A DNA stretch of 64,000 bases, taken from Desulfocapsaceae bacterium (GTDB lineage: Bacteria > Desulfobacterota > Desulfobulbia > Desulfobulbales > Desulfocapsaceae). A program made the translations under genes and the position numbers. How positions within the stretch are numbered: position 1 is the first letter of the stretch; each line of letters opens with the position of its first letter. The stretch lies in the NCBI GenBank assembly GCA_031292275.1, contig JARLHL010000012.1, positions 1 through 64,000 on the forward strand, given 5' to 3'. Shown piece after piece: positions 1 to 64,000 of the stretch. The notes below the pieces were generated by a model that worked only from the letters and a program-made list of their open reading frames with translations, ran no database searches and had not been told where the DNA came from.

Positions 1-189
1 GGTGAATTGAATTTTGATAGACAAAAAAAAACTGCAATCAGTACTTTTCTCCGTTGTGCATACACTCATGGTGTTAGCCATCTTTGCTTCTTCCCATAGA
101 AATCAGACCAGGATGTGAAATTACCCGAATATGTTTCTCCCATCAGAGTTAAGCAATAATAAATGAATCAAATTTGAGGAGTCGAGATT

Positions 190-2184
190 ATGAAATTTAC
201 GTCGATTAAGTTCAGACTGATTACTGGCGGTATTACTCTTGTTTTACTACCACTCATAATAAGTGGCTATATTTCTACTACAAAATCATCAACAGCCTTA
301 ACAGATATCTCAAAAAATCAGGCAAAAACCATTGCGGAAGACCTTTCCCGCCTAGCCGACAACGCCCTGACTTCGGAAATACAACTGGCAGAAGTCATTT
401 CCACAATTCCTGTGGTAATCGAGACCCTTACCACAATTAAACAATCAGGAACCCCCGAGGCGACCGAACAAGTCAACAGGCTTTTTCAAGGCCTCGGTAA
501 AATCCTTACTAAAATGGGCACGAACTATCAGGGCATTTTCGTTACTGATGCTGACGGCAATCGGATAACCGGTGTACTTGAGGATGGCAGGGAATACAAA
601 GCTAACAACATTACAGATCTTGATTATTTCAAGCAAGTTAAGTCCTCCGGCAAGGCGTTGATCGGCGATATCAGGCATTCAGCGGTAACACAAAAACTGA
701 TTTGTGAAATATGCGCCCCCGTCAAAACAGAAAATCAAAAGATTATCGGTACCGTCGTAGTGGTCCTCAAAGTTGATTATCTCACTGAAATCATATCAGG
801 AAAGGCAATTGGAAAAACTGGATACGGCTTTATGATCGATAAGAACGGTATCATACTCGCCCATCCTGTTCCTGAAAAAATCCTGAAACTCGATTTGAAG
901 CAAGTTGCCGGCATGGAGGGTATTGTCAGTAAGATGCTTACCGGTGCAAAAGGAGTTAACGACTACACCTTCCAAGGGGTTCCCAAAATCGCCGGTTACT
1001 CTCCCCTGTCGGTAGTCAACTGGTATGTAGCGGCAACCCAGGATGCAGCGGAATTTTTAATGGCGGCAAAATCAATCCGCGACCTGATCACGATCATGAC
1101 TGCGGCGATTATCCTGACCATTGCCATAGTCGCCTATGCTGCAAGCCTGATGGTCAAGCCGCTGAACAGGGCAATTGCCAATCTCAAGGATATAGCGGAA
1201 GGTGAAGGTGATCTTACTATGCGCCTGGATGCCCAAGCTAAAGACGAAATCGGAGAACTCGGCTTCTGGTTCAATCGATTTATCGAGAAATTGCAGGCCA
1301 TCATCAAACGGCTTGCGGAAAATTCAAAACTCGTCAATTCTTCCGCCAACCAGCTCTCGGGCATCGCCAAACACCTTTCCACCGGTGCCGAGGACACCTC
1401 TCATCGGGCCGCCAATGTGGCAACCGCCTCAGAAGAGATGACAGCCAATCTGAACAACGTCGCCGCTGCCATGGAACAGTCATCGACCAACACCAATGTG
1501 GTCGCCGCCGCCGCAGAGGAAATGACATCGACAATCACTGAAATTGCTGAGAATGCGGAGCGCGCAAGAGATGTTTCATGCAATGCGGTAAAGCAGGCGG
1601 AAAGCGCCTCCGACAAAATGAAAGAGTCGGGCGAGGCAGCCCAGAAAATAAGCACGGTCACCGAGACAATTACCGAGATATCCAAGCAGACCAATCTCCT
1701 TGCCCTCAACGCCACGATTGAGGCGGCGCGGGCAGGAGAAGCAGGAAAGGGATTTGCTGTGGTCGCCAATGAAATCAAAGAACTGGCCAAACAGACTGCC
1801 CAGGCAACCTTGAATATCAAAGATCAGATCGATGATGTGCAACGGACGACACGGTCCACCGTTGTTGAGATAAACCACATCTCCGAAGTAATCGGCGGTG
1901 TGAATGATATCGCCTCGACTATTGCCACGGCGGTTGAAGAGCAGTCGGCCGCCACGAAGGAAATAGCCAGCAATATATCCCAGGTCAGCCAGGGGATAAG
2001 CGAAGTCAATAAAAATGTAAGCCAAAGCTCGACGGTAGCCACTGAAATTTCGCAAGATATTTCCAAGGTCAATCAGGCGGCGACGGGAATCTCCAAAAGC
2101 AGTAAGGAAGTCCAGGTCAACTCTGAGGATCTGCTGCGCATGGCCAAAGAACTGGATGCCATAGCCGGCAACTTCAAGGTCTGA
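190..2184 (+). CDS. Methyl-accepting chemotaxis protein with periplasmic sensor domain
   Basis: Chemoreceptor that would signal to CheA/CheW from the inner membrane. The N-terminus has a membrane segment (about residues 10-28), then a periplasmic domain of about 270 residues that looks like a double Cache sensor, a second membrane segment (about 298-322), a HAMP linker starting at [13 protein letters not shown], and a long coiled-coil signalling region. The conserved hairpin tip is visible as [19 protein letters not shown]. The ATG follows a good ribosome binding site (GAGGAG). The length of 664 residues is ordinary for the family. It stands alone, with no che genes nearby. The ligand cannot be told from sequence; Cache domains often bind small organic acids or amino acids. 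Confidence 0.96.
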
Positions 2185-2490
2185 TCCGGAATTTCACGAA
2201 CCCGGGCCGAAACCTGAGTCAATCATCTTATCTTTTGACATCGATTTCGGCCTCACCTGCTCAGGCACCAGGCATCACCTGACAATATTTTCAGGATCTC
2301 ACGTATTGTATCAATTGCCGGATTTTTCTGGCTCCCGTATCATGCCGGGTATAGAGAAAAAATACTTTTCTGTCCGTTATGAATGGTTATATTACATTCT
2401 GCCACAACAGCGGCGTCTGTTTGTCACCATCTTTTATCGGTGGCAATTGTACGGGCAAGAGAGTGAGATTATATGCAAAAGGAGAATTGT
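2185..2490. other. Intergenic gap, no gene seen
   Basis: About 300 bases between the chemoreceptor and the small secreted protein. I see no convincing coding frame and no clear terminator; the short open frames here have neither ribosome binding sites nor protein-like composition. It should hold the promoter of the next gene. Confidence 0.4.
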
Positions 2491-2985
2491 ATGAAGGTAA
2501 GAGATATGTTACGAGGAGTGTTGATAGCCGGCCTGTTGGCAACAATGGTTTCACCGGCCTTGGCACAGGAACAAGCAGACCACTTGTCTCAAGCGCTACC
2601 GGAGGTCAACCATCAAGATGGGATAGCATATACGACAGGCGGTATCGGAGCTGATGAGACAAACGCGCTCAAGGCGACAGCAAAAAACTACAACCTCTTC
2701 ATCTCAAATTCCGAAAAAAATGGCTCTTTTACCGATAACACCTCGATTACGATTACAGGCAGGCAGGCAACACTGACCGTGAACGACGCAGGGCCCCTGT
2801 TTTATGCCAAGCTGCCTCCGGGAGAATATGTCATCAAGGCAACCAACGGCGACCAAAACCTGCAGCGAAATGTCACAATTACGGGCAACAAACAGGCCCA
2901 GATTCACCTGATCTGGCATGGCAGGTCCGTTGATTACGAACCGCCTGTCCCTCAGAACTCCGGAAAAGGATCCACATTTTTTTAG
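2491..2985 (+). CDS. Secreted carboxypeptidase-regulatory-like (beta-sandwich) protein
   Basis: Exported protein of 164 residues, function unknown. It starts with a Sec signal peptide (MKVRDMLRGVLIAGLLATM, cleavage after SPALA). The ATG at 2491 is chosen over an upstream in-frame ATG because AAGGAG lies directly ahead of it. The second half, with PPGEYVIKATNGDQN followed by alternating strands, resembles the small prealbumin-like domains found in carboxypeptidase regulatory regions. There is no Cys and no lipobox, so it is likely periplasmic. It is followed by a repeat-rich gap and has no obvious operon partner. Confidence 0.72.
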   Translation: MKVRDMLRGVLIAGLLATMVSPALAQEQADHLSQALPEVNHQDGIAYTTGGIGADETNALKATAKNYNLFISNSEKNGSFTDNTSITITGRQATLTVNDAGPLFYAKLPPGEYVIKATNGDQNLQRNVTITGNKQAQIHLIWHGRSVDYEPPVPQNSGKGSTFF

Positions 2986-3595
2986 CGGTATATTTGAAGG
3001 CTTGCAGGAGCGGCGCGCTTGTCATACCGAAGCGAGATGCCTCCTGCAAATTTCGTTGTAGACTGCCAGTCCGGTCCGGCATGCGTGCTCGGACAATTGC
3101 CCCGGAAGTGCCAAGCGCGCCATACCGAAGTGATGAACTTTCCATAATTCGTTGTGATCGGCAGCCCCGCATCCGGCCATGCCGGTTACAGGCGTATGGG
3201 GTTCTGCTGCTGGGCAGGCCCCCATCCCCGCCACAGGCTTCAACTGCATCCAGGCTCTTTCACCGTCATTGTATATGCCGGGCCGAATAATTTGCATCGG
3301 GTGCAAACTCAATTGACATTTGATTTATACCTGCAATTAAGGTATGTTACCAATGCAAGGTATCTTGTGCAGCACGCCCTTCAAGAAGGTTCAATACAAT
3401 CAGCCGTCTTCTCCTGCTGAACGGATTTTTTGAATTGTTCACCACGGTATCTCCTTTCAATTTTTCACCTTCCGCCATGATGAAAACGCGACGCCACAGG
3501 ACAGAGGCAGGAGAGTATAGAAAAATAAAACGGAGCCGTGCTGAGAACTCAAGTATTTGATTAAAAATCAAAATAACACTGACAGAGGTTATACA
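2986..3595. repeat. Gap holding two tandem, minus-oriented copies of the dispersed repeat
   Basis: Two divergent copies of the roughly 100-bp dispersed repeat lie head to tail, both inverted. Copy 1 runs from about 2990 to 3088: the hairpin arms are GGCTTGCAGGAGC and GCCTCCTGCAAAT, followed by the block CCAGTCCGGTCCGGCATG. Copy 2 runs from about 3088 to 3185 and ends in GCATCCGGCCATGCCGGTT. Both contain CATACCGAAG. The rest of the gap (about 3300-3595) is AT-rich and has no coding signal. Confidence 0.6.
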
Positions 3596-4000
3596 ATGAA
3601 TAAACTCATCCCCCTCTCTCTTCTCTTTTACCCGCTCCTCTTCGTCCAACCCGGAATATGCCAGGACGATGAAGGATGTCATTTCAATACAGAAAACGCT
3701 ATCATCTGCGCCTCTCCGCGAAAAGCGGCTTTAGCCTTTCAGTATTTCGGCTTTGATGCAGGACTGATCAACATGCCCCTTAATCAGCAGGTACTCAGGG
3801 AATTGGGATGCAGGATACCCTATACCGCAAATTATAAAGACGCAGTTATCAGACAGGTACATGCTGAAGTGATAGACACACCATCAGGCCCGGAACCGGT
3901 CATTTCAGCAATTATCAACGGGAAGGACAGAGGATATATTGCCCAGCGGTACCTGGATGGAGCCTGCAGGCGATACAAGCCCGAATGGGAGGATCAATAA
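3596..4000 (+). CDS. Small secreted protein with four cysteines, unknown
   Basis: Exported protein of 134 residues that I do not recognise. A signal peptide is clear (MNKLIPLSLLFYPLLFVQPG, cleavage near ICQ-DD). The mature part has about four Cys (GCHF, IICAS, GCRIP, ACRRY), which could form two disulfides in the periplasm. The ATG at 3596 follows GAGG and fits the signal peptide better than an in-frame start 39 bases upstream. It stands alone between two gaps. Confidence 0.66.
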   Translation: MNKLIPLSLLFYPLLFVQPGICQDDEGCHFNTENAIICASPRKAALAFQYFGFDAGLINMPLNQQVLRELGCRIPYTANYKDAVIRQVHAEVIDTPSGPEPVISAIINGKDRGYIAQRYLDGACRRYKPEWEDQ

Positions 4001-4335
4001 ACTCAAATCGTATTTGTACCGTCTCCATTCATTCTCACGGCAGGCTGCATATACCGGTGCATCCCCTCCGGCGACGGCTTCGGCACCACTTTTCTGCAAT
4101 GCATGTTTTCTGTGTATATACTCCTCGCTATTTCGATGCAATATCAGCATGATTTGTTGTATTGACCTCGTCCGCCTCCAAGAGGCCGAGAATACCGCTC
4201 AAAGGCGTGAAATTGGCAGGCAACTGCGTTTTCCCTTTGTAATATCAATCGGATTATGAATAAATACGGATATCCTGTTCGATATTCACGCGTATAAGAA
4301 AGAGTTTTCCCGGCATATTTCAAGGAGAAAATAGT
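4001..4335. other. Intergenic gap, nothing recognised
   Basis: About 335 bases without a credible coding frame on either strand. The last 20 bases hold the ribosome binding site (CAAGGAGAAAATA) of the next gene. No repeat copy or strong hairpin was seen. Confidence 0.4.
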
Positions 4336-4974
4336 ATGAGGTTTCGATGTGGTATTTGTGAAAAAATCTATAAAATCGATTTTATGCATGTTTGCCTGAA
4401 CGATCTGTCCTTTCAATGTCAAAACTGTAATAACAAATTTTCCGTTAAAAAGGATTTAAGCTTCTCATCCTCCAGCAGAAACTCCACCATTATTTGTGAA
4501 AATTGCGGGACGTTCATTCCTGAAGGAGAAAGGTCGTGCACAGCATGCAATTTTATCGTCAGCAAGCCCCATGAGGATCTGAGAATAGATAACTACCTGT
4601 ATGAACACTATGAAGTGAAGAAGAACGGGAAAATATTCAGTAAAAAAGCCGGAAACATACCGAACAGGAGCAAGATCATGCTGCCTGCGTGTCTGCTGCT
4701 CATGTTTTTTCTGCTGTTGGCCGGGGCGGCGTATCTCTCCGCAAAAAGTCCGCAAGGTATACGATTGACGCAATTCGTCAGAGAGGGCATCACCCTGATA
4801 AAACCGGTACGGCATGAAATGCAGGTCGTAATTATGAAATCTGGCCAGACGTTCTATATAAATAGTATCAAAAAAGATAAGGGAGTCTTACAATTAGCCA
4901 CTCCCAGCGGGTTGGTTATTGATGTTAAGGAGCAGGACGTCCTGCAGATTTCACAGGCAACCGTAAAAAAATAA
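4336..4974 (+). CDS. Zinc-ribbon membrane-anchored protein
   Basis: Protein of 212 residues with two zinc ribbons at the N-terminus: CGIC (5-8) with CQNC (28-31), and CENC (54-57) with CTAC (68-71). The first resembles the MJ0042-type ribbon often found at the start of delta-proteobacterial regulatory or scaffold proteins. A single membrane helix follows at about 113-134, then about 75 residues, probably outside the cytoplasm, including QVVIMKSGQTFYINSIKKD, a small beta-rich module. The ATG has an AAGGAG site. Function is unknown; a metal- or redox-responsive membrane sensor is possible but not shown. Confidence 0.7.
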   Translation: MRFRCGICEKIYKIDFMHVCLNDLSFQCQNCNNKFSVKKDLSFSSSSRNSTIICENCGTFIPEGERSCTACNFIVSKPHEDLRIDNYLYEHYEVKKNGKIFSKKAGNIPNRSKIMLPACLLLMFFLLLAGAAYLSAKSPQGIRLTQFVREGITLIKPVRHEMQVVIMKSGQTFYINSIKKDKGVLQLATPSGLVIDVKEQDVLQISQATVKK

Positions 4975-4986
4975 TGGAGAGGTGCA

Positions 4987-5022
4987 GACTGGGTTGCAGC
5001 GCGGCAAGCGCGCAACCCAGTC
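4987..5022. terminator. Strong hairpin between convergent genes
   Basis: GACTGGGTTGC pairs with GCAACCCAGTC, extended inward by GCGC/GCGC around a GGCAA loop with one bulged A. It lies 13 bases after the stop of the zinc-ribbon gene and before the 3' end of the convergent kinase-like gene. There is no U-run on either side, so it could be a Rho-assisted or processing hairpin, or a repeat, rather than a classical terminator. Confidence 0.5.
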
Positions 5023-5084
5023 CAACGCAGGGGGGTTTTACCAACCACCTAAAATCCCCCAAAGTGAGGAGCATCTTCCGGCTT

Positions 5085-5924
5085 TTAGCCAATATTATGG
5101 TAGGGGTTCACATGGTCACGATGTTCAGAGGCACCACGAACGGTATTGATCACCTCTTTGACCCCATCAACCTTTTGGGCAATATTTACAAGTTCGGACA
5201 GGAGGTTTGCGGAGAAAGCTATCTTGCCTTCAACATTGCTGAAGGAAATGACCCCGTCATTGGCAGTGATCGTTATTGAAGGGGCAATCTGAACAATCCT
5301 CGCCTGTACCTTACATGCCAGCGCCAGATCATTGACCATTTTCTGCGATTTTTCAGTCGCCTGGAAGGTAGGGAGATGCACGGTCTGCGCCAGAATACCA
5401 ACGACATCATCGACCGACAGGGATTTTATACGCAGAACCATATCATACAACCGGCTGTCCCAGGTATCTGTCCCGTAAACCTGAAGCCCCCATTTACGCC
5501 GCTCCTCATCGTCTTTTTTCAGAACATAGAGGGCCTTTTCAGCAGAGATATTTTCCCTTTTCATCTCCTCCTGCACCCTGTCGCCCATGTCGGCAATGAT
5601 CCTGACCTTAATAACATGGGGGATGTCCTTCAGGAAGTATTGCCCCGCCAGGCCATGATACACGACATTGTCCTTCTGGACGTGCTGCAAGAGCGCTGAT
5701 TTCAAATAACTGAGATACCGCTCCTTTCCGTAATGAAACCGTTCCAGGACGGTGGGCGCATCATGAAGGGCCCTGATCAGTCTGATCTCAGGGATATTGA
5801 ATTCATCCGAGGCCTCCAGCAGGATATCCCGGGAAATACACTCATATCCGAGCCGACCGGCTAATTTTTCAGCGACTTCTCGTCCTCTGCTGTACGAACC
5901 TCTGGAAATGGTGATAATTGACAT
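5085..5924 (-). CDS. Cytidylate kinase-like protein with BON-like C-terminal domain
   Basis: Protein of 279 residues. The N-terminus, MSIITISRGSYSRGREVAEK, is typical of the cytidylate kinase-like family (AAA_33/PF13189 type). In this family the P-loop is degenerate, and here it reads SRGSYSRGRE. A region like EERRKWGLQVYGTDTWD follows, where the family places its lid and product-binding residues. The last 70 residues (ITITANDGVISFSNVEGKI) read like a BON or phospholipid-binding module. The start at 5924 is preceded by AGGAG; a longer open frame upstream lacks a start signal. It is probably a nucleotide-binding regulator rather than the housekeeping CMP kinase, which has a different length and motif order. 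Substrate unknown. Confidence 0.8.
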   Translation of the reverse strand: MSIITISRGSYSRGREVAEKLAGRLGYECISRDILLEASDEFNIPEIRLIRALHDAPTVLERFHYGKERYLSYLKSALLQHVQKDNVVYHGLAGQYFLKDIPHVIKVRIIADMGDRVQEEMKRENISAEKALYVLKKDDEERRKWGLQVYGTDTWDSRLYDMVLRIKSLSVDDVVGILAQTVHLPTFQATEKSQKMVNDLALACKVQARIVQIAPSITITANDGVISFSNVEGKIAFSANLLSELVNIAQKVDGVKEVINTVRGASEHRDHVNPYHNIG

Positions 5925-6309
5925 GTATTCATACTCCTGTTCTTCTGTCGTTAATTTGTTGAATGTTCCTCTGAATGAGGCAGAAGCCCTCCGATAAAGG
6001 CCGCTGATCCATGCAACTCCGGACAATCCCCGGTAAACATTTGTCTGATTGATCGGCAAACAATATATCGGCAAAAAGGAGAAAGCAAGGGAAGAGCGGC
6101 ATTACCCAGCCATATTGGTGATAAGGCCACAGTTTCTACCCGGCACTGCCGCAACCGCGAGGCCGGAGCCGGTCTTCACCGGATCGCACACCTTCTTTCG
6201 CCGGTGCCTGGGGCCCATGAAGAAGTTTCTCTTCACTCAGACGGATCCGGACATGAAGGCATCAGCCACGGGCATCGCCCTTGACAATAAAGGGAAAATT
6301 TTGTTTAAG
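5925..6309. other. Intergenic gap between two minus-strand genes
   Basis: About 385 bases. No coding frame with a ribosome binding site is seen. The part nearest 5930 carries the ribosome binding site of the kinase-like gene (AGGAG on the minus strand). No clear terminator for the upstream minus-strand gene is visible. Confidence 0.35.
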
Positions 6310-7260
6310 CTATGATTCGGGACACTCGAGGGGAAATGCCTGGACCTCGTTTTTCAGCAGATTCATCTTAGAAAAATGCGCATATACCTTCAGGGCGATC
6401 TCCCTGCGGGTTGCCCTTTTCTTCAATGTCCGCCGTCTGTGTTTCGACGGTATCAAAAAAAGATCCTTGTTTTTGAGCGGCAGTTCCAGGTAATAATCAC
6501 CGGAGGATATCTTCGTTGATTCAAAAGATTCCCAGAATCTATCGTAATTTCTTGCATAATCAGCAGTCAGGCATGCCAGCTGATTATTTGTGCTTATCCC
6601 TATGAGCGACTCAACCCCCAGGCCAAGCGCCATACCTTCAACGATAGATAAGAGCAAAGTGGAGGGCTTGTTTTCGCCGAATGCCTTCGTACAAACGGAA
6701 ATCTCCTTCAGTCTGCCAGCATATCCCTGGATCCTGGAAATAAAGAGGATGATCCTCTCTCTCACACCAAAGCATTTTCCAGGGGCAAAAGAAAATCCCA
6801 TACAGTAAAGCGCGGTCCCGTTCATCGTAAAATCAAGAAGCAAGGGCCCCTCTCTTTCAAAGGGCGATGGCGTTTTCAGGGAAATTTCATACGAATTTCC
6901 CTCTCTGGTTTCAGACCAAAAGGTCAAACCGTCTCCATATATCTTCTTGATGATATGGAATGGAAAAGTACGCTGCAAAAAAGCATAATGACAGTTGATA
7001 ATTTTCAGTTTCTTGCGGGTAGTCAAAGAAACAGACAAATAATCGAACAGGTAGTAAACCTTAACTCTTGGACAGAGCAGTCTGTGCCTATGCAGAGAGC
7101 TGAGGGTCTTTCTCAGCTTGAAGTGGTCATGAATGAAAAAAAGAATCCTAGAACCTCTCAGGCAAAGAACCAGCCACTCCACCATGGATCTTTCCCGATG
7201 AAGAGGTAAACGGGGAAAAGCGGGCAGCACTTCACTGAGTAAGGTCGTACTCTCTGGCAT
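6310..7260 (-). CDS. DUF535 / VirK-YbjX family protein
   Basis: Protein of 316 residues matching the VirK/YbjX (DUF535) family. Visible hallmarks are LYCMGFSF, a later ISRIQG block (the family's 'iQG' motif), KAFGENKPSTLLLSIVEGMA, NYDRFWESFE (family R/N-Y-D-x-F-W), YYLELPL and a terminal HRRR stretch. The family is linked to cell-surface and stress phenotypes in enterobacteria, with no proven biochemical activity. The ATG at 7260 is the first in frame. It is monocistronic here and its 5' side faces a 790-base gap. Confidence 0.85.
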   Translation of the reverse strand: MPESTTLLSEVLPAFPRLPLHRERSMVEWLVLCLRGSRILFFIHDHFKLRKTLSSLHRHRLLCPRVKVYYLFDYLSVSLTTRKKLKIINCHYAFLQRTFPFHIIKKIYGDGLTFWSETREGNSYEISLKTPSPFEREGPLLLDFTMNGTALYCMGFSFAPGKCFGVRERIILFISRIQGYAGRLKEISVCTKAFGENKPSTLLLSIVEGMALGLGVESLIGISTNNQLACLTADYARNYDRFWESFESTKISSGDYYLELPLKNKDLFLIPSKHRRRTLKKRATRREIALKVYAHFSKMNLLKNEVQAFPLECPES

Positions 7261-8050
7261 AGTATTGTTAAATCACCATAACCTCAGAGACAGAAATAAG
7301 GGGCTAATAACACTTCCCTCAAGTCCGCGGATAAACACAAAGAATCCAGACATACTCGGACCCTTCGCCAGGCGGGAGAGGAACGATAAGCCTCTCCTCA
7401 CAATCACTCGTCAGCACGATACACTATACACCTGGGCTTGCAAATAAAATTCCAGAAAAAAAGAATCCAGACATCCGCATATCACTTTTTCGATCGATCA
7501 ACAATCCCCTTGTTATAATAGCAAAATAGAAAGAAACAATAAATCATATTTTCCAGAAATATGGAATAATACACTCAGGGCATCAATCCCGCCTGCGTCA
7601 GATAAGGTTGTTTTTTCCTGCTGAGGACAGTATTGCATGCAAGGCGCCAATTTGTTGTTTCTTTTTTGTATTTCTCAATGTTTGCCATGTCCTGACTTCT
7701 TTTCCTGCAAGCCGAAAGTCTCTCTTTTTCCGCCCAGGCATTGGCCGGCCAGCAGATTCAACTGATCCTCATTCATATTTCGTTGGAACCGGCCATGCTG
7801 GTTTAACTGTGATCCGCAACGCAAAGAGAGACTTTGATGGTCGCGCCTCACCGACACTCTACAGTCGCACACAGGCGCTATTTTGCGACTGTAACGTCTT
7901 TTTACCCTGACAGGTTTATTTTCAATATTATCTAACATTATGCAATAAAAGCAACTTTCATTTCTCAATCTATCTGGCCCAATGTTTGCTGTTACCAACC
8001 TTACGAAAAGCAGAAAGGAAAAAACAAATATATTTTTGGGAGGACAAAAT
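7261..8050. other. Long gap with a partial copy of the dispersed repeat
   Basis: About 790 bases. A partial, inverted copy of the dispersed repeat is seen at about 7775-7803 (CGTTGGAACCGGCCATGCTGGTTTAA), next to the palindromic stretch TTGGCCGGCCAG (7742-7753). A 141-codon frame on the minus strand covers this repeat, but it has no ribosome binding site and an odd composition, so I do not call it. The last bases carry the GGGAGGAC site of the following small gene. Confidence 0.45.
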
Positions 8051-8230
8051 ATGCCTGGATTTGATCCGCAAGGACAAAGAGGACAATGCTTCCGCGCCAC
8101 CGATACCGACCCGGCAAGGAAACGAGGTCAAGGTGGCCAATGTCAGAAAAAAGGCGGCGGCAAGAGGAGCCAGAGGATGGGTAAGGGCTCAGGTGGATGC
8201 CAGGGCCGCCGCCAGGAACCGGCAGGATAG
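8051..8230 (+). CDS. Small Gly/Arg/Gln-rich protein (MPGFD type)
   Basis: A 59-residue protein beginning MPGFDPQGQRGQC with a strong ribosome binding site (GGGAGG, 7 bases before the ATG). Small proteins starting MPGFD or MPGGD, rich in Gly, Arg and Cys, are common in anaerobic delta-proteobacteria and are often annotated DUF5320-like; they frequently lie by iron-sulfur or metal-related genes. This one has three Cys and a high basic charge. Family assignment is by the N-terminal signature only. It precedes the trmO and moaE-like genes on the same strand. Confidence 0.5.
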   Translation: MPGFDPQGQRGQCFRATDTDPARKRGQGGQCQKKGGGKRSQRMGKGSGGCQGRRQEPAG

Positions 8231-8305
8231 GACTTGATAGGTTGGGACCAATACGGTAAAACCCAAAAAAGAGCCTTGACGGAAAAGGCATAAAAAGGAT
8301 CATCC

Positions 8306-8806
8306 ATGGACAAAAACACAGTCATTTATTCTCCGATCGGGATAATTCATAGTGACCATATTACGGCCCGGCAGACACCGATCCAACCAGTCTTTGCCAA
8401 AGGTTGTTGCGGTACGGCTGAGATCTTCAGTGAATTTGTCGAGGGTTTGCGGGACCTGGAGGGCTTTTCTCATATTTACCTGATTTATCATCTCAATCAG
8501 GCTGAACCGGCGAAGTTGACGGTCAAACCATTCCTGCAGGATATCGAACGGGGGGTCTTTGCCACCAGGGCACCTTGCCGCCCCAACGCCATCGGCCTAA
8601 GCATCGTGGAGCTTGTACGCCGCGAGGGTCCGATATTATACCTCGATGGGGTGGATATCCTCAACGACACGCCGCTCCTGGATATCAAGCCCTATACAGC
8701 CAAATTCGACCGGCTGGACACGACCCGTAATGGCTGGCAGGACGAGGTGGATGAACAGACGGCGAGACGGCTCGGTCGAAGGGACTACCTGGGTGATGGC
8801 CGTTGA
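8306..8806 (+). CDS. trmO: tRNA (N6-threonylcarbamoyladenosine37-N6)-methyltransferase, TrmO-type
   Basis: Protein of 166 residues of the TrmO (TsaA/YaeB/VirR) family, which methylates N6 of t6A37 in tRNA using S-adenosylmethionine. Visible motifs are the start YSPIGIIHSDH, the core RAPCRPNAIGLSIVEL (family T/R-x-P-x-RPN-x-IGLS) and DILNDTPLLDIKPY (family D-x-x-D-G-TP-x-LDIKPY, with N in place of one residue). It is the short form without the C-terminal extension of the E. coli enzyme, as in many anaerobes and archaea. The ribosome binding site is AAGGA. A MoaE-like gene follows after 55 bases. In sulfate reducers short TrmO homologues are often grouped with molybdenum cofactor genes, so its true substrate is open. 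Confidence 0.85.
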   Translation: MDKNTVIYSPIGIIHSDHITARQTPIQPVFAKGCCGTAEIFSEFVEGLRDLEGFSHIYLIYHLNQAEPAKLTVKPFLQDIERGVFATRAPCRPNAIGLSIVELVRREGPILYLDGVDILNDTPLLDIKPYTAKFDRLDTTRNGWQDEVDEQTARRLGRRDYLGDGR

Positions 8807-8861
8807 AAATATTTCTCTAAAATCGTGATCGGGCCGCGCCAACCTAACAAGGAGAAGACCC

Positions 8862-9209
8862 ATGATTGAAGAATGGATTAAGGAAATCAAACAACATTGC
8901 GACCCCGACATGCTGGGAATGATCTTGACCCATAATGGAGTCGTCCGCGGCACCGCAAAGGACGGCATCCGGATAAAGGCCATGCATCTCTCTTACGACA
9001 GGGACATGCTCCAGCAGACTGTTCAGACATTTAAGGCAAGAGATGGAATCGTCGACATCAGGGTCTGGATCAATGAAGGGGAACTACAGGTTGGGGATGA
9101 TATTATGATAGTTTGCGTGGCCGGACGGTTTCGAACTGATATCCTCCCGGTATTTGAGGAATTGCTTATATCCATCAAGACTCGAATCGTTTGCGAAAAA
9201 GAGCTGTGA
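8862..9209 (+). CDS. MoaE-like protein (molybdopterin synthase large-subunit family)
   Basis: Protein of 115 residues related to MoaE, the large subunit that inserts sulfur into precursor Z together with MoaD. The match covers GMILTHNGVVRGT near the N-terminus and INEGELQVGDDIMIVCVAG, which is the MoaE signature (G-x-L-x-VGD-x-x-V-x-V-x-x-x-x-R). It is shorter than standard MoaE (about 150) and ends at CEKEL, without the P-x-W-K-K-E segment that carries the catalytic Lys. It may therefore be a divergent or non-catalytic paralogue. It follows the trmO-like gene on the same strand with an AAGGAG site. Confidence 0.72.
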   Translation: MIEEWIKEIKQHCDPDMLGMILTHNGVVRGTAKDGIRIKAMHLSYDRDMLQQTVQTFKARDGIVDIRVWINEGELQVGDDIMIVCVAGRFRTDILPVFEELLISIKTRIVCEKEL

Positions 9210-9400
9210 CACGTTGTCATCATACTGCCTCAACGGGTGCCTTGATTCCTGCAACCGGTATCAATACAGTATCTATCGTCAGCAGGGTTTGCTTTGACGC
9301 TGCTGATACGATATGGACATGGATGATGGATGCAATGTCCGGGCGCGTTGGCTATCCAGAGACGTGCGCAATGCTTCAGTCAATCTGAGAGGAGAAGAGC

Positions 9401-9853
9401 ATGATCAATGAAGAGAGGTTCGAACCCGTTTTCGACAATGCTCCCCAAAAGGACTGGTTCCTTCAATTCCTGGTCAATATGGCCAACAAGAGTCATTTTG
9501 AATTAAAGATAACCTTGAATGTGGGAGGTTTCCTGATATCGGGGACCCTTGCCGGCGTAAAACAATATTTTGCTGACTTCGGTTCAGACTTCGCGTCCTC
9601 ATTCTACGCGGAAAAAAGTTCAAAGGAGATACGGGAAACCTTCAAGAGAATCGGTGATGAATGCGCCTGCGTCTCCAACTCGGAGCCGAGCGACTCGCCA
9701 TCGTATATTCACCTCAAGGACGCCAGATTTTTCGATGCCCAGGGCAACGCAATAGGCGGCAATCAGGGAGTCTGGTGGCGAGGGCGGATTTCCGAGGTTC
9801 AGGGCTTTATACCAGGAACAATTACCAAGGGCTCCCCTCTCTCAGCGCCATAA
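9401..9853 (+). CDS. GvpU-like protein (gas vesicle accessory family)
   Basis: Protein of 150 residues whose layout matches the GvpU family known from the Bacillus megaterium gas vesicle cluster: FLVNMANKSHFELKITLNVG, GFLISGTLAGVKQYF, YIHLKDARFF and WWRGRISEVQGFIPGTI all sit where GvpU has equivalent blocks. GvpU is reported to promote vesicle clustering. No gvpA or other gvp structural gene is in this window, so a role in gas vesicles is doubtful. The ATG has AGGAG. The match is from memory of the family and should be tested by profile search. Confidence 0.68.
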   Translation: MINEERFEPVFDNAPQKDWFLQFLVNMANKSHFELKITLNVGGFLISGTLAGVKQYFADFGSDFASSFYAEKSSKEIRETFKRIGDECACVSNSEPSDSPSYIHLKDARFFDAQGNAIGGNQGVWWRGRISEVQGFIPGTITKGSPLSAP

Positions 9854-10156
9854 GTCGGCAGGCAGGGACAATCTGATCCCTTGACCAAACGGGATTTCGC
9901 CCTGACCCGGTAAGACCTTTCACCCGGGACACCCCATATCGGCTGGAAAAAAGGCCATGCAGTTCCTCCTGCAGCCTCACATCATGCAGCAGGAGGAGCT
10001 CTCGTCAATCCAATAAAAAATCAGAGCGATTGCTCCTCACGGCATTTTTTCAGTTACTCGATTGATGGAAATGCTTATCCTTGAAATGGAAAGGCATGTT
10101 CCGTTCAATCGCCCCGGGAACCCCGGATCATCATCCCCTCTATCACCGATCGGATT
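9854..10156. other. Intergenic gap with a short inverted repeat
   Basis: About 300 bases. An inverted repeat (CCTCCTGC and GCAGGAGG, near 9964-9999) lies in the middle with no U-run after it. No coding frame is supported. No promoter stands out. Confidence 0.35.
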
Positions 10157-10942
10157 GTGGATTATTCAACAGAACCTCAAGAAATTTTCTTATCACTGAG
10201 CCCGCAGAGATATTGCGAATTTTACGATATTGAAATGGCTGATTTCACCTTTGATCTCCCATTTTATCTCTCTACCCTTGCGCCTGAATCGGAGATCCTG
10301 GAGCTTGGCTGCGGCAGCGGCCGGCTTACCAGGGCCCTTGCTACACGAGGGCACAGGATCACCGGGATTGATAATTCAGCAGAGATGCTCGACAGGGCTG
10401 CATCTCAGGATACAAGGAACATCTCCTATATCTGCATGGATATGAACGAGATCCTGTTACCCGGGCGGTTTAATGCAGTCATCGTCCCCTACAACACCTT
10501 CACTCTCCTGGAAAGTCCGGCGACGGTCGCTCGCTGCCTGAAGCGCATCCGGGGGCACCTGAAGGAAGGGGGCCGTCTCCTGCTTCAGATATTTACAGCG
10601 AACCCGGCCTCTTTTCCGTCTACAGGCGCTAGGACCTTTCAATTTCAGATATTTACGACTGCAGATGGAGGAAAAATCATCAAAGAGACACTCAAACACT
10701 ACAGGGAGGAGGAACAGGTGATTATGCTCAATGAGCGGTATCGCGTGCGTCCCGCCGGCAGCCTGAGAAAAAACGAAGACTTAGCCCACAGCATGCGTCT
10801 GCTGGCCCTCCCCTATAGCCAGTGGGCGGAACTGCTGATCGAAGCGGGATTCACCATCGTCAGCGAGTACGGCGACTATGATCTTTCCTCCTTTGTCCAG
10901 AGCAGGGATAGCCGCCTCCTTCTGGCTGCCCGGACAGCCTGA
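10157..10942 (+). CDS. Class I SAM-dependent methyltransferase
   Basis: Protein of 261 residues with a Rossmann-type methyltransferase domain at about 45-150: motif I is ILELGCGSGRLTRALA, the acidic end of strand 2 is ITGIDNSAEML, and CMDMNEILLPGRFNAVIVPY fits motifs II-III. The C-terminal part (residues 150-255) has the beta-rich insert usual for small-molecule methyltransferases. The start is GTG with no good ribosome binding site, so the exact start is uncertain. Substrate unknown. It stands alone upstream of the hcp promoter region. Confidence 0.82.
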   Translation: MDYSTEPQEIFLSLSPQRYCEFYDIEMADFTFDLPFYLSTLAPESEILELGCGSGRLTRALATRGHRITGIDNSAEMLDRAASQDTRNISYICMDMNEILLPGRFNAVIVPYNTFTLLESPATVARCLKRIRGHLKEGGRLLLQIFTANPASFPSTGARTFQFQIFTTADGGKIIKETLKHYREEEQVIMLNERYRVRPAGSLRKNEDLAHSMRLLALPYSQWAELLIEAGFTIVSEYGDYDLSSFVQSRDSRLLLAARTA

Positions 10943-10980
10943 TCTGTCTTTCGTTTATTTTTTTAAAAAAAATACAATTC

Positions 10981-10994
10981 TTGACCTGAATCAA
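10981..10994 (+). promoter_or_regulatory. HcpR/FNR-like operator upstream of hcp
   Basis: TTGACCTGAATCAA, an imperfect palindrome of the CRP/FNR superfamily type. A -10-like TATAGT lies at 11017-11022, which puts the predicted start at 11029 and the centre of the palindrome at about -41.5, the classical position for activation by this family. HcpR is known to control hcp in sulfate reducers through sites of this kind. Confidence 0.62.
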
Positions 10995-11146
10995 GGATTG
11001 TCACTTCCCCTTTTCGTATAGTGAAATCATCGAAGCACGGACACCAAGACCATGACCGGCTCCGAAAAGACCATACAATTGAGATCCAGGCGATCACATA
11101 ACGGTATCCGGAACGGATATCCAACACTTTTTCAGGAGGACACATC

Positions 11147-12781
11147 ATGTTTTGCAATCAATGCGAGCAGACTGCACAGGGAACCGGTTGTACAAAAATA
11201 GGCGTATGCGGAAAGCAGGGAGAGGTTGCCAGCCTGCAGGACCTTCTCACCTTCGCCATCCAAGGACTATCGGTGGTCGCCCATGAGGGACGCAAGGTAG
11301 GCGTCGTTGATAATGCCATTGACCGCTTCACCGCCGAGGCAATTTTCGCCTGCCTCACCAATGTGGATTTCGACCCTGCCCGTTTCCAGGTCTGGATCAA
11401 CAAGGCCTACGAACTCCGTCAGTCGCTGAAGGAAAAGGTCAAGGCAGCAGGCGGCCCAGCCCGGTTCGAGGCTGATGCCGCTTCCTACACCCCGGCCCTG
11501 ACCCTTGCCAGCCTGGAGGCCCAAGGCGCCCAGTTGGATCTCATTAATACGCTTGACGCCAATGAGGACCTGCGGTCATTAAAGCAGATCAGCCTCTACG
11601 GGCTCCGGGGGCTTGCCGCCTATACCGACCATGCCGCGATTCTCGGCCAGCAGGACGATACCATCTACGCCTTCATCCATGAGGCCATGTCCCAACTTAC
11701 CCGCAAGGATCTGGGGCTTAATGATCTGGTAGGGCTCGCCCTGAAGGTCGGATCGGTGAACCTGAAAGCCATGGAGCTTCTCGACGCCGGCAACACCGGC
11801 ACCTACGGGCATCCCGTTCCGACCGAAGTCCCCCTTGGCCAGAAGAAGGGCAAGGCCATTCTGGTCTCCGGTCATGATCTCAGGGACCTGGAACTGCTGC
11901 TGCAGCAGACCCAGGGCAAGGGGATCAGCATCTATACCCACGGCGAGATGCTGCCCTGCCACGGCTATCCTGCCTTGAAGAAATACGAGCATTTCTATGG
12001 GCATTACGGCACCGCCTGGCAGAATCAGCACAAGGAGATGGATGTGTTCCCCGGCGCCATCCTCTTTACGACCAACTGTATCCAGAAGCCCAAGGAGACC
12101 TATAAGGCCAATGTCTTCACCACCGGCCTGGTGGGATGGCCCGGCGTCACCCATATCGGCGACAGCAAGGATTTCACCCCGGTCATCGAACGGGCCTTGG
12201 CCCTGGAAGGCTTCACTGCCGATGCGCCGAAGGGTTCCGTTTTGACCGGTTTTGCCAGAAACGCCGTGCTGGGCGTTGCCGATAAGGTCATTGAGGCCGT
12301 GAAAGCCAAGGCAATCCGGCACTTTTTCCTGGTGGGCGGCTGCGACGGCGCCAAACCGGGACGTAATTACTACACCGAGTTCGTAGAGAAAGTGCCCTCT
12401 GATTGTGTTGTCCTCACCCTTGCCTGCGGCAAGTTCAGGTTCTTTGACAAGAAGCTGGGCGACATCGGCGGAATTCCGCGTCTTCTCGACGTCGGCCAAT
12501 GCAACGATGCCTACTCGGCAATCCAGATTGCCGTGGCGCTGGCCGGAGCCTTCAACTGCGGCGTCAACGATCTGCCGCTGTCCCTGGTACTCTCCTGGTA
12601 TGAGCAGAAGGCGGTGGTTATCCTGCTGACCCTCTTGAGCCTCGGTATCAAGGACATCCGGCTCGGACCGTCCCTGCCGGCCTTCATCACCCCCAATGTG
12701 CTGAATGTGCTGGTGGAAAATTTCGCCATCAAACCCATTGCCGCCACCCCCGATGAGGACCTGAAGGCCATTCTCGGCTAA
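11147..12781 (+). CDS. hcp: Hydroxylamine reductase (hybrid cluster protein), class I
   Basis: Protein of 544 residues. Hcp carries a [4Fe-4S] cluster and a hybrid 4Fe-2O-2S cluster; it reduces hydroxylamine to ammonia and acts as a nitric oxide reductase in nitrosative stress. The N-terminal Cys set is C3-x2-C6-x8-C15-x5-C21 (CNQC...GCTKIGVC), the class I spacing of strict anaerobes. Hybrid-cluster ligands are visible in GEMLPCHGYP, FTTNCIQKP, LVGGCDGAKPGR and LACGKFRFF, with the late VGQCNDAYS and PDEDLKAIL. The ribosome binding site is CAGGAGG. The gene has its own FNR/HcpR-like site, and a similar site precedes the next gene. Coding bias is markedly GC-rich at third positions. Confidence 0.97.
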   Translation: MFCNQCEQTAQGTGCTKIGVCGKQGEVASLQDLLTFAIQGLSVVAHEGRKVGVVDNAIDRFTAEAIFACLTNVDFDPARFQVWINKAYELRQSLKEKVKAAGGPARFEADAASYTPALTLASLEAQGAQLDLINTLDANEDLRSLKQISLYGLRGLAAYTDHAAILGQQDDTIYAFIHEAMSQLTRKDLGLNDLVGLALKVGSVNLKAMELLDAGNTGTYGHPVPTEVPLGQKKGKAILVSGHDLRDLELLLQQTQGKGISIYTHGEMLPCHGYPALKKYEHFYGHYGTAWQNQHKEMDVFPGAILFTTNCIQKPKETYKANVFTTGLVGWPGVTHIGDSKDFTPVIERALALEGFTADAPKGSVLTGFARNAVLGVADKVIEAVKAKAIRHFFLVGGCDGAKPGRNYYTEFVEKVPSDCVVLTLACGKFRFFDKKLGDIGGIPRLLDVGQCNDAYSAIQIAVALAGAFNCGVNDLPLSLVLSWYEQKAVVILLTLLSLGIKDIRLGPSLPAFITPNVLNVLVENFAIKPIAATPDEDLKAILG

Positions 12782-12880
12782 ACCAGCACGGTAGGACCGG
12801 ACTGGCCGGCCACAGCCATACATGAAAGCTTGTCACTTCGGCATCGAAAGGCCGCAGCCAAACAAGCTTTCATATAAAGG
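12781..12880 (+). repeat. Dispersed repeat, full copy B
   Basis: Contains the GC-rich block CCAGCACGGTAGGACCGG (then ACTGGCCGGCCA) followed by a hairpin: ATGAAAGCTTGT (12822-12833) pairs with ACAAGCTTTCAT (12862-12873) and is followed by ATAAA. It shares layout and much sequence with the copy at 46919-47020. It starts at the stop codon of hcp. Confidence 0.7.
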
Positions 12881-12901
12881 GAACAGTCTCTTTCCTTTTC
12901 C

Positions 12902-12937
12902 AGGCGGAACACGTCCATGTGTTCCGCCTTTTTTTTA
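12902..12937 (+). terminator. Rho-independent terminator after hcp
   Basis: Perfect 11-bp stem AGGCGGAACAC / GTGTTCCGCCT with a six-base loop (GTCCAT) and a run of T directly after it. It ends the hcp transcript and separates it from the downstream ferredoxin-type gene, which has its own operator. Confidence 0.88.
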
Positions 12938-12971
12938 CGGCTTTCAGAATCTTTCGTGGTTTTTTACCGGT

Positions 12972-12987
12972 TTTGACCCAGGTCAAA
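12972..12987 (+). promoter_or_regulatory. Perfect HcpR-type palindrome upstream of the ferredoxin-type gene
   Basis: TTTGACCCAGGTCAAA is a perfect inverted repeat (TTTGACC-CA-GGTCAAA). A -10-like TATGAT lies at 13003-13008, so the site sits roughly 35-40 bases before the expected transcription start. Its half-site TTGACC is shared with the operator before hcp. In the reconstructed HcpR regulon of sulfate reducers hcp is accompanied by frdX, a ferredoxin-like gene. Confidence 0.72.
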
Positions 12988-13096
12988 GATATTCCAAGCC
13001 ATTATGATAGACTGATCCTAGAATGAATGAGTGACAGATGGAAAGCGCCGGGTTGACGGCAGCGTACAATCCATCATTTTTACCTGCGAGGACACC

Positions 13097-13852
13097 ATGA
13101 AGAGCATACGCAAAATAATCAAGATAGATGAAGAACTCTGCAACGGCTGCGGTCAATGCATCCCCGATTGTGCGGAGGGTTCCCTGGCCATTATCGATGG
13201 CAAGGCAAGACTGGTTGCCGACAAACTCTGCGACGGCCTGGGCGCCTGCCTGAAGACCTGTCCCATGGGGGCCTTGACCATCGTCGAACGGGAGGCCGAT
13301 GAATTCGACGAAGAGGCGGTGGAAGAGTATCTTGCCTCCAAGAGCGGGCAGCAGAAGCCCTCAGCCCCGGCGGGGCTCGCCTGCGGCTGCCCGTCTTCGC
13401 ATCTGCAGACCTTTGCCCCCCAGTCCCCCTGCCAGGCTGCCAATACGCCGGCGAGGCAATCCCCGGGGACGCAATCGGCACTCAGTCACTGGCCTATCCA
13501 GATCCGTCTGGTCCCGCCCCATGCGCCCTTCCTGCAAAATGCCGACCTGCTGGTAGTGGCCGACTGCACGGCTGTGGCGGTGAGCGGGTTTCAGCAGAAA
13601 TACCTGGAGGGCAAGAAGGTCATGATGGGCTGTCCCAAGTTTGATGACGCAGAGGGCTATATCCAGCGGTTCGCCGAGATCATCGCCACCTGCAATCTCA
13701 AGAGCCTGACCATCCTGATCATGGAGGTACCCTGCTGCTCGGCAATGACAGTGATCATCAGAAAGGCCATGGAAAAGGCGGGCAAGACGGTGCCGGTAGA
13801 GCAGATCACCATCTCGACCCGAGGTGAAGAGCTCTCACGCATCACATGGTAG
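13097..13852 (+). CDS. 2[4Fe-4S] ferredoxin-type protein (FrdX-like)
   Basis: Protein of 251 residues. The N-terminus has two [4Fe-4S] motifs: CNGCGQCIPDC and CDGLGACLKTC. The remaining part has a region with ACGCPSSH and SPCQAA, then a domain of about 110 residues with VVADCTAVAV, MMGCPKFDD and MEVPCCSAM, as in the ATP-binding/ferredoxin-like proteins that accompany hcp. It probably supplies electrons to Hcp or to nitrosative-stress reductases. The ATG at 13097 follows GCGAGGAC. It lies 316 bases after hcp, behind a terminator and a strong HcpR-type site, so it is a second unit of the same regulon. Confidence 0.86.
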   Translation: MKSIRKIIKIDEELCNGCGQCIPDCAEGSLAIIDGKARLVADKLCDGLGACLKTCPMGALTIVEREADEFDEEAVEEYLASKSGQQKPSAPAGLACGCPSSHLQTFAPQSPCQAANTPARQSPGTQSALSHWPIQIRLVPPHAPFLQNADLLVVADCTAVAVSGFQQKYLEGKKVMMGCPKFDDAEGYIQRFAEIIATCNLKSLTILIMEVPCCSAMTVIIRKAMEKAGKTVPVEQITISTRGEELSRITW

Positions 13853-13861
13853 ACAGCAGGA

Positions 13862-14566
13862 CTAGGGTGTTTTTTTGGGTTGAGACAGCCGGATTCGGCC
13901 GGCTGTCTCAACACTGTGAATCCCCACCGTCTGCAAGAGCTGAAAGAGGGGCCTGCCGAAGACAAACAACTCCAGGGCCAGTGTCAGGGAATGCTCCCTC
14001 ACCACCCGGTCACGGAATGCCATATCGGCATCCACCAGGGTCTGCAGGGGCTCCAGATCCTTCAGGGAGCCCGAGGTTACCGCATCGCGGAGTCTCTCCA
14101 TATCCGGACAGGGACAGAGCCCCTCATGTTCTGCCACCAGCGGTCGCAGGGGATGGTCCAGGGGCAGGATATCCAGTCTGCTCACCATATCCTTACCCAC
14201 AAGGGCCAGGATTTCATCGGGCTCCCAGCACCTGAGCACCCGGCAGGCCAACGGGCGCGAAGCATAAAAGCTGCAGCCCGCCTCGGGGCTGTAATAGAAG
14301 CAGCGCCATTCCCGGCCGGTTCCGCAGATCTTCACCAGTTCGTACCGGGCGGCGTGCGTGGTGCCCGTGAGCGGGTCGTCGACAAGCTCTCCCTTACGGA
14401 TGCATATCAGGCGATTAAGAGGGATCCGGCCGCTTCCGATCAGCGCCAGATCCTCGGTATGCAGGGCCGGACCGCCCTTCATACAGCAGGTCCCGCACCG
14501 TCTGCAGTCTGTCTGCACGCCGGTCATCGGGCCTGTCTGCCAGGTTCCGGATTTCTCGGAAGCCAT
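13862..14566 (-). CDS. YkgJ family cysteine cluster protein
   Basis: Protein of 234 residues of the YkgJ (zinc/iron-chelating) family. The N-terminal cluster is CRRCGTCCMKGGPAL (family C-x2-C-G-x-C-C), with further Cys in KICGTGREWRCFYY, GCSFYASRPLACRVLRCWEP and GLCPCPD. These would bind an Fe-S or Zn centre; the biochemical role is unproven. Its ATG overlaps the stop of the acetyl-CoA hydrolase-like gene in a TGATG arrangement, so translation is probably coupled. The 3' end contains a 13-bp inverted repeat (13880-13911). Confidence 0.9.
   Translation of the reverse strand: MASEKSGTWQTGPMTGVQTDCRRCGTCCMKGGPALHTEDLALIGSGRIPLNRLICIRKGELVDDPLTGTTHAARYELVKICGTGREWRCFYYSPEAGCSFYASRPLACRVLRCWEPDEILALVGKDMVSRLDILPLDHPLRPLVAEHEGLCPCPDMERLRDAVTSGSLKDLEPLQTLVDADMAFRDRVVREHSLTLALELFVFGRPLFQLLQTVGIHSVETAGRIRLSQPKKTP
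13880..13911. repeat. Inverted repeat at the 3' end of the ykgJ-like gene
   Basis: TTGAGACAGCCGG and CCGGCTGTCTCAA pair with a six-base loop. The hairpin lies inside the last codons of the gene, 40 bases from the convergent ferredoxin-type gene. The T-run lies on the wrong side for a minus-strand terminator, so its action is unclear. Confidence 0.55.
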
Positions 14567-16443
14567 CAGAAATCAATCACGAAGCTATAGACGCCTTCCT
14601 CAACCATGCTCTGCACCTTGCACCCGGAATGATTGAAGACAGCCTGCATCCTCTTGTTATTTCGCAGGACCTCAGCGGTAAAGCCTGAAATGCCGCTGGC
14701 CTTGGCGATCTTCACCAGATGCCTGAACATGAAGGTCCCGATCCCTTTGCCCTGCCATTCATCACGGATGACGAAGGCCACCTCGGCCCGGTTTGTCCGT
14801 TCATCCAGATAATACCTGCCGACGATGATGATCTCGTCGCCGTAGGCCTCGGGCAAGGTCCCGACGATGGCGACATCCTTGCGGTGATCGACATAGACGA
14901 AATTCTGGATCTGCTTCTGGCCGAACCGCTGGCTATGACTCATAAAACGATAATAGATGGTCTCCTGGGACAGGTCATAGAGCAGATCACGCATCATCGG
15001 TTCATCAGTGGGATGCACCGGGCGGAAATGGATCACGGTGCCGTCGTTCAGCAGGCAGGTGGTCTTCATATGATCCAGGGAAGGAATGACGAATTTTCCT
15101 TCCACATCGGCAAACTCCTGCCGGATAAATTTAGCCTCTATGGCCTCCTTGAGCAGACTGGGACGATGATCGGGATGGGCGATGGAGATTAAGGCCAGGG
15201 TCCTGTCCTGGACTGACTTCCCGTGCAGATAGGCGACCCCGTTTTCGGTGACCACATAATGGACCGTGCCCCTGCTGATCACGACCCCCGATCCCGCCGC
15301 CAGATTGGAGACGATACGGGACCGGCCGTCTGCGGTGGTTGATGGCATGATGATGATGGGCCTGCCATCGCTGGAATAGGCGGCCCCCCGGTTGAAATCC
15401 ACCTGACCGCCGATACCCGAATAAAAATCGCCGCTTTCAGAATCGGAGCAGACCTGGCCGGTGAGATCAATCTCGAGGGCCATATTGATGGAAACCATCT
15501 TGTTCTGCCGTCCGATCACCTTGGCGTCATTGACATAGCGTGTCGGCCTGAAGGAAAATCGCTGATTGTCGTTGATGTAGCGGTACAGCTTATGCGAACC
15601 CATGGCGAAGGAGACCACCACCTTGCCCCGGTCAATGGATTTGCGCATCCCTGTCACAGCTCCGGATTCGATCAGGGTCATAATCTCATCGGACATGAGT
15701 TCGGTATGAATGCCCAGGTCTCTTTTTTTGGTCAAAAACGGGGCAACAACCTGGGGAATGCGACCGATGCCGGGAACACGGCCAAGGCCGAATTCAACCG
15801 TCGCGCCATCAGGCACCAGGGCGGCAACAAGTTTGCCGATCTTTTCTCCCACTTCGGTCCCCGGCTCTTCATCACGCTCAAGGAGCGGCACATCGGCATC
15901 CACCAGGATGTCGAGATCATAGACATCAATGAGGCTGTCCCCGCGCGTCCAGGGCATTTGCGGATTCACCTGCGCAATCACCAGGGAGGCATTTTCAGCT
16001 GCGCTCTTGACGATATCAACGGAGATCCCCAGGCTCATCTTTCCCCTGGTATCGGGCGGGGTCACCTGAATCAGGGCCACATCAAGCGGCAACTGCCCCG
16101 AATCAAACAAGGTCGGAATATCCGACATCAGGATTGGCGTATAATCGCCCCGGCCCTCCCGAAAAATATTGCGGACATTATGACCAATGAAAAAGGCATT
16201 CACCTTGAAACAATCTGCATACTTCTGCTCTGTATAGGGGGCATTGCCCTTCGTCACGAGCTGAACGATCTCCACATCCGCCAGCGTGCCGGCTATGCTG
16301 GTCATCGCCTCCACCAGGAAGGTCGGTTCACCGCACCCGGTCCCCAGGAAAACCCTGCTGCCCGATTTAATATTTCCCAACGCCTTCTTCGGCGTCTGGA
16401 TCATATCTTTATATTTTTCCTTCCAATTCTCATCATATTCCAC
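14566..16443 (-). CDS. Acetyl-CoA hydrolase/transferase fused to a GNAT domain
   Basis: Protein of 625 residues. Residues 1 to about 440 are an acetyl-CoA hydrolase/CoA-transferase: GSRVFLGTGCGEP, FGLGRVPGIGRIPQ and GIGGQVDFNRGA (family GG-x-x-D-F) are visible. Residues from about 470 on form a GNAT acetyltransferase domain with FRPVHPTDEPMMRDLLY, AEVAFVIRDEWQGKGIGTFM and EVLRNNKRMQAVF, where QGKGIG is the acetyl-CoA binding loop. This fusion is known in delta-proteobacteria. It could transfer CoA between acetate and acyl groups, with the GNAT part perhaps acetylating the ADP-forming synthetase encoded just upstream. It lies 74 bases after that gene on the same strand. Confidence 0.92.
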   Translation of the reverse strand: MEYDENWKEKYKDMIQTPKKALGNIKSGSRVFLGTGCGEPTFLVEAMTSIAGTLADVEIVQLVTKGNAPYTEQKYADCFKVNAFFIGHNVRNIFREGRGDYTPILMSDIPTLFDSGQLPLDVALIQVTPPDTRGKMSLGISVDIVKSAAENASLVIAQVNPQMPWTRGDSLIDVYDLDILVDADVPLLERDEEPGTEVGEKIGKLVAALVPDGATVEFGLGRVPGIGRIPQVVAPFLTKKRDLGIHTELMSDEIMTLIESGAVTGMRKSIDRGKVVVSFAMGSHKLYRYINDNQRFSFRPTRYVNDAKVIGRQNKMVSINMALEIDLTGQVCSDSESGDFYSGIGGQVDFNRGAAYSSDGRPIIIMPSTTADGRSRIVSNLAAGSGVVISRGTVHYVVTENGVAYLHGKSVQDRTLALISIAHPDHRPSLLKEAIEAKFIRQEFADVEGKFVIPSLDHMKTTCLLNDGTVIHFRPVHPTDEPMMRDLLYDLSQETIYYRFMSHSQRFGQKQIQNFVYVDHRKDVAIVGTLPEAYGDEIIIVGRYYLDERTNRAEVAFVIRDEWQGKGIGTFMFRHLVKIAKASGISGFTAEVLRNNKRMQAVFNHSGCKVQSMVEEGVYSFVIDF

Positions 16444-16517
16444 GCTACCACCCTACCCTGTCAATATCTTCCCCGGCCTGATGCAGGCTGGGATAGTTAA
16501 AGTTCGCGCAATTCCTC

Positions 16518-18614
16518 TCACAGCGGACCAAGCGTCATTCGGACATCGGCAACGACCGGTTCCGAACCGAATTCGCCGACGATAAAAGGATTGATGTCCA
16601 GTTCAAGGATCTGAGGAAAATCCGTGGTCAGTTGACTTATCCGCTGCAGGCCCGAAGCGATGGCCCCCACGTCCACCCCCTTTTCTCCGCGCTTCCCTTC
16701 AAGCATCGCATAGGACCGGGTTGACTTGAGCATCTGCACTGCCTCGGTCTCGGTGATGGGCGCCAGGTTGAACGTCACGTCCTTCAAGACCTCGACGAAG
16801 ATTCCCCCAAGTCCGAACATCAGCATGGGGCCAAACTGCGGATCACGGTTCATCCCGATTATGACCTCCAGACCCTTCCCCGCCATCTCCTCCACATAAA
16901 TGCCCTCGATCACGGCCTCGGGCGCCTTCCTGCTGATCTTCATAATCATCAGTTCAAAGGCATCCTCAACCGCGTCCGGATCCTGCAGATTCAGCTGGAC
17001 CCCTCCCAGGTCAGACTTATGAATGATATGGGGGGAGACAATTTTCATAGCCACCGGATAACCGATCCGCTCGGCTATCTCCACGGCCTCCTCAGCGCTT
17101 GCGGCCAGCGATCCCTTGGGAATTCTGAAGCCATAGGCACTGAGAATATCCTTGCCTTTGACCTCACCGACCTGCAGGAGTCCGTTGCGTTGTTTCCTGG
17201 TTATGATCCTTTCGACCCGCCTTTTATTCACCCGGAATCGCGTCACCATCCGCGGCGGACGGCATCTCCACAACGAATACTGATACATGGCCCGAAGGGC
17301 CGCAACAGCCCTTTCCGGAGAGTCATAGACAGGAAGCCCGACCTCCGAAAGAACATGGCGGCTGGGCAGGATGTCTTCTCCCCCCATGAAGGAGGCGACA
17401 ACCGGTTTGGAGCCGTCAAGAAAGCTGGCAATTTCCAGGGCGGTCTCTTTGGGATAGGTCATGACCTGAGGGACGAGAATGACGAGGATGGCGTCGACAT
17501 CAGGGTCGGTCTGGGCACTCTCAATGGCGGCAAGATAACGGCCGGGAGGAGCATCGCCCAAGACATACACGGGGTTCATGAAGGTGGCTATCCGGGGACG
17601 TTTATCGCGAAGACTGCTGGTAGTCTTGCTGTTGGGAGGAGCAACCCGCATTCCCGCTCGCTCGACGGCATCGGCGGCAATGGTCCCTGCACCGCCGGTA
17701 TTCGATATGATCAGGATCCTGTTGCCCACCGGTAAAGGCTGAAGGGCAAAGGCCGTTGCGTAATCAAAAAGGGCCTCAAACGAATCGGCCCGGACCACTC
17801 CCGAGCGTTTAAAGGCCGCGGCATAGGCAGTATCGATGGTGGCCATTACACCGGTATGGGAGGCGGCGGCCTTCAGACCGGCCTCGGTGGTCCCGGATTT
17901 CAGTATGATCACCGGTTTGAGCGAAGCTGCCTCCTCGGCAGATTTCACAAATTTATCCCCGGTACTGATATCCTCCAGGTACCCGACAATGACCTTGGTC
18001 TGCGGATCAGCGCCCATATACTCCAGGATATCCACCTCGGAGAGATCGGCCTTATTCCCGACGCTTATAACCTTGGCCATCCCCATGTGCCGCCCGGCAG
18101 CCAGATCAAGCATGGCCGCACAAAGCGCGCCCGACTGGGAGAATATGGAGATATCACCCGATTCCGGCATCTTCCCGGCAAATGAGGCGTTCATCCGGTT
18201 GGCGGTATTGATTAAGCCCAGGCAGTTAGGGCCAAGCACCCTGATATTGTGATGCGAGCACATCCTGACGATCTGCTGTTCCAGCGCATACCCCTCTTCG
18301 CTGAGCTCCCTGAAGCCCGAGGTGACGATGATCAGAGCCTTTACTTCAGCGCTGATACAGCCATCCACGGTAGCCAGGACCATCTCCTTCGGCACCGCTA
18401 TGATGGCCAGATCAATGCGATTTTTGTGTTTGTCAAGATTTGGGAAACAGGGGATATCGAAAATATTTGCGGCAGAAGGATTGACGGGGATAATAGTCCC
18501 CTGATATCCCCCCTGGATCAGATTGGACAACAAATCATACCCCACCTTTCCTGGTATTCGGGAAGCACCGATAATGGCGATGGATTGTGGCTGAAAAAGT
18601 GCATCCAGGATCAT
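16518..18614 (-). CDS. Acyl-CoA synthetase, NDP-forming (acetate--CoA ligase type, alpha-beta fusion)
   Basis: Protein of 698 residues that makes ATP and acetate (or another acid) from acyl-CoA, ADP and phosphate, or runs in reverse. Domains in order: a CoA-binding Rossmann domain (SIAIIGASRIPGKVGYDLL), a succinyl-CoA-ligase-like domain with GPNCLGLINT and the phospho-His segment AAASHTGVMATID, then an ATP-grasp domain with GYPVAMKIVSPHIIHKSDLG and PMLMFGLGGIFVEVLKD. All parts of the ACD family are present in one chain. It is followed by the CoA-transferase/GNAT gene, which suggests a shared role in acetate or acyl-CoA turnover. Confidence 0.95.
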   Translation of the reverse strand: MILDALFQPQSIAIIGASRIPGKVGYDLLSNLIQGGYQGTIIPVNPSAANIFDIPCFPNLDKHKNRIDLAIIAVPKEMVLATVDGCISAEVKALIIVTSGFRELSEEGYALEQQIVRMCSHHNIRVLGPNCLGLINTANRMNASFAGKMPESGDISIFSQSGALCAAMLDLAAGRHMGMAKVISVGNKADLSEVDILEYMGADPQTKVIVGYLEDISTGDKFVKSAEEAASLKPVIILKSGTTEAGLKAAASHTGVMATIDTAYAAAFKRSGVVRADSFEALFDYATAFALQPLPVGNRILIISNTGGAGTIAADAVERAGMRVAPPNSKTTSSLRDKRPRIATFMNPVYVLGDAPPGRYLAAIESAQTDPDVDAILVILVPQVMTYPKETALEIASFLDGSKPVVASFMGGEDILPSRHVLSEVGLPVYDSPERAVAALRAMYQYSLWRCRPPRMVTRFRVNKRRVERIITRKQRNGLLQVGEVKGKDILSAYGFRIPKGSLAASAEEAVEIAERIGYPVAMKIVSPHIIHKSDLGGVQLNLQDPDAVEDAFELMIMKISRKAPEAVIEGIYVEEMAGKGLEVIIGMNRDPQFGPMLMFGLGGIFVEVLKDVTFNLAPITETEAVQMLKSTRSYAMLEGKRGEKGVDVGAIASGLQRISQLTTDFPQILELDINPFIVGEFGSEPVVADVRMTLGPL

Positions 18615-18926
18615 AGGAACTCCTCAATAAAGATAAATCGATTTACTCTTCTTTCCGTTGTGTACGGCAGGCCGGAAGGATCACGCCATCACAAGACTCC
18701 TGAAGGAAACCTTTCGCCTTTCTGCGCTGCGGAAAAAACAATTATTGGAATACAGTGGAGACGGATATTGCCTTCAGTCCCGTTAATGATGTATTGTGAA
18801 TGCCTGCTCATCACTATGATAGTCAGGAATCATAAAATAAATTCTGTAAACCTGGCGATTACCGAGGTGGTCGCCATTGCGATTCTATACCTTCTATATA
18901 CATCCTAATCCATTGATAAGGCAATT
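18615..18926. other. Divergent promoter gap
   Basis: About 310 bases between the acyl-CoA synthetase (minus) and the small CxxC protein (plus). It must carry both promoters. No repeat copy, palindrome or coding frame stands out. Confidence 0.4.
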
Positions 18927-19205
18927 GTGAAGATCACCTTCTACCATTCGGCACTCTGTCCTCGCTGTTATCTTGCCCGCAGTATCCTGCTCGACATCCT
19001 TCAGGACAGCCAGGACATCCTGATTGAAGAAATCGATGTACTGGCACACCCTCTGCGTACCTGGTCCGACGGCATCCGGGTCTTCCCGGCTCTGAAAATC
19101 GGCGACAGGATACTTGGCAGCATTCTTCCGAGCCGAAACAAAATGCTGGCATTCATACAGGAAAACCGCTCGCCGGTAACTGTGCCGGAAACCGCCTGCC
19201 GGTGA
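18927..19205 (+). CDS. Small thioredoxin-fold protein with CPRC motif
   Basis: Protein of 92 residues with a glutaredoxin/thioredoxin-like fold: strand ITFYHSALCPRC with the redox CxxC near the N-terminus, an acidic helix-strand (ILIEEIDVLAHPL), and VFPALKIGDRIL, which fits the cis-Pro loop. It would be a cytoplasmic thiol-disulfide or metal-transfer protein. The start is GTG with AAGG upstream. It is divergent from the acyl-CoA synthetase; whether it belongs with the envelope operon downstream is not clear. Confidence 0.72.
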   Translation: MKITFYHSALCPRCYLARSILLDILQDSQDILIEEIDVLAHPLRTWSDGIRVFPALKIGDRILGSILPSRNKMLAFIQENRSPVTVPETACR

Positions 19206-19510
19206 AATCCGGGGCGGCAAATTCTTTTTGACTCAAGTAATTTTCTTTTTGTTATTATAGCGTTGTTCTTTACAGCCTGCAGCCTCGCAGGGCCGGACCC
19301 GTCTTTAGGGGGCTCCCCTCATCACGCCGTCACCATACAGGGGGGAAAAACAGATCCTGCATATGCGCCCCCAAAAGGATCCCTTGCAATGGAACTGCCA
19401 CGGAGCTAAGATTTCTGCAGGCAATCTGATTGAGCCTGCCGGTTTCAGCCCATATCCCCGCCCGGATCATGATGATGGGCAATCAATAACCACATCCTCC
19501 GAGAGGTACC
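19206..19510. other. Gap with a weak promoter-like element
   Basis: About 305 bases. TTGACT (19228-19233) and TATTAT (19253-19258) could be a promoter for the envelope operon, although the 19-base spacing is long. No repeat copy or coding frame is supported. The ribosome binding site of the next gene is weak (CCGAGAGGTACC). Confidence 0.3.
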
Positions 19511-20236
19511 ATGAAATACCTGTTCATTATTCTGATAATCCTGCTTGGAGTATCAGCGGCAACATTTTTCTTTATCCTGCCGGAGCAGCCGAAGGATAAG
19601 CAGGATATTCTCATCACCATTAACGGGCACGACATCCTCCGTAAGGACATCCAGAGTCAAGGGGCAAATGCGTACCGTCATACCGGCAGTGACGATTATC
19701 TCAATACCATCATCACCAGGCAATTGCTCATTGAAGAGGCTCAAAAACTCGCCATAGACCGTGAAGCAAGCTTTCGCAATCAACTCAAGGAATATTACGA
19801 ACAATCGCTCATCAACATCCTGATGCAGAGAAAAAATGCGTCACTCCAGGTCCAGGTCAGCGATGAGGAGATCGAAAATTTCATAAACTGTTACGGAAAG
19901 ACCTATACCTTCTTCATCCTGAAGACCCGCGACTTGCCGACGGTTGAATTCCTTAAAAAAAACGGGGTCCGGTATTCGGCCCGCTTTGAGGATCTGGGTC
20001 AGAATCTGGAACTGACCCTGGCCAATCTCAAACAGGGGGAAATGGCGCTGGCGTTTGAAACCATCAGTGAAAGCTCGGCGGTGTTCCTCGAAAAGGTGGA
20101 AGGCAATTCCGAAAGGTCAGCGGCAATGGATCATGAAAAAATACGCACACTGCTGACTGAGCAGAAAAAAATGATTGAAATCAATAACTGGATGAACCAA
20201 TTGCGTAAAAACGCCTCCATCACCATTAAACAGTAG
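19511..20236 (+). CDS. SurA N-domain-like periplasmic chaperone, membrane anchored
   Basis: Protein of 241 residues with an N-terminal membrane anchor (MKYLFIILIILLGVSAATFF) and a periplasmic body. ILITINGHDILRKDI and DDYLNTIITRQLLIEEAQKL resemble the start of SurA/PpiC-type chaperones, with a conserved 'V/I-N-G-x-x-I' and helix 'L-I-x-x-x-L-x-x-x-x-A-x-x-x-x-I'. No parvulin domain is seen; instead a short C-terminal part with ALAFETISESSAVFLEKVE looks like a degenerate isomerase region. It is likely a folding helper for a secreted partner. It precedes the HAMP protein gene by 10 bases in an operon. Confidence 0.7.
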   Translation: MKYLFIILIILLGVSAATFFFILPEQPKDKQDILITINGHDILRKDIQSQGANAYRHTGSDDYLNTIITRQLLIEEAQKLAIDREASFRNQLKEYYEQSLINILMQRKNASLQVQVSDEEIENFINCYGKTYTFFILKTRDLPTVEFLKKNGVRYSARFEDLGQNLELTLANLKQGEMALAFETISESSAVFLEKVEGNSERSAAMDHEKIRTLLTEQKKMIEINNWMNQLRKNASITIKQ

Positions 20237-20246
20237 AAGGAACAGT

Positions 20247-20855
20247 ATGAATCAGCAATATCACCGTAAAAAGAGAAATTTTTTTCTAAAAAAAGACCTG
20301 CAGGGGAAAATTATCCTGGCTGTCTTTATCTCGGTACTGGGAAGCAGTCTGATTTTCCTGATGCTCTTCGGTTTCTTTTCCGCTGATACAATGACCATCA
20401 TCTACAGCAATAACTCCCTCCAGATGGGCCAGACCCCGATTATCCTTCTTAAAAAGGCCATTGAAGCCAACTGGATCCTTCTCATCGTCGTCGGCAGTCT
20501 TCTTGTGTTCCTGGCTTTAATGGGATCCCACCGGATTGCCGGCCCGCTCTTTCGATTTGAACAGAGTCTTGACAGGATGGACAAGGGCAACCTCAATGAC
20601 AAAATCCATCTGCGGAACACCGACGAGGGGAAGGATCTTGCATACAAGATCAATAATTTCAATTTGATTCTCTCCAGGAAAATCAGAGAGATTTCTCAAC
20701 ATGCATCGGCTGTCGATGATGTGCTGCCCCATCTTCAGGAAGGGGAAATGACAAAACTCTCCCGCCAGGAGATTGAGGCGCTCATTCAGACCATCAACAC
20801 GAACAACCAGAAAATTATTGAGATAACCAGTTACTTCATTCTTGCAGATGAATAA
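20247..20855 (+). CDS. HAMP-like two-helix membrane protein, no output domain
   Basis: Protein of 202 residues with two membrane segments (about 23-45 and 73-95) around a short periplasmic loop. HRIAGPLFRFEQSLDRM and KGNLNDKIHLRNTDEGKDLA follow and match a HAMP linker (P-L-x-x-x-x-x-x-x-x-x-x-x-G-x-L). A helix to the C-terminus ends the protein; no kinase, cyclase or methyl-accepting domain is present. It may pass a signal to a separate partner or only organise the membrane. It lies between the SurA-like and zincin genes, overlapping the latter by 8 bases. Confidence 0.75.
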   Translation: MNQQYHRKKRNFFLKKDLQGKIILAVFISVLGSSLIFLMLFGFFSADTMTIIYSNNSLQMGQTPIILLKKAIEANWILLIVVGSLLVFLALMGSHRIAGPLFRFEQSLDRMDKGNLNDKIHLRNTDEGKDLAYKINNFNLILSRKIREISQHASAVDDVLPHLQEGEMTKLSRQEIEALIQTINTNNQKIIEITSYFILADE

Positions 20856-21381
20856 AATCCTTTGCATACTGGCAGGAATCATTCTGCTTCCGGCTTTTTC
20901 TTCACAGCAGGCATCCTGTGAACAGACCAGCAGCCGGTATGTCACCCTGCAGTATACTGGCAAGGAGGAGCTGCGCACATTCGCTGATAATATTGAGCTT
21001 CCCGCCTCTCTCTCGCAGCAGATGCGGAAAAACACCGTCACCACGGAAGAGGAGGTCCTTGCAAAAACGGATATCATAGTCGAGAAGGCGGAAACAGTAC
21101 TGGATATGTTTCCAGCAAATTTGCACTTCACCCTGATCCTTCTTCCGTCAGCAAAGGATATTTCGAAGGTATTCTTTCAAAAATACAGCAAAAATGTTGA
21201 CTATCTATCCTTTTATTCCCTCTCTGAGAAAACCATCTATATTTCGGTGAAAGACGCGAATCTGCATGTTCTCGCCCATGAGATAGGCCATGCGATTGTG
21301 GACCATTTTTTTAATGTCCGTCCACCTTACAATATCCATGAACTGATGGCCCAATTCACAGAAAAACATATCACAGATTGA
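20848..21381 (+). CDS. Secreted zincin-type metalloprotease-like protein
   Basis: Protein of 177 residues with a signal peptide (MNKILCILAGIILLPAFSSQ). Near the C-terminus it has LAHEIGHAIVDHFF, an HExxH zinc site, followed by NIHELMAQFTEKHI, where the Glu of HEL could be the third ligand of a gluzincin. The family is not named to me. ATG at 20848 overlaps the stop region of the HAMP gene; a TTG two codons upstream is the alternative. With the SurA-like and HAMP proteins it forms a compact envelope operon, perhaps a secreted-protease quality-control unit. Confidence 0.68.
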   Translation: MNKILCILAGIILLPAFSSQQASCEQTSSRYVTLQYTGKEELRTFADNIELPASLSQQMRKNTVTTEEEVLAKTDIIVEKAETVLDMFPANLHFTLILLPSAKDISKVFFQKYSKNVDYLSFYSLSEKTIYISVKDANLHVLAHEIGHAIVDHFFNVRPPYNIHELMAQFTEKHITD

Positions 21382-21452
21382 CACCCCTTCGTGTTGCCGG
21401 CTGCCCAACAGTACCTCCGCAAAATCGCTTAGAGACAGGGTCCTTGCCCTTT

Positions 21453-23801
21453 TTATTCCTGCCTGATCGCCGCCATTTTCTCCACCAGGCCTCTGATCTG
21501 CTGATTCCCGGGCGCCAGCAGAGATGCCTGCTGATACTCTTCTCTCGCCCGATAGAAGACACCTTCCCTGACATAAAAATCTCCAAGCCATACATGGAAC
21601 ATCGCATAATCAGGACATTTGGCGATACCAAGCCGTAAGACCTCCAGGGCCTTATTCTCCTCGTTTTGCGCCCGGTAATAGGCATAGAGCACAGAGAACC
21701 AATCTGCCTGGTAGGGCGTTTCTCCATCTCCATAATCCAGGGCATGACTGTAATAATACCGGGCATCTTCATAATCTCCCATCTTCTCCATGAACGATCC
21801 GTATGCCACCCAGGCTCCCATGGAAGGAGGCAATACCGCGGCCGTCTCTTCTCGGGAAAAGGAATACTGCTGCAAAAGTGACACGACCACGGTAACGAGC
21901 CTGGAATTCTGCCCCAGACCTCCCCGAAGCGTTTCGATCGCTTTGGCTCGCCGACCAGTCCTCAACAGCCACTCGGCCTGGGTCAACATCAGATCATCCT
22001 TTCTCAAGGTCCTCTGCCCGCCCTTTTCCATCAGTATTTCCGCCGCAGCCTGCTGATCATCCGGCAGATCCAGGGCTATCCTCTGCAAAAAAGCGCCCTC
22101 GGTTGGATTGTTTTTTGCCGCCTGGAGTGAGAGGGCAAGGCTTCTGTCGGGATGTTGCAGATATCGTTCCGCATCTCCCTGGAGAAATGGGTACATGCCG
22201 CTCAGAGGATCCAGGACGGCAGATTCATGCAGACGCAGGGCAACTTTCTCAAGCTGCTTTTGATCAAGCTGGCGGCTGAGATACACACTCTGTATTTCCT
22301 GATATTTCCACATGGCCAGCATCCCTCCCCCTTGGAGCAGGATGACCGCCCCCAGGAAGACAAGCGCCAAGACGGACAGAGACCGCCCTGACAGCCAGGG
22401 CATGTCAGGGAGAAGGGTGGGGGCGGTGTGAAACCGGAGCCGGGTATGGAGGGCTGAAACAAGCAGTCCGCAAAAGAAAAAGAAATACAGCGCGTCAGCT
22501 CCGTTGTGCATATTAAAATCACTGAGGCCATGAACCAGCATTGCACTTATCCCGGTCAGGGAACCAATGCCTATCAGGAGGGAATATCTGTCTCTTCTTC
22601 GCCCGATCATTGTCCAGCTTTCACGAAGAAGAGAAGCAAAAAAACAGACAACCAGAGTGAAGCTAACGAGCCCCCCGTCCGTAAGAAGTTCAAGATAGTC
22701 GTTATGGGCATGATAATAGCTGAGGTTGCCGGGAATGGTCTTATACTCGGGGAAGATATTAACGAATGTACCGAACCCGCTGCCGGTCAGCCAAAAATCT
22801 TTTACTATCTGCCAGGAATCACGCCATATATGAAACCTGTCGATATTCAGAATCCCGGATTTGCCGAAAGTCTCGTCAAACCTCTCCAGTATCGGCCCCC
22901 ATCCGAACCAGCCAACGGTGATGATCAGCATTGCTGTAATGCTGATGATAAAGAAATGCGAGAATCGGGATTTTTTCCAGGCCAGCAGCAGAAACACCAT
23001 TGGCAGAGACAGAGAAACAGCAAGTATTCCGCCTCGGCTCAGGCTGACGAAGATGGAGGTGACAAGGATCAGAACGCCTCCACCCAGGATGATATAGAGA
23101 TTCCCTCCCGGCACTGTAAAGAATGCCACAATCCGGGATCGCAATGTATTCTTCGCGCCCGCAGCAGGCCGGTAATACAGCATGAGGGCCAGGACCAGAG
23201 GGGCTAACATCTCAGCAAATCCGCAATATTGCGAGCGGTTTATCCATGGCCCCATCGGAAAACTGTTAAGCGGCGCCGGACGAAACCAAAAAATTGAATC
23301 GGGTGAGGAAAACCTCTGCATGATCGCGACAAGGGCAATACCGATCCCGAGCCAGCAGCAGATTTTGACGGTCTGCTTTAAGGTCTCAGCCTGCCTGAGT
23401 ATCTGGATTGTGAGAATATAGAAGAGGATAGAGGATACCATCCGCAAACATTCCAGAGCAGTTCCCTTCCGATAGACAGACAGCGGCATCCAGGAATCCC
23501 CGGGGAGCAGATCATAAACAGGTTTGTAGACATGATAGGCGGCGGGAGAAAGGAGTTTTACTAAAAACACAGGGAGCGGCAGCATCTGCAGCAGCATCCA
23601 GCCGACCAGCAGCAGTAACGGGATTAAGCCGGGCACATGCAGGAGTTTTACAGGAGTCCCCACAGATTGGAGACCATATGCCAGAACCGCAAGGCCGATA
23701 AGAATCTCCATGCTCAGTATCGACCATGGTTCAACAGTCCCGAAGGCCAGCGGGGTAAAAATCAGGGTGAGAAGAAAAAAGAAATACGAAATCTTTTTCA
23801 T
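21453..23801 (-). CDS. O-antigen ligase/polymerase-like membrane protein with TPR C-terminus
   Basis: Protein of 782 residues. The first 430 residues hold about 11-12 membrane segments with the Wzy/WaaL hallmarks: a long periplasmic loop containing GSGFGTFVNIFPEYK and YYHAHNDYLELLTDGGLVSF, the H-N-x-x-L-x-x-x-x-E-x-G-like motif of the O-antigen ligase family. The second half (from about residue 530) is helical with TPR-like repeats such as YEDARYYYSHALDYGD and FYRAREEYQQASLLAPGN. This fused layout is common in exopolysaccharide loci near PEP-CTERM systems. It probably polymerises or ligates the polysaccharide. The start is uncertain; ATG at 23801 is preferred to a TTG four codons earlier. Confidence 0.86.
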   Translation of the reverse strand: MKKISYFFFLLTLIFTPLAFGTVEPWSILSMEILIGLAVLAYGLQSVGTPVKLLHVPGLIPLLLLVGWMLLQMLPLPVFLVKLLSPAAYHVYKPVYDLLPGDSWMPLSVYRKGTALECLRMVSSILFYILTIQILRQAETLKQTVKICCWLGIGIALVAIMQRFSSPDSIFWFRPAPLNSFPMGPWINRSQYCGFAEMLAPLVLALMLYYRPAAGAKNTLRSRIVAFFTVPGGNLYIILGGGVLILVTSIFVSLSRGGILAVSLSLPMVFLLLAWKKSRFSHFFIISITAMLIITVGWFGWGPILERFDETFGKSGILNIDRFHIWRDSWQIVKDFWLTGSGFGTFVNIFPEYKTIPGNLSYYHAHNDYLELLTDGGLVSFTLVVCFFASLLRESWTMIGRRRDRYSLLIGIGSLTGISAMLVHGLSDFNMHNGADALYFFFFCGLLVSALHTRLRFHTAPTLLPDMPWLSGRSLSVLALVFLGAVILLQGGGMLAMWKYQEIQSVYLSRQLDQKQLEKVALRLHESAVLDPLSGMYPFLQGDAERYLQHPDRSLALSLQAAKNNPTEGAFLQRIALDLPDDQQAAAEILMEKGGQRTLRKDDLMLTQAEWLLRTGRRAKAIETLRGGLGQNSRLVTVVVSLLQQYSFSREETAAVLPPSMGAWVAYGSFMEKMGDYEDARYYYSHALDYGDGETPYQADWFSVLYAYYRAQNEENKALEVLRLGIAKCPDYAMFHVWLGDFYVREGVFYRAREEYQQASLLAPGNQQIRGLVEKMAAIRQE

Positions 23802-23933
23802 GGGCAGTCTCAAGGGGAAGGAAAAAATCAGTGCAGACAGGCCCTGCCAGACCGGTCCTGAAAATCAGGCAAAGGGCGGGATGAAGAGGACAGGCGTCCG
23901 GGCCGCCCCCCCTCTTCTGAAAAAAAGGCAGTC

Positions 23934-26150
23934 CTAGTTGTTATCTTTAGAATAATACGTTGTATATCCGGAGTAGTAGGATCTGGCAGCATTATTCTTA
24001 CTTTGGCCGTTCAAGACAAAACCCAACACATGGCAGCGGACATCCGAAAGTTTCTTCATGCCGCTCTGGAGCATCTCATACGTCGTTGAGCCTGCCCGCA
24101 CCACAACTATGGTGCCGTCGACAATCCGGGTCAGGGCCAGACTATCGGTAACACTCTGCACCGGCGGTGAATCAAGAAGAACGAAGTCGAAGTTTTCAGA
24201 CATTTTTGCGATAAGCGTTTTCATCTTGTGGGAACTCACAAGCTCCGCCGGATTAGGCGGGACCGGCCCGGACGTGATGACAAAGATATCCTCGCCGGGA
24301 ATTTTGCGGATGAGATTTTCATCAGTATTTCCGGTCAGAAAATTGCTTAATCCCTGGTTATTGTCCAGGGAAAAGAGCGATTGTATTCTCGGCCGGCGCA
24401 AATCGCAGTCGATAATGAGGACGCGTTTATTTCCCTGACAGAGGATACGGGCAATATTCACCGTCGTTGTCGTCTTTCCCTCCTTGGCCTCCATACTGGT
24501 CACCAGCACTGTCCTGGGAGGATGCTCTGCCGAAGACAGCAGGAGCCCCGAGCGAATAAGACGATAGCTTTCCGCAATCGGCGACAGGGGTTGTTGCAGG
24601 ATATAGGATTCGATAGTGTTTCCCGACTCTTTCAGCTGCTCAACCGTGCCGAGGACTGTTGCCCTGAATCGAGTCTCCAGATCCTTTTCCGATTTTATCG
24701 TGTTATCCAGATATTCAACCAGCAACGCCCCGCCAAGGCCGCCCATCAGACCCAGGATGAGGCCTAAAAGCAGATTGCGCTGTTTGTTTGGCTTAGAGGG
24801 TGCATCGGGATACAGAGGCTCCTGCACCGCCCAGATATTTACGGTCTGCGATTGTTCCGTAACCCCTTCTTTTTTAATGCTGGCGGTGAGTGCCTCATAA
24901 ACCGCCCGATTGGAGTCAACATCCCTTTTCATGATGGAATATTGAATGAATTTCTCATTGAGATTGAGAAGTTCATTCTTGGTCGAGGTCAACAGATCCT
25001 GGAGATTGTTCTCCTGCGATTTTGCCAGCTCATAGGAATTCTTGGTGGTGGCGATAACCCGGTTTATCTCCGATTGCTGTTGGTTGACCAGTTCACTCAG
25101 CTCATCATTGGCCTTCACCATTGCCGGGTGCTTATCCCCAAATTTCTTGGAAAGTTCCTTTATATTCTGCCTGGCCTTAAAAATCGACTCGCGCAAATTC
25201 TTCAGTACCGCATTGTCAGCAAATACCGGCACGTTTTCCAACTGGCGCGAATTGCCCTCGGCAGCCTTTATCTGATTGAAGACATCTTCCAAGGCCTTTT
25301 TGTCAGCCTGCGCCTTTGAAAGCTGCGAACTGAACTCCGTCAATTTCTGTGGGTAAATCGCCAGCTTGTTTTCAACTGTGACAAGATCGTTGGCACGCAT
25401 ATACTGCTGCAGGGCATTTTCTGAATTTTCGAGTTTTTTCCTCTCATCATCAGCCTTGGCAGTCATCCATTGGAGGGCGTATTTGCTGGTGGTAAGCTTC
25501 ATATCAAGGATCTCATCCCTATATGCCGTCACCACCCCGTCGGCAACCATTTTGGCCATTGCCGGATGCTTGTCGGTATAGGAGATATCGACAATTTTCG
25601 TCCTTCTGACCAACTTCACCGTAAGTCGCTTTTGTATCATCAAGGCGATCTCAGCCTCATCTGATAACGGATTCACCCCGGATTTAAGGATATCTCCGGG
25701 TGAATCCGTCTTGCCAGCCGCATTTTCCAAATTACCCGTCTTTTCCCGGGCACCGTCGGCTGCAGCCTTATCAGGTACGGGAGCCGGGGACGATGAGACC
25801 TTTTTGTCGGGAAGAAAATAATGCCTGTACGTCGTGGCAAGTTTCAGATTATCAACAACCCTGCTCGCCACCTTCAAGCTGGTTATTATCTCCGACTGGG
25901 TCTCGAGGAACTCCGGGTCGGAGTTTGCGTATTGATTTTCAAGCCCTGCTGAACCGCGATTTTGCTCAATGACAACCTCTGAAGTGGCTGTATAAAGCGG
26001 CGTTGTGGAAAATGTAAGTACCGCAACGGCAAAAAAAACGAGCCCTGCAATGGTAAAAACAGTATTTTTTCTTTTCCGAATAACGAAAAAACATTCGCGA
26101 AGGCTCATCCCCCGCTCGAGGACGTCACCCTCGGCAATGCGCTCCTGCAT
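23934..26150 (-). CDS. Wzc-type polysaccharide copolymerase and tyrosine kinase
   Basis: Protein of 738 residues that sets chain length and drives export of the polysaccharide. It has a Wzz domain: membrane helix NTVFTIAGLVFFAVAVLTF near residue 30, a long periplasmic coiled coil, and a second helix (LLLGLILGLMGGLGGALLV). A cytoplasmic BY-kinase follows, with Walker A SMEAKEGKTTTTVNIA, Walker A' VLIIDCDLRRPRIQ and Walker B FVLLDSPPVQ. The C-terminus is a Tyr cluster (RSYYSGYTTYYSKDNN), the autophosphorylation tail. ATG at 26150 is preferred to a TTG at 26165 because GGAG precedes it. It lies in the export part of the exopolysaccharide locus. Confidence 0.94.
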   Translation of the reverse strand: MQERIAEGDVLERGMSLRECFFVIRKRKNTVFTIAGLVFFAVAVLTFSTTPLYTATSEVVIEQNRGSAGLENQYANSDPEFLETQSEIITSLKVASRVVDNLKLATTYRHYFLPDKKVSSSPAPVPDKAAADGAREKTGNLENAAGKTDSPGDILKSGVNPLSDEAEIALMIQKRLTVKLVRRTKIVDISYTDKHPAMAKMVADGVVTAYRDEILDMKLTTSKYALQWMTAKADDERKKLENSENALQQYMRANDLVTVENKLAIYPQKLTEFSSQLSKAQADKKALEDVFNQIKAAEGNSRQLENVPVFADNAVLKNLRESIFKARQNIKELSKKFGDKHPAMVKANDELSELVNQQQSEINRVIATTKNSYELAKSQENNLQDLLTSTKNELLNLNEKFIQYSIMKRDVDSNRAVYEALTASIKKEGVTEQSQTVNIWAVQEPLYPDAPSKPNKQRNLLLGLILGLMGGLGGALLVEYLDNTIKSEKDLETRFRATVLGTVEQLKESGNTIESYILQQPLSPIAESYRLIRSGLLLSSAEHPPRTVLVTSMEAKEGKTTTTVNIARILCQGNKRVLIIDCDLRRPRIQSLFSLDNNQGLSNFLTGNTDENLIRKIPGEDIFVITSGPVPPNPAELVSSHKMKTLIAKMSENFDFVLLDSPPVQSVTDSLALTRIVDGTIVVVRAGSTTYEMLQSGMKKLSDVRCHVLGFVLNGQSKNNAARSYYSGYTTYYSKDNN

Positions 26151-26189
26151 CTGAATATTCTCCAAGGATCAGCTGAAATTCGAGTGGTT

Positions 26190-26292
26190 TAGATAAAAGC
26201 CCCCCGGCAGCCGGGCTCTTGCCATACTGAAGAGAAGGACTTTTAAAATACGTTGGGTCGGCCAGTCTGGTCCGGCCATGCTGGTTTTTTAA
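26190..26292 (-). repeat. Dispersed repeat, inverted copy C
   Basis: Read on the minus strand it begins CCAGCATGGCCGGACCAGAC and continues with TGGCCGACC, then a hairpin region running from TTTTAAAAGTCC to the GGGGGGCTTTTA arm. It lies between the Wza-like and Wzc-like genes, inside the exopolysaccharide operon, where its hairpin could affect relative expression. Confidence 0.6.
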
Positions 26293-26311
26293 TAAAAGGA
26301 AGAATAACCAG

Positions 26312-27109
26312 TTAAAAAAAGCTTTCCGGAACCACAATCACATCGTTATGAACAACCGGGGTGTCCAGGCTGACATTTTCCAGAACCTTTTTCTTATTAT
26401 CTACAATCCTGACAATATTGATACTGGACTTGGCAGCCTTTCCCGTGAATCCATGAGCCAGGGCCACCAATTTCAGAACCGTTGCCCCTTCGCCGCAGGC
26501 GTACGTCCCGGGACTTCCTACTTCGCCCGTGACATAACACATGCCGGCGCTGGCAATATAAACGGTGTCTTCATCATTGATCTGCACGTTCTGAGTCATG
26601 TCGCCGCCTTTGACTAAAGAGAACAGGTTGATGAAGATGACATCATCCTTCCCCTCGGTCTTCCGCTTGATCGTCGCAGAATCGCCGGCATCCTTATCAA
26701 AACCGCCAGCCTTGGAGACAAGTTCCAGGAAGGTCGTCGGACCGTTGAGTTCAATCAGTCCCGGATTTCTGACGTTGCCGAGGATGACCACCTTTTTACT
26801 CCGGAATTCATCGACGAAGACATTGACCTGAGGATTGACGATATACCCATTAGCCAGAAGATGGGTCAGTTTTTCCGTGATCGCCGAGATGGACAGCTTG
26901 TTCACATTGACCTGCCCCAGAAGCGGCATCACAATAGTGCCGTTGCTGGATACGCGAACCTTGGTTTTCAAATCATCGTTATCATAAACGGTAATGCTGA
27001 GTACATCGCCGGGCCCAACCAGATAATCCTGCGCTGAAACCTTCGCAGCGTACAGGACCAAGAGGATACAGGCTATAGAGAAAGAGAATACTTTGATCAC
27101 GTCAATCAC
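26312..27109 (-). CDS. Polysaccharide export protein, Wza-like (outer membrane channel or its periplasmic form)
   Basis: Protein of 265 residues. After a signal sequence (VIKVFSFSIACILLVLYAAK, cleavage near VSAQ) the poly_export domain begins with YLVGPGDVLSITVYDNDDL, the family's 'GPGD-x-L-x-I' motif, followed by VRVSSNGTIVMPLLGQV. Two SLBB modules follow (KVVILGNVRNPGLIELNG and MCYVTGEVGSPGTYACGEGA). No lipobox Cys is seen, so it may not be a lipoprotein. The start is GTG with a weak ribosome binding site. It passes the polymer across the outer membrane with the barrel gene upstream and the Wzc-like gene downstream. Confidence 0.92.
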   Translation of the reverse strand: MIDVIKVFSFSIACILLVLYAAKVSAQDYLVGPGDVLSITVYDNDDLKTKVRVSSNGTIVMPLLGQVNVNKLSISAITEKLTHLLANGYIVNPQVNVFVDEFRSKKVVILGNVRNPGLIELNGPTTFLELVSKAGGFDKDAGDSATIKRKTEGKDDVIFINLFSLVKGGDMTQNVQINDEDTVYIASAGMCYVTGEVGSPGTYACGEGATVLKLVALAHGFTGKAAKSSINIVRIVDNKKKVLENVSLDTPVVHNDVIVVPESFF

Positions 27110-27173
27110 ACTTGAACATGTTAAAATTTTTCAGAAAAAACCAAAGCCTCAATCCTTCGCCGAAGCTCCTCTC

Positions 27174-28583
27174 CTACAGTGCAAATTTCAAGTTAAACAG
27201 AATCGTATTGGAATAATAGCCATACAGATCGTTAGTAGAATCACGCTTATCATATTCATAGGCGATTTCCCCCATCAGCCATTCCCGAAAGAGATACTGT
27301 ACTGCCGGTCGTATAAAAATTCTGTTATCGGTTCTCTGCTGCGGGATAAGTTCCCTGTACTCTGCGTTTTCGTAGGTCACATCGCAACTGCCGCTGACCT
27401 TGTCATTGAATTTTTGTCTGTAACCGAATGTTGCCCCGACAACCGTCTTATCAGAGGCGGTGAGGTCATCGGTCTCTTCATTTGTTCTATACAGATCGAA
27501 ATCGAGTCTGGTCTTGATCGTCGGCCGGTACACAGCCTGCAAATCGGCGGCAAGACCGTTGTAGTCAGTCCTTACCCCTCCTCCATTATTATCGAAATTC
27601 CTCTTCTGCTGGCCAACCTTGGCCATAAGGGAAAGCTTCTCGGTGGTGTCCCACTTTATGCCGCCATAGATAAAATTCTGGCTATTATTATTGGCTGAAC
27701 CGGTCGTTTCATCGTAACGGAGGACAAGATACTTGTCTTCAATGAAAAAAGAGGTCTTTTCACTGTAGACATAGTACTGATAAAAATCGAATCCATTATC
27801 GACCCGGTTCTGGAATGTATATTGCGTCTTATCGTAATTGAGTAAAAAGTTAGAGTATTCCAGCTTGCTCCTCAATTTTTCAGTCATTTTCCAATCAATG
27901 GTTGCCAGCGAAAAATTGGATTTATAATTTTCAGTAGCAGCCTGATTCTTGTATTCAGGCGCATTTTCCCCCAATGTATACCTGTCGACAATCTGCAGGG
28001 ACAGTCCGCTGGGCATATTATACCGGAGCAAACCCTCCAGATCCCCATTGGTCGTATTGAGATTAGAATTTCCGGAATAATTTATGAAATCAAGGCCACC
28101 CAACAGATAGGCCTGAACCCTGTCCGTTCCCTCATGATCTTTGAACTGATACTGCAAACCACCGGGAGAAGTATTATGGGGAGTGATTGCGACGGGAATT
28201 TCTTTTTTCCTCGGAAGAGCGAACCACATACCCGGAGAGACAGTAGTCACCCAACTGGAGACTCTGTCGGTTTTTATATTATAAACGTTATCAGTCAACG
28301 CCTCCTGAATGGTGATATAGGGATGGAAATAGCCACCCTGCCGCCCGAACACGTTATCGACCTTGCTTCCGGCAGCATCTTCCGGCAATAAAGAGGCCTG
28401 GCCACTGCTGCTCTGGCCCATGGGGACATCCTGGAGGGCATTATTCGGAGGCGTTTGCGTATCATTTACCGCTGTGAGAGGATATGTCGCATCAGTCTGC
28501 ATCGCCTGAACTGTACACGTCAGAGCAAGCCCACATACGGCAACAAGACCTGAAAATAAAAAAACGCCTCTGTCAAAATTCAT
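27174..28583 (-). CDS. Outer membrane beta-barrel protein of the exopolysaccharide locus
   Basis: Protein of 469 residues with a signal peptide (FLFSGLVAVCGLALTCTVQA). The body is rich in alternating aromatic strands (for example FNYSGNSN-like and KTSFFIEDKYLVLRYDET) and ends in SNTILFNLKFAL, as expected for a barrel. Near the start of the barrel, YFHPYITIQEALTDNVYNI fits the outer-membrane proteins (TIGR03014/EpsL type) that go with exosortase-linked exopolysaccharide loci. ATG at 28583 has GGGGGAGTGG. It probably helps export or anchor the polysaccharide. Confidence 0.8.
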   Translation of the reverse strand: MNFDRGVFLFSGLVAVCGLALTCTVQAMQTDATYPLTAVNDTQTPPNNALQDVPMGQSSSGQASLLPEDAAGSKVDNVFGRQGGYFHPYITIQEALTDNVYNIKTDRVSSWVTTVSPGMWFALPRKKEIPVAITPHNTSPGGLQYQFKDHEGTDRVQAYLLGGLDFINYSGNSNLNTTNGDLEGLLRYNMPSGLSLQIVDRYTLGENAPEYKNQAATENYKSNFSLATIDWKMTEKLRSKLEYSNFLLNYDKTQYTFQNRVDNGFDFYQYYVYSEKTSFFIEDKYLVLRYDETTGSANNNSQNFIYGGIKWDTTEKLSLMAKVGQQKRNFDNNGGGVRTDYNGLAADLQAVYRPTIKTRLDFDLYRTNEETDDLTASDKTVVGATFGYRQKFNDKVSGSCDVTYENAEYRELIPQQRTDNRIFIRPAVQYLFREWLMGEIAYEYDKRDSTNDLYGYYSNTILFNLKFAL

Positions 28584-28887
28584 CCACTCCCCCTGTTTCA
28601 ATATATAGGCTCTTGTAAAATTAAGCGCATCGTCCAATTTCCGAGATATCCGGAATTCCCTCTCCGTTGCATGAAACCCGCAGCAAAACCACCCCTGTTC
28701 TCAAAAAATCAACTCACTTCACGAAGTGAGTTGCCCCACAAAACCTATCAATTAAACGAAGCGTAACTATGGCAAAAGAAACTGCTTCCGAAAGCACAAC
28801 CTGGAGAGTACCATCCTCTGCGCTGAGGCGCTTTCGGTTTCAACAGAGGAAGAGATTCTCTAAACCTCTGCGGACTCTTTCAGAGAA
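28584..28887. other. Gap with the terminator of the next minus-strand gene
   Basis: About 300 bases. The stretch 28701-28732 is a terminator; 28740-28887 holds further short inverted repeats (GATTCTCT / AGAGAATC), all non-coding. The promoter of the outer-membrane barrel gene must lie between the terminator and 28600. Confidence 0.4.
28701..28732 (-). terminator. Rho-independent terminator, minus strand
   Basis: A perfect 10-bp stem AACTCACTTC / GAAGTGAGTT with a two-base core (AC), followed on the minus strand by TGATTTTTTG. It ends the transcript of the small secreted protein gene and splits the exopolysaccharide locus into two transcription units at this point. Confidence 0.8.
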
Positions 28888-29313
28888 TCAGAAGGTTGAT
28901 GGACTGACCGCAGTCGTTGGAACTGTTGGAGGAGCAGAAAAGGCAATGTCTTCCGGAACAGGCGTATATGCCTGGGCATCAGCAAATCTGTCCCCGCATT
29001 CCGCAATGCTCTTCTTATATCCTGCTGCCACAATCAATTCCGAGATGTCCGCCTTCTCAGCTGCAGCCCGAATATCCTGTCCCTTTGCGCCGGCGCAATA
29101 CAGGGCCTTGATCAGATTCTGAGGATTCAACCCTTCCAACTGCAGCCCATTCTCGACAATGAGCTCAGGGTTAGCCCCTCCCTTCATCGCCTGTTCAACC
29201 GCCTTATCAATCCCGCCTGTGACGTAGATATCACGGAATTCACCCAGCCAGTCAGCGAGGGCGACCGAAACGCTTGCTACAACCAGTATGCATGCTATCG
29301 CGATCTTCTTCAC
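28888..29313 (-). CDS. Small secreted protein of the exopolysaccharide locus, unknown
   Basis: Protein of 141 residues, not recognised. The start is GTG at 29313, chosen for the GGAG before it and for the signal peptide that follows (KKIAIACILVVASVSVALA). The mature part has two Cys (ALYCAGA and AECGD) and helical repeats such as GGIDKAVEQAMKGGANPELI. Similar small periplasmic proteins with 'I-x-x-A-V-x-x-x-A/M' repeats are common in delta-proteobacteria. The C-terminus is Pro/Thr-rich. It ends in a clear terminator. Confidence 0.72.
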   Translation of the reverse strand: MKKIAIACILVVASVSVALADWLGEFRDIYVTGGIDKAVEQAMKGGANPELIVENGLQLEGLNPQNLIKALYCAGAKGQDIRAAAEKADISELIVAAGYKKSIAECGDRFADAQAYTPVPEDIAFSAPPTVPTTAVSPSTF

Positions 29314-29572
29314 ATCCGTCTCCTTTACCAAAACACCAAAAATTTTAAATCCAGTGTTTACCCGCTTATAATCGCTCTCAACCACGCAATCTAACCGACA
29401 GCGCTACTGGACGTATTTTCAAAAGATTCTACCTGACTTTACCATATTTTTTTTTAAAAAAAAACAGGATAACACGACAATTCTCCGCCAATAATTCCAT
29501 TTCCGGCAAGAAGGGAAACATGTCTCTGGCGCATGAGTCGGATCCCAGAGATCAGATGCATAACAGGCCTCC

Positions 29573-31039
29573 TCAATGGGGATTCTTTTTAAATTTGACA
29601 AGGAACTTGAAAACCACCTGCTCCTGCTCACCATCAAAATCCCGGAACCTGAAGCCATGGTAATAGACATCTCCATTTTCCGTAAACCAGATATGCTCGG
29701 CGGGCAACTCAATGGCATGCGCTTCCAGTTCCAGAGGAAAGGTTATCCTTGCCACAACCCGGTCGAGAAGGCAATCCAAATCGGGGATTGAAGCCATAAA
29801 CCCATCACTGGAAATATTGAGCACCGTACCGGAAAAATTCAGGCCGCGTTCCCGCTCCTGACAGACGATGGCGAGGGAGACATCATAGCGTGGCGACTTT
29901 CTGAAGATCTTGAAAATATTCATCTTCCCAGCGACAGCACGGCTTATCCGATAGAATTGGTTTTTTTGCCCCCCCTGGTGTTGCTTGAATTTCAGATTGA
30001 ATCTCATCGCGTAAACAACCCAGATTGACGACACAACAAATATCAGAAAATAAAGAGAAAATATCAAGAAAAGGCACCAATCCCGAACCATATGGATTGT
30101 ACTGATCAGGCTCAGGCCCCCAAAAAGGGCACTGACCCCGAGGATCACCTTTACCGCCAGTGCCCTGCCCATGCCGTATCGCATAAAGATATGGTGAAGA
30201 TGATACTGATCGGCCTTGAACGGACTTTTCCCCCGAATTATCCGCGTTCCCATCAGGGTCAGGGTGTCGGTTATCGGCACGCCCAGAACAAGAAGAGGGA
30301 CCACCGGACTGACCCGGGCGCCGCTCCCCTGAGTAAGGGCCAGGGCCATAAAGGCAAGGGAGAAACCAAGGCACATGCTCCCGGCATCGCCCATGAAGAC
30401 AGAAGAAGGATACCAGTTGAATCGCAGGAATCCGAGGACAGCTCCAGCCAGTGCCAGGTTCAGCAGCATCAGTGTCATATCGCCTGCAAGTGAGGCATGA
30501 ATGGCAAAGACGATGAAGGCGATGAAGGATACTCCGCCCGCCAATCCATCAAGCCCATCGATCATATTGAGAGCGTTGATGACTCCGATTACGCAGAAAA
30601 CGGTCACCGCCCATATCAACCAGGGATAATTGGGGATAGAAAGAGGCCCGCCCCCCAGGATATCCCCGAAGGACACCAGAAAAACCCTGCTGAAGTACAT
30701 CATCAGCATTACCGCACCTATCTGGGCAACAAATTTCTGTTGGTGCCCGAGTTCTTTATAGTCATCGAAAAATCCGACAAGAAGCAGGACGGCGAGACCG
30801 AGGAAATAGCCCCGAAAACCAGAAAGGGGAATCAGGGCGAGAGAACTGAAGGTCGCGGCTATAACGATCGCGATCCCGCCGACCAAAGGCCGCGGAATCT
30901 TATGGACCTTTCTTTTATCGGCAGGTTTATCCACCAGTCCGATGGCCATCCCGATCCGGGAAAGCTTTGGCAGCACGTACATCGAGGCAAAGAGCGCCAT
31001 CAGAAATACGAGAATAATTCTAATTTCAGGTGTTATCAC
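29573..31039 (-). CDS. Polyprenyl-phosphate sugar-phosphate transferase (WecA-like) fused to a PilZ domain
   Basis: Protein of 488 residues. The first 350 residues match the WecA/MraY/TagO family: about 11 membrane helices with KVHKIPRPLVGG, FFDDYKELG, NALNMIDGLDGLAGG and FMGDAGSMCLGF, then DQYHLHHIFMRYG, the HHH-like loop. It would move a sugar-1-phosphate, probably GlcNAc-1-P, onto undecaprenyl phosphate to start polymer synthesis. After about residue 380 a PilZ domain follows with FRKSPRYDVSL (R-x3-R) and NISSDG (N/D-x-S-x2-G), the full cyclic-di-GMP binding signature. This couples the first committed step of polysaccharide synthesis to cyclic-di-GMP. The fusion is within one open frame. 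Confidence 0.92.
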   Translation of the reverse strand: MITPEIRIILVFLMALFASMYVLPKLSRIGMAIGLVDKPADKRKVHKIPRPLVGGIAIVIAATFSSLALIPLSGFRGYFLGLAVLLLVGFFDDYKELGHQQKFVAQIGAVMLMMYFSRVFLVSFGDILGGGPLSIPNYPWLIWAVTVFCVIGVINALNMIDGLDGLAGGVSFIAFIVFAIHASLAGDMTLMLLNLALAGAVLGFLRFNWYPSSVFMGDAGSMCLGFSLAFMALALTQGSGARVSPVVPLLVLGVPITDTLTLMGTRIIRGKSPFKADQYHLHHIFMRYGMGRALAVKVILGVSALFGGLSLISTIHMVRDWCLFLIFSLYFLIFVVSSIWVVYAMRFNLKFKQHQGGQKNQFYRISRAVAGKMNIFKIFRKSPRYDVSLAIVCQERERGLNFSGTVLNISSDGFMASIPDLDCLLDRVVARITFPLELEAHAIELPAEHIWFTENGDVYYHGFRFRDFDGEQEQVVFKFLVKFKKNPH

Positions 31040-31216
31040 GCCCTTTTCCTCAAAAAACCAGAACCAGCGGCATTATCGAACAATCCATCCCTTCCTCAGG
31101 CAAATAAACGCTCAATGTTTCGTCCTGCTCTGCAGGTTTAGGAATCCTTCACCGGAAGCCGTTGATTTCAGCCGGCGCAACCACAACGAACAAGCCTTTT
31201 GAGTGCAGACACGCGA

Positions 31217-31984
31217 CTATTTGATCACCCACTGTCCGATTTTACGCAGCGGTTTTAACCAAAGGGTCACTGGATAAGGCTTCAGACCATTTACAATCCA
31301 GGCCTTGCGGTCCATTCTGTTTGCAGCCAATCTGTTTTTCAAGGAAACATTACTGACGCCACCTGTGCGCATCTTGACCAGAATCTCATCAATATAACCT
31401 ATATCTACATTATATTTCACTATAAGTCGAAGCATCAATTCATAATCCGCGGCGGACCCGAGACCGGTATTGAAAAGACCGCAGCGTTCATATACCGCTC
31501 TGCGGACAAAGAAGGTCGGATGCGGGGGCATCCACCCCCAGTAAAACTTCCGGGGACGACAAGAACCGGCATGCCAAGAGCGTACAATTTTTCCTGTATC
31601 CTGATTATCGACATACACCAGGTTTCCGTAACAACAATCAGCGGAAGTATTTTGAAAGACAGCGCTAACCTTTTCCAGGACTGCAGGTGAGGCATAAAAA
31701 TCATCCGCATTGAGGATACCAATAATCTCCCCTCTGGCCAGGCCAATGCCCTTATTCATGGCGTCGTAGATTCCGCTGTCCGGTTCCGAAACAACAGCGG
31801 CAACAGATGCCGTCTCTCGCACAATATCCAGACTGCCGTCGGTTGATCCTCCGTCGATGATCAGATGTTCCGTCGAGGCATTGACCTGATCGGCCACCGA
31901 TTGCAGGGTATGAGGCAGGGTCGCAGCACTGTTGTAGCAAGCGGTAATGATAGAGATGTAAGGAGGACTGTCTTCGAATCTCAT
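31217..31984 (-). CDS. Family 2 glycosyltransferase
   Basis: Protein of 255 residues with a GT-A fold. It starts with PYISIITACYNSAATLPHTL, then HLIIDGGSTDGSLDIV, GIYDAMNKGIGLARGEI and the metal site LNADDFY, typical of WcaE-like and related family 2 enzymes. Its start overlaps the end of the upstream gene in an ATGA arrangement. It transfers one sugar of the repeat unit; donor and acceptor are unknown. Confidence 0.9.
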   Translation of the reverse strand: MRFEDSPPYISIITACYNSAATLPHTLQSVADQVNASTEHLIIDGGSTDGSLDIVRETASVAAVVSEPDSGIYDAMNKGIGLARGEIIGILNADDFYASPAVLEKVSAVFQNTSADCCYGNLVYVDNQDTGKIVRSWHAGSCRPRKFYWGWMPPHPTFFVRRAVYERCGLFNTGLGSAADYELMLRLIVKYNVDIGYIDEILVKMRTGGVSNVSLKNRLAANRMDRKAWIVNGLKPYPVTLWLKPLRKIGQWVIK

Positions 31985-32904
31985 AAATCGATATCCGGAA
32001 CCCGTGACTGCAGCCTGATCTCCAATATCTCTTCGATTGCCTTTTCAAGGTCACACCGATGTGTGGCTTTATACCGTTCCACCTCCGCAATCTTCACATC
32101 GACCAGATACCGGTACCAGAATCCCTGCAGAATATGAAAAGCCGTTCCGGAAGGACCATCCAGGAATCCCAGACGAATGATATACCGATACATAAAATAG
32201 AGCAGGGCGCGAAGGCCGCCGGGCAGGCGTGCATAGATCGCTTCCTTGAGCCACCGCTTGGCGCCAGGTTGAGAAGAGACCTGAAGATCGGCACTGCTTT
32301 TACGCGGCAGAGAGCGATATTTCAGATACAAAAGATCCAATGCCTCGCGACTGGCATAGGCGTTATGTTTAGAGACCCACCATGTCAGAGACTTCAAATT
32401 ATCATCGATAATCTCTCCGTTGAAGTCTTCTTTAAGGCCTGCCGCAACGATATGCTCGTCCATCCAGCGATTTTCACATTGCCCCTTGCCGTTTCGGAAC
32501 AGCCGGAGGACCCGGATAGGGAAGACTCCGCCGAAGCGGATAAGCCGCCCCTGAAAAGTCATCCGCCGCCCGCAAAATACCCCCGAGACATCCTCAGCCA
32601 ACCGGGGCAGGCGACTACGGATCTCTTCCACAAGCGAGGCGGTCAGATATTCGTCGGCATCCAGACGCAACACCCAGTCAACGGCAGGGGAGAGTTGGGA
32701 TAGGGCCCAATTGAACTGTGAGGCATAATTCAAAAAAGGATGCTGAACCACCCTGGCCCCATATGCTTCAGCAATCTCCCTGGTGGCATCGGTCGAAAAA
32801 CTATCCACAACCAGGATGGATGCACCTGCACTCCGGACGCTTTCCAGACATCGCGGCAAATGCCCGGCTTCATTCAAGGTCAGAATAATGGCTGTCAAAT
32901 TCAT
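31981..32904 (-). CDS. Family 2 glycosyltransferase
   Basis: Protein of 307 residues. The N-terminus LTAIILTLNEAGHLPRCLES is the typical 'I-L-T-x-N-E' start of dolichol-phosphate-mannose/WaaE-like family 2 enzymes. VDSFSTDATREIAE and WVLRLDADEYL follow, the latter giving the D-x-D metal site. SLTWWVSKHNAYASREALDL is the usual later WaaE/KdtX-like motif. ATG at 32904 is used instead of a TTG at 32949 that would overlap the acetyltransferase gene. It overlaps the next gene by four bases. Confidence 0.9.
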   Translation of the reverse strand: MNLTAIILTLNEAGHLPRCLESVRSAGASILVVDSFSTDATREIAEAYGARVVQHPFLNYASQFNWALSQLSPAVDWVLRLDADEYLTASLVEEIRSRLPRLAEDVSGVFCGRRMTFQGRLIRFGGVFPIRVLRLFRNGKGQCENRWMDEHIVAAGLKEDFNGEIIDDNLKSLTWWVSKHNAYASREALDLLYLKYRSLPRKSSADLQVSSQPGAKRWLKEAIYARLPGGLRALLYFMYRYIIRLGFLDGPSGTAFHILQGFWYRYLVDVKIAEVERYKATHRCDLEKAIEEILEIRLQSRVPDIDL

Positions 32905-32932
32905 ATCTTTCGCAGCAGCAAAGGCAAGATGT

Positions 32933-33496
32933 TCAGTCGCAGTCGGCAAGCGTTCTCTCCTTAACGATCCGAGCCGGATTCCCTGCCACCACCTTCCAGG
33001 CAGGGATATCTTTTATGGCTACAGCCCTGGCTCCGACAACAGCCCCCTCCCCTACGACGACTCGCGGCCCGATAAAGGCATCGGTACATATCCAGGCCTG
33101 GTCACAGATTGTGATTGACGGTTTTTGCAGCGGCATGTCCGAACGCGTGTAATCATGACTGCCGGCGCAGATATGCACACGGCAGGATATCGTCACCTTA
33201 TCACCAATACGCACCTTGCCCAGATTGTAAACAAAGGCATATTCACCGATACTGGACCACCGGCCTACTTCAAGATTCCAGGGCATATAAATCACTGCGG
33301 AACTATAAATATGAACGTGTTCACCGATCCTGGCACCGAAAAGGCGCAGAATCAATCTTCGCCAACCGAACAAGGGTCGGGGACTGAAGCGGAACAAGGG
33401 CGACAGCAAAGCCCAGAGAATACGAAGGACCATTTCCCTGGTGGAATATTTCCGATCCTCCCTGTTTTTCAGGATATTCAGACTCGTTTTATCCAT
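32933..33496 (-). CDS. WcaF-like acetyltransferase (left-handed beta helix)
   Basis: Protein of 187 residues of the hexapeptide-repeat acyltransferases. LFGWRRLILRLFGARIGEHV and the later hexad pattern VHIYSSAVIYMPWNLEVG, then CAGSHDYTRSDMPLQKP and VGARAVAIKDIPAWKVVAGN, match the WcaF (colanic acid) group; a His near SHDY is likely catalytic. It would O-acetylate a sugar of the polymer. The start is taken at the ATG that overlaps the stop of the glycosyltransferase upstream (TGATG), implying coupling. Confidence 0.88.
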   Translation of the reverse strand: MDKTSLNILKNREDRKYSTREMVLRILWALLSPLFRFSPRPLFGWRRLILRLFGARIGEHVHIYSSAVIYMPWNLEVGRWSSIGEYAFVYNLGKVRIGDKVTISCRVHICAGSHDYTRSDMPLQKPSITICDQAWICTDAFIGPRVVVGEGAVVGARAVAIKDIPAWKVVAGNPARIVKERTLADCD

Positions 33497-34680
33497 CAAA
33501 GCACACATGAGGGCGGCGCGCCGCCACCCAGCACCCACTCATAAACGGAGAACAGATCGGCAGTTATCTTTGCCCAGGTATATTTGGCCTCGACCAGTGA
33601 CAGGCCTCTTTCCCCCATTGCCCGTAAATCTGTACTGGACATATTCATTACCCGCAACAATCCCTTTCTCATATCTTCAGACGATTGCTGAATCGGAATG
33701 GCCGCATCGCAGGAAAACCCTTCCTGCAGATTACACTGCGGTGTCATAAGAACCGGCAGCGCATGGGCCCATGCCTCAAGGAGGCTAATCGGAACGCCTT
33801 CACTCAGCGACGGCAAAACAAAGGCATCTGCATTTTGATATGCTGCACTTTTCTGTTGATTAAACAGTGGTCCGAGAAAATGTACGCTTCCCTCGATCCC
33901 TAGCTCCCGACACAGTTTTTTCAATTCTTCCTCATGGTCGTTCTGATCCCATCCGACAATCGCAAGTGACCAGTCTTTTGATGAAGAGTCCCCGGAATTC
34001 TGCACTTTTTTCCAAGCATGCAGCAGCACGGGCAGACCTTTGATGGGATGGATTCTCCCGAGAAAGAGCAGAACCTTCTTTCCTCTTTCAATACTGTCTT
34101 TCCACGGCGGCGGAGCCTCTTTCTGAAATGAAACAGTATCAATTCCATTCGGTATCTGACAGATGGGCCGTTTAAGACCGTACAGTCTCATGGCCTTTGC
34201 CTCTGCCTCGTTTAAGGCATGGAGGCAGAAGGCATTGTTGAGATTTCTGTTCTCATAGAGGGCCCCGGCTATCTTTTTTTTAAGCCCCGCAATACCCAAG
34301 GCCCACGGGGAAAGCATGCCGTGCGCACTCACTACGTGCGGAACTCTCTTTTTCCTGCAGAACCTCAAACCGGCAAGACTTTGATACATCCAAAGACCGT
34401 GAATATGCAGGATATCAGACGAGAAGGTATCCAGGCGTTTTTTCAAGGCAGGAGAATACCCGAAATTTGAGGGTCCGATACAGGGAAAAATCTCAGGGAC
34501 CACGGGATGCCAGGCTGGCAAATCTTCCTGCGTAAATCCATCCTGTACGCTCAAGACATGCACAGAGGCATCAAAATTATTACTGAGCAGGCTTGCAGGC
34601 CTCCGCACGCCATCAAACAGCCCACCGCCCAGCCGGCTGACCGATCCGGTGAGAATCAGGAGTTCCAAATCGCTCTCCAC
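33496..34680 (-). CDS. Family 4 glycosyltransferase
   Basis: Protein of 394 residues with a GT-B fold. LTGSVSRLGGGLFDGVRR is the acceptor-side start, HGMLSPWALGIAGLKKKIAG the middle loop, and the C-terminal half has LLFLGRIHPIKGLPVLLHAW and FVLPSLSEGVPISLLEAWAH, the family's E-x7-E nucleotide-sugar motif. It would add a hexose to the lipid-linked repeat. The upstream polymerase gene overlaps it by about 25 bases; downstream it overlaps the acetyltransferase at TGATG. Confidence 0.92.
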   Translation of the reverse strand: MESDLELLILTGSVSRLGGGLFDGVRRPASLLSNNFDASVHVLSVQDGFTQEDLPAWHPVVPEIFPCIGPSNFGYSPALKKRLDTFSSDILHIHGLWMYQSLAGLRFCRKKRVPHVVSAHGMLSPWALGIAGLKKKIAGALYENRNLNNAFCLHALNEAEAKAMRLYGLKRPICQIPNGIDTVSFQKEAPPPWKDSIERGKKVLLFLGRIHPIKGLPVLLHAWKKVQNSGDSSSKDWSLAIVGWDQNDHEEELKKLCRELGIEGSVHFLGPLFNQQKSAAYQNADAFVLPSLSEGVPISLLEAWAHALPVLMTPQCNLQEGFSCDAAIPIQQSSEDMRKGLLRVMNMSSTDLRAMGERGLSLVEAKYTWAKITADLFSVYEWVLGGGAPPSCVL

Positions 34681-36029
34681 CTTCCGTGCGCATCAACTGT
34701 CTTCAATCTGAGGGCAAAGAACTTCCTCCAGACAAAATAGATAACAGCAGCATACAGCAAAGGACGGGTCATAGCCCGCATGGAACTGTGCAGACCTATC
34801 GGCAAAGATATGAAACACATGAGAAAACATACAGTTGATACAATCCCGGGCCGGCGGGCCATCTGTCTGTCAAAGTAGGCATAGATCCAGCCAATCAGGA
34901 TCATGAAAACAGCTCCGGCCATGCCAAAGGTATAATAGAGCTCAGCCATGGCCGGTGTTGTCAAGCCGACACTTCCTTCAGTTCCCATCACCTCCGCCAG
35001 GCTCCGCCCTAAAGGCATCAGGGGAACAAACTCCGATGGAAACGGATGGAGATTCCATAAAAATGGGAGCCCCATGGCCTCGACGGTGGCTTTTTCATTT
35101 ATCACCTGCTGCGCTTTTCGTGTCCAGGCAGCCATGGCGTCAAGCCAGTTTAATTCAGGCCAAAAGATCATTGAAGAAGTTCTTCCAGCGCTGTAATTCG
35201 ATTCAATCATAACGGATGAAATGTAATTACCGATCCCGGGATGATAATCTCCCCTAGAGTCGAGCCCGATATTTCCGATATAGAGAGCGAGTATTACTGC
35301 AAGGACAGCCTGCAGAACCCCTTTTTTCCCTTTGAGCCGCAGCGCAAGAAAGGCCAAAATCACAAATGGATATCCGGCTCCGCGGCTAAAACCATGAATT
35401 GCATAGAGTGAAGAGACCAGCAAGGCCCCATATCCCATAATCTTCAGCAAGGATATCCTTTTTTCCTGCAGAATTGCAAGGGCTGCCATGCATGCCAAAG
35501 CGGCATTTACAGGCGTTATGAGAACCCTTACCATTTGCGTGAGTTTTTCAAGCCCCACCCTGTCATCAAACTGTCCTTCCCCTCGGAAATATGAGGCATT
35601 CCAAACTTGATCAATACCACCCACGGAGATGACGAAGGCAAGAAGGCTCAGGGACATGACGATTACCAGCCAGTTCAGTCGTATCCTGGGAACCCTCATC
35701 TCCAAAGACCGTCGAGAAACTGCCCCCCCCTTTTTTTTGTCTTCGGAAGGCATGAGCGCACTCCCCGCCAGCATGCCCCCCATCGCGCACAGGGAGAAGA
35801 GCAGACCATCATCGACGAAATTGGGAACAAGAAGAAAGGAGTCCCATTTTTTCCCGGAGCAGTAGACCAGCCAGGGAGAAAGGTAGTATCCGACCCATAT
35901 AAAACATATTGAAAGAAACCGAAGGCTTAAAAAACCTTCTGACCCCTGGCGGCCAGCCTGAGCAGAGACGATGACCAGCGGTAAGAATCCCGAATACAAC
36001 AGCAGAAGGGTATATTCAGATATATGCAT
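34656..36029 (-). CDS. Polysaccharide polymerase-like membrane protein (Wzy-type)
   Basis: Protein of 457 residues with about 11-12 membrane helices and no cytoplasmic domain. YTLLLLYSGFLPLVIVSAQA begins the first helix, and a large periplasmic loop lies near GNYISSVMIESNYSAGRTSS. It resembles oligosaccharide repeat unit polymerases of O-antigen loci (O-antigen polymerase family), which have very weak sequence identity. ATG at 36029 is chosen because the sequence upstream in frame is not protein-like; the ribosome binding site is weak. It overlaps the glycosyltransferase gene. Confidence 0.78.
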   Translation of the reverse strand: MHISEYTLLLLYSGFLPLVIVSAQAGRQGSEGFLSLRFLSICFIWVGYYLSPWLVYCSGKKWDSFLLVPNFVDDGLLFSLCAMGGMLAGSALMPSEDKKKGGAVSRRSLEMRVPRIRLNWLVIVMSLSLLAFVISVGGIDQVWNASYFRGEGQFDDRVGLEKLTQMVRVLITPVNAALACMAALAILQEKRISLLKIMGYGALLVSSLYAIHGFSRGAGYPFVILAFLALRLKGKKGVLQAVLAVILALYIGNIGLDSRGDYHPGIGNYISSVMIESNYSAGRTSSMIFWPELNWLDAMAAWTRKAQQVINEKATVEAMGLPFLWNLHPFPSEFVPLMPLGRSLAEVMGTEGSVGLTTPAMAELYYTFGMAGAVFMILIGWIYAYFDRQMARRPGIVSTVCFLMCFISLPIGLHSSMRAMTRPLLYAAVIYFVWRKFFALRLKTVDAHGRWRAIWNS

Positions 36030-36225
36030 ATATACAAATTGATAATTTGTGATTTTTAACTTTAATCTGGCCGAATCCGGTCGCCCCGGCCAAGCCATCC
36101 CGCAGACGTTCACTGTCTCCCCGTATCCCATCGAGAAAGAGGGCCCGGCAGAGACACAGGCAGACCTGTATGAGAGACTCCTCCCCTGCCGGCAGCTGAC
36201 CGGAAATTGTTTTGAAAAAACAGTT

Positions 36226-37002
36226 TTACCGAGACTCCTTTTTTTTCTGCATGAGTCCAAAGGCGAATATCGACGGTTTCATCCATCCCGGAGCGAAGAG
36301 CTGATGCAGCACTCCGAAGAAATAGGTAATTATTGAAAACGAGAGATAGTTCGGCTCAGCCTCATAGCCATAAACCACGCAATCGAATCCGTACCTCGTC
36401 ATAATGCCTCTCAGTTTCCTCACGCTGTTACATCTGTAGTAGGCCGGAAAAACATCTCGCTGCTCCCTGCCGCTCTGGGCGAGAGAGAGTACAGCCGAAT
36501 GAAATTTTTCAGGAATACACATCGCCGCCAATACGATATAACACCATTTATTGGGAGTTCGCAGGCAGAGAATGCCACCGTCTTTCAACACTCGCCTGAT
36601 TTCGGCAAAAAAACGTTCGGGTTGCTCGATGTGTTCCAGTACATTATCGCAAATAAGGAGATCAATGGAGTTGCTGTCGACTGGCCAGCAGTCATCGCGA
36701 ATGAGACGAAATTCATCTATAAATGCATTTGCACATGCGTTTTCATCAACATCTATCCCGATAATCCGCGCAACTTTTCCTCTTATTATTCTGAGATTTT
36801 TTCGATATCTTACAGGGTCGTCGCCGTACGAACCGCGTCCGCAGCCGACATCGAGCACAATATACTCCGGCTGCAGCAGCGCATTAACCCTATTAAAAAA
36901 AGCTATTATCCCATCACAATCGGTGAACCCGCCAAATTTTGTTTCCGGGTAGAATTTTTCCCCAAAAGGATCAGGTTTTCTTGCATGCGCCATTGCAATC
37001 AT
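36226..37002 (-). CDS. Class I SAM-dependent methyltransferase of the polysaccharide locus
   Basis: Protein of 258 residues with a Rossmann domain: EYIVLDVGCGRGSYGDDP (motif I), ARIIGIDVDENACANAFI, and IDLLICDNVLEHIEQPERFF (motif II) followed by VLKDGGILCLRTPN. Such enzymes methylate sugars of the repeat unit or quinones; the place in the locus favours sugar methylation. It overlaps the flippase gene by four bases (ATGA). Confidence 0.88.
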   Translation of the reverse strand: MIAMAHARKPDPFGEKFYPETKFGGFTDCDGIIAFFNRVNALLQPEYIVLDVGCGRGSYGDDPVRYRKNLRIIRGKVARIIGIDVDENACANAFIDEFRLIRDDCWPVDSNSIDLLICDNVLEHIEQPERFFAEIRRVLKDGGILCLRTPNKWCYIVLAAMCIPEKFHSAVLSLAQSGREQRDVFPAYYRCNSVRKLRGIMTRYGFDCVVYGYEAEPNYLSFSIITYFFGVLHQLFAPGWMKPSIFAFGLMQKKKESR

Positions 37003-38606
37003 CTTGAAAAAATTTGGGAGGAGAGAAACAACAAACTCCTCAACCGTGATTCAATCTTCCCGTCTCGCATGCTCTTGAAGAGCAGCACAAACATCAAGAG
37101 CGTCTGTTTTATCCCATAGGTCAGCAGAATCGGAAGGAAAAACCCGACCATTGAGCTCAAGAAAACACCAGACAATATTACCAAGGGAGAAAAAGTGTCC
37201 GATCCCCAGTGATAGAGGCCGCAGAGAGCAAAGGCAACGGCCAGGACCATGCACGACGCCGCATGCAGTGCGGCATATGGTCTGAATGATGACTTCAGCA
37301 GATGGCTGACCTGGAAAGGAGTAAGAATACCATTGCGGATAATAAGAGCCACGGCAGTGGCGACGGCAACGCCGACTGCGCCCAGCCCAAAACCGACTAA
37401 TGCGATAGAGAATATGACATTCATAAGCCCGCAAATTATATCGTTTTTCCCCTTTAAGTACATTTTATTTTCAGCCAAAAACACACTCCAAAGCACACTT
37501 TCCGGAATTGTAAAAGCATTGTAGAAGATCATAAATGGAAGCAGATAGGCATATTGCGCCAGTTCAGGTTTCCACATCCCCAGCAGTTCTTTGGGAAAGA
37601 CAAGAACGGGACAGATTACAGCAAGAGTAACAAAAACCAGAAATCTGCTGCTGACAAGACACAACTGCGCAACTTTATCAGTATTGTATTTGGCCAGCTC
37701 GATTGTAAAAACCGGTGTCAACAGCGCCGAGACCTGATTGGCAATCTGCTTTATGAAATTCGGCCAAACGAGAAGGGCGGCATAAACACCAGCGAGAGCC
37801 GGAGAAACCATGCGGTTAAGAATCCAGACATCCGTATTGAGAAATAAGGCAAACCCAAAAGATGCCAGAAAAACCCAACCGCTCATATGCAGAACCGGAC
37901 GGAACCATTTACAGGAAAACTTGCGGAGATCCAGGCGAAGATGCCCGGAATATTTACGAAAGATGGCACACATTATCCCGAAACGCAGTGCAGCAATAAG
38001 GAGTTCTATATGCCCGACATACTGGAGATTTGCTGAAAAGATCTTCAGAACCGCAAACAGAGCGGCGGTACGCATCACAAGCAGGGCGGTTTCGAGCTTG
38101 CTCAGGATATCCAATCGATTGCCTGCAAATAATACTGCTCCGAGAACCCCCATAAAAAGGTTCATTCCATAACATACGACATTCGCGAAAACAAGGTATC
38201 GGACATCCCGGGAAATTGCCTCCGGAAACGAAATCAGGCAGTCAAGTTTCCATATCCCTATGGCAAACAACGGCATCTGCAAAACATAAATCCCCAGGTA
38301 AGCAACAAAGGCCGAGTTAAAAATTTCGTTTGCGCCTTCCCAGTTCTGACGATTCAGCTCAACCAGAAGGAAACGGTTCACAGAACTTGCCACACTTTCA
38401 GAGATCAGCCCGATATACTGAGTAAGAATTCCTGCTAAAGCAATGAGCCCATAATTTGTAGTACCAAACTGACCGACCAGAAAAGGGACAAAAAAGAGAC
38501 CTATCAATATGTAGAGAGCAAATTTGATGAGAATATGAATTCCGTTCCGCACTATCTGCCCTGAACTGGTATCAGCGACAAATTTATCGACTTTCTTGTC
38601 AGACAT
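36999..38606 (-). CDS. Wzx-like polysaccharide flippase
   Basis: Protein of 535 residues with about 14 membrane helices, of the MATE-like polysaccharide transporter group. GIHILIKFALYILIGLFFVP and GTTNYGLIALAGILTQYIGL near the N-terminus and WILNRMVSPALAGVYAAL later are typical of Wzx (G-x-x-x-x-G-x-x-x-x-a-x). It would flip the lipid-linked repeat unit to the periplasm. Overlapping genes on both sides support one operon. Confidence 0.9.
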   Translation of the reverse strand: MSDKKVDKFVADTSSGQIVRNGIHILIKFALYILIGLFFVPFLVGQFGTTNYGLIALAGILTQYIGLISESVASSVNRFLLVELNRQNWEGANEIFNSAFVAYLGIYVLQMPLFAIGIWKLDCLISFPEAISRDVRYLVFANVVCYGMNLFMGVLGAVLFAGNRLDILSKLETALLVMRTAALFAVLKIFSANLQYVGHIELLIAALRFGIMCAIFRKYSGHLRLDLRKFSCKWFRPVLHMSGWVFLASFGFALFLNTDVWILNRMVSPALAGVYAALLVWPNFIKQIANQVSALLTPVFTIELAKYNTDKVAQLCLVSSRFLVFVTLAVICPVLVFPKELLGMWKPELAQYAYLLPFMIFYNAFTIPESVLWSVFLAENKMYLKGKNDIICGLMNVIFSIALVGFGLGAVGVAVATAVALIIRNGILTPFQVSHLLKSSFRPYAALHAASCMVLAVAFALCGLYHWGSDTFSPLVILSGVFLSSMVGFFLPILLTYGIKQTLLMFVLLFKSMRDGKIESRLRSLLFLSSQIFSR

Positions 38607-38689
38607 CTCTGAGCCGCACCGAGAGCAGATTGTGTGCCCTGTTCATCTCAAAACAGGAAAATGGTTTTCGATGAATCGCGGCTGACAGC

Positions 38690-39799
38690 TCAGACATGAG
38701 GGCCTTTTCCCTTAAGCAGCGACAATACCTCTGCTGCCAGCTGTCTAGGATTTGATACCGCGGCTACGCGCTGCCGCCCGGCTTCACCGATACGACGCGC
38801 ATCATCCGGGTACTTCAATAAAAATACGATCTTCTCTGCCAATGCAATACTATCATGGGTCGGAAAAAGAAATCCATACTCATCCCCGGTAACAATTTCC
38901 TTCAGACCACCCTGCTCAACTGAAGCAACCAGAGGAACACCGAAACTCATAGCCTCCAATGACGCAATTCCCATTGCATCATTATCAGAGTTAAACAGCA
39001 TAACATCGAGGCTCTGAAAAAAAAATGTCATATCTTTTTGCCAACCGAGCCATATTATCCGGTCAGCAATATGCAGCTCATCCGCCAGCCTTTCGAGCCG
39101 CTCACGTTCTTCGCCGTCGCCGGCAATAAGGAATATGGAATGGGGAACCTCGTTTAGAACCCTTTCGGCAACCCGCAAAAATATATCGAAACGTTTGTTG
39201 GCCACAAGCCAACCGGCATTTCCAATTATCTTTACATGAGCCGGTAAACACAGCATGCGCCGCGCTCGTGCTCGCTCTTCTTCGGAAGGGACAGGATGGT
39301 TTTGAATCGGATTCCGTATGGTTTTGGACAATGCCCCGACCGCGGGAAACAAGGTCTCCGCCTCTCTTCGTACAAAATCTGAAGGAAAAGTAATGGCCTG
39401 GAAGCGATTACAGGCAATACGATAAATGAGCCGCCACTGCCAGGGAGGTTTCACTCCCGCATGATAAAAATGGATCGCCAGTATTCGGTGCCCGCGACAG
39501 AGCCCCCCCAATGCCAGCATAGTAAGCAAATGATGTCCCGTCATGATCAAGGCATCGGCCCGCATTGAATGCAGTGCCCTGCATATTGCAGGAATACTTC
39601 GCCAACCTCCTCTCCCTGAATATGAAAACCCGGTCGCCGTAATCCCCTGCTCCTGCAGGAGCGAGCCCAATCCGCCGAGGGGATTCAGCGAGAGGACTTC
39701 ACAGACATGTCCCTGCTCCTTCAGCCCAATCATCAACCGTAAGGATGCCTTCTCCATGCCGCCGAGATTTGTACACTGCATAATATTGATAATTTTCAT
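38690..39799 (-). CDS. Family 4 glycosyltransferase
   Basis: Protein of 369 residues with a GT-B fold. Start KIINIMQCTNLGGMEKASLR includes the 'G-G-x-E' motif; VKIIGNAGWLVANKRFDIFL is the start of the donor domain and NSDNDAMGIASLEAMSFGVP the E-x7-E motif. ATG at 39799 is preceded by AGGATA. It is the most upstream glycosyltransferase of the minus-strand locus, 224 bases from the PEP-CTERM gene and its terminator. Confidence 0.91.
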   Translation of the reverse strand: MKIINIMQCTNLGGMEKASLRLMIGLKEQGHVCEVLSLNPLGGLGSLLQEQGITATGFSYSGRGGWRSIPAICRALHSMRADALIMTGHHLLTMLALGGLCRGHRILAIHFYHAGVKPPWQWRLIYRIACNRFQAITFPSDFVRREAETLFPAVGALSKTIRNPIQNHPVPSEEERARARRMLCLPAHVKIIGNAGWLVANKRFDIFLRVAERVLNEVPHSIFLIAGDGEERERLERLADELHIADRIIWLGWQKDMTFFFQSLDVMLFNSDNDAMGIASLEAMSFGVPLVASVEQGGLKEIVTGDEYGFLFPTHDSIALAEKIVFLLKYPDDARRIGEAGRQRVAAVSNPRQLAAEVLSLLKGKGPHV

Positions 39800-39966
39800 C
39801 GCAGAATATCCTATCACAAATCGGCAGACATTCCTCAACACATCGTAGACGAATGCCCACAGGACGCAGCGATCCCACCTTGCCGTAGAGATGAGCGTTT
39901 AGATTTTATTGGAGCTGGCCAAGCCTTATTTATGTGTATCACAAAAGGCAATAACTGCCACGCCAA

Positions 39967-39998
39967 TAAAAAAAGGCAGCACCATTTCTGGTGCTGCC
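39967..39998 (-). terminator. Rho-independent terminator of the PEP-CTERM gene
   Basis: A perfect 10-bp stem GGCAGCACCA / TGGTGCTGCC with a four-base loop (TTTC), followed on the minus strand by TTTTTTTATTGG. It lies just after the PEP-CTERM gene and uncouples it from the polysaccharide genes. Confidence 0.9.
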
Positions 39999-40022
39999 TC
40001 TCTGCCTTTCCATCGTAATCGG

Positions 40023-40694
40023 CTATTTTTTTCTTCGGATTCTCAGTCCTGCAATTCCTGCAAGGCCCGCTCCAAAAAGAAACATGGTTGCCGGTTCAGC
40101 TACCGGTGTGACATCAACATTCGTCAGAATTACGGACTCATCGAGATAATTGTAATCCGAGATCAGATTAGGTGTATCCTCAAAGCCTATATAAAGGCCG
40201 GACAGAGTAAGAGAAGGAATTGAATTGGCAGAATATGGCACGGCATAGATATGATTATGCCCTCCATCGAAATTTACATTCATTGCAGGGTCAGAATATA
40301 CATTCTGCCAGTCTATGCCATTATAGGTGGCCATTACAAAAAGCAAGACATCGCCCTGATTGGCAAAACCCAGATTGACAGAAGTTCCAATGGAAGTGTA
40401 GTCTCCCGACCCTGCTGTCTTAAGATTGGTAAACACAAAACTAGCTGCATTGACACTGCCGCCCTGGGTGAGATTCACCATGGCGATCTTATTGATATTC
40501 CAGGCATCACTACCTGCAAAATACGCTGTGATATCACCTGTTTCACTGGCAGTAAACAAATACGTGACTGGATTTTCCACTCCGGGATTGGAGTAATACG
40601 GCATGCTACCGGCTCGCGCCAGCGGAGCTATGGCGAATATAACAAGCAGCAAGATGGCCACACTCATGTATTTTTTTGCATTATCTGATTTCAT
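40023..40694 (-). CDS. PEP-CTERM sorting-domain protein
   Basis: Secreted protein of 223 residues. A signal peptide (SVAILLLVIFAIAPLARAG) is followed by a beta-rich body with DSV- and GN-rich stretches, then the sorting tail EPATMFLFGAGLAGIAGLR plus the basic end RRKK. This is the PEP-CTERM signal recognised by exosortase in exopolysaccharide-producing Gram-negatives. The ATG has AAAGGAG. It is monocistronic, with its own terminator. No exosortase (EpsH/XrtA type) is in this window. Confidence 0.93.
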   Translation of the reverse strand: MKSDNAKKYMSVAILLLVIFAIAPLARAGSMPYYSNPGVENPVTYLFTASETGDITAYFAGSDAWNINKIAMVNLTQGGSVNAASFVFTNLKTAGSGDYTSIGTSVNLGFANQGDVLLFVMATYNGIDWQNVYSDPAMNVNFDGGHNHIYAVPYSANSIPSLTLSGLYIGFEDTPNLISDYNYLDESVILTNVDVTPVAEPATMFLFGAGLAGIAGLRIRRKK

Positions 40695-41025
40695 TCGTTT
40701 CTCCTTTAACACCTTCTAACTAAGCCTCCGGGATAAATTTTTCTCGTGCCTCTGCAATACGCAGGGCAACACACCGTATTTCATAAAATCTCGGATGCCC
40801 AGCCATATAATGCCCTCACGGGACTCTATTTTTTTAACATTCGATCATTACTGTGCAAATTCCATTCCACGCACACCTACACAAACATCACCCTAGAATA
40901 ATTCAACAATATTACATTTCACGATGCAAGCAAAAGAAAAAATACCAGATCCAAGGAATTACTGTCCGGCTTTGCGGAATCCGCCTTCTAATTTGTAAAA
41001 AAAGACAAAATTATTTTACTCATTA

Positions 41026-41070
41026 CCATGCCTCGAACAAACAAAATTTTCAACCAATATCGAGGCATGG
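41026..41070. repeat. 11-bp perfect inverted repeat, possible operator
   Basis: CCATGCCTCGA and TCGAGGCATGG are perfect complements with a 23-base AT-rich spacer. The form suits a regulator binding two half-sites on one face, or a long hairpin. It is 330 bases from the PEP-CTERM gene start, too far for a simple operator of that gene. Confidence 0.5.
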
Positions 41071-41363
41071 GGAAAATTCCCACAACCATTGGGCAATATT
41101 CCGAGGAAAAGCTTCAAGCATAACGAAGCGATTATACAAAAAGGCAGTTATTCAAGACAGCACTGGGCCAGATCCCTTCTATCCAGACTGAATGTGCCAG
41201 CCGGGCATCCCCCTTACCAGGCCCTCCCGATCAGTCTCGCACGACTTCGTCGTTTCCATAGTTCCGCCCGCCCCCGCAACCTTTCTTCCGGGACAATTGC
41301 AGCAGCAATAACCATTTATGCTGTCAAGTGACTTACCACCATTCAGCACGAATGTACAGCTTC

Positions 41364-41464
41364 AAGCATCGCTGGACCAGACTGGCCAGCCATAATAAAA
41401 GAGCACAGCAGGCCGCTCCGGCATGGAAAGTCCGCCGCTCCTGCGTGCGGCACTTTCGTATATC
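41364..41464 (+). repeat. Dispersed repeat, copy D
   Basis: GCATCGCTGGACCAGACTGG then CCAGCCATAATAAAAGAGC, followed by a hairpin region (arms near AAAAGAGCACAGCAGG and CCTGCGTGCGGCACTTTC, imperfect). It ends just before leuA. Same layout as the copies at 12781 and 46919. Confidence 0.62.
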
Positions 41465-41501
41465 AACCAACAGGGCAGGGGTGGCCCCCCTGCCAGCCGC
41501 A

Positions 41502-43196
41502 TCAGACCTCTGTATTTTTTGCGGCCCGATTCAAACTGCTCAGGACGGCCTTGATCGAGGCAATAATAATGTCGGTATCAATACCTGCGCCCCAGAACTT
41601 TCCTCCATCACGATATTCGATCTCAATATAGGCAACCGCTTTCGCACTGGATCCCATGTTCAGTGCATGTTCATCATAATTACAGAGGACGAAATCACCG
41701 GTTATTCCTTCTTTCAGGGCACTGCAGAAGGCGTCAAGGGGACCATTCCCCTGGGCACCAACATCCTTAATCTCCCCATACGCCAGAATTTGCGCTTCGA
41801 CGCTGGCGAAGGAAGGGGATCCGCTTTCGTCAAGATGGCGTTTAACCACATTGAATTCCTTTAATTCATATGGAGTTTTACCGGTAAGATACTCAGCCTT
41901 AAACGTTTCCTCTATTTCCTCACGTTGCAGTTCACGCCCCAACTTATCAGTCACAGACTGCACAATTGCACCAAACTCGGGATACATTGATTTGGGCATT
42001 TTAAAGCCAAACTCTTTTTCCATTATATAAGCGACCCCGCCCTTTCCCGACTGACTATTGATGCGGATAATCGATTCGTAAGTCCGCCCCACATCGGATG
42101 GGTCAATGGGCAGGTAGGGCACTTCCCAGGTCTCTGAGCCCAGTTGTTCAGACAACTCCATCCCCTTTTTAATCGCATCCTGATGTGACCCGGAAAAAGC
42201 GGTATAAACAAGCTCGCCGGCGTAGGGATGACGGACATGAACCGGAATTTTCGTCACCCGCTCACAGACATCCACAACCCGGTTAATATCGCTGAGGTCC
42301 AATTTCGGATCAACTCCCTGACTGAAAAGATTCAAGGCAAGGGTGATGATATCCACATTTCCGGTCCTCTCGCCGTTTCCGAACAGGGTCCCCTCAACCC
42401 GATCGCCGCCGGCCATCATGGCAAGCTCGGTGGCTGCAACTGCACAGCCGCGGTCATTGTGGGCATGAAGGCTGATGATCGCACAGTCTCTGTCCTTCAT
42501 CGAGTTGCAGAACCACTCGATCCTGTCGGCGTAGACATTGGGCGTTGCCATCTCCACGGTTGATGGAAGATTAATGATGATCTTCCTGTCAGGTGCGGGT
42601 TCCCAGACATCCATCACCGCCTCACAGATCTCAAGAGCAAAATCGAGTTCAGTCCCGGTAAAGCTTTCCGGGGAATATTCATAACGAAATTGAGTTTCGG
42701 GATACAGCAGGGCCTCAGTTTTGATCAATTGGGCTCCCTCCACGGCCAGATTGAGGATCTCCTTGCGGCTCATCTTGAAAACGGCACGCCGCTGCAGGGT
42801 CGAGGTCGAATTATACAGGTGGACAACAGCCTGCTTCGCCCCTTTCAACGAGGCAAAGGTCTTTTTGATGAGATGCTCGCGGGCCTGGGTCAAGACCTGG
42901 ATCAAAACATTTCCGGGGATATGGCCGCACTCAATCAATGTCCGGATAAACTCATATTCCACCTGTGAAGCCGAAGGAAAACCCACCTCAATCTCCTCAA
43001 ATCCGATTTCTGTCAGCAATTTGAACATTTCAAGCTTCTTATCGAGACTCATAGGCTGAATCAGCGCCTGATTGCCATCGCGGAGGTCAACACTGCACCA
43101 TACCGGCGCACTGGTAATTGTTTTAGCGGGCCAGGTCCGGCCAGGTAAGTCAACCGGGGGGCAGGGACGATATTTTTTTACCGATTCAGGCTTCAT
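41502..43196 (-). CDS. leuA: 2-isopropylmalate synthase
   Basis: Protein of 564 residues that condenses 2-oxoisovalerate with acetyl-CoA, the first step of leucine synthesis. PCPPVDLPGRTWPAKTI and WCSVDLRDGNQALIQPMSLD place it in the longer LeuA type (yeast/actinobacterial, TIGR00970), with R-D-x-x-Q and HAHNDRGCAVAATELAM visible. The C-terminal 110 residues form the leucine-binding regulatory domain. ATG at 43196 follows AAAAAGGAG. The open frame continues upstream through the leader, but that part contains the terminator hairpin and is not protein-like. It is divergent from ilvB. Confidence 0.96.
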   Translation of the reverse strand: MKPESVKKYRPCPPVDLPGRTWPAKTITSAPVWCSVDLRDGNQALIQPMSLDKKLEMFKLLTEIGFEEIEVGFPSASQVEYEFIRTLIECGHIPGNVLIQVLTQAREHLIKKTFASLKGAKQAVVHLYNSTSTLQRRAVFKMSRKEILNLAVEGAQLIKTEALLYPETQFRYEYSPESFTGTELDFALEICEAVMDVWEPAPDRKIIINLPSTVEMATPNVYADRIEWFCNSMKDRDCAIISLHAHNDRGCAVAATELAMMAGGDRVEGTLFGNGERTGNVDIITLALNLFSQGVDPKLDLSDINRVVDVCERVTKIPVHVRHPYAGELVYTAFSGSHQDAIKKGMELSEQLGSETWEVPYLPIDPSDVGRTYESIIRINSQSGKGGVAYIMEKEFGFKMPKSMYPEFGAIVQSVTDKLGRELQREEIEETFKAEYLTGKTPYELKEFNVVKRHLDESGSPSFASVEAQILAYGEIKDVGAQGNGPLDAFCSALKEGITGDFVLCNYDEHALNMGSSAKAVAYIEIEYRDGGKFWGAGIDTDIIIASIKAVLSSLNRAAKNTEV

Positions 43197-43416
43197 ACGT
43201 ATTTTCTCCTTTTTGATTTTCCGCCGTCTAAACGGGTATTGCCAATAATGGTCCCAAAAAAAAAGGCTGCGGTTCTTTTGAACCACAGCCTTTAGAGATT
43301 GCACCATTGAATCAATAGCTAAAGCACTCCCCTCCCAGCCTCGGTTCGCGATGGCATACTATAAAGTCTAGATAGAGAGAGGAGCAGAATCATAAAATTT
43401 CCTACAATGTCAGGAA
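43197..43416 (-). promoter_or_regulatory. leuA leader with attenuator-type structure
   Basis: The minus-strand leader is about 200 bases long. It contains a strong terminator (43255-43293) and, before that, a GC-rich segment GAACCGAGGCTGGGAGGGGA. A 12-codon open frame (43319-43357, MPSRTEAGRGVL) ends in Val-Leu-stop. No T-box 'GGGTGGNACCGCG' and no run of Leu codons is present. Leucine or tRNA control of leuA at the leader is inferred from the hairpin position only. Confidence 0.55.
43255..43293 (-). terminator. Terminator hairpin in the leuA leader
   Basis: On the minus strand, AAAGGCTGTGGTTC pairs with GAACCGCAGCCTTT (one G-U pair) around AAAA, followed by a T-run of about nine. It ends 60 bases before the leuA start, between promoter and gene, so it should stop transcription unless an alternative fold forms. 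Confidence 0.82.
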
Positions 43417-43444
43417 TTGTCAACCCGGATAATTCAATTATATT
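43417..43444 (+). promoter_or_regulatory. Candidate ilvB promoter
   Basis: TTGTCA (43417-43422) and TATATT (43439-43444) with 16 bases between. On the other strand TTGACA (43418-43423) could serve leuA, so the divergent -35 boxes would overlap. An inverted repeat TGTCAGGAATTG / CAATTCCTGTCA (43408-43419 and 43467-43478, one mismatch) surrounds it and could bind a regulator. Confidence 0.4.
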
Positions 43445-43663
43445 CCTTGAAACTAAACATGGCCATCAATTCCTGTCAAGAAACTTTTCAAATCCTTGCG
43501 ACAATCCTGACTTAGATAGCTGATTTTTCAGGTTCGTCTTCAAGGTTGACATCTCCTGCTTTCGTTTTTATATTTTCGACTTTCGACTCACTTACCTATT
43601 CTACATGCAGTTTTTAGGTACCCCGATAAGGATAAGCCAATTCAATACAAGGGAAGAGAATGT

Positions 43664-45364
43664 ATGAAAAAAATCACCGGCTCCCAGGCCATTGTTAAAT
43701 GTCTTCAGGAAGAAGGCATCAAAACGTTATTCGGCTTCCCCGGAGGTGCAGTCCTCGACCTGTACGATCAACTTTATGACGCTGACATCCAACATGTCCT
43801 TGTCCGCCATGAGCAGGGCGCAGTACATGCGGCAGACGCCTATGCCCGGGTCACCGGAGAAGTGGGCGTGGCCTTGCTGACCTCAGGGCCAGGTGCCACA
43901 AACGGTGTTACAGGCATTGCCACGGCCTATATGGATTCGATTCCGATTGTCATCCTCACCGGCCAGGTGCCAACGCCATTGATAGGGAATGATGCCTTTC
44001 AGGAAGTTGACATCGTCGGCATAACCAGGCCATGCACCAAACACAACTATCTGGTAAAAACCAGTGCCGACCTGGTCCCGACCATCCGGGAGGCCTTCCA
44101 TATTGCCCGGTCCGGCCGCCCTGGCCCCGTACTGATCGACCTTCCCAAAGATGTTGTCGCCGGCATGATCAGTTATCCGGAAAAAAAACCGATCCGCATG
44201 CCCAACTACCAGCCGACCTACGAGCCGCACATCGGCCAGATCGCCAAGGCCTGCAAGGCCATCCTCGCCTCAAGCAGACCTGTGCTCTATGTCGGCGGCG
44301 GCGTTATCCTTGCAGATGCCCACACTGAACTCATTGAGCTTGCGACACGGTTGAACATACCGGTCACCATGACCCTGATGGGACTGGGCGCGTTTCCCGG
44401 GAGCCATGGACTGTCAATGGGCATGCTTGGCATGCACGGCACCTACGCGGCCAACATGGCTGTTGCGGACTGCGACCTGCTTATTGCGGTCGGCGCCCGG
44501 TTTGACGACAGGGTCACGGGCCGTCTCGATGCCTTTGCCCGCAATGCCGAAATTATTCATATTGATATTGACCCGACATCCATCAGTAAAAATGTGAAGG
44601 TGAACATACCCATCGTCGCCGACTGTAAATATGCCCTCACTGCCATCAACAACTGGCTGAATTCCGAGACAATTCCTAAACCGGGCGACGCATCCGCCAG
44701 GCACCAGGACTGGCTCGCCACCATTAATCAATGGAAAACTGATCATCCGCTCTCCTACAAAGATGAAGGCGACATCATCAAGCCTCAATATGTTGTCGAA
44801 AAACTTGATGAACTTACTCAAGGAGAAGCAATCATCACAACAGAGGTCGGTCAGAACCAGATGTGGGCGGCACAGTTCTACAAGTTCAACAAACCTCGGC
44901 GATTTGTCACCTCCGGAGGACTCGGAACCATGGGATTTGGCCTTCCAGCAGCCATCGGTGCTAAAATTGCTTTCCCGGACAGACATGTAATCGACATTGC
45001 CGGTGACGGCTCCATCCAGATGAATATTCAGGAGCTTGCCACGGCCCGGCAATATAAGTGCCCGGTCAAGATAGCCATTCTCAACAACGGCTATCTGGGG
45101 ATGGTCCGTCAATGGCAAGAGCTATTTTATGATAAACGGTATTCATCCACGATTATGGATACCGCCCCTGACTTTGTTGAGCTTGCCAGGGCATTCGGCG
45201 CCGTTGGATTGCGGGCTGTGCGGAAAAGTGAGGTGGTGCCTGTAATAAAAGAGGCACTTGCAACAGATAATGTCGTCATCATGGATTTCAAAGTTGCAAA
45301 AGAAGAAGGCGTCTATCCAATGGTACCAGCCGGAAAAGCGACCACGGAGATGCTTTTAGTGTAA
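43664..45364 (+). CDS. ilvB: Acetolactate synthase large subunit
   Basis: Protein of 566 residues that makes acetolactate or acetohydroxybutyrate for branched amino acids. It has the thiamine-PP and FAD signature: ITGSQAIVKCLQEEGIKTLF, GFPGGAVLDLYDQL, RHEQGAVHAADAYARVTG (catalytic Glu) and the Mg/TPP motif GDGSIQMNIQELATARQ. Length and order are standard. The ribosome binding site is AAGGGAAGAGA. ilvN follows after 60 bases. Divergent leuA shares the promoter region. Confidence 0.97.
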   Translation: MKKITGSQAIVKCLQEEGIKTLFGFPGGAVLDLYDQLYDADIQHVLVRHEQGAVHAADAYARVTGEVGVALLTSGPGATNGVTGIATAYMDSIPIVILTGQVPTPLIGNDAFQEVDIVGITRPCTKHNYLVKTSADLVPTIREAFHIARSGRPGPVLIDLPKDVVAGMISYPEKKPIRMPNYQPTYEPHIGQIAKACKAILASSRPVLYVGGGVILADAHTELIELATRLNIPVTMTLMGLGAFPGSHGLSMGMLGMHGTYAANMAVADCDLLIAVGARFDDRVTGRLDAFARNAEIIHIDIDPTSISKNVKVNIPIVADCKYALTAINNWLNSETIPKPGDASARHQDWLATINQWKTDHPLSYKDEGDIIKPQYVVEKLDELTQGEAIITTEVGQNQMWAAQFYKFNKPRRFVTSGGLGTMGFGLPAAIGAKIAFPDRHVIDIAGDGSIQMNIQELATARQYKCPVKIAILNNGYLGMVRQWQELFYDKRYSSTIMDTAPDFVELARAFGAVGLRAVRKSEVVPVIKEALATDNVVIMDFKVAKEEGVYPMVPAGKATTEMLLV

Positions 45365-45424
45365 TTATTTTTCTAATTTACCTTTATTGCCATGATTTCA
45401 AAGACTCTTTCACAGGAAAAACAG

Positions 45425-45907
45425 ATGAAACATACAATTTCCGTTCTTCTCCAAAACAGACCCGGAGTGCTCTCAAGAGTAACAGGCCTGTTCAGCGGTC
45501 GCGGATTCAATATCGAGAGTCTTTGTGTCGCAGAGACCCTTGAGTCTGACGTTTCCTGCCTCACTCTGGTCACGACCGGGGACAACTTCATCATTGAGCA
45601 GATTACCAAACAGCTGCATAAACTGATCGATGTCATCAAAGTTACGGACATCAGCGATAAAGAGTATGTGGAAAGAGAAATGGTCCTTCTCAGGGTCAAG
45701 GCGGATGCCAACACCCGGGCAGAAGTCCTGCGCGTCGTTGATATCTTTCGCGGCAAGGTCGTTGATGTGAGCCCCAAAAGCTACGCTGTTGAAATTACCG
45801 GTTCTGCCTCCAAGATTCAGGCAGTCATCGATATCCTCCGTCCACTAGGTATTAAAGAAATTGTCCGTACCGGCACCATCGCCATGGCCAGAGCCAATAA
45901 AGGGTAG
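45425..45907 (+). CDS. ilvN: Acetolactate synthase small (regulatory) subunit
   Basis: Protein of 160 residues with an ACT domain at the start (KHTISVLLQNRPGVLSRVTG) that binds valine, and the usual C-terminal half (KVVDVSPKSYAVEITGSA). ATG at 45425 is used because the family begins M-K/R-H-x-I-S-V-L-V and AGGA precedes it; an earlier in-frame ATG at 45392 adds 11 poor residues. ilvC does not follow; the next 365 bases are a gap with a repeat copy, then psd. Confidence 0.96.
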   Translation: MKHTISVLLQNRPGVLSRVTGLFSGRGFNIESLCVAETLESDVSCLTLVTTGDNFIIEQITKQLHKLIDVIKVTDISDKEYVEREMVLLRVKADANTRAEVLRVVDIFRGKVVDVSPKSYAVEITGSASKIQAVIDILRPLGIKEIVRTGTIAMARANKG

Positions 45908-46272
45908 GAGATACAACCTTTTTGTTGTATGATAATAATCTCGAATTATATTGAAGCACCCATTTTATGAAGGTTTCTCAGAAGCAACGGTCCTGCATTA
46001 CGAAGCAAGAAGCCTTCATAATTTATTGTGAGCCGGGTCAAGCCATGCAGCTGCAAGTGAGCGCTTGTTCACACACTTTTTTTGATTTTTGACATGGCAG
46101 CGATTGCGCGGAGTGACTGGGGAGACAGACAGAGCGACGGTTTGACGGCTAACAGAAAATGACTGCTATTTTGACACTCATTTCCCTTGTCTGACTCAAG
46201 TCCGCTGTGTTTTCCAATCCTTCATAGCCACCCGTTAATTGTCTATTCCACTTCTCTTAAAGCAGAAACGAT
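45908..46272 (-). repeat. Gap after ilvN holding inverted repeat copy G
   Basis: About 365 bases. A diverged copy of the dispersed repeat is seen at about 45964-46052: ATGAAGG (45967) and CCTTCAT (46013) form the outer stem, with ACGAAGCAAGAAG inside and AGCCGGGTCAAGCCATGCAG after it. No coding frame is supported. ilvC, which commonly lies here in related genomes, is not present. Confidence 0.5.
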
Positions 46273-46920
46273 ATGATCACTCCTCGAATCCCCATTGCCA
46301 AAGAAGGATATCCGTTTTTAGGCTCGTCAGTTCTGATAACCTTGGTCCTTGCAATACTCGGATATAAATTTTTTACTCTGATTGCCCTGCTCGTCTCTTT
46401 CTTCATCTTATATTTTTTTAGGGATCCGGAACGTTTTATGCCGCGGATTCAGAATGCAATTGTCTGCCCTGCTGATGGCAAGGTTATCATTGCGGAAAAA
46501 GTATTCGACGATAGATTCTTTCACGAATATGTCCACAAGATATCAATATTTATGAATATATTCAACGTTCACGTGAACCGTATTCCACAAAGCGGCATCG
46601 TTGAAAAGATTATCTATACCCCAGGTGAATTCTACTCGGCTGATAGCAGCCGGGGGGGGCTGAGGAATGAGAACTGCGCAACAATTATTACAGGCGAAGA
46701 GGGCCGAAAAATTGCCGTTGTCCAGATAGCCGGACTTATCGCAAGAAGAATTGTCTGCTGGCTCGAGCCCGAAGACACAGTACGCCAAGGTGATCGTTTC
46801 GGCTTAATCCGTTTTGGCTCCAGAGTTGATCTGTATATTCCCGGAAGCGTACAGCTCTCCATCAAAAAAGGAGAAACAGTCCGCGCAGGTGAAACCATAC
46901 TGGGTACGTTTATCCTCTAA
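46273..46920 (+). CDS. psd: Phosphatidylserine decarboxylase, short type
   Basis: Protein of 215 residues of the short (archaeal-type, PSD-A) family, which turns phosphatidylserine into phosphatidylethanolamine. Two membrane segments lie near the N-terminus, then FFRDPERFMPRIQNAIVCPA, the family start motif, and NIFNVHVNRIPQSG with its conserved His. The self-cleavage site is RFGSRVDLYIP, where the Ser of GS becomes the pyruvoyl group. It pairs with pssA downstream, separated by a 190-base gap with a repeat. Confidence 0.95.
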   Translation: MITPRIPIAKEGYPFLGSSVLITLVLAILGYKFFTLIALLVSFFILYFFRDPERFMPRIQNAIVCPADGKVIIAEKVFDDRFFHEYVHKISIFMNIFNVHVNRIPQSGIVEKIIYTPGEFYSADSSRGGLRNENCATIITGEEGRKIAVVQIAGLIARRIVCWLEPEDTVRQGDRFGLIRFGSRVDLYIPGSVQLSIKKGETVRAGETILGTFIL

Positions 46921-47020
46921 CCAGCATGGCTGGACCAGATTGGCCAGCCACAAAAAAACATGAAAGTCTCGTCACTCCGGCAAGGCAATGCCGCCGCTTT
47001 GACGAGACTTTCATATAAAC
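46919..47020 (+). repeat. Dispersed repeat, full copy A
   Basis: CCAGCATGGCTGGACCAGAT then TGGCCAGCCAC, followed by a perfect 15-bp stem: ATGAAAGTCTCGTCA (46960-46974) and TGACGAGACTTTCAT (47000-47014), then ATAAAC. It starts at the stop codon of psd and lies between psd and pssA, so its hairpin will be transcribed if they form one operon. Confidence 0.72.
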
Positions 47021-47112
47021 ATTATTTTGCAGCTTTCCGGAATTTTGCGTATAATAACTAGACGCATCCTCATTGACCGCATATCAACAGCACCTACGGG
47101 AGAGTATTCTCG

Positions 47113-47883
47113 ATGTCAAACACTACCCAGGAAATGAGTTCCAAGTTTCATCCTCTACCCTGCATGTTCACTATTGCCAGTCTTTTTTGTGGTTTTTATT
47201 CCATAGTTGCAGCGATAAAAGGAGATTTCACCGTAGCTGCATATGCAATACTGATTGCCGCTGTATTCGATGGACTTGACGGACGTATAGCCCGTTTGAC
47301 AGGAACCACCAGCACCTTCGGCATGGAACTTGACTCTCTCTGCGACCTGGTTTCTTTCGGTGTTGCACCGGGACTCCTTGCCTATCTCTGGGCCCTGCAG
47401 CCATTCCACCGTTACGGCTGGCTGGCAGGTTTTCTCTATGTCGCAACAACCGCCCTGCGCCTTGCCCGTTTCAACACCCAACATACCGGTACCTCAAAGC
47501 ACTTCGTCGGGCTTCCCTGTCCTGCAGCTGCAGCAATGATTTCCGCAACTGTTCTTTTCAGCCGTCGCCTCGGGTTTGAAGGGACCGTCAATCATATATC
47601 CCTGCTTTTTCTTGTATATATCTTGTCATATCTGATGGTTTCAACTCATCTCTATTTCAGTTTCAAACAAACGAATTCGCAGAAAAGAAAAACCTTCCGT
47701 CTTTTGGTTGGCACGCTTCTACTCTTCACTCTGGTCGCAACGGAACCGGATGTCATGCTCTTTGCCGTCTTTGCCGTGTACATTATCTCCGGCCCCATCT
47801 TTGCCCTGTTCAGACGGGTGAGGAAAATTTTCAAATCTAAAGGCGCAACAGAATCAAATCACCGAAGTGCCCACGACCAATAA
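47113..47883 (+). CDS. pssA: CDP-diacylglycerol--serine O-phosphatidyltransferase
   Basis: Protein of 256 residues with about eight membrane helices that makes phosphatidylserine. The CDP-alcohol phosphotransferase signature (D-x2-D-G-x2-A-R-x8-G-x3-D-x3-D) is read as DGLDGRIARLTGTTSTFGME then LDSLCDL. The C-terminus (KSKGATESNHRSAHDQ) is polar. ATG at 47113 follows GGGAGAG. It works with psd immediately upstream. Confidence 0.95.
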   Translation: MSNTTQEMSSKFHPLPCMFTIASLFCGFYSIVAAIKGDFTVAAYAILIAAVFDGLDGRIARLTGTTSTFGMELDSLCDLVSFGVAPGLLAYLWALQPFHRYGWLAGFLYVATTALRLARFNTQHTGTSKHFVGLPCPAAAAMISATVLFSRRLGFEGTVNHISLLFLVYILSYLMVSTHLYFSFKQTNSQKRKTFRLLVGTLLLFTLVATEPDVMLFAVFAVYIISGPIFALFRRVRKIFKSKGATESNHRSAHDQ

Positions 47884-48056
47884 ATTTTGCTGGATTTGCT
47901 GCCTGCTCCAGGCTACCACTTCATGATGCAAGACCTCCATTTCAAACCAGCAGCGCTGGAGGTCTATGGGTATCCGGCTCTTGGCCGCATATCGCAGATT
48001 TTTCTCTTTTCATCATGTCATTTGATTGCCGCCCGCTTTATAATCTGGTATTTTCA

Positions 48057-48076
48057 CATTCTTTCAGGAAAGAATG
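48057..48076. repeat. 9-bp palindrome upstream of asd
   Basis: CATTCTTTC and GAAAGAATG are perfect complements with a two-base centre. It lies 72 bases before the asd start and could be an operator, or a short hairpin in the leader. No T-run follows. Confidence 0.45.
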
Positions 48077-48148
48077 AAGCGTCGAACAAGGCATCCATCA
48101 GTTATTTGATACCAGGGTACATATCGTTGTTATAATAAGGAAATTGTG

Positions 48149-49177
48149 ATGAAAGAAAAAAAATTGAAATATAATGTTGCGGTTGTTGGTGCTACAGGAG
48201 CCGTAGGCGGGGCTATGCTGAGTGTCCTTGAACGGAGAAATTTTCCGATTAATGAGATCAGACTGCTTGCCTCAGAGCGTTCTCTTGGCAAAAAACTGAT
48301 GTTTTGCGGGACAGAGGTGGCAGTTCAGGTCCTCACCAAGGACTCTTTCAAAGGTATTGATATAGCTCTTTTCTCAGCCGGGGCATCCAGATCCCTTGAA
48401 TTTGCACCGGCCGCTGCCGCGAGTGGAGCGGTTGTAGTCGACAACTCAAGCGCCTTTCGAATGGACCCCGAGATTCCTCTCGTGGTACCTGAAGTAAACC
48501 TTCACGCAATCAAGCAGTATACAAAACGGGGTATAATTGCAAATCCGAATTGTTCAACCATTCAGATGCTGGTTGCTCTCAAACCTCTATATGACAAAGT
48601 TGGAATCAAACGTATAGTGGTATCCACATATCAGGCCGTCTCCGGCACCGGGGCCAAAGCCATTGAGGAACTGCAAACACAGATACAGGACTACGCGTCA
48701 GGAAAGACGATGTCAGCCAAGGTATATCCTCACCAGATTGCGTTTAACTGCCTTCCGCAGATCGACAGTTTTCTGGAAAACGGCTATACTAAAGAAGAGA
48801 TGAAAATGGTCAATGAGACCAGAAAGATCTTCGAGGATTCCAGCATAGGCGTAACGGCCACCGCCGTAAGGGTCCCGGTTTATTTTGGGCATTCCGAGGC
48901 TGTCAATGTCGAAACCAAAAAGAAAATTACAGCGCAGGAGGTCAAGGACCTTTTAGCCCAGTCCCCTGGAGTACAGCTCGTTGATGATCCTCAGAAGGGA
49001 CAATATCCGCTCGCCATTGATTGTGTAGGAAAATTCGAAACAATGGTCGGACGCATCCGTGAAGATGAGTCCATCGAGAAAGGCATAAACCTCTGGGTTG
49101 TATCCGACAATATATTGAAAGGAGCAGCCTTGAATGCCGTGCAGATCGCAGAGCATTTAATCTCCCAATACATTTAA
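48149..49177 (+). CDS. asd: Aspartate-semialdehyde dehydrogenase
   Basis: Protein of 342 residues that reduces aspartyl phosphate in the lysine, threonine, methionine and diaminopimelate route. The NADP site is VAVVGATGAVGGAMLSVLER, the active Cys is in NPNCSTIQM, and VSTYQAVSGTGAKAIEEL and VRVPVYFGHSEAVNV match the family. ATG at 48149 follows AAGG; GTG one codon earlier is possible. It lies after pssA. Confidence 0.96.
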   Translation: MKEKKLKYNVAVVGATGAVGGAMLSVLERRNFPINEIRLLASERSLGKKLMFCGTEVAVQVLTKDSFKGIDIALFSAGASRSLEFAPAAAASGAVVVDNSSAFRMDPEIPLVVPEVNLHAIKQYTKRGIIANPNCSTIQMLVALKPLYDKVGIKRIVVSTYQAVSGTGAKAIEELQTQIQDYASGKTMSAKVYPHQIAFNCLPQIDSFLENGYTKEEMKMVNETRKIFEDSSIGVTATAVRVPVYFGHSEAVNVETKKKITAQEVKDLLAQSPGVQLVDDPQKGQYPLAIDCVGKFETMVGRIREDESIEKGINLWVVSDNILKGAALNAVQIAEHLISQYI

Positions 49178-49224
49178 GCTTTCTATCTGCTTACGTATTT
49201 TATCTTTTGGAAACGTAAACTCCA

Positions 49225-49848
49225 TTGCGCATCATAAGCGGACACGCCAGAGGTCTGAAACTGAAGGCTCCACATGGACAGGCAATACGTCCGACTTCGG
49301 ACAGGGCCAAAGAGGCCCTGTTCAGCATCATTGGATATCAGGTCAGAGAGGCTTTTGTGCTTGATCTCTTTGCGGGCACGGGTGCTCTCGGGCTTGAAGC
49401 GCTCAGTCGGGGGGCGAGGCATGTCACCTTTGTCGATAAGAGCCCGGATGCACTTATGTTGATAAAGATGAACATAGCGCTCTTCCAGAAGTCCATTTTT
49501 CCTGATTCGAGCAGGGTCCCTCCTTTAAAAGACCAGCACTACTCCCGCTGCAAACTGCCTGTGTCGCTTTGCAACTGCGATCTCACGAGAGATGATTTTT
49601 TCAATAAGAGAGAGCGGATCGCCTCACAACCCTTTTTTGATCTGATTTTTCTCGACCCTCCTTATGAAAAAGGTTTATGCTTTCAGACACTTACATATAT
49701 TGACAAGTGTACAATCCTCGCAGAAAACGGACTCATCATCGCTGAAGACCGTGCCGAAGTTCTACTGCCTGACACCTTCGACACGCTGAGACTTGTCAAT
49801 AGGCGCCGCTACGGAGATGCCGGTTTCTGGTTTTATAATATGAAGTAA
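49225..49848 (+). CDS. rsmD: 16S rRNA (guanine966-N2)-methyltransferase
   Basis: Protein of 207 residues. It starts with the family's RIISGHARGLKLKAP using a TTG start, then TSDRAKEALFSIIG, VLDLFAGTGALGLEALSRGA (SAM site) and FDLIFLDPPYEKGL, the catalytic D/N-P-P-Y. It methylates guanine 966 in 16S rRNA. coaD follows, the usual rsmD-coaD pair. Confidence 0.93.
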   Translation: MRIISGHARGLKLKAPHGQAIRPTSDRAKEALFSIIGYQVREAFVLDLFAGTGALGLEALSRGARHVTFVDKSPDALMLIKMNIALFQKSIFPDSSRVPPLKDQHYSRCKLPVSLCNCDLTRDDFFNKRERIASQPFFDLIFLDPPYEKGLCFQTLTYIDKCTILAENGLIIAEDRAEVLLPDTFDTLRLVNRRRYGDAGFWFYNMK

Positions 49849-49902
49849 TTCCTGTAACTAATCCATAAGGGTACAGAACTCAACCACCTCTCTTTCTGAA
49901 GA

Positions 49903-50424
49903 ATGACCATGAAAACCCACGACCATCATTCAATAGCCATTTACCCCGGCACATTCGACCCCATCACCATGGGTCATCTTGATATTGTAGATCGCGCTTT
50001 GAACTTTTTTGATAAAATCATTATCGCCACTGCGATTAATCCGGGGAAGAAGCCCTTATTCACCCTGGAAGAACGTCAATATATGATCAAAAAATGTTTT
50101 CCGGATGATTACTCTCGAATTGAAATAGACACCGTTTCCGGCCTGCTTGTCGATTACGCGCTCCAGAAAAAGGCCAAGGCTATAATTCGCGGCCTCCGCG
50201 CAGTTTCGGACTTTGATTACGAATTCCAGATGGCCCTGATAAACCGAAAACTTATCAGAGATGTGGATACTCTTTTCCTGATGTCAAGTTTGCGATGGAT
50301 ATATATCAGTTCGTCAATCATTAAGGATGCTGCCAGACATGGAGGCGACATCAGCGAACTCGTGCCAGAGCATGTTGATAGAATGCTGAAGGAGAAATTC
50401 TCTCAGAATCTTTTAAAAAAATAA
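49903..50424 (+). CDS. coaD: Phosphopantetheine adenylyltransferase
   Basis: Protein of 173 residues that makes dephospho-CoA from phosphopantetheine and ATP. The nucleotidyltransferase motif is YPGTFDPITMGHLDIVDRAL (T/H-x-G-H), with RGLRAVSDFDYEFQMALIN and ISSSIIKDAARHGGDISELV (family I-S-S-T/S-x-x-R/K). The start is ATG at 49903 or 49909. It ends 84 bases from the convergent large acidic protein gene, with a terminator between. Confidence 0.95.
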   Translation: MTMKTHDHHSIAIYPGTFDPITMGHLDIVDRALNFFDKIIIATAINPGKKPLFTLEERQYMIKKCFPDDYSRIEIDTVSGLLVDYALQKKAKAIIRGLRAVSDFDYEFQMALINRKLIRDVDTLFLMSSLRWIYISSSIIKDAARHGGDISELVPEHVDRMLKEKFSQNLLKK

Positions 50425-50454
50425 GGTGGTCATCCCTCAAGGATGACCACCTTA
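50422..50454. terminator. Bidirectional terminator between coaD and the large acidic protein gene
   Basis: TAAGGTGGTCATCC and GGATGACCACCTTA form a perfect 14-bp stem with a five-base loop. On the minus strand it is followed by TTTTTTT, so it ends the roadblock-GTPase operon; for coaD on the plus strand it starts at the stop codon and has a weaker downstream T-run (ATTTTTT). Confidence 0.9.
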
Positions 50455-50506
50455 TGCTGAAAACCATTTTTTCAGAAAGACATTGCGATCAGGCAAGAGA
50501 GAATGC

Positions 50507-53500
50507 CTACTTTTGCTGCTGACGAAGGACCTCTCTTATTTGATCCCCCAGGGATTGACGCAACACCTCAAGCTCGTTGCGCACAATTCTAACAACGGTC
50601 TCAGCATCAAGCTGGTCAACCGAAGGCTGACCAGCTCTTTTGTGCGACATGTCCTGAGTAACACCAGGAACAGTTCCATCATCCTTACTCTTTGCAGTCC
50701 TTGCCGCATCGTGGTTGCCGTTGCCTTTTTGGATCAGCATTTTCTGTTGCCAAGACAAAACTTTCGAAGTTTCTGCCAGGATACTTTCCTGAACACTCTC
50801 GCTTCGAGATCCAGGAATCCTCGCCATCTCCAGTTTGTTAAAAACAGACAAGAGAAGTCCGTAGGCCTCCAGGCTGGCCTCAAATCGGTGTGTGTCTATA
50901 AACTGGGCGACAATAGTAATGAGCTGTAAAAAAGTCTTTTCGATCGGCTTGTCCATCCATTCACTGTTAAGCCGACTAATTTCATTAAACAAATTTTCAA
51001 GAATACGGCTTTCTGCCCCCTGACCAAGTGAGGTTATACACCCTCCCAAGATTGAGAGGCTTTCATCTTTTTGCCCCGCAGTCCCAAACAGGGTGAAGTC
51101 GTTTTGCGACAATTCATCGCGAATTTTTTCAAAGGCGGGCTCATTGCCCACAGCAAGCAACTGTGAGCCCCTCGCCTGTTGCTTCTCCGGAATGAGTTCC
51201 TGCACAGCTTCAAAACTTTGACCGAATATTTCAGAAGATCTGGAGGATTCCACCCCTTCATTCGCGGCTTTGATTTCCTTGTCGTTTCCGGCCTGAAAGT
51301 CATCCTGCTCAATAAAATATTTATTAAATTCTTCTTCTATTTCATCAATAAAGGTCTGTTCTTCAGTCTTTGTATCAGTAATTTCATCTTCATCAACCGC
51401 TTCGAAAACGACTTCTGCCGCAGCCTCCCCCGCAGAGGCTGCCTCCGGTACAGAATAAATATCTTCTTCGTCAAACTCGACACCCTCGATATATTCGATG
51501 AAGTCCTCATCTTCCTGCAGAACTGAAGGAGCATTCAGAGCTTCTTCGGCAATGAGATTTGCAGAAGATTCTGCTCTTCTTTCAGGCGTTGAGTCAAAAC
51601 CAACATCCTTGCCTGAAATGGAGGCAGTTGTATCGTCAACTGCCGAAAATATTACAGACTCATCCTCAATGTCTGCATTGAAGGACTCCACTCCCAACTG
51701 TTCCTCAACCGGTGTCTCTGGAACTCCGGCTTCAAAAAACTCAACAAGATGATCCTCACACTCATCAGCCATTATCTGCAGGAACTCTTCCTCTTCAGCA
51801 GGTCCGTCTTTCCCAAAATCATCTTCGGCGTTTTCGGTCAAACCATGAGCATGCCCTGAATCATGATATGAGAAGGCCCCGGATTCGGGTGCATCCCCAT
51901 CTTCGACATAAAGATCACGCAATGGCTCATCAATCCATTCAGAATCAGGCGAGAATTCATCTTCAGCCATTAAGGCTGTCCCAGTGGTATCTTCTCCGAT
52001 CTTTTCAGCAAGATCCACTACGGTCGTTTCCGGCATGACCAGAGGAACACTGGTTCCCGGCATGCCTTCTGCATCATCACCGAAAAACTCTTTTAAACGT
52101 TTTTCAATACCTGCCAATTCATCCTGCGGTGTAAGATTTTTCTCCGCCTGAAACTCAGATACATCATCATGAGCGAACAATGCCGGTGCGAGCTCTTCAT
52201 TTTCAAAAGGCAATGGTTCTTCAGTTAAATCGTCATCAGCTTCCGTCTCAACATCCACACCCTGAAGAAGTACGGAGACATTTACCGGGGTCTCCTTTTC
52301 TCCAATACCAATCCCTTCCTGAGTTTGATCCGGGTGAGGGGGGGAGAATGCCTCCGTTTTATCAGGTAGAGAAGAAGTCAAAGCCTCTTCATCCCGGATT
52401 TCCGCATAATTTTCACTCAATGCCGGTGCCGGCTCAGAACCTTCATGCGGTAAGGCTTCTTCATTGGAATCATCATCGGCTTCCGTCTCGACATCCACAC
52501 CCTTTAGGGCCTGTTCTTCACTCGTCTGTTCAGCCTGGGCTCTTGGCGATTCATCGCCGAAAAGTCCATTCAGGCGAGATTCCATTTCATCGACCAGATC
52601 AGTTTTATTTTCTTCATCTTCGTGAATCGGATGGTCTACAATCTCGACCGCATTAACTTCAGCATCACCGAAAAAGCTCGAGATCTTCCCATCAACTTTC
52701 TCTTTCTCCTGATAATCCAAGGACGCATCCCCTTCATCTTCTCTAAATCCATGGATATCTTCCGGAAGATCGGCAAAGGCAGGAACAATCTCGTCATCAG
52801 AAGAGTATTTTGAAGTAAGATCATCCTCGTCTGAACAGTTTTCCTCCGCTATGGCCTCAGGTGAAATTGTCGGAGCAATTATTGCTTTAAAGGCATTGAA
52901 TTTATCTACCTCCGGCAACAAGACTCTTTTCTCTTCATCGCCTGTCAAACCGTTATTGACTATTTTTTCCAGACTCAAGAAGAAAGAGTGAAGAAGTTTA
53001 AAAGCATCAACATGGGCATTACTTTTCTTCAGGTTGATATATGCACCAAGCGCTGCAATACCTTGCAGAATAATCAATTTAGCCTTGCTGCTGCTAAACC
53101 TCTTTTCAAGATTTCTTACTTCCTCACCTAGATTGATCAATTCATTTTCGGTTATTTCCCAGTCCATTCCGAAAATTATTGCCTTCAATTTCAATAAGGG
53201 ATCATCATTCTCCAAATCTGCCGGCCGACTCGCAACATCCAATGCGGTTCCGACATCCTGCGGATATTCATTACCGGATTTTTCAGTCTGGCCTCGCTCA
53301 CCGGAACGACTTATTTGTTTTTTAAATTTTTCAAATTTTTCGACATCTTCCATCAAAATGCCTTTCTTCTCACTTTCCGACATTGAGGAGGTCGATACAA
53401 TTTTTTCAAGGTTGGAATAAAATCGCAGAAGAAGTTTAATGGAATTGGGATTTGCGTTTGCCTTTTCCTTGTAAATATAGCGGCTTATCTTCTCAAGGGC

Positions 53501-53758
53501 CTGTACATACACGAGATTAATCTTATCATTGGCCCAGATGTCTTTCAGATCAAGAAGCTCGACATTAAATTGCCGCAGGATATCATCCGTAATCTCCCAA
53601 TCGATGGATAAAATAAGCTCCTTGAGACGCGAAATTGGTGATTCCGCATCACTCAAAAATTCGAAGAGGTCAACATTGCCAGTCTGCAAAGAGCCGTCAT
53701 ACTCGTCCATACCAACGGTTAAATCATCGTCATATTGACTTCCTGTATGCTGTTCCAC
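50507..53758 (-). CDS. Large acidic protein with three helical repeats, partner of the MglA-like GTPase
   Basis: Protein of 1083 residues that I cannot place in a known family. Two homologous helical repeats of about 105 residues lie at 41-150 and 187-293; each has LKELILSIDWEITDDILRQF-like and LLRFYSNLEKIV-like helices and ends in EKKGILMEDVEKFEKFK-like text. A third, more diverged copy is at about 903-1006 (LFNEISRLNSEWMDKPIEKT to ILAETSKVLSWQQK). The middle (about 300-900) is very acidic and probably unstructured, with a duplicated segment GVDVETEADDDSNEEALP / GVDVETEADDDLTEEPLP. The C-terminus is a coiled coil. No membrane segment or signal peptide. It is the last gene of the operon with the GTPase (12 bases upstream) and the roadblock protein. 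Confidence 0.82.
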   Translation of the reverse strand: MEQHTGSQYDDDLTVGMDEYDGSLQTGNVDLFEFLSDAESPISRLKELILSIDWEITDDILRQFNVELLDLKDIWANDKINLVYVQALEKISRYIYKEKANANPNSIKLLLRFYSNLEKIVSTSSMSESEKKGILMEDVEKFEKFKKQISRSGERGQTEKSGNEYPQDVGTALDVASRPADLENDDPLLKLKAIIFGMDWEITENELINLGEEVRNLEKRFSSSKAKLIILQGIAALGAYINLKKSNAHVDAFKLLHSFFLSLEKIVNNGLTGDEEKRVLLPEVDKFNAFKAIIAPTISPEAIAEENCSDEDDLTSKYSSDDEIVPAFADLPEDIHGFREDEGDASLDYQEKEKVDGKISSFFGDAEVNAVEIVDHPIHEDEENKTDLVDEMESRLNGLFGDESPRAQAEQTSEEQALKGVDVETEADDDSNEEALPHEGSEPAPALSENYAEIRDEEALTSSLPDKTEAFSPPHPDQTQEGIGIGEKETPVNVSVLLQGVDVETEADDDLTEEPLPFENEELAPALFAHDDVSEFQAEKNLTPQDELAGIEKRLKEFFGDDAEGMPGTSVPLVMPETTVVDLAEKIGEDTTGTALMAEDEFSPDSEWIDEPLRDLYVEDGDAPESGAFSYHDSGHAHGLTENAEDDFGKDGPAEEEEFLQIMADECEDHLVEFFEAGVPETPVEEQLGVESFNADIEDESVIFSAVDDTTASISGKDVGFDSTPERRAESSANLIAEEALNAPSVLQEDEDFIEYIEGVEFDEEDIYSVPEAASAGEAAAEVVFEAVDEDEITDTKTEEQTFIDEIEEEFNKYFIEQDDFQAGNDKEIKAANEGVESSRSSEIFGQSFEAVQELIPEKQQARGSQLLAVGNEPAFEKIRDELSQNDFTLFGTAGQKDESLSILGGCITSLGQGAESRILENLFNEISRLNSEWMDKPIEKTFLQLITIVAQFIDTHRFEASLEAYGLLLSVFNKLEMARIPGSRSESVQESILAETSKVLSWQQKMLIQKGNGNHDAARTAKSKDDGTVPGVTQDMSHKRAGQPSVDQLDAETVVRIVRNELEVLRQSLGDQIREVLRQQQK

Positions 53759-53770
53759 CCTGTCTTCTCT

Positions 53771-54376
53771 CTAAAGTAATTTTTTCTGAATTGAGACAAC
53801 TGTTGATGAAATTATCTTCTTCAGTGTCGCCGCGACATTGTACCCTTTGATTGCGCTGGCCTCAAAATAAGGGACCTTCAATCTGCTGTTTAAATCCTTT
53901 TGCAACACAGAAGTGGGCAGAATCGGAATACCATGCTCTTGCAGATCGACCTTGTTATACTGCATAACCAGTGGAATATTAAAAATACTTTCCTTATAGG
54001 ACTGTAAATTTTCATGGAGCTGGTTCAGCGATCTGATATTTTTTTCCCGCTGTTTTTCCATGGCATCGGCAACAAAAACAATCCCATCGACGCCCCTCAA
54101 TACAAGCTTTCTGGTGGCATTGTATTTAACCTGCCCCGGAACCGTATAGAGCTGAATTTTTATATCATATCCCTTTATCTGCCCCATATCAAACGGAAGG
54201 AAATCAAAGAAGAGAGTCCTGTCACCATGGGTTTTAAGGCTCACCATCTCAGATACGATCTGTTTTCGGTAGGTGCTGTTTATATACTCAAGATTTGTGG
54301 TCTTACCACCGCGCCCAGGCCCGTAATATACTATTTTTACCTGGACAATTTTGTCTTTCAAGTTGATGAAACTCAA
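53771..54376 (-). CDS. MglA-like small GTPase
   Basis: Protein of 201 residues of the bacterial Ras-like MglA/SofG group, which controls polarity, pili or gliding. Motifs: P-loop YYGPGRGGKTTNLEYI (MglA itself has G-L-C/S-G-K-T), switch region TLFFDFLPFDMG with the MglA-type insertion, G3 YTVPGQVKYNATRKL (Gln present), G4 YNKVDL and G5 EASAIKG. Arg in GRGG replaces the small residue of MglA. A roadblock protein gene lies directly upstream, as MglB does for MglA, though order and partner differ. It would be a GTP-driven switch at the membrane or cell pole. Confidence 0.93.
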   Translation of the reverse strand: MSFINLKDKIVQVKIVYYGPGRGGKTTNLEYINSTYRKQIVSEMVSLKTHGDRTLFFDFLPFDMGQIKGYDIKIQLYTVPGQVKYNATRKLVLRGVDGIVFVADAMEKQREKNIRSLNQLHENLQSYKESIFNIPLVMQYNKVDLQEHGIPILPTSVLQKDLNSRLKVPYFEASAIKGYNVAATLKKIISSTVVSIQKKLL

Positions 54377-54469
54377 TTCACAACCCCCGTCATGCTCATA
54401 TTATCAGATGTTAATCGGGTCAGTACCCCTCTCCGACGGCTGCATCCCGTCAAATGCAAGGAGAAATCG

Positions 54470-54868
54470 CTATTTCTTGCCCCATACCTGACGTATTTTT
54501 TCTATCACATCAACCACGTTCAGTCTGAGAAATCCAAGGGAAATATCTCTGCCGAACATGGAGATAAGAAGAAGTTCGTCGTCAATTTTGCTGAAATGGA
54601 TATTTGATTCCTGACCCTTATGAAAAAGGAGTGAAAATTCCTGTTCACCAACCAGTTTTGCCATCGCATCTACAGTTGCAAAATTACCGGCAGCCAGAGC
54701 GGCAAAGGAGTAAACATCGTATTTGCTCTCCCCGTTATCTTTGGCAGTAATAATATTCCCGGCCATGTCGATTATAATGACACAATCGACACCGAGCTTA
54801 ATCAGTTTGTCGGACAATATCGCATCAATCCGTTCAAGCTGCTCCTGACTGACAATACCATAATTCAT
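54470..54868 (-). CDS. Roadblock/LC7 domain protein
   Basis: Protein of 132 residues with a full roadblock domain: ILSDKLIKLGVDCVIIIDMA and GNIITAKDNGESKYDVYSF, then NFATVDAMAKLVGEQEFSLL and LLLISMFGRDISLGFLRLNV. Such domains form dimers that act as GTPase-activating or scaffolding partners of MglA-type GTPases (MglB). It is the first gene of the three-gene operon and about 93 bases from the GTPase gene. Confidence 0.92.
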   Translation of the reverse strand: MNYGIVSQEQLERIDAILSDKLIKLGVDCVIIIDMAGNIITAKDNGESKYDVYSFAALAAGNFATVDAMAKLVGEQEFSLLFHKGQESNIHFSKIDDELLLISMFGRDISLGFLRLNVVDVIEKIRQVWGKK

Positions 54869-55462
54869 ACTACTTACCTCTTATTAATTGTTAGCCATTA
54901 AATTGGCACCCACATCCTACATTGAACCATCCACAAACAGGGAGTTATTATTTATGTGGAATTCCATGAAATATCAACCATCCTCAACTCGGATCTCAAA
55001 GAAGGCCCACCGGCAGTGAGAGATCCGAACTTCTGACACAAAGATGAAACCTGCCTAACCTCTCAACCGCTGCTCCATTGTCAGCATGAGCTTATCCAGC
55101 TTGGATCACAAGAAATATTTTTAAGAATACTAATAAATATACGATAAATATTTTTTTAAATGAAGATTTATTTTAAATTTTTAAAAAAATCATACTCATA
55201 TGCCATTGTGCGACCTGATTTTTCATACAAACCACTATTTTGTTATAAAAAAACATCAAAAATTATTTTATAATAATATGTTTTATATCATATATTCCAT
55301 CCGCCTTTCCAAGAGAACGCCTCCGCGTAGAGAACCATACACGGCAGATTGCTCGAGCAAGAAGTATTTCACGCGCACATTCCATGTAAAAAGGATTTCC
55401 TCCCTTTCAACCATTGCACGCGCTCTGGTAATCTGCTATGAAGCATCCTGGAGGCGCATTCA
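54869..55462. other. AT-rich gap with promoters, no gene
   Basis: About 590 bases, strongly AT-rich between 55100 and 55290 with many A/T runs. It should contain the promoters of the roadblock operon (minus) and tatD (plus). An 88-codon frame on the plus strand has low complexity and no ribosome binding site and is not called. Confidence 0.45.
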
Positions 55463-56293
55463 ATGACAAAAAGACAGAAAACGGCTGCCATGCCAACAAC
55501 AAACGTCCCCTTGGTTGATACTCACTGTCACCTTGACATGGACGCATATGCAGATGATATTGAGACAGTTCTGCAGAGATCCAGTCTCCATAACATTGGC
55601 GCCATAGTAAGTGTCGGGATAGATGTAAACAGCTCAATACAAGCCGTAGAACTGGCAAAACAGTACACGCCGGTCTCGGCAGCTATTGGGATACATCCTC
55701 ATGACGTTGACAATATCACGATAGATACATTTTCAATCCTCGCCGATATTGCAGAAAATAACAAAGAATACATTGTTGCATACGGAGAAATTGGTCTTGA
55801 TTATGCCAAACGGTATTCATCCCCCGAAGCCCAACGCCTTCAATTCCGCAACCAGCTCTCCCTTGCCAATGATTTACATCTTCCCGTCATCATTCATGAT
55901 AGAGATGCCCATGAGGACATCCTGACGATACTCCGAGAATCCGGGCCACTCAGATACGGCGGAATCATGCACTGTTTTTCGGGTGATGCGGGATTTGCAT
56001 ATAAAATCATCGATCTTGGGCTGCATATTTCGATACCTGGCACCGTTACATTCAAAAATGCAACTGCAATACAGGACGTGGCGGCAAAGATCCCGCTTAA
56101 CTCCATGCTGCTGGAGACGGACGGGCCTTTTCTTACACCTCACCCATTCAGAGGGAAACGTAATGAGCCCCCTTTTGTCTTGTACACAGCCCTAAAAGTG
56201 GCGGAAATTCGCGATATTTCCCTTGAAGAACTGGCAAAACAAACAAGCCTGAACGCAAAAGCGATCCTGGGTCTTCACCATCTCAGCCTGTAA
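55463..56293 (+). CDS. TatD-family metal-dependent deoxyribonuclease
   Basis: Protein of 276 residues. LVDTHCHLDMDAYADDIETV begins the amidohydrolase fold; AIGIHPHDVDNI, AYGEIGLDYAKRYSS, VIIHDRDAHEDILTIL and MHCFSGDAGFAYKI give the other metal ligands, and LLETDGPFLTPHPFRGKRNE ends it. TatD proteins are 3'-5' exonucleases in DNA repair or degradation. The ATG at 55463 follows GGAGG; a start at 55490 would also fit. The YggS-like gene follows after 6 bases, so the two are co-transcribed. Confidence 0.93.
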   Translation: MTKRQKTAAMPTTNVPLVDTHCHLDMDAYADDIETVLQRSSLHNIGAIVSVGIDVNSSIQAVELAKQYTPVSAAIGIHPHDVDNITIDTFSILADIAENNKEYIVAYGEIGLDYAKRYSSPEAQRLQFRNQLSLANDLHLPVIIHDRDAHEDILTILRESGPLRYGGIMHCFSGDAGFAYKIIDLGLHISIPGTVTFKNATAIQDVAAKIPLNSMLLETDGPFLTPHPFRGKRNEPPFVLYTALKVAEIRDISLEELAKQTSLNAKAILGLHHLSL

Positions 56294-56299
56294 TATGCA

Positions 56300-56986
56300 A
56301 TGATAGCCAACAACCTCCAGCGTATTCGACAGAATATCGAAGCCATCGCCCGTCGGTCCAATCGCCGTCCGGACACTATTCGCCTCATTGCTGTTTCGAA
56401 GACATTTCCAGCAACAGATATTCGGGAAGCGCTGGCCTTTGGCCAAACGCTCTTCGGTGAAAATTATATCCAGGAAGCTGAAAGGAAATATTTGGAACTC
56501 GGGCAGAATATTCGGCTTCATTTCATTGGCCACCTGCAAAGCAACAAGGCCCATATTGCCGTTAAGATATTTGAGATGATCGAGACCGTCGATCAAATCA
56601 AGCTAGCGGCATCACTGAACCGTTATCTGGAGCAGTCAGGAAAGATAATGGATATACTCGTGCAGGTGAATATAGGCAGGGATGAAAAAAAATCCGGGGT
56701 CGCACCGGAGGACACGGAGGATTTCCTAAAGAAAGTCATGACATTGAGCAATCTGCGAGTCCGCGGCCTTATGACAATGCCCCCGTTCTCCGAAGATCCG
56801 GAAAAATCGCGCATCCATTTTAGCAATCTGAGACAATTAGCAGAACGTCTTCAACAAAAAAATCTTTTTTATGATAATACTTTTGTGGAACTCTCCATGG
56901 GGATGTCGCATGATTATCCCATCGCCATTGAAGAGGGAGCGACCCTTGTAAGAGTAGGATCAGCCATCTTTGGAGACCGATCGTAG
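56300..56986 (+). CDS. YggS-type pyridoxal phosphate homeostasis protein
   Basis: Protein of 228 residues of the PLPBP (YggS/PROSC) family. The PLP-binding Lys is in IRLIAVSKTFPATDI; FGENYIQEAERKYLELG, HFIGHLQSNKA, GLMTMPPFSEDPEKSR and LSMGMSHDYPIAIEEGATLV are all family blocks. It binds PLP and balances vitamin B6 and amino acid pools, with no known enzymatic activity. It directly follows tatD. Confidence 0.95.
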   Translation: MIANNLQRIRQNIEAIARRSNRRPDTIRLIAVSKTFPATDIREALAFGQTLFGENYIQEAERKYLELGQNIRLHFIGHLQSNKAHIAVKIFEMIETVDQIKLAASLNRYLEQSGKIMDILVQVNIGRDEKKSGVAPEDTEDFLKKVMTLSNLRVRGLMTMPPFSEDPEKSRIHFSNLRQLAERLQQKNLFYDNTFVELSMGMSHDYPIAIEEGATLVRVGSAIFGDRS

Positions 56987-57145
56987 CACGAAATTTTCTT
57001 TCTATACGAATCAGCCGGAGCGCTTAAGGCTCCCCCTAAAGTCATGATCTGAAGATGATCTGAGGAGGAAATGCCCTGGTGCGGCAAATGCTCCTGCAAC
57101 AAATCAAAAGAGATCTCAAACCGTCTCCGGTGATTTCACCAATGA

Positions 57146-57183
57146 ATAAAAAAAAAGCCCCTTAAAAACAGACAGGGGCTTTC
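57146..57183 (-). terminator. Rho-independent terminator of the PxxKW gene
   Basis: On the minus strand, AAGCCCC-type stem (AAAGCCCCTG... GGGGCTTT) is followed by a run of nine T. It lies 25-60 bases after the stop of the PxxKW gene. Confidence 0.85.
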
Positions 57184-57206
57184 ACATTCTGAATTCCAGG
57201 CCGCAA

Positions 57207-57452
57207 TTATTTCTTCGACTTTGACGCCCTTTTTGCAGCTTTAAGAGGATTGACACGAACCTTGGCTACGACAATCTCGGGTTTCATATGAGTTGCAAAA
57301 TTACACATTCCAAGACGCCACTTCGCCTCCGGGTTGAGGTATGTCTGGCAGTACTTCGCACCATTATCATCAACAATTCGTTCACATCCAGTACATTGTT
57401 CAATTACTGGTTTATATCGACCGTCACTGTAATTTGCTCCAGCTTGTTGCAT
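57207..57452 (-). CDS. PxxKW family cysteine-rich protein
   Basis: Protein of 81 residues. The signature NPEAKWRLGMC contains P-E-A-K-W (PxxKW), with further Cys in EQCTGCERIV and KYCQTYL; the four to five Cys could bind Zn or an Fe-S cluster. The C-terminus is Lys-rich (LKAAKRASKSKK). The ATG at 57452 has GAGGAGG; a longer frame upstream is not supported. The family is found in delta-proteobacteria, and its function is not known. Confidence 0.85.
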   Translation of the reverse strand: MQQAGANYSDGRYKPVIEQCTGCERIVDDNGAKYCQTYLNPEAKWRLGMCNFATHMKPEIVVAKVRVNPLKAAKRASKSKK

Positions 57453-58164
57453 AACTTCCTCCTCTTCATAAAAAACATACCCGCTTGCATGCATGGAGAT
57501 CCGAGACGGGTAGAAAAATGCCTATCATATACTGCGCATAACAAAAAATTCTGTATACGAGGTCAAGTATTCTAACAGGGTGGCAAGCATTACACAAGCA
57601 ATAAAAAATATTTTTTCAGCTCATTCCAAAAAGCATTACCAGGGTGAATTTCCCCTTTGTGCCGTCCTAAAAAAATTATTCCATTTTTGCATACCACTTC
57701 ACCATGTTACAATCGAAAACACCGGCACACCTGCTGGGATTTTCAATATTAAAAAGATAAAAGTCCAGAGGACAAATGAGCCACAGATGCTTGTTGTTTC
57801 GTTGTCACATCTTTGAATACCGCTGAAAATTTCAAATTAACCGCATCATGTTGTTATGTTATTCATGCTGGACTTGAATTTTCACCTATTTTAACATAAA
57901 ATTGGACTTACGCCTTAAATAGCCATTATAATTCTGACAGTTGCAGCAAGTTTCAACCCTTACTCTATTCGAGGGTTATCCTTGCCAGATCAGACATAAA
58001 CAAGGGGAAGAGTCTGTGAACCTGCACGTCTCTTCCTGAAGATCACAACCTTCTGCAGGCCAACTTGAACATTGGGAATTTTTGTCCAGGATTGAGATAA
58101 GACCGGACGAAAGGGTATCCATTCAAGGCAGCCTGGTAAGAATACTATCTGGAGACGAGAGAGG
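57453..58164. other. Long gap before pilC, nothing firmly recognised
   Basis: About 710 bases. A 78-codon frame on the plus strand (57580-57816) has no ribosome binding site and no protein-like composition. The last part, 58000-58150, has stretches (CCAGG.. CCTGG) that could fold into a leader, but I could not match a known riboswitch. It should hold the pilC promoter. Confidence 0.35.
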
Positions 58165-59370
58165 ATGCCTGTTTATATTTGGAAGGGTAAAAATTCCTAC
58201 GGTGAGAATCGCAAGGGAGAACTGGAAGCGCCTGATCAGGCGGCTGCGCTGAGTTATGTAAAACGGATGAGGATCTCCAATCCTGTTATCAAGGAAAAAC
58301 CGAAAGATCTTCTTGCCAATATTCCTTTATTTCAGCCAAAAGTTACTGGAAAGGACGTTGTCGTTTTCACCCGTCAGCTTTCGACAATGATTGATGCGGG
58401 TCTCCCGCTGGTCCAATGTATCGAGATACTTGGCAAGCAGCAGGACAACCAGACCTTTAAAAAAATCCTTCTCACTATTCAGTCGGACGTGGAATCGGGG
58501 ACGACCTTTGCCGATTCTATGCGAAAACATCCAAAGGCCTTTGATAACCTCTACAGCAATATGATCGAAGCTGGAGAGACTGGCGGTATCCTTGATACAA
58601 TCCTCTCCAGACTCGCCACATTCATGGAGAAATCGATGGCCTTGAAGAAAAAAATCAAAGGCGCCATGACCTATCCGGCCATTTGTCTGGCTATATCGGT
58701 CCTCATACTCGTTGTCATTCTGGTCTTCGTCATCCCGGTCTTTCAGGAAATGTTCACGACCTTTGGTTCCGCCCTGCCGCTTCCGACGCAGATAGTCGTC
58801 AATATGAGTACGATGGTAAAGTCCAATTTTATATTCCTGCTTATCGGCTTTTTTGCTGTGATTTTCGGAATTAAAAAAATATATAATTCGGAAAAGGGAC
58901 GTAATGCCATTGATGCTATGTCCCTGAAGGCGCCAATAGCCGGCATACTGATCAGAAAAGTTGCAGTGGCAAAATTCACAAGGACACTGGGCACCATGCT
59001 GCAGAGCGGCGTTCCAATCCTTGAGGCATTACAAGTAGTGGCCAAGACAGCCGGCAACAAGGTCATAGAACGGGCCGTTTTCAGGGTATCCGATTCTATC
59101 GCCGAAGGACGGCCAATAGCCGAGCCCCTGGAAGAATGCGGCGTCTTTCCCAATATGGTCGTGCAGATGATCAATGTCGGTGAATCCGTCGGGGCATTGG
59201 ACACAATGCTGGAAAAAATTGCGGATTTCTATGATGAAGAGGTTGACCAGGCAGTTGAGAATCTGACTGCAATGCTGGAACCCCTGATGATGGTGGTTCT
59301 CGGCGGCATGATCGGCGGACTCGTCGTTGCGATGTATCTGCCCATTTTCAAGATGGCATCTGTTGTTTAA
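58165..59370 (+). CDS. pilC: Type IV pilus inner membrane protein PilC (type II secretion F family)
   Basis: Protein of 401 residues. It has two GspF/PilC repeat domains: FTRQLSTMIDAGLPLVQCIE and FTRTLGTMLQSGVPILEALQ, each with the later AGETGGILDTIL or VGESVGALDTMLEK, and three membrane helices, ending GLVVAMYLPIFKMASVV. It is the platform protein that couples the ATPases PilB/PilT to the pilus. The usual pilB and pilT genes are not adjacent. The ATG follows GACGAGAGAGG. Confidence 0.95.
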   Translation: MPVYIWKGKNSYGENRKGELEAPDQAAALSYVKRMRISNPVIKEKPKDLLANIPLFQPKVTGKDVVVFTRQLSTMIDAGLPLVQCIEILGKQQDNQTFKKILLTIQSDVESGTTFADSMRKHPKAFDNLYSNMIEAGETGGILDTILSRLATFMEKSMALKKKIKGAMTYPAICLAISVLILVVILVFVIPVFQEMFTTFGSALPLPTQIVVNMSTMVKSNFIFLLIGFFAVIFGIKKIYNSEKGRNAIDAMSLKAPIAGILIRKVAVAKFTRTLGTMLQSGVPILEALQVVAKTAGNKVIERAVFRVSDSIAEGRPIAEPLEECGVFPNMVVQMINVGESVGALDTMLEKIADFYDEEVDQAVENLTAMLEPLMMVVLGGMIGGLVVAMYLPIFKMASVV

Positions 59371-59491
59371 TAATTATCTTCTACTTTTTTTCTGTAATAA
59401 ATTGTATACTTCGCTCGGGTGGCATTGACATTCTTTCTTGAAAGCATATCGTGCTCAAATAAGATATTCTCACATAACAAAGGAGGGTAAT

Positions 59492-59779
59492 ATGACCTTG
59501 ACAAAAGCGGACTTGGTCCAGCAGGTATACAAAAATCATGAGACCTTAACAAAAGCGCAGGCAACCGAGTCGGTAGAGTCGTTTCTCCGCATTTCGAAGG
59601 ATTCGTTGATTAACGGCCAGGATCTCCTGTTAAGCGGGTTTGGCAAATTTAATGTCAAAGACAAGAATGCGCGACGGGGGCGGAACCCTCAGACCGGAGA
59701 TGAGCTGACACTGGATGCGAGGAGGGTTGTGACATTCAAACCGTCCGGAATTTTACGCGATAAGATCAACGAGTCCTAA
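59492..59779 (+). CDS. HU/IHF-family DNA-binding protein
   Basis: Protein of 95 residues. LTKADLVQQVYKNHETLTKA and the DNA-arm region FGKFNVKDKNARRGRNPQTG match the bacterial histone-like family, here closer to IHF-alpha (GRNPQTG then LDARRVVTFKPSG). ATG at 59492 is chosen for AAAGGAGG right before it. It is followed by a perfect terminator, so it is monocistronic. Confidence 0.95.
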   Translation: MTLTKADLVQQVYKNHETLTKAQATESVESFLRISKDSLINGQDLLLSGFGKFNVKDKNARRGRNPQTGDELTLDARRVVTFKPSGILRDKINES

Positions 59780-59819
59780 TCCCTCGAATATTGTATCCTC
59801 ATATCGCTCTCTTTTGCTG

Positions 59820-59867
59820 AAAACTGCCTGTTGTCACACGTGGTGAGGTGACAACAGGCAGTTTTTT
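59820..59867 (+). terminator. Rho-independent terminator of the HU/IHF gene
   Basis: AAAACTGCCTGTTGTCAC and GTGACAACAGGCAGTTTT form a perfect 18-bp stem with a ten-base loop, followed by TT. It is the longest perfect hairpin of its kind in the window. Confidence 0.9.
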
Positions 59868-60009
59868 ATATAAAACTGCATCACAGCAGTCCTCTTGCCC
59901 CGGCGAAGCGATAGTTTTTTGCGTCTCGTTGTAACCAGCGGCCGGTTTGGATGTTCCCCACTGTCAGCAGCATGAGAGAGCACCACGACCTTCCTTCTTA
60001 TTTTAGCGT

Positions 60010-60939
60010 ATGCTTGTCGAAAATTCGTTCGCAATCCTTCCCTTTGATTCCTTGCATGATAGCCCCAGATGGAATCTCCATCCTTTTCTGGACGGCACTG
60101 TTTCCGACGCTTTTGAACAATCAATCCGCCAGACAGGGATTCTCCACCCCCCGCTGGTCATCCGATCAGGGGAGGCTTACGAAATTCTCTGCGGGCGAAG
60201 GAGGATTCAGTGTGCACGGCATGGGGGGCAAGCGAACTTTCTCTGCTGCGTTCTGCCGGAGGACCTCGACCCGGGAAGCATACTGGGCCTCATTCTGGAA
60301 GATCAGCAGGCATACGCCCCGCTCACGCTTCCAGAAGTGGCCTATTTTGCACGATTATGTACAGAATATCCAGGTAATGAAGAGGTAAGCAGACTATTTG
60401 AGGCAGTCATTCCGCCCAAAACTGACATGCGGTTCCTCCTCCGCCTCCTTGAATTCGATGACGAATTACAGAGAAAAATATATACAGGACTTCTGAACGA
60501 GAAAGCTCTCTTCGATCTTGTGCAGCTTGATCAGGAAGACCGCAGCAGTATGGTCAGTGTGTTTGAATCATTACAAATGGGGGGGAACAAGCAGAAGCGT
60601 CTCTTGAGCCTGTGCAGAGACATCACACAGCGTGAGGATATCTCCGTTGGCACCCTGCTGGCTCATCCGGAGATCAAAACTGTCATTGACCACCGGGGCA
60701 TGAATATTCCCCAGAAGGTCAACCGACTTTTCAGCCAGCTGCAAAAACGTGCCTATCCGCAAAGCACAACTGCTCAGGATTTTTTTCTTGCGCAGGTGCA
60801 GGGACTTGACCTGCCTGCCAGCTGTACGATCACCCCCGCCCCTTTTTTTGAACGGGATGAGGTGAGCCTTACCGTACGTTTCTCAAATTTCGAGGAATGC
60901 AGGAAGTACTGTCTTCAGATAAAGGACCTGCTCCGATAG
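60010..60939 (+). CDS. Lone ParB-like nuclease-domain protein
   Basis: Protein of 309 residues. The N-terminal 100 residues match the ParB/Srx domain: RQTGILHPPLVIRSGEAYEI and ILCGRRRIQCARHGGQANFL, where G-R-R-R fits the CTP-binding G-E-R-R motif. No clear ParB helix-turn-helix is seen in the middle; the C-terminal part has EDISVGTLLAHPEIKTVIDH. It has no ParA beside it, so it is not a standard partition pair. It follows the HU/IHF gene and its terminator. Role unknown; a transcription regulator is possible. Confidence 0.78.
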   Translation: MLVENSFAILPFDSLHDSPRWNLHPFLDGTVSDAFEQSIRQTGILHPPLVIRSGEAYEILCGRRRIQCARHGGQANFLCCVLPEDLDPGSILGLILEDQQAYAPLTLPEVAYFARLCTEYPGNEEVSRLFEAVIPPKTDMRFLLRLLEFDDELQRKIYTGLLNEKALFDLVQLDQEDRSSMVSVFESLQMGGNKQKRLLSLCRDITQREDISVGTLLAHPEIKTVIDHRGMNIPQKVNRLFSQLQKRAYPQSTTAQDFFLAQVQGLDLPASCTITPAPFFERDEVSLTVRFSNFEECRKYCLQIKDLLR

Positions 60940-60956
60940 ACCGAGAGAGGAAAGGA

Positions 60957-62069
60957 TCAGGAGTGATACGCAACGTCGCCTTCCACCATGAGGTCGTCAC
61001 ACAACCGTTCATAGCGGATTTTTTCCAAATATATCGCATCCTCTTTTGCTGCACAAGACAATCCCCGGACCACGGATATCCCGTCGTCGCCTGCAAAAAT
61101 CGGCGCATAAAACAGGTGCACATGATCGACCAGGCGGTTTCTGAGCATTGCCCCATGAATCGCGGCCCCGCCCTCAACCAAGAGTGAAGTAACCCCATGG
61201 CTGCCAAGGATAGACAGAATCTGCATCAAATCCAATCCGCCCTCTGTATCTCTCTCCACGGTTCGGACCAGCGCCCCCAGTGCTATCAGTTGTTCCTTCT
61301 TCTCGGGATCAGCCTCAGGCCCGCAAAATATCCAGGTCGGCGCATTCGAATGGACATGCAGCAGCCTTGCTGCAAGAGGGATGCGCAGGCGTGAATCCAC
61401 CACAACCCTGATGGGATCCTTCCCCTGCCTGCGAAGCAAACGCGTGGTCAGGGCAGGATCATCGATAACGACAGTCCCGATCCCCACCATGATTGCATCT
61501 GCAATATTACGAAGTTGATGAACCCTCTGCAATGAACGAGGACCGGTTATCCCACCCGGACATCCCTTTTTATAGGTAATACGGCCATCGAGGCTGAGCC
61601 CCGCCTTCATCACCACCCACGGGAGAGAGGTGGTTATATGTTTGATAAATGGGCTATTTATCCGTCGACAGTCTGCAGCAAGCACCCCCGACGACACCTG
61701 GATTTTATGGTCAGCCAGAAAGGCAAGCCCGCTTCCATGCACCAGTGGATTAGGGTCTTCCATACCAACCACGACCCGCTTGACCCCTGCTGCGAGCAGG
61801 GCGCGGGTACAGGGAGGAGTCCTGCCGGTATGATTACACGGCTCAAGTGTCACATAGACAGTGGCGCCACGCGCCTGAGTTCCTGCTTTGCGCAGTGCAT
61901 TGATTTCTGCGTGCGGTCCTCCCGCTCGTTTATGGTAGCCTTTGGCTATAACACGATCATCTTTGACAATTACGGCGCCGACGCAAGGATTGGGAGAGGT
62001 CTTTCCCATCCCTTTCCGGGCCTCTTTCAAGGCCAGCCGCATATAGTACTGGTCCTGATCCTCGGTCAT
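60957..62069 (-). CDS. ribD: Bifunctional riboflavin biosynthesis protein RibD
   Basis: Protein of 370 residues. The N-terminal deaminase has GPHAEINAL (zinc His and catalytic Glu) and YVTLEPCNHTGRTPPCTRAL (two zinc Cys); the C-terminal reductase has VVMKAGLSLDGRI and SLLVEGGAAIHGAMLRNRLV. It removes the amino group and reduces the ribosyl chain in the second and third steps of riboflavin synthesis. Its ATG overlaps the end of nrdR in ATGA, so the pair is coupled. Confidence 0.96.
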   Translation of the reverse strand: MTEDQDQYYMRLALKEARKGMGKTSPNPCVGAVIVKDDRVIAKGYHKRAGGPHAEINALRKAGTQARGATVYVTLEPCNHTGRTPPCTRALLAAGVKRVVVGMEDPNPLVHGSGLAFLADHKIQVSSGVLAADCRRINSPFIKHITTSLPWVVMKAGLSLDGRITYKKGCPGGITGPRSLQRVHQLRNIADAIMVGIGTVVIDDPALTTRLLRRQGKDPIRVVVDSRLRIPLAARLLHVHSNAPTWIFCGPEADPEKKEQLIALGALVRTVERDTEGGLDLMQILSILGSHGVTSLLVEGGAAIHGAMLRNRLVDHVHLFYAPIFAGDDGISVVRGLSCAAKEDAIYLEKIRYERLCDDLMVEGDVAYHS

Positions 62070-62560
62070 TTTTCACCGTTTCCGGTCGATGGATACTCAG
62101 TCATCGCCCGGGCATCCAGGAGGTTTTTGAGTTCATCCATGAACTCATTTACATCTTTAAATTGTCTGTAAACCGATGCAAATCGGACATAGGCGACCTC
62201 ATCAAGTCGGGGGAGATCCTCCATGACCCACTGTCCGATAACCTTGGACGACACCTCCTTGGCGCCAATATCTTGAAGCTTTCTCTCTATCTCATCGACA
62301 AATTTATCGATATTGTCTCGGCTGACAGGTCTTTTCTCACAGGCCTTTTCCAGACCGATAACCATCTTCTGTCTGTCCCAGGCCTCCCTCCTCCCGTCCT
62401 TCTTCACCAGCACAGGCATCATGACCTCCAGCCTCTCATAGGTCGTAAACCTTTGATTGCAAGAAAGACATGATCGTCTTCTTCTGGTAATGGTACTCTC
62501 CTTGTTCAGACGGGAATCGATGACCTTATTATCAAGGTGACCACAGTAGGGACATTTCAT
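62066..62560 (-). CDS. nrdR: Transcriptional repressor NrdR
   Basis: Protein of 164 residues. The zinc ribbon is CPYCGHLDNKVIDSRLN with RRRRSCLSCNQRFTTYERLE; an ATP-cone follows with MVIGLEKACEKRPVS and VRFASVYRQFKDVNEFMDEL. It represses ribonucleotide reductase genes when dATP is bound. ATG at 62560 follows TGGAGG. It lies between glyA and ribD, a common order. Confidence 0.96.
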   Translation of the reverse strand: MKCPYCGHLDNKVIDSRLNKESTITRRRRSCLSCNQRFTTYERLEVMMPVLVKKDGRREAWDRQKMVIGLEKACEKRPVSRDNIDKFVDEIERKLQDIGAKEVSSKVIGQWVMEDLPRLDEVAYVRFASVYRQFKDVNEFMDELKNLLDARAMTEYPSTGNGEK

Positions 62561-62671
62561 ACAACCTCCATCTGTCGGAGAAGAGTCAAGAAGGTCCAAG
62601 CTGATCGGCAGAACAGGGTTCCAGTACGACACCCTAGCCTGCCGCATCCGCCGAGGACCTGAAACGTATTC

Positions 62672-63919
62672 TTAAATCCTGGCAACAATGTTCGACAGCG
62701 GGAATCTCCGGCAGAGGGCCATTATCTCCGTGCGGATCTCCGTAATCGTTTCTGCATCACGTTTCGCAATCACTGTATCGATAAACTCTGCTATCATCTC
62801 CATCTCGGCAGCCCTCATCCCTCTGGTTGTTACCAGGGGTGTTCCTATACGAATTCCGCTTGTAACATACCGGGATTGCACGTCAAAGGGAATGGCGTTC
62901 TTATTCACCGTAATACCGGCCTGACCGAGAAGCGTCTCCGCCTCTTTTCCGGAAATATCCTTGGTGGTAAGATCCAACAGCATCAGATGATTATCGGTTC
63001 CACCTGAGACCAGACGAAAGCCTCTGGCCATCAGACTGGCGGCCAAAATCTTGGCATTGGCAACCACATGTTTCTGGTCTTCTTGAAAGGCTGCCCCCAT
63101 GACTTCCTTAAATCCTACTGCCTTTGCGGCGATGGCATGCATCAGCGGTCCGCCTTGAATGCCTGGAAAGATATTGCTGTTGATCATCTTTCCCCATCGT
63201 TCCTGGGCCAAGATCAGTCCGCCGCGCGGCCCGCGCAGCGTCTTGTGGGTCGTCGAGGTAACTACGTCGGCATACGGAACAGGAGAGGGATGCACGCCTG
63301 CAGCGACCAAACCCGCTATGTGAGCCATATCCACCATAAAGATGGCGCCTATCTGATCCGCGATTTTCCGAAATCTCTGAAAATCCAGGAATCGCGGGTA
63401 GGCACTCGCTCCGGCAATGATCATCTTCGGTCTCTTATCCACAGCAATACATTCAACCTCGTCCATATCGATCTGTTCACTGACCCGATCGACCCCATAG
63501 GAGACAAAATTATAAAGTTTGCCGGAAAAGCTCACGGGGCTGCCGTGGGTCAGATGGCCGCCATGGGCAAGATCCATCCCCAGAACAGTATCACCTGGCT
63601 GCAGCAGGGCAAAGTAGACGCCCATATTGGCCTGTGAACCGGAATGCGGCTGGACATTGGCATATTCGGCACCAAAGATAGCCTTCACCCGCTCCACGGC
63701 CAGGGTCTCAACCTCATCGGCATAGATACATCCGCCATAGTATCGTTTTTGAGGATAGCCTTCAGCGTATTTATTTGTAAAAACGGATCCCTGGGCATCG
63801 ACAACCGCCTGCGATGCAATGTTCTCGGAGGCAATCAATTCAAGCTGATTATCCTGACGATCATATTCCGCCTGAATACTCCTGAAAATTTCAGGATCTG
63901 TTTCTTGTAATGTTTTCAT
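62672..63919 (-). CDS. glyA: Serine hydroxymethyltransferase
   Basis: Protein of 415 residues that interconverts serine and glycine with tetrahydrofolate, using [54 protein letters not shown]-like text and the PLP Lys in [14 protein letters not shown] are visible. ATG at 63919 is used; GTG at 63931 is the alternative. It probably leads the glyA-nrdR-ribD operon, whose promoter would lie beyond 63930. Confidence 0.97.
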
Positions 63920-64000
63920 TGCAATGGACACTTCCTCTTCATATGGTAACGTTTTATCGGTTTTGTTTGCAGACCCCGCACTCTGACTTCAATATCTGCG

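What the first reader, a model, noticed from the sequence alone, without database searches (positions are those of the whole stretch)
50507..54868. Three-gene roadblock / MglA-like GTPase / giant acidic repeat protein operon
A roadblock protein and an MglA-like GTPase are followed, 12 bases later, by a 1083-residue acidic protein that carries three copies of a helical repeat (41-150, 187-293, 903-1006) and a long disordered acidic middle with an internal duplication. MglA-type switches normally act through known partners (MglB, RomR, FrzS, SgmX); this partner is of a kind I do not recognise. The repeats flanking a flexible linker suggest a multivalent effector that could gather several GTPase or roadblock molecules at one site. 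A lone pilC lies 3.3 kb beyond the operon, so pilus control is one hypothesis.
Basis: partly seen in the sequence, partly recalled or inferred. Interest (0 to 1): 0.85.

Follow-up and report, generated by a model that had tools for sequence, protein, structure and literature searches.

The report
GTPase switch with CheA-derived pilus scaffold
Three neighbouring genes encode a bacterial GTPase switch and a large partner protein that appears to be built from worn-down pieces of a chemotaxis kinase, and relatives of the set often sit among the genes of the type IV pilus, so it probably controls where or when pili are extended.

Summary
In detail: a roadblock gene, an MglA-like GTPase gene and, 12 bases on, a 1083-residue acidic protein with three copies of a ~120-residue helical domain. 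The set is conserved across the phylum: in 247 genomes a distinct MglA lineage and the domain co-occur in 55, occur alone in 5 and 3, and are both absent in 184. None of 20 canonical MglA/MglB loci has the domain. The predicted fold is five helices, like CheA P1 (HPt). Profile comparison of distant members supports homology (probability 90; controls at most 2.8), against one search that favoured designed helical proteins. The phospho-histidine is absent, and 9 of 39 orthologues end in a CheW domain. I read the partner as a kinase-less, CheA-derived scaffold, enlarged here. Pilus genes (TPR-PilB ATPase or pilMNO) lie beside the set in 24 of 49 loci of the wider phylum sample and 0 of 20 controls, but in none of the 35 loci nearest the window. 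Most likely it is a dedicated MglA-type switch for pilus extension; direct GTPase-scaffold binding is inferred. Nine literature searches with MglA among the terms showed no description.

The parts
54470..54868 (-). roadblock/MglB-like protein, 132 aa, first gene
   Evidence: Pfam Robl_LC7 22.6 bits (cut-off 23; 23.2 with its neighbours); NCBIfam MglB E 1.3e-13 but 51 of 200 bits; mostly 128-171 aa in relatives
53771..54376 (-). MglA-like GTPase, 201 aa, second gene, TTG start
   Evidence: T. thermophilus MglA 3t12 E 1.3e-49, MglA 6hjh E 6.9e-48; GPGRxGKTT, R53, T78, Q82 and NKxD invariant in 21 rows
50507..53758 (-). large acidic scaffold, 1083 aa, third gene, GTG start
   Evidence: homologue in 39 of 58 relatives (own genome counted); next to MglA in all 35 loci fetched, from 35 of the 38 other genomes
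53648..53758 (-). conserved N-terminal peptide, residues 1-37 (YDDDLTVG...VDLFEF)
   Evidence: D12 and T14 invariant, D10, D11 and L13 nearly so, in 30 sequences; ten-residue pLDDT means 43-55
53294..53656 (-). pseudo-HPt (P1*) domain 1, residues 35-155
   Evidence: five helices, pLDDT above 90; CheA P1 1i5n Z 12.0, rmsd 3.0 over 113 residues
52859..53218 (-). pseudo-HPt (P1*) domain 2, residues 181-300
52670..52696 (-). short linear motif copy 1 (VDGKISSFF, then GD), residues 355-363
52559..52585 (-). short linear motif copy 2 (MESRLNGLF, then GD), residues 392-400
52433..52507 (-). linker motif GVDVETEADDD copy 1, residues 418-442
52193..52267 (-). linker motif GVDVETEADDD copy 2, residues 498-522
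52082..52108 (-). short linear motif copy 3 (IEKRLKEFF, then GD), residues 551-559
   Evidence: FFGD at 558; not matched by the pattern
50720..51079 (-). pseudo-HPt (P1*) domain 3, residues 894-1013
   Evidence: its fold was not predicted
50510..50620 (-). C-terminal amphipathic stretch, residues 1047-1083
   Evidence: sequence; a similar C-terminus in short orthologues, read by eye; not modelled

Best explanation
The operon is a dedicated MglA-type GTPase switch for the type IV pilus machine. The roadblock protein regulates the GTPase. The third protein is a scaffold derived from the chemotaxis kinase CheA: it keeps P1/HPt-type domains that no longer carry the phospho-histidine and lacks the kinase core; some shorter orthologues in other classes end in a CheW domain. 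The GTP-bound GTPase would bind this scaffold, which through its short repeated motifs and C-terminal stretch would bring the pilus extension machinery (PilB-type ATPase, PilM) together at one site, probably a pole. In Desulfocapsaceae the scaffold was enlarged to three pseudo-HPt domains joined by an acidic flexible linker, which would make it multivalent. Shown by computation: conserved gene set, co-inheritance, predicted fold and profile similarity of the domain, missing histidine, CheW in orthologues, pilus-gene neighbourhood. Inferred: descent from CheA, who binds whom, nucleotide dependence, polar location and direction of control.
For: Gene set: MglA next to the scaffold in 35 of 35 Desulfobulbia loci fetched because they carry it, roadblock seen in 34; roadblock-MglA-domain order in 30 of 40 loci of the wider phylum search, one more (L173) in another order. 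Co-occurrence in 247 genomes: 55 both, 5 MglA only, 3 domain only, 184 neither, Fisher 3e-45. MglA tree: 20 canonical rows split off at 100/100. Fold: CheA P1 Z 12.0. Homology: hhalign 90.4 for 28 distant copies, six random halves 48.5-89.7 in the same register, 26 neighbour-gene families at most 2.8, reversed at most 1.8, 30 column-permuted at most 0.9. Reciprocal test: an HPt profile run over 3540 ORFs ranks third proteins 2nd to 5th (E 0.0027-0.16) after one true HPt; three of these four best stretches lie in the P1* domain. The refined domain profile also rings weakly on HPt sites in G253 and G047. CheW: 9 of 39 orthologues. Pilus genes beside the set in 24 of 49 loci of the wider sample against 0 of 20 canonical loci, Fisher 4e-5; in the window's own order L208, L291 and L292 have the domain gene beside TPR-PilB. 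The gene after the scaffold in L199 is TPR + MshEN + T2SSE (E 3.7e-124). PilT-family genes in 58 of 58 relatives; 7 of 39 scaffold-bearing relatives have no FliF match, two of them single-contig genomes.
Against: In the 35 loci nearest the window no PilB-type or pilMNO gene was found, and the own genome has no full-length TPR-PilB (best hit covers 245-792 of 795), so for this genome the pilus link is carried over from relatives. PilT is universal in the relatives, so its presence cannot test the link. The refined profile against PDB sequences finds designed helical proteins first (E 6e-8) and no CheA among 23 matches up to E 10, so helical composition alone attracts it and its weak HPt hits count for little. 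hhalign with Desulfobulbia copies alone gives 0.4% and with all 131 copies 37%, so the assignment of the window's repeats is transitive. Z 12 lies within the background range the tool states for helical bundles, and Foldseek gave no match at E 0.001. The fusion model meant to show docking failed. FliF is also missing in 5 of 19 relatives without the scaffold.
Confidence: 0.57

Rival explanations
1. The scaffold acts upstream of the GTPase, as RomR does in Myxococcus: it places or loads MglA (exchange-factor or recruiting role) by binding the roadblock protein through its C-terminal stretch, and another protein is the effector.
For: Same general build as RomR: folded domain, disordered linker, C-terminal helix. 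RomR's C-terminal helix alone binds the MglB paralogue MglC (PMC12719032, passages). Of 60 genomes with MglA and MglB, 26 also had RomR (PMC3441718, passages), so other lineages may need a substitute. In several loci a TPR protein that could be the effector follows the scaffold.
Against: No receiver domain in the third protein. The domain is of HPt type. There are no binding data for either direction.
Confidence: 0.25
2. The helical repeat is a generic helical bundle unrelated to CheA, and the CheW domains were added separately; the protein is an ordinary disordered scaffold of a GTPase operon.
For: Hpt is not among the 25 (of 47) Pfam families shown for the 47 repeat copies; helical bundles give middling Z by chance (note); the refined profile prefers designed helical proteins in the PDB.
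Against: Helix-by-helix profile match that survives halving, with reversed, column-permuted and neighbour-family controls all low; reciprocal ranking by an HPt profile; N-terminal P1-like and C-terminal CheW order as in CheA.
Confidence: 0.15
3. The module couples the GTPase to chemoreceptor arrays: the CheW and P1-like parts dock to MCP/CheA arrays and the output is chemotaxis or flagellar control rather than pili.
For: CheW domain in 9 of 39 orthologues; CheW genes in two chemosensory clusters of the own genome.
Against: The window protein has no CheW match. 7 of 39 scaffold-bearing relatives have no FliF match. The recurrent neighbours that were identified are pilus genes and two-component or DUF4388 proteins; not every neighbour cluster was annotated.
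Confidence: 0.1

Closest known systems
FimL of Pseudomonas aeruginosa (Pil-Chp system)
   Same: A protein homologous to the N-terminus of the CheA homologue ChpA, with two HPt-like domains that have glutamine instead of histidine (PMC3019171, passages); it interacts with FimV to recruit PilG to the pilus machinery (PMC9596432, passages).
   Different: FimL works with a CheY-type regulator; the present protein is encoded with an MglA-type GTPase and a roadblock protein, carries short repeated motifs and in some orthologues a CheW domain. Sequence homology to FimL was not tested.
Myxococcus xanthus MglA/MglB polarity switch with SgmX, FrzS, SopA and RomR
   Same: MglA-type GTPase plus roadblock protein; MglA and its effector SgmX, a TPR protein, recruit the PilB extension ATPase (PMC11580455, passages; PMC7519303, listing and passages).
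   Different: The third protein has no receiver or TPR match. The MglA here is apart from the canonical MglA of the same phylum; Myxococcus MglA was not in that tree. SopA also has two folded ends and an unstructured middle, but its relation to this protein was not tested.
CheA histidine kinase (P1 and P5/CheW domains)
   Same: P1-like five-helix domain at the N-terminus and, in 9 of 39 orthologues, CheW at the C-terminus.
   Different: No phospho-histidine; the window protein has no dimerisation, ATPase or CheW match.
Actinobacterial conservons (CvnA-D)
   Same: Roadblock and MglA-like GTPase encoded with a signalling protein (PMC4316618, section 18 read).
   Different: The conservon partner is a histidine kinase; here it is a kinase-less scaffold.

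Membership tests
MglA GTPase | G1, G3 and G4 motifs with the MglA-type TVPGQ and the catalytic Arg and Gln | tested here: met
   GPGRxGKTT, R53, T78, Q82, NKxD; PDB MglA E 1.3e-49. Residue roles are recalled from the MglA literature
MglA GTPase | GTP hydrolysis stimulated by a roadblock protein | not testable with these tools
   needs biochemistry
MglB (roadblock GAP) | roadblock domain at curated cut-off | tested here: inconclusive
   Pfam 22.6 of 23 bits, 23.2 with neighbours in the frame; NCBIfam MglB 51 of 200 bits
Canonical MglA of this phylum (my label) | falls inside the canonical MglA side of the tree | tested here: not met
   the 20 canonical rows chosen are one side of a 100/100 branch, window on the other side
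HPt / CheA P1 domain | five-helix P1 topology | tested here: met
   predicted model of copies 1 and 2 and profile alignment in the same helix order; not a solved structure
HPt / CheA P1 domain | sequence similarity to HPt | tested here: inconclusive
   hhalign 90.4 with distant members and low controls, but 0.4 with the window's class alone and no CheA among PDB matches of the profile
HPt / CheA P1 domain | phospho-accepting histidine | tested here: not met
   aligned position read by eye: L, R and S in the three window copies; no conserved His seen there
CheA | dimerisation and ATPase (kinase) domains | tested here: not met
   no Pfam match in the window protein at E 1; none among the 21 families found in 39 proteins
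RomR | N-terminal receiver domain | tested here: not met
   no Response_reg match
SgmX | TPR repeats | tested here: not met
   no TPR match
FimL | sequence homology to FimL / ChpA N-terminus | not tested
   no FimL sequence was at hand

The most novel reading that the evidence does not exclude
A small GTPase has taken over the dead phosphotransfer domains of a chemotaxis kinase as its effector: a phylum-wide GTPase-chemosensory hybrid in which a kinase-less CheA remnant, rather than a phosphorelay, carries the signal to the pilus extension ATPase, and in Desulfocapsaceae it has become a multivalent, possibly condensate-forming hub whose repeated FliM-like short motif recruits several machines at once.
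Probability: 0.28. Interest if true: 0.88.

Novelty: new variant of a known kind. Interest (0 to 1): 0.75.

Why it matters
MglA switches are known mainly from Myxococcus, where the link from GTPase to pilus ATPase (SgmX, FrzS, SopA) is still being worked out. This looks like a separate solution found across one phylum (55 of 247 genomes sampled), with the partner genes lying side by side, so the open question of how a small GTPase licenses pilus extension becomes testable in a compact system. It may also give a role for HPt domains without phosphotransfer, whose function in ChpA is described as unknown (PMC12632253, passages).

Tried and rejected
Flagellar function: FliF was sought in 58 relatives; 7 of 39 with the scaffold and 5 of 19 without it have no match, so a purely flagellar role was dropped, though the contrast is not a test. 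PilT presence was uninformative because it is universal. A read-through model of MglA joined to the first 410 scaffold residues was meant to show docking; it failed, with MglA itself poorly modelled (mean pLDDT 57.6, pTM 0.30), and nothing is drawn from it. Foldseek gave no match at E 0.001. L206, found by the domain profile, is a GntR/FCD regulator (families), so one of the 45 genomes (G266) is a false positive; it was dropped before profile comparison but is among the 39 proteins. L178, L179 and L191 have the domain without MglA in the fetched piece and were left out of the 49-locus pilus count with L206. Seven of 65 genomes with weak refined-profile hits (G253, G287, G290, G325, G379, G405, G429), in frames of 721 to 1147 aa, were left out of the co-occurrence table; of these only G253 was in the HPt sample. 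The E gap between MglA groups has one exception, a truncated copy in G318 (3.3e-53). The 20 canonical loci were picked by hand from the worse group, and the 20 further better-group loci were 18 genomes without a hit plus two second copies; other second copies were not fetched. Motif patterns were chosen after seeing the sequences, and related sequences are not independent, so shuffle figures overstate significance. A FliM-like reading of the short motif is recalled and untested. In some searches only 10-12 of the papers found were listed.
Full report
What is there. On the minus strand the window holds a roadblock gene (54868-54470), an MglA-like GTPase gene (54376-53771) and, 12 bases later, a 1083-residue acidic protein (53758-50507). 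The GTPase matches solved MglA structures at E 1.3e-49. The large protein has no Pfam match at E 1, only weak hits in NCBIfam and PHROGs, and no PDB sequence match at E 1. Its three repeats exceed all of 1000 shuffles in each pairing. Records found with its N-terminal domains are named Desulfopila, Desulfofustis, Desulforhopalus, Desulfocapsa and others (214 relatives, best 80 kept); NCBI places Desulfofustis in Desulfocapsaceae, class Desulfobulbia.

Conservation. A homologue of the large protein is found in 39 of 58 relatives. In 35 Desulfobulbia loci fetched because they carry it, MglA is adjacent in 35 and the roadblock gene is seen in 34. The repeat profile matches 203 of 242 genomes of the class and 45 of 247 of the phylum, one of them a false positive. 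Of 40 loci then fetched, 30 show roadblock, MglA and the domain gene in this order, and L173 has the three in another order. To avoid choosing by outcome, MglA and a refined domain profile were each searched in the same 247 genomes. MglA hits fall into two groups with a gap (E 1.5e-57 and better; 3e-53 and worse, with one truncated exception). The better group and the domain (E 1e-8 or better) are both present in 55 genomes, MglA alone in 5, domain alone in 3, neither in 184. Of 20 further better-group loci, 18 of them from genomes without a hit, 13 have the domain gene; in five the next gene looks like a DUF4388 (PATAN) protein (confirmed by Pfam in L250), in L248 it is TPR-PilB, and L265 shows neither. 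Of 20 canonical MglA/MglB loci none has the domain. In a tree of 109 MglA sequences the canonical 20 are one side of a 100/100 branch; the domain label needs 4 changes on the tree.

What the partner is. AlphaFold gives both N-terminal repeats as five-helix domains with pLDDT above 90. VIA-align places CheA P1 near the top (1i5n Z 12.0, rmsd 3.0 over 113 residues; 2lp4 11.9; 3kyi 11.0), but the tool warns that helical bundles can reach such values by chance, and an unrelated repeat protein scores 12.6 at rmsd 16.9. Profile comparison is stronger: 28 distant copies against 30 HPt domains of the phylum give probability 90.4 and P 1.4e-6 over 90 columns, in the same helix order. Six random halves give 48.5 to 89.7 in the same register. 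Reversed profiles give at most 1.8, 26 families of neighbouring genes at most 2.8 and 30 column-permuted profiles at most 0.9. With all 131 copies the value is 37 and with the window's class alone 0.4, so the assignment of the window's repeats rests on the chain of homology through distant members. In the reciprocal test an HPt profile over 3540 ORFs ranks third proteins 2nd to 5th behind one true HPt; they are 46 of 176 hits at E 50 though only 89 of 3540 ORFs. Against this, the refined profile run on PDB sequences puts designed helical proteins first (E 6e-8) and lists no CheA, so its weak hits on HPt sites in G253 and G047 count for little. At the place of the phospho-histidine the window copies have L, R and S (my reading). 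Nine of 39 proteins carry a C-terminal CheW domain. P1-like first, CheW last and no kinase core is best explained as a CheA remnant.

Short motifs. A motif of the form [IV][DE]xx[IVL]Dx[LF]F, in a looser pattern, lies in front of the domain in 42 of 49 proteins of the wider phylum sample that have at least 25 residues there, 51 being examined (shuffles: mean 0.6, maximum 4). The same pattern occurs 80 times in the linkers of 34 of 37 Desulfobulbia ORFs (shuffles 4.9, maximum 12). The patterns were chosen after inspection.

Pilus link. In the wider phylum sample 24 of 49 domain loci have, on the same strand in the fetched piece, a PilB-type ATPase gene or pilM/N/O; canonical controls 0 of 20. 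One of the 49, L208, is from the window's own order, where L291 and L292 also have the domain gene beside TPR-PilB (2 of 10 TPR-PilB loci looked at). In L199 the next gene encodes TPR, MshEN and T2SSE domains; the other ATPase genes were recognised by similarity to it. In the L197 type a receiver-DUF4388 gene, roadblock, MglA, scaffold, a PAS histidine kinase, an NtrC-type regulator and pilMNO follow each other. A GspG-type pseudopilin lies just upstream of the roadblock gene in L207, and a secretin gene lies in L190. In the 35 loci nearest the window none of these was found and only a divergent pilC is near, in 11. The own genome lacks a full-length TPR-PilB. Flagella are dispensable: 7 of 39 scaffold-bearing relatives have no FliF match.

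Mechanism. I think it most likely that the GTPase in its GTP form binds the pseudo-HPt scaffold, which concentrates pilus extension components. This parallels FimL, a protein homologous to the ChpA N-terminus with two HPt-like domains lacking histidine that with FimV recruits PilG to the pilus machinery, and MglA/SgmX, which recruit PilB in Myxococcus. The binding steps are inferred. A RomR-like upstream role is the main rival.

Novelty. A 2014 survey states that neighbourhoods of MglA groups 1, 4 and 5 vary widely, with occasional PATAN genes (PMC4316618, section 18 read), and names no CheA-like partner there; its supplementary table was not seen. Nine searches with MglA among the terms listed no paper whose title or abstract start describes this module; several lists were capped and the library is open-access only.

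Noticed in passing
window 53759-53773 and relatives: The GTPase gene ends in TAG and the third gene follows in frame after 12 bases. One search lists 35 in-frame MglA-scaffold pairs (the total examined was not printed); of its 22 Desulfobulbia rows, window included, 18 have TAG. Shared ribosome-site spacing is the likely reason; read-through was not tested.
   Followed up: partly
G000:C65:58291-58557 (L001, L068): A second, clearer roadblock domain (E 1.8e-15) lies in a 438-residue frame elsewhere in the genome.
   Followed up: no
L249, L250, L253, L266, L267: MglA of the same lineage without a detected roadblock gene is followed by a DUF4388 (PATAN)-like protein instead of the scaffold; DUF4388 with a cyclic-nucleotide domain was confirmed in L250 only.
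   Followed up: partly
L180, L207, L251: The gene after the scaffold encodes TPR repeats or a TPR-like region joined to a Ser/Thr protein kinase, so TPR-bearing outputs vary between lineages.
   Followed up: no
L171:5188-6258: Scaffold orthologue with apparent transmembrane helices after the domain (read by eye); one of 39 proteins scanned has a HAMP match, probably this one.
   Followed up: no
L080: The Desulfobulbales-type gene lies on a 4.2 kb contig labelled Chlorobiaceae, probably a mis-binned contig.
   Followed up: no
L215, L216: The own genome has two chemosensory clusters, one with a 970-residue CheA-receiver hybrid (genes named by eye apart from CheW and Hpt hits).
   Followed up: partly
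L181, L185 (and L182): In L181 and L185 sensor (Cache-HAMP), DUF4388 and other genes lie between MglA and the scaffold; L182 shows the same genes but its MglA lies outside the fetched piece.
   Followed up: no
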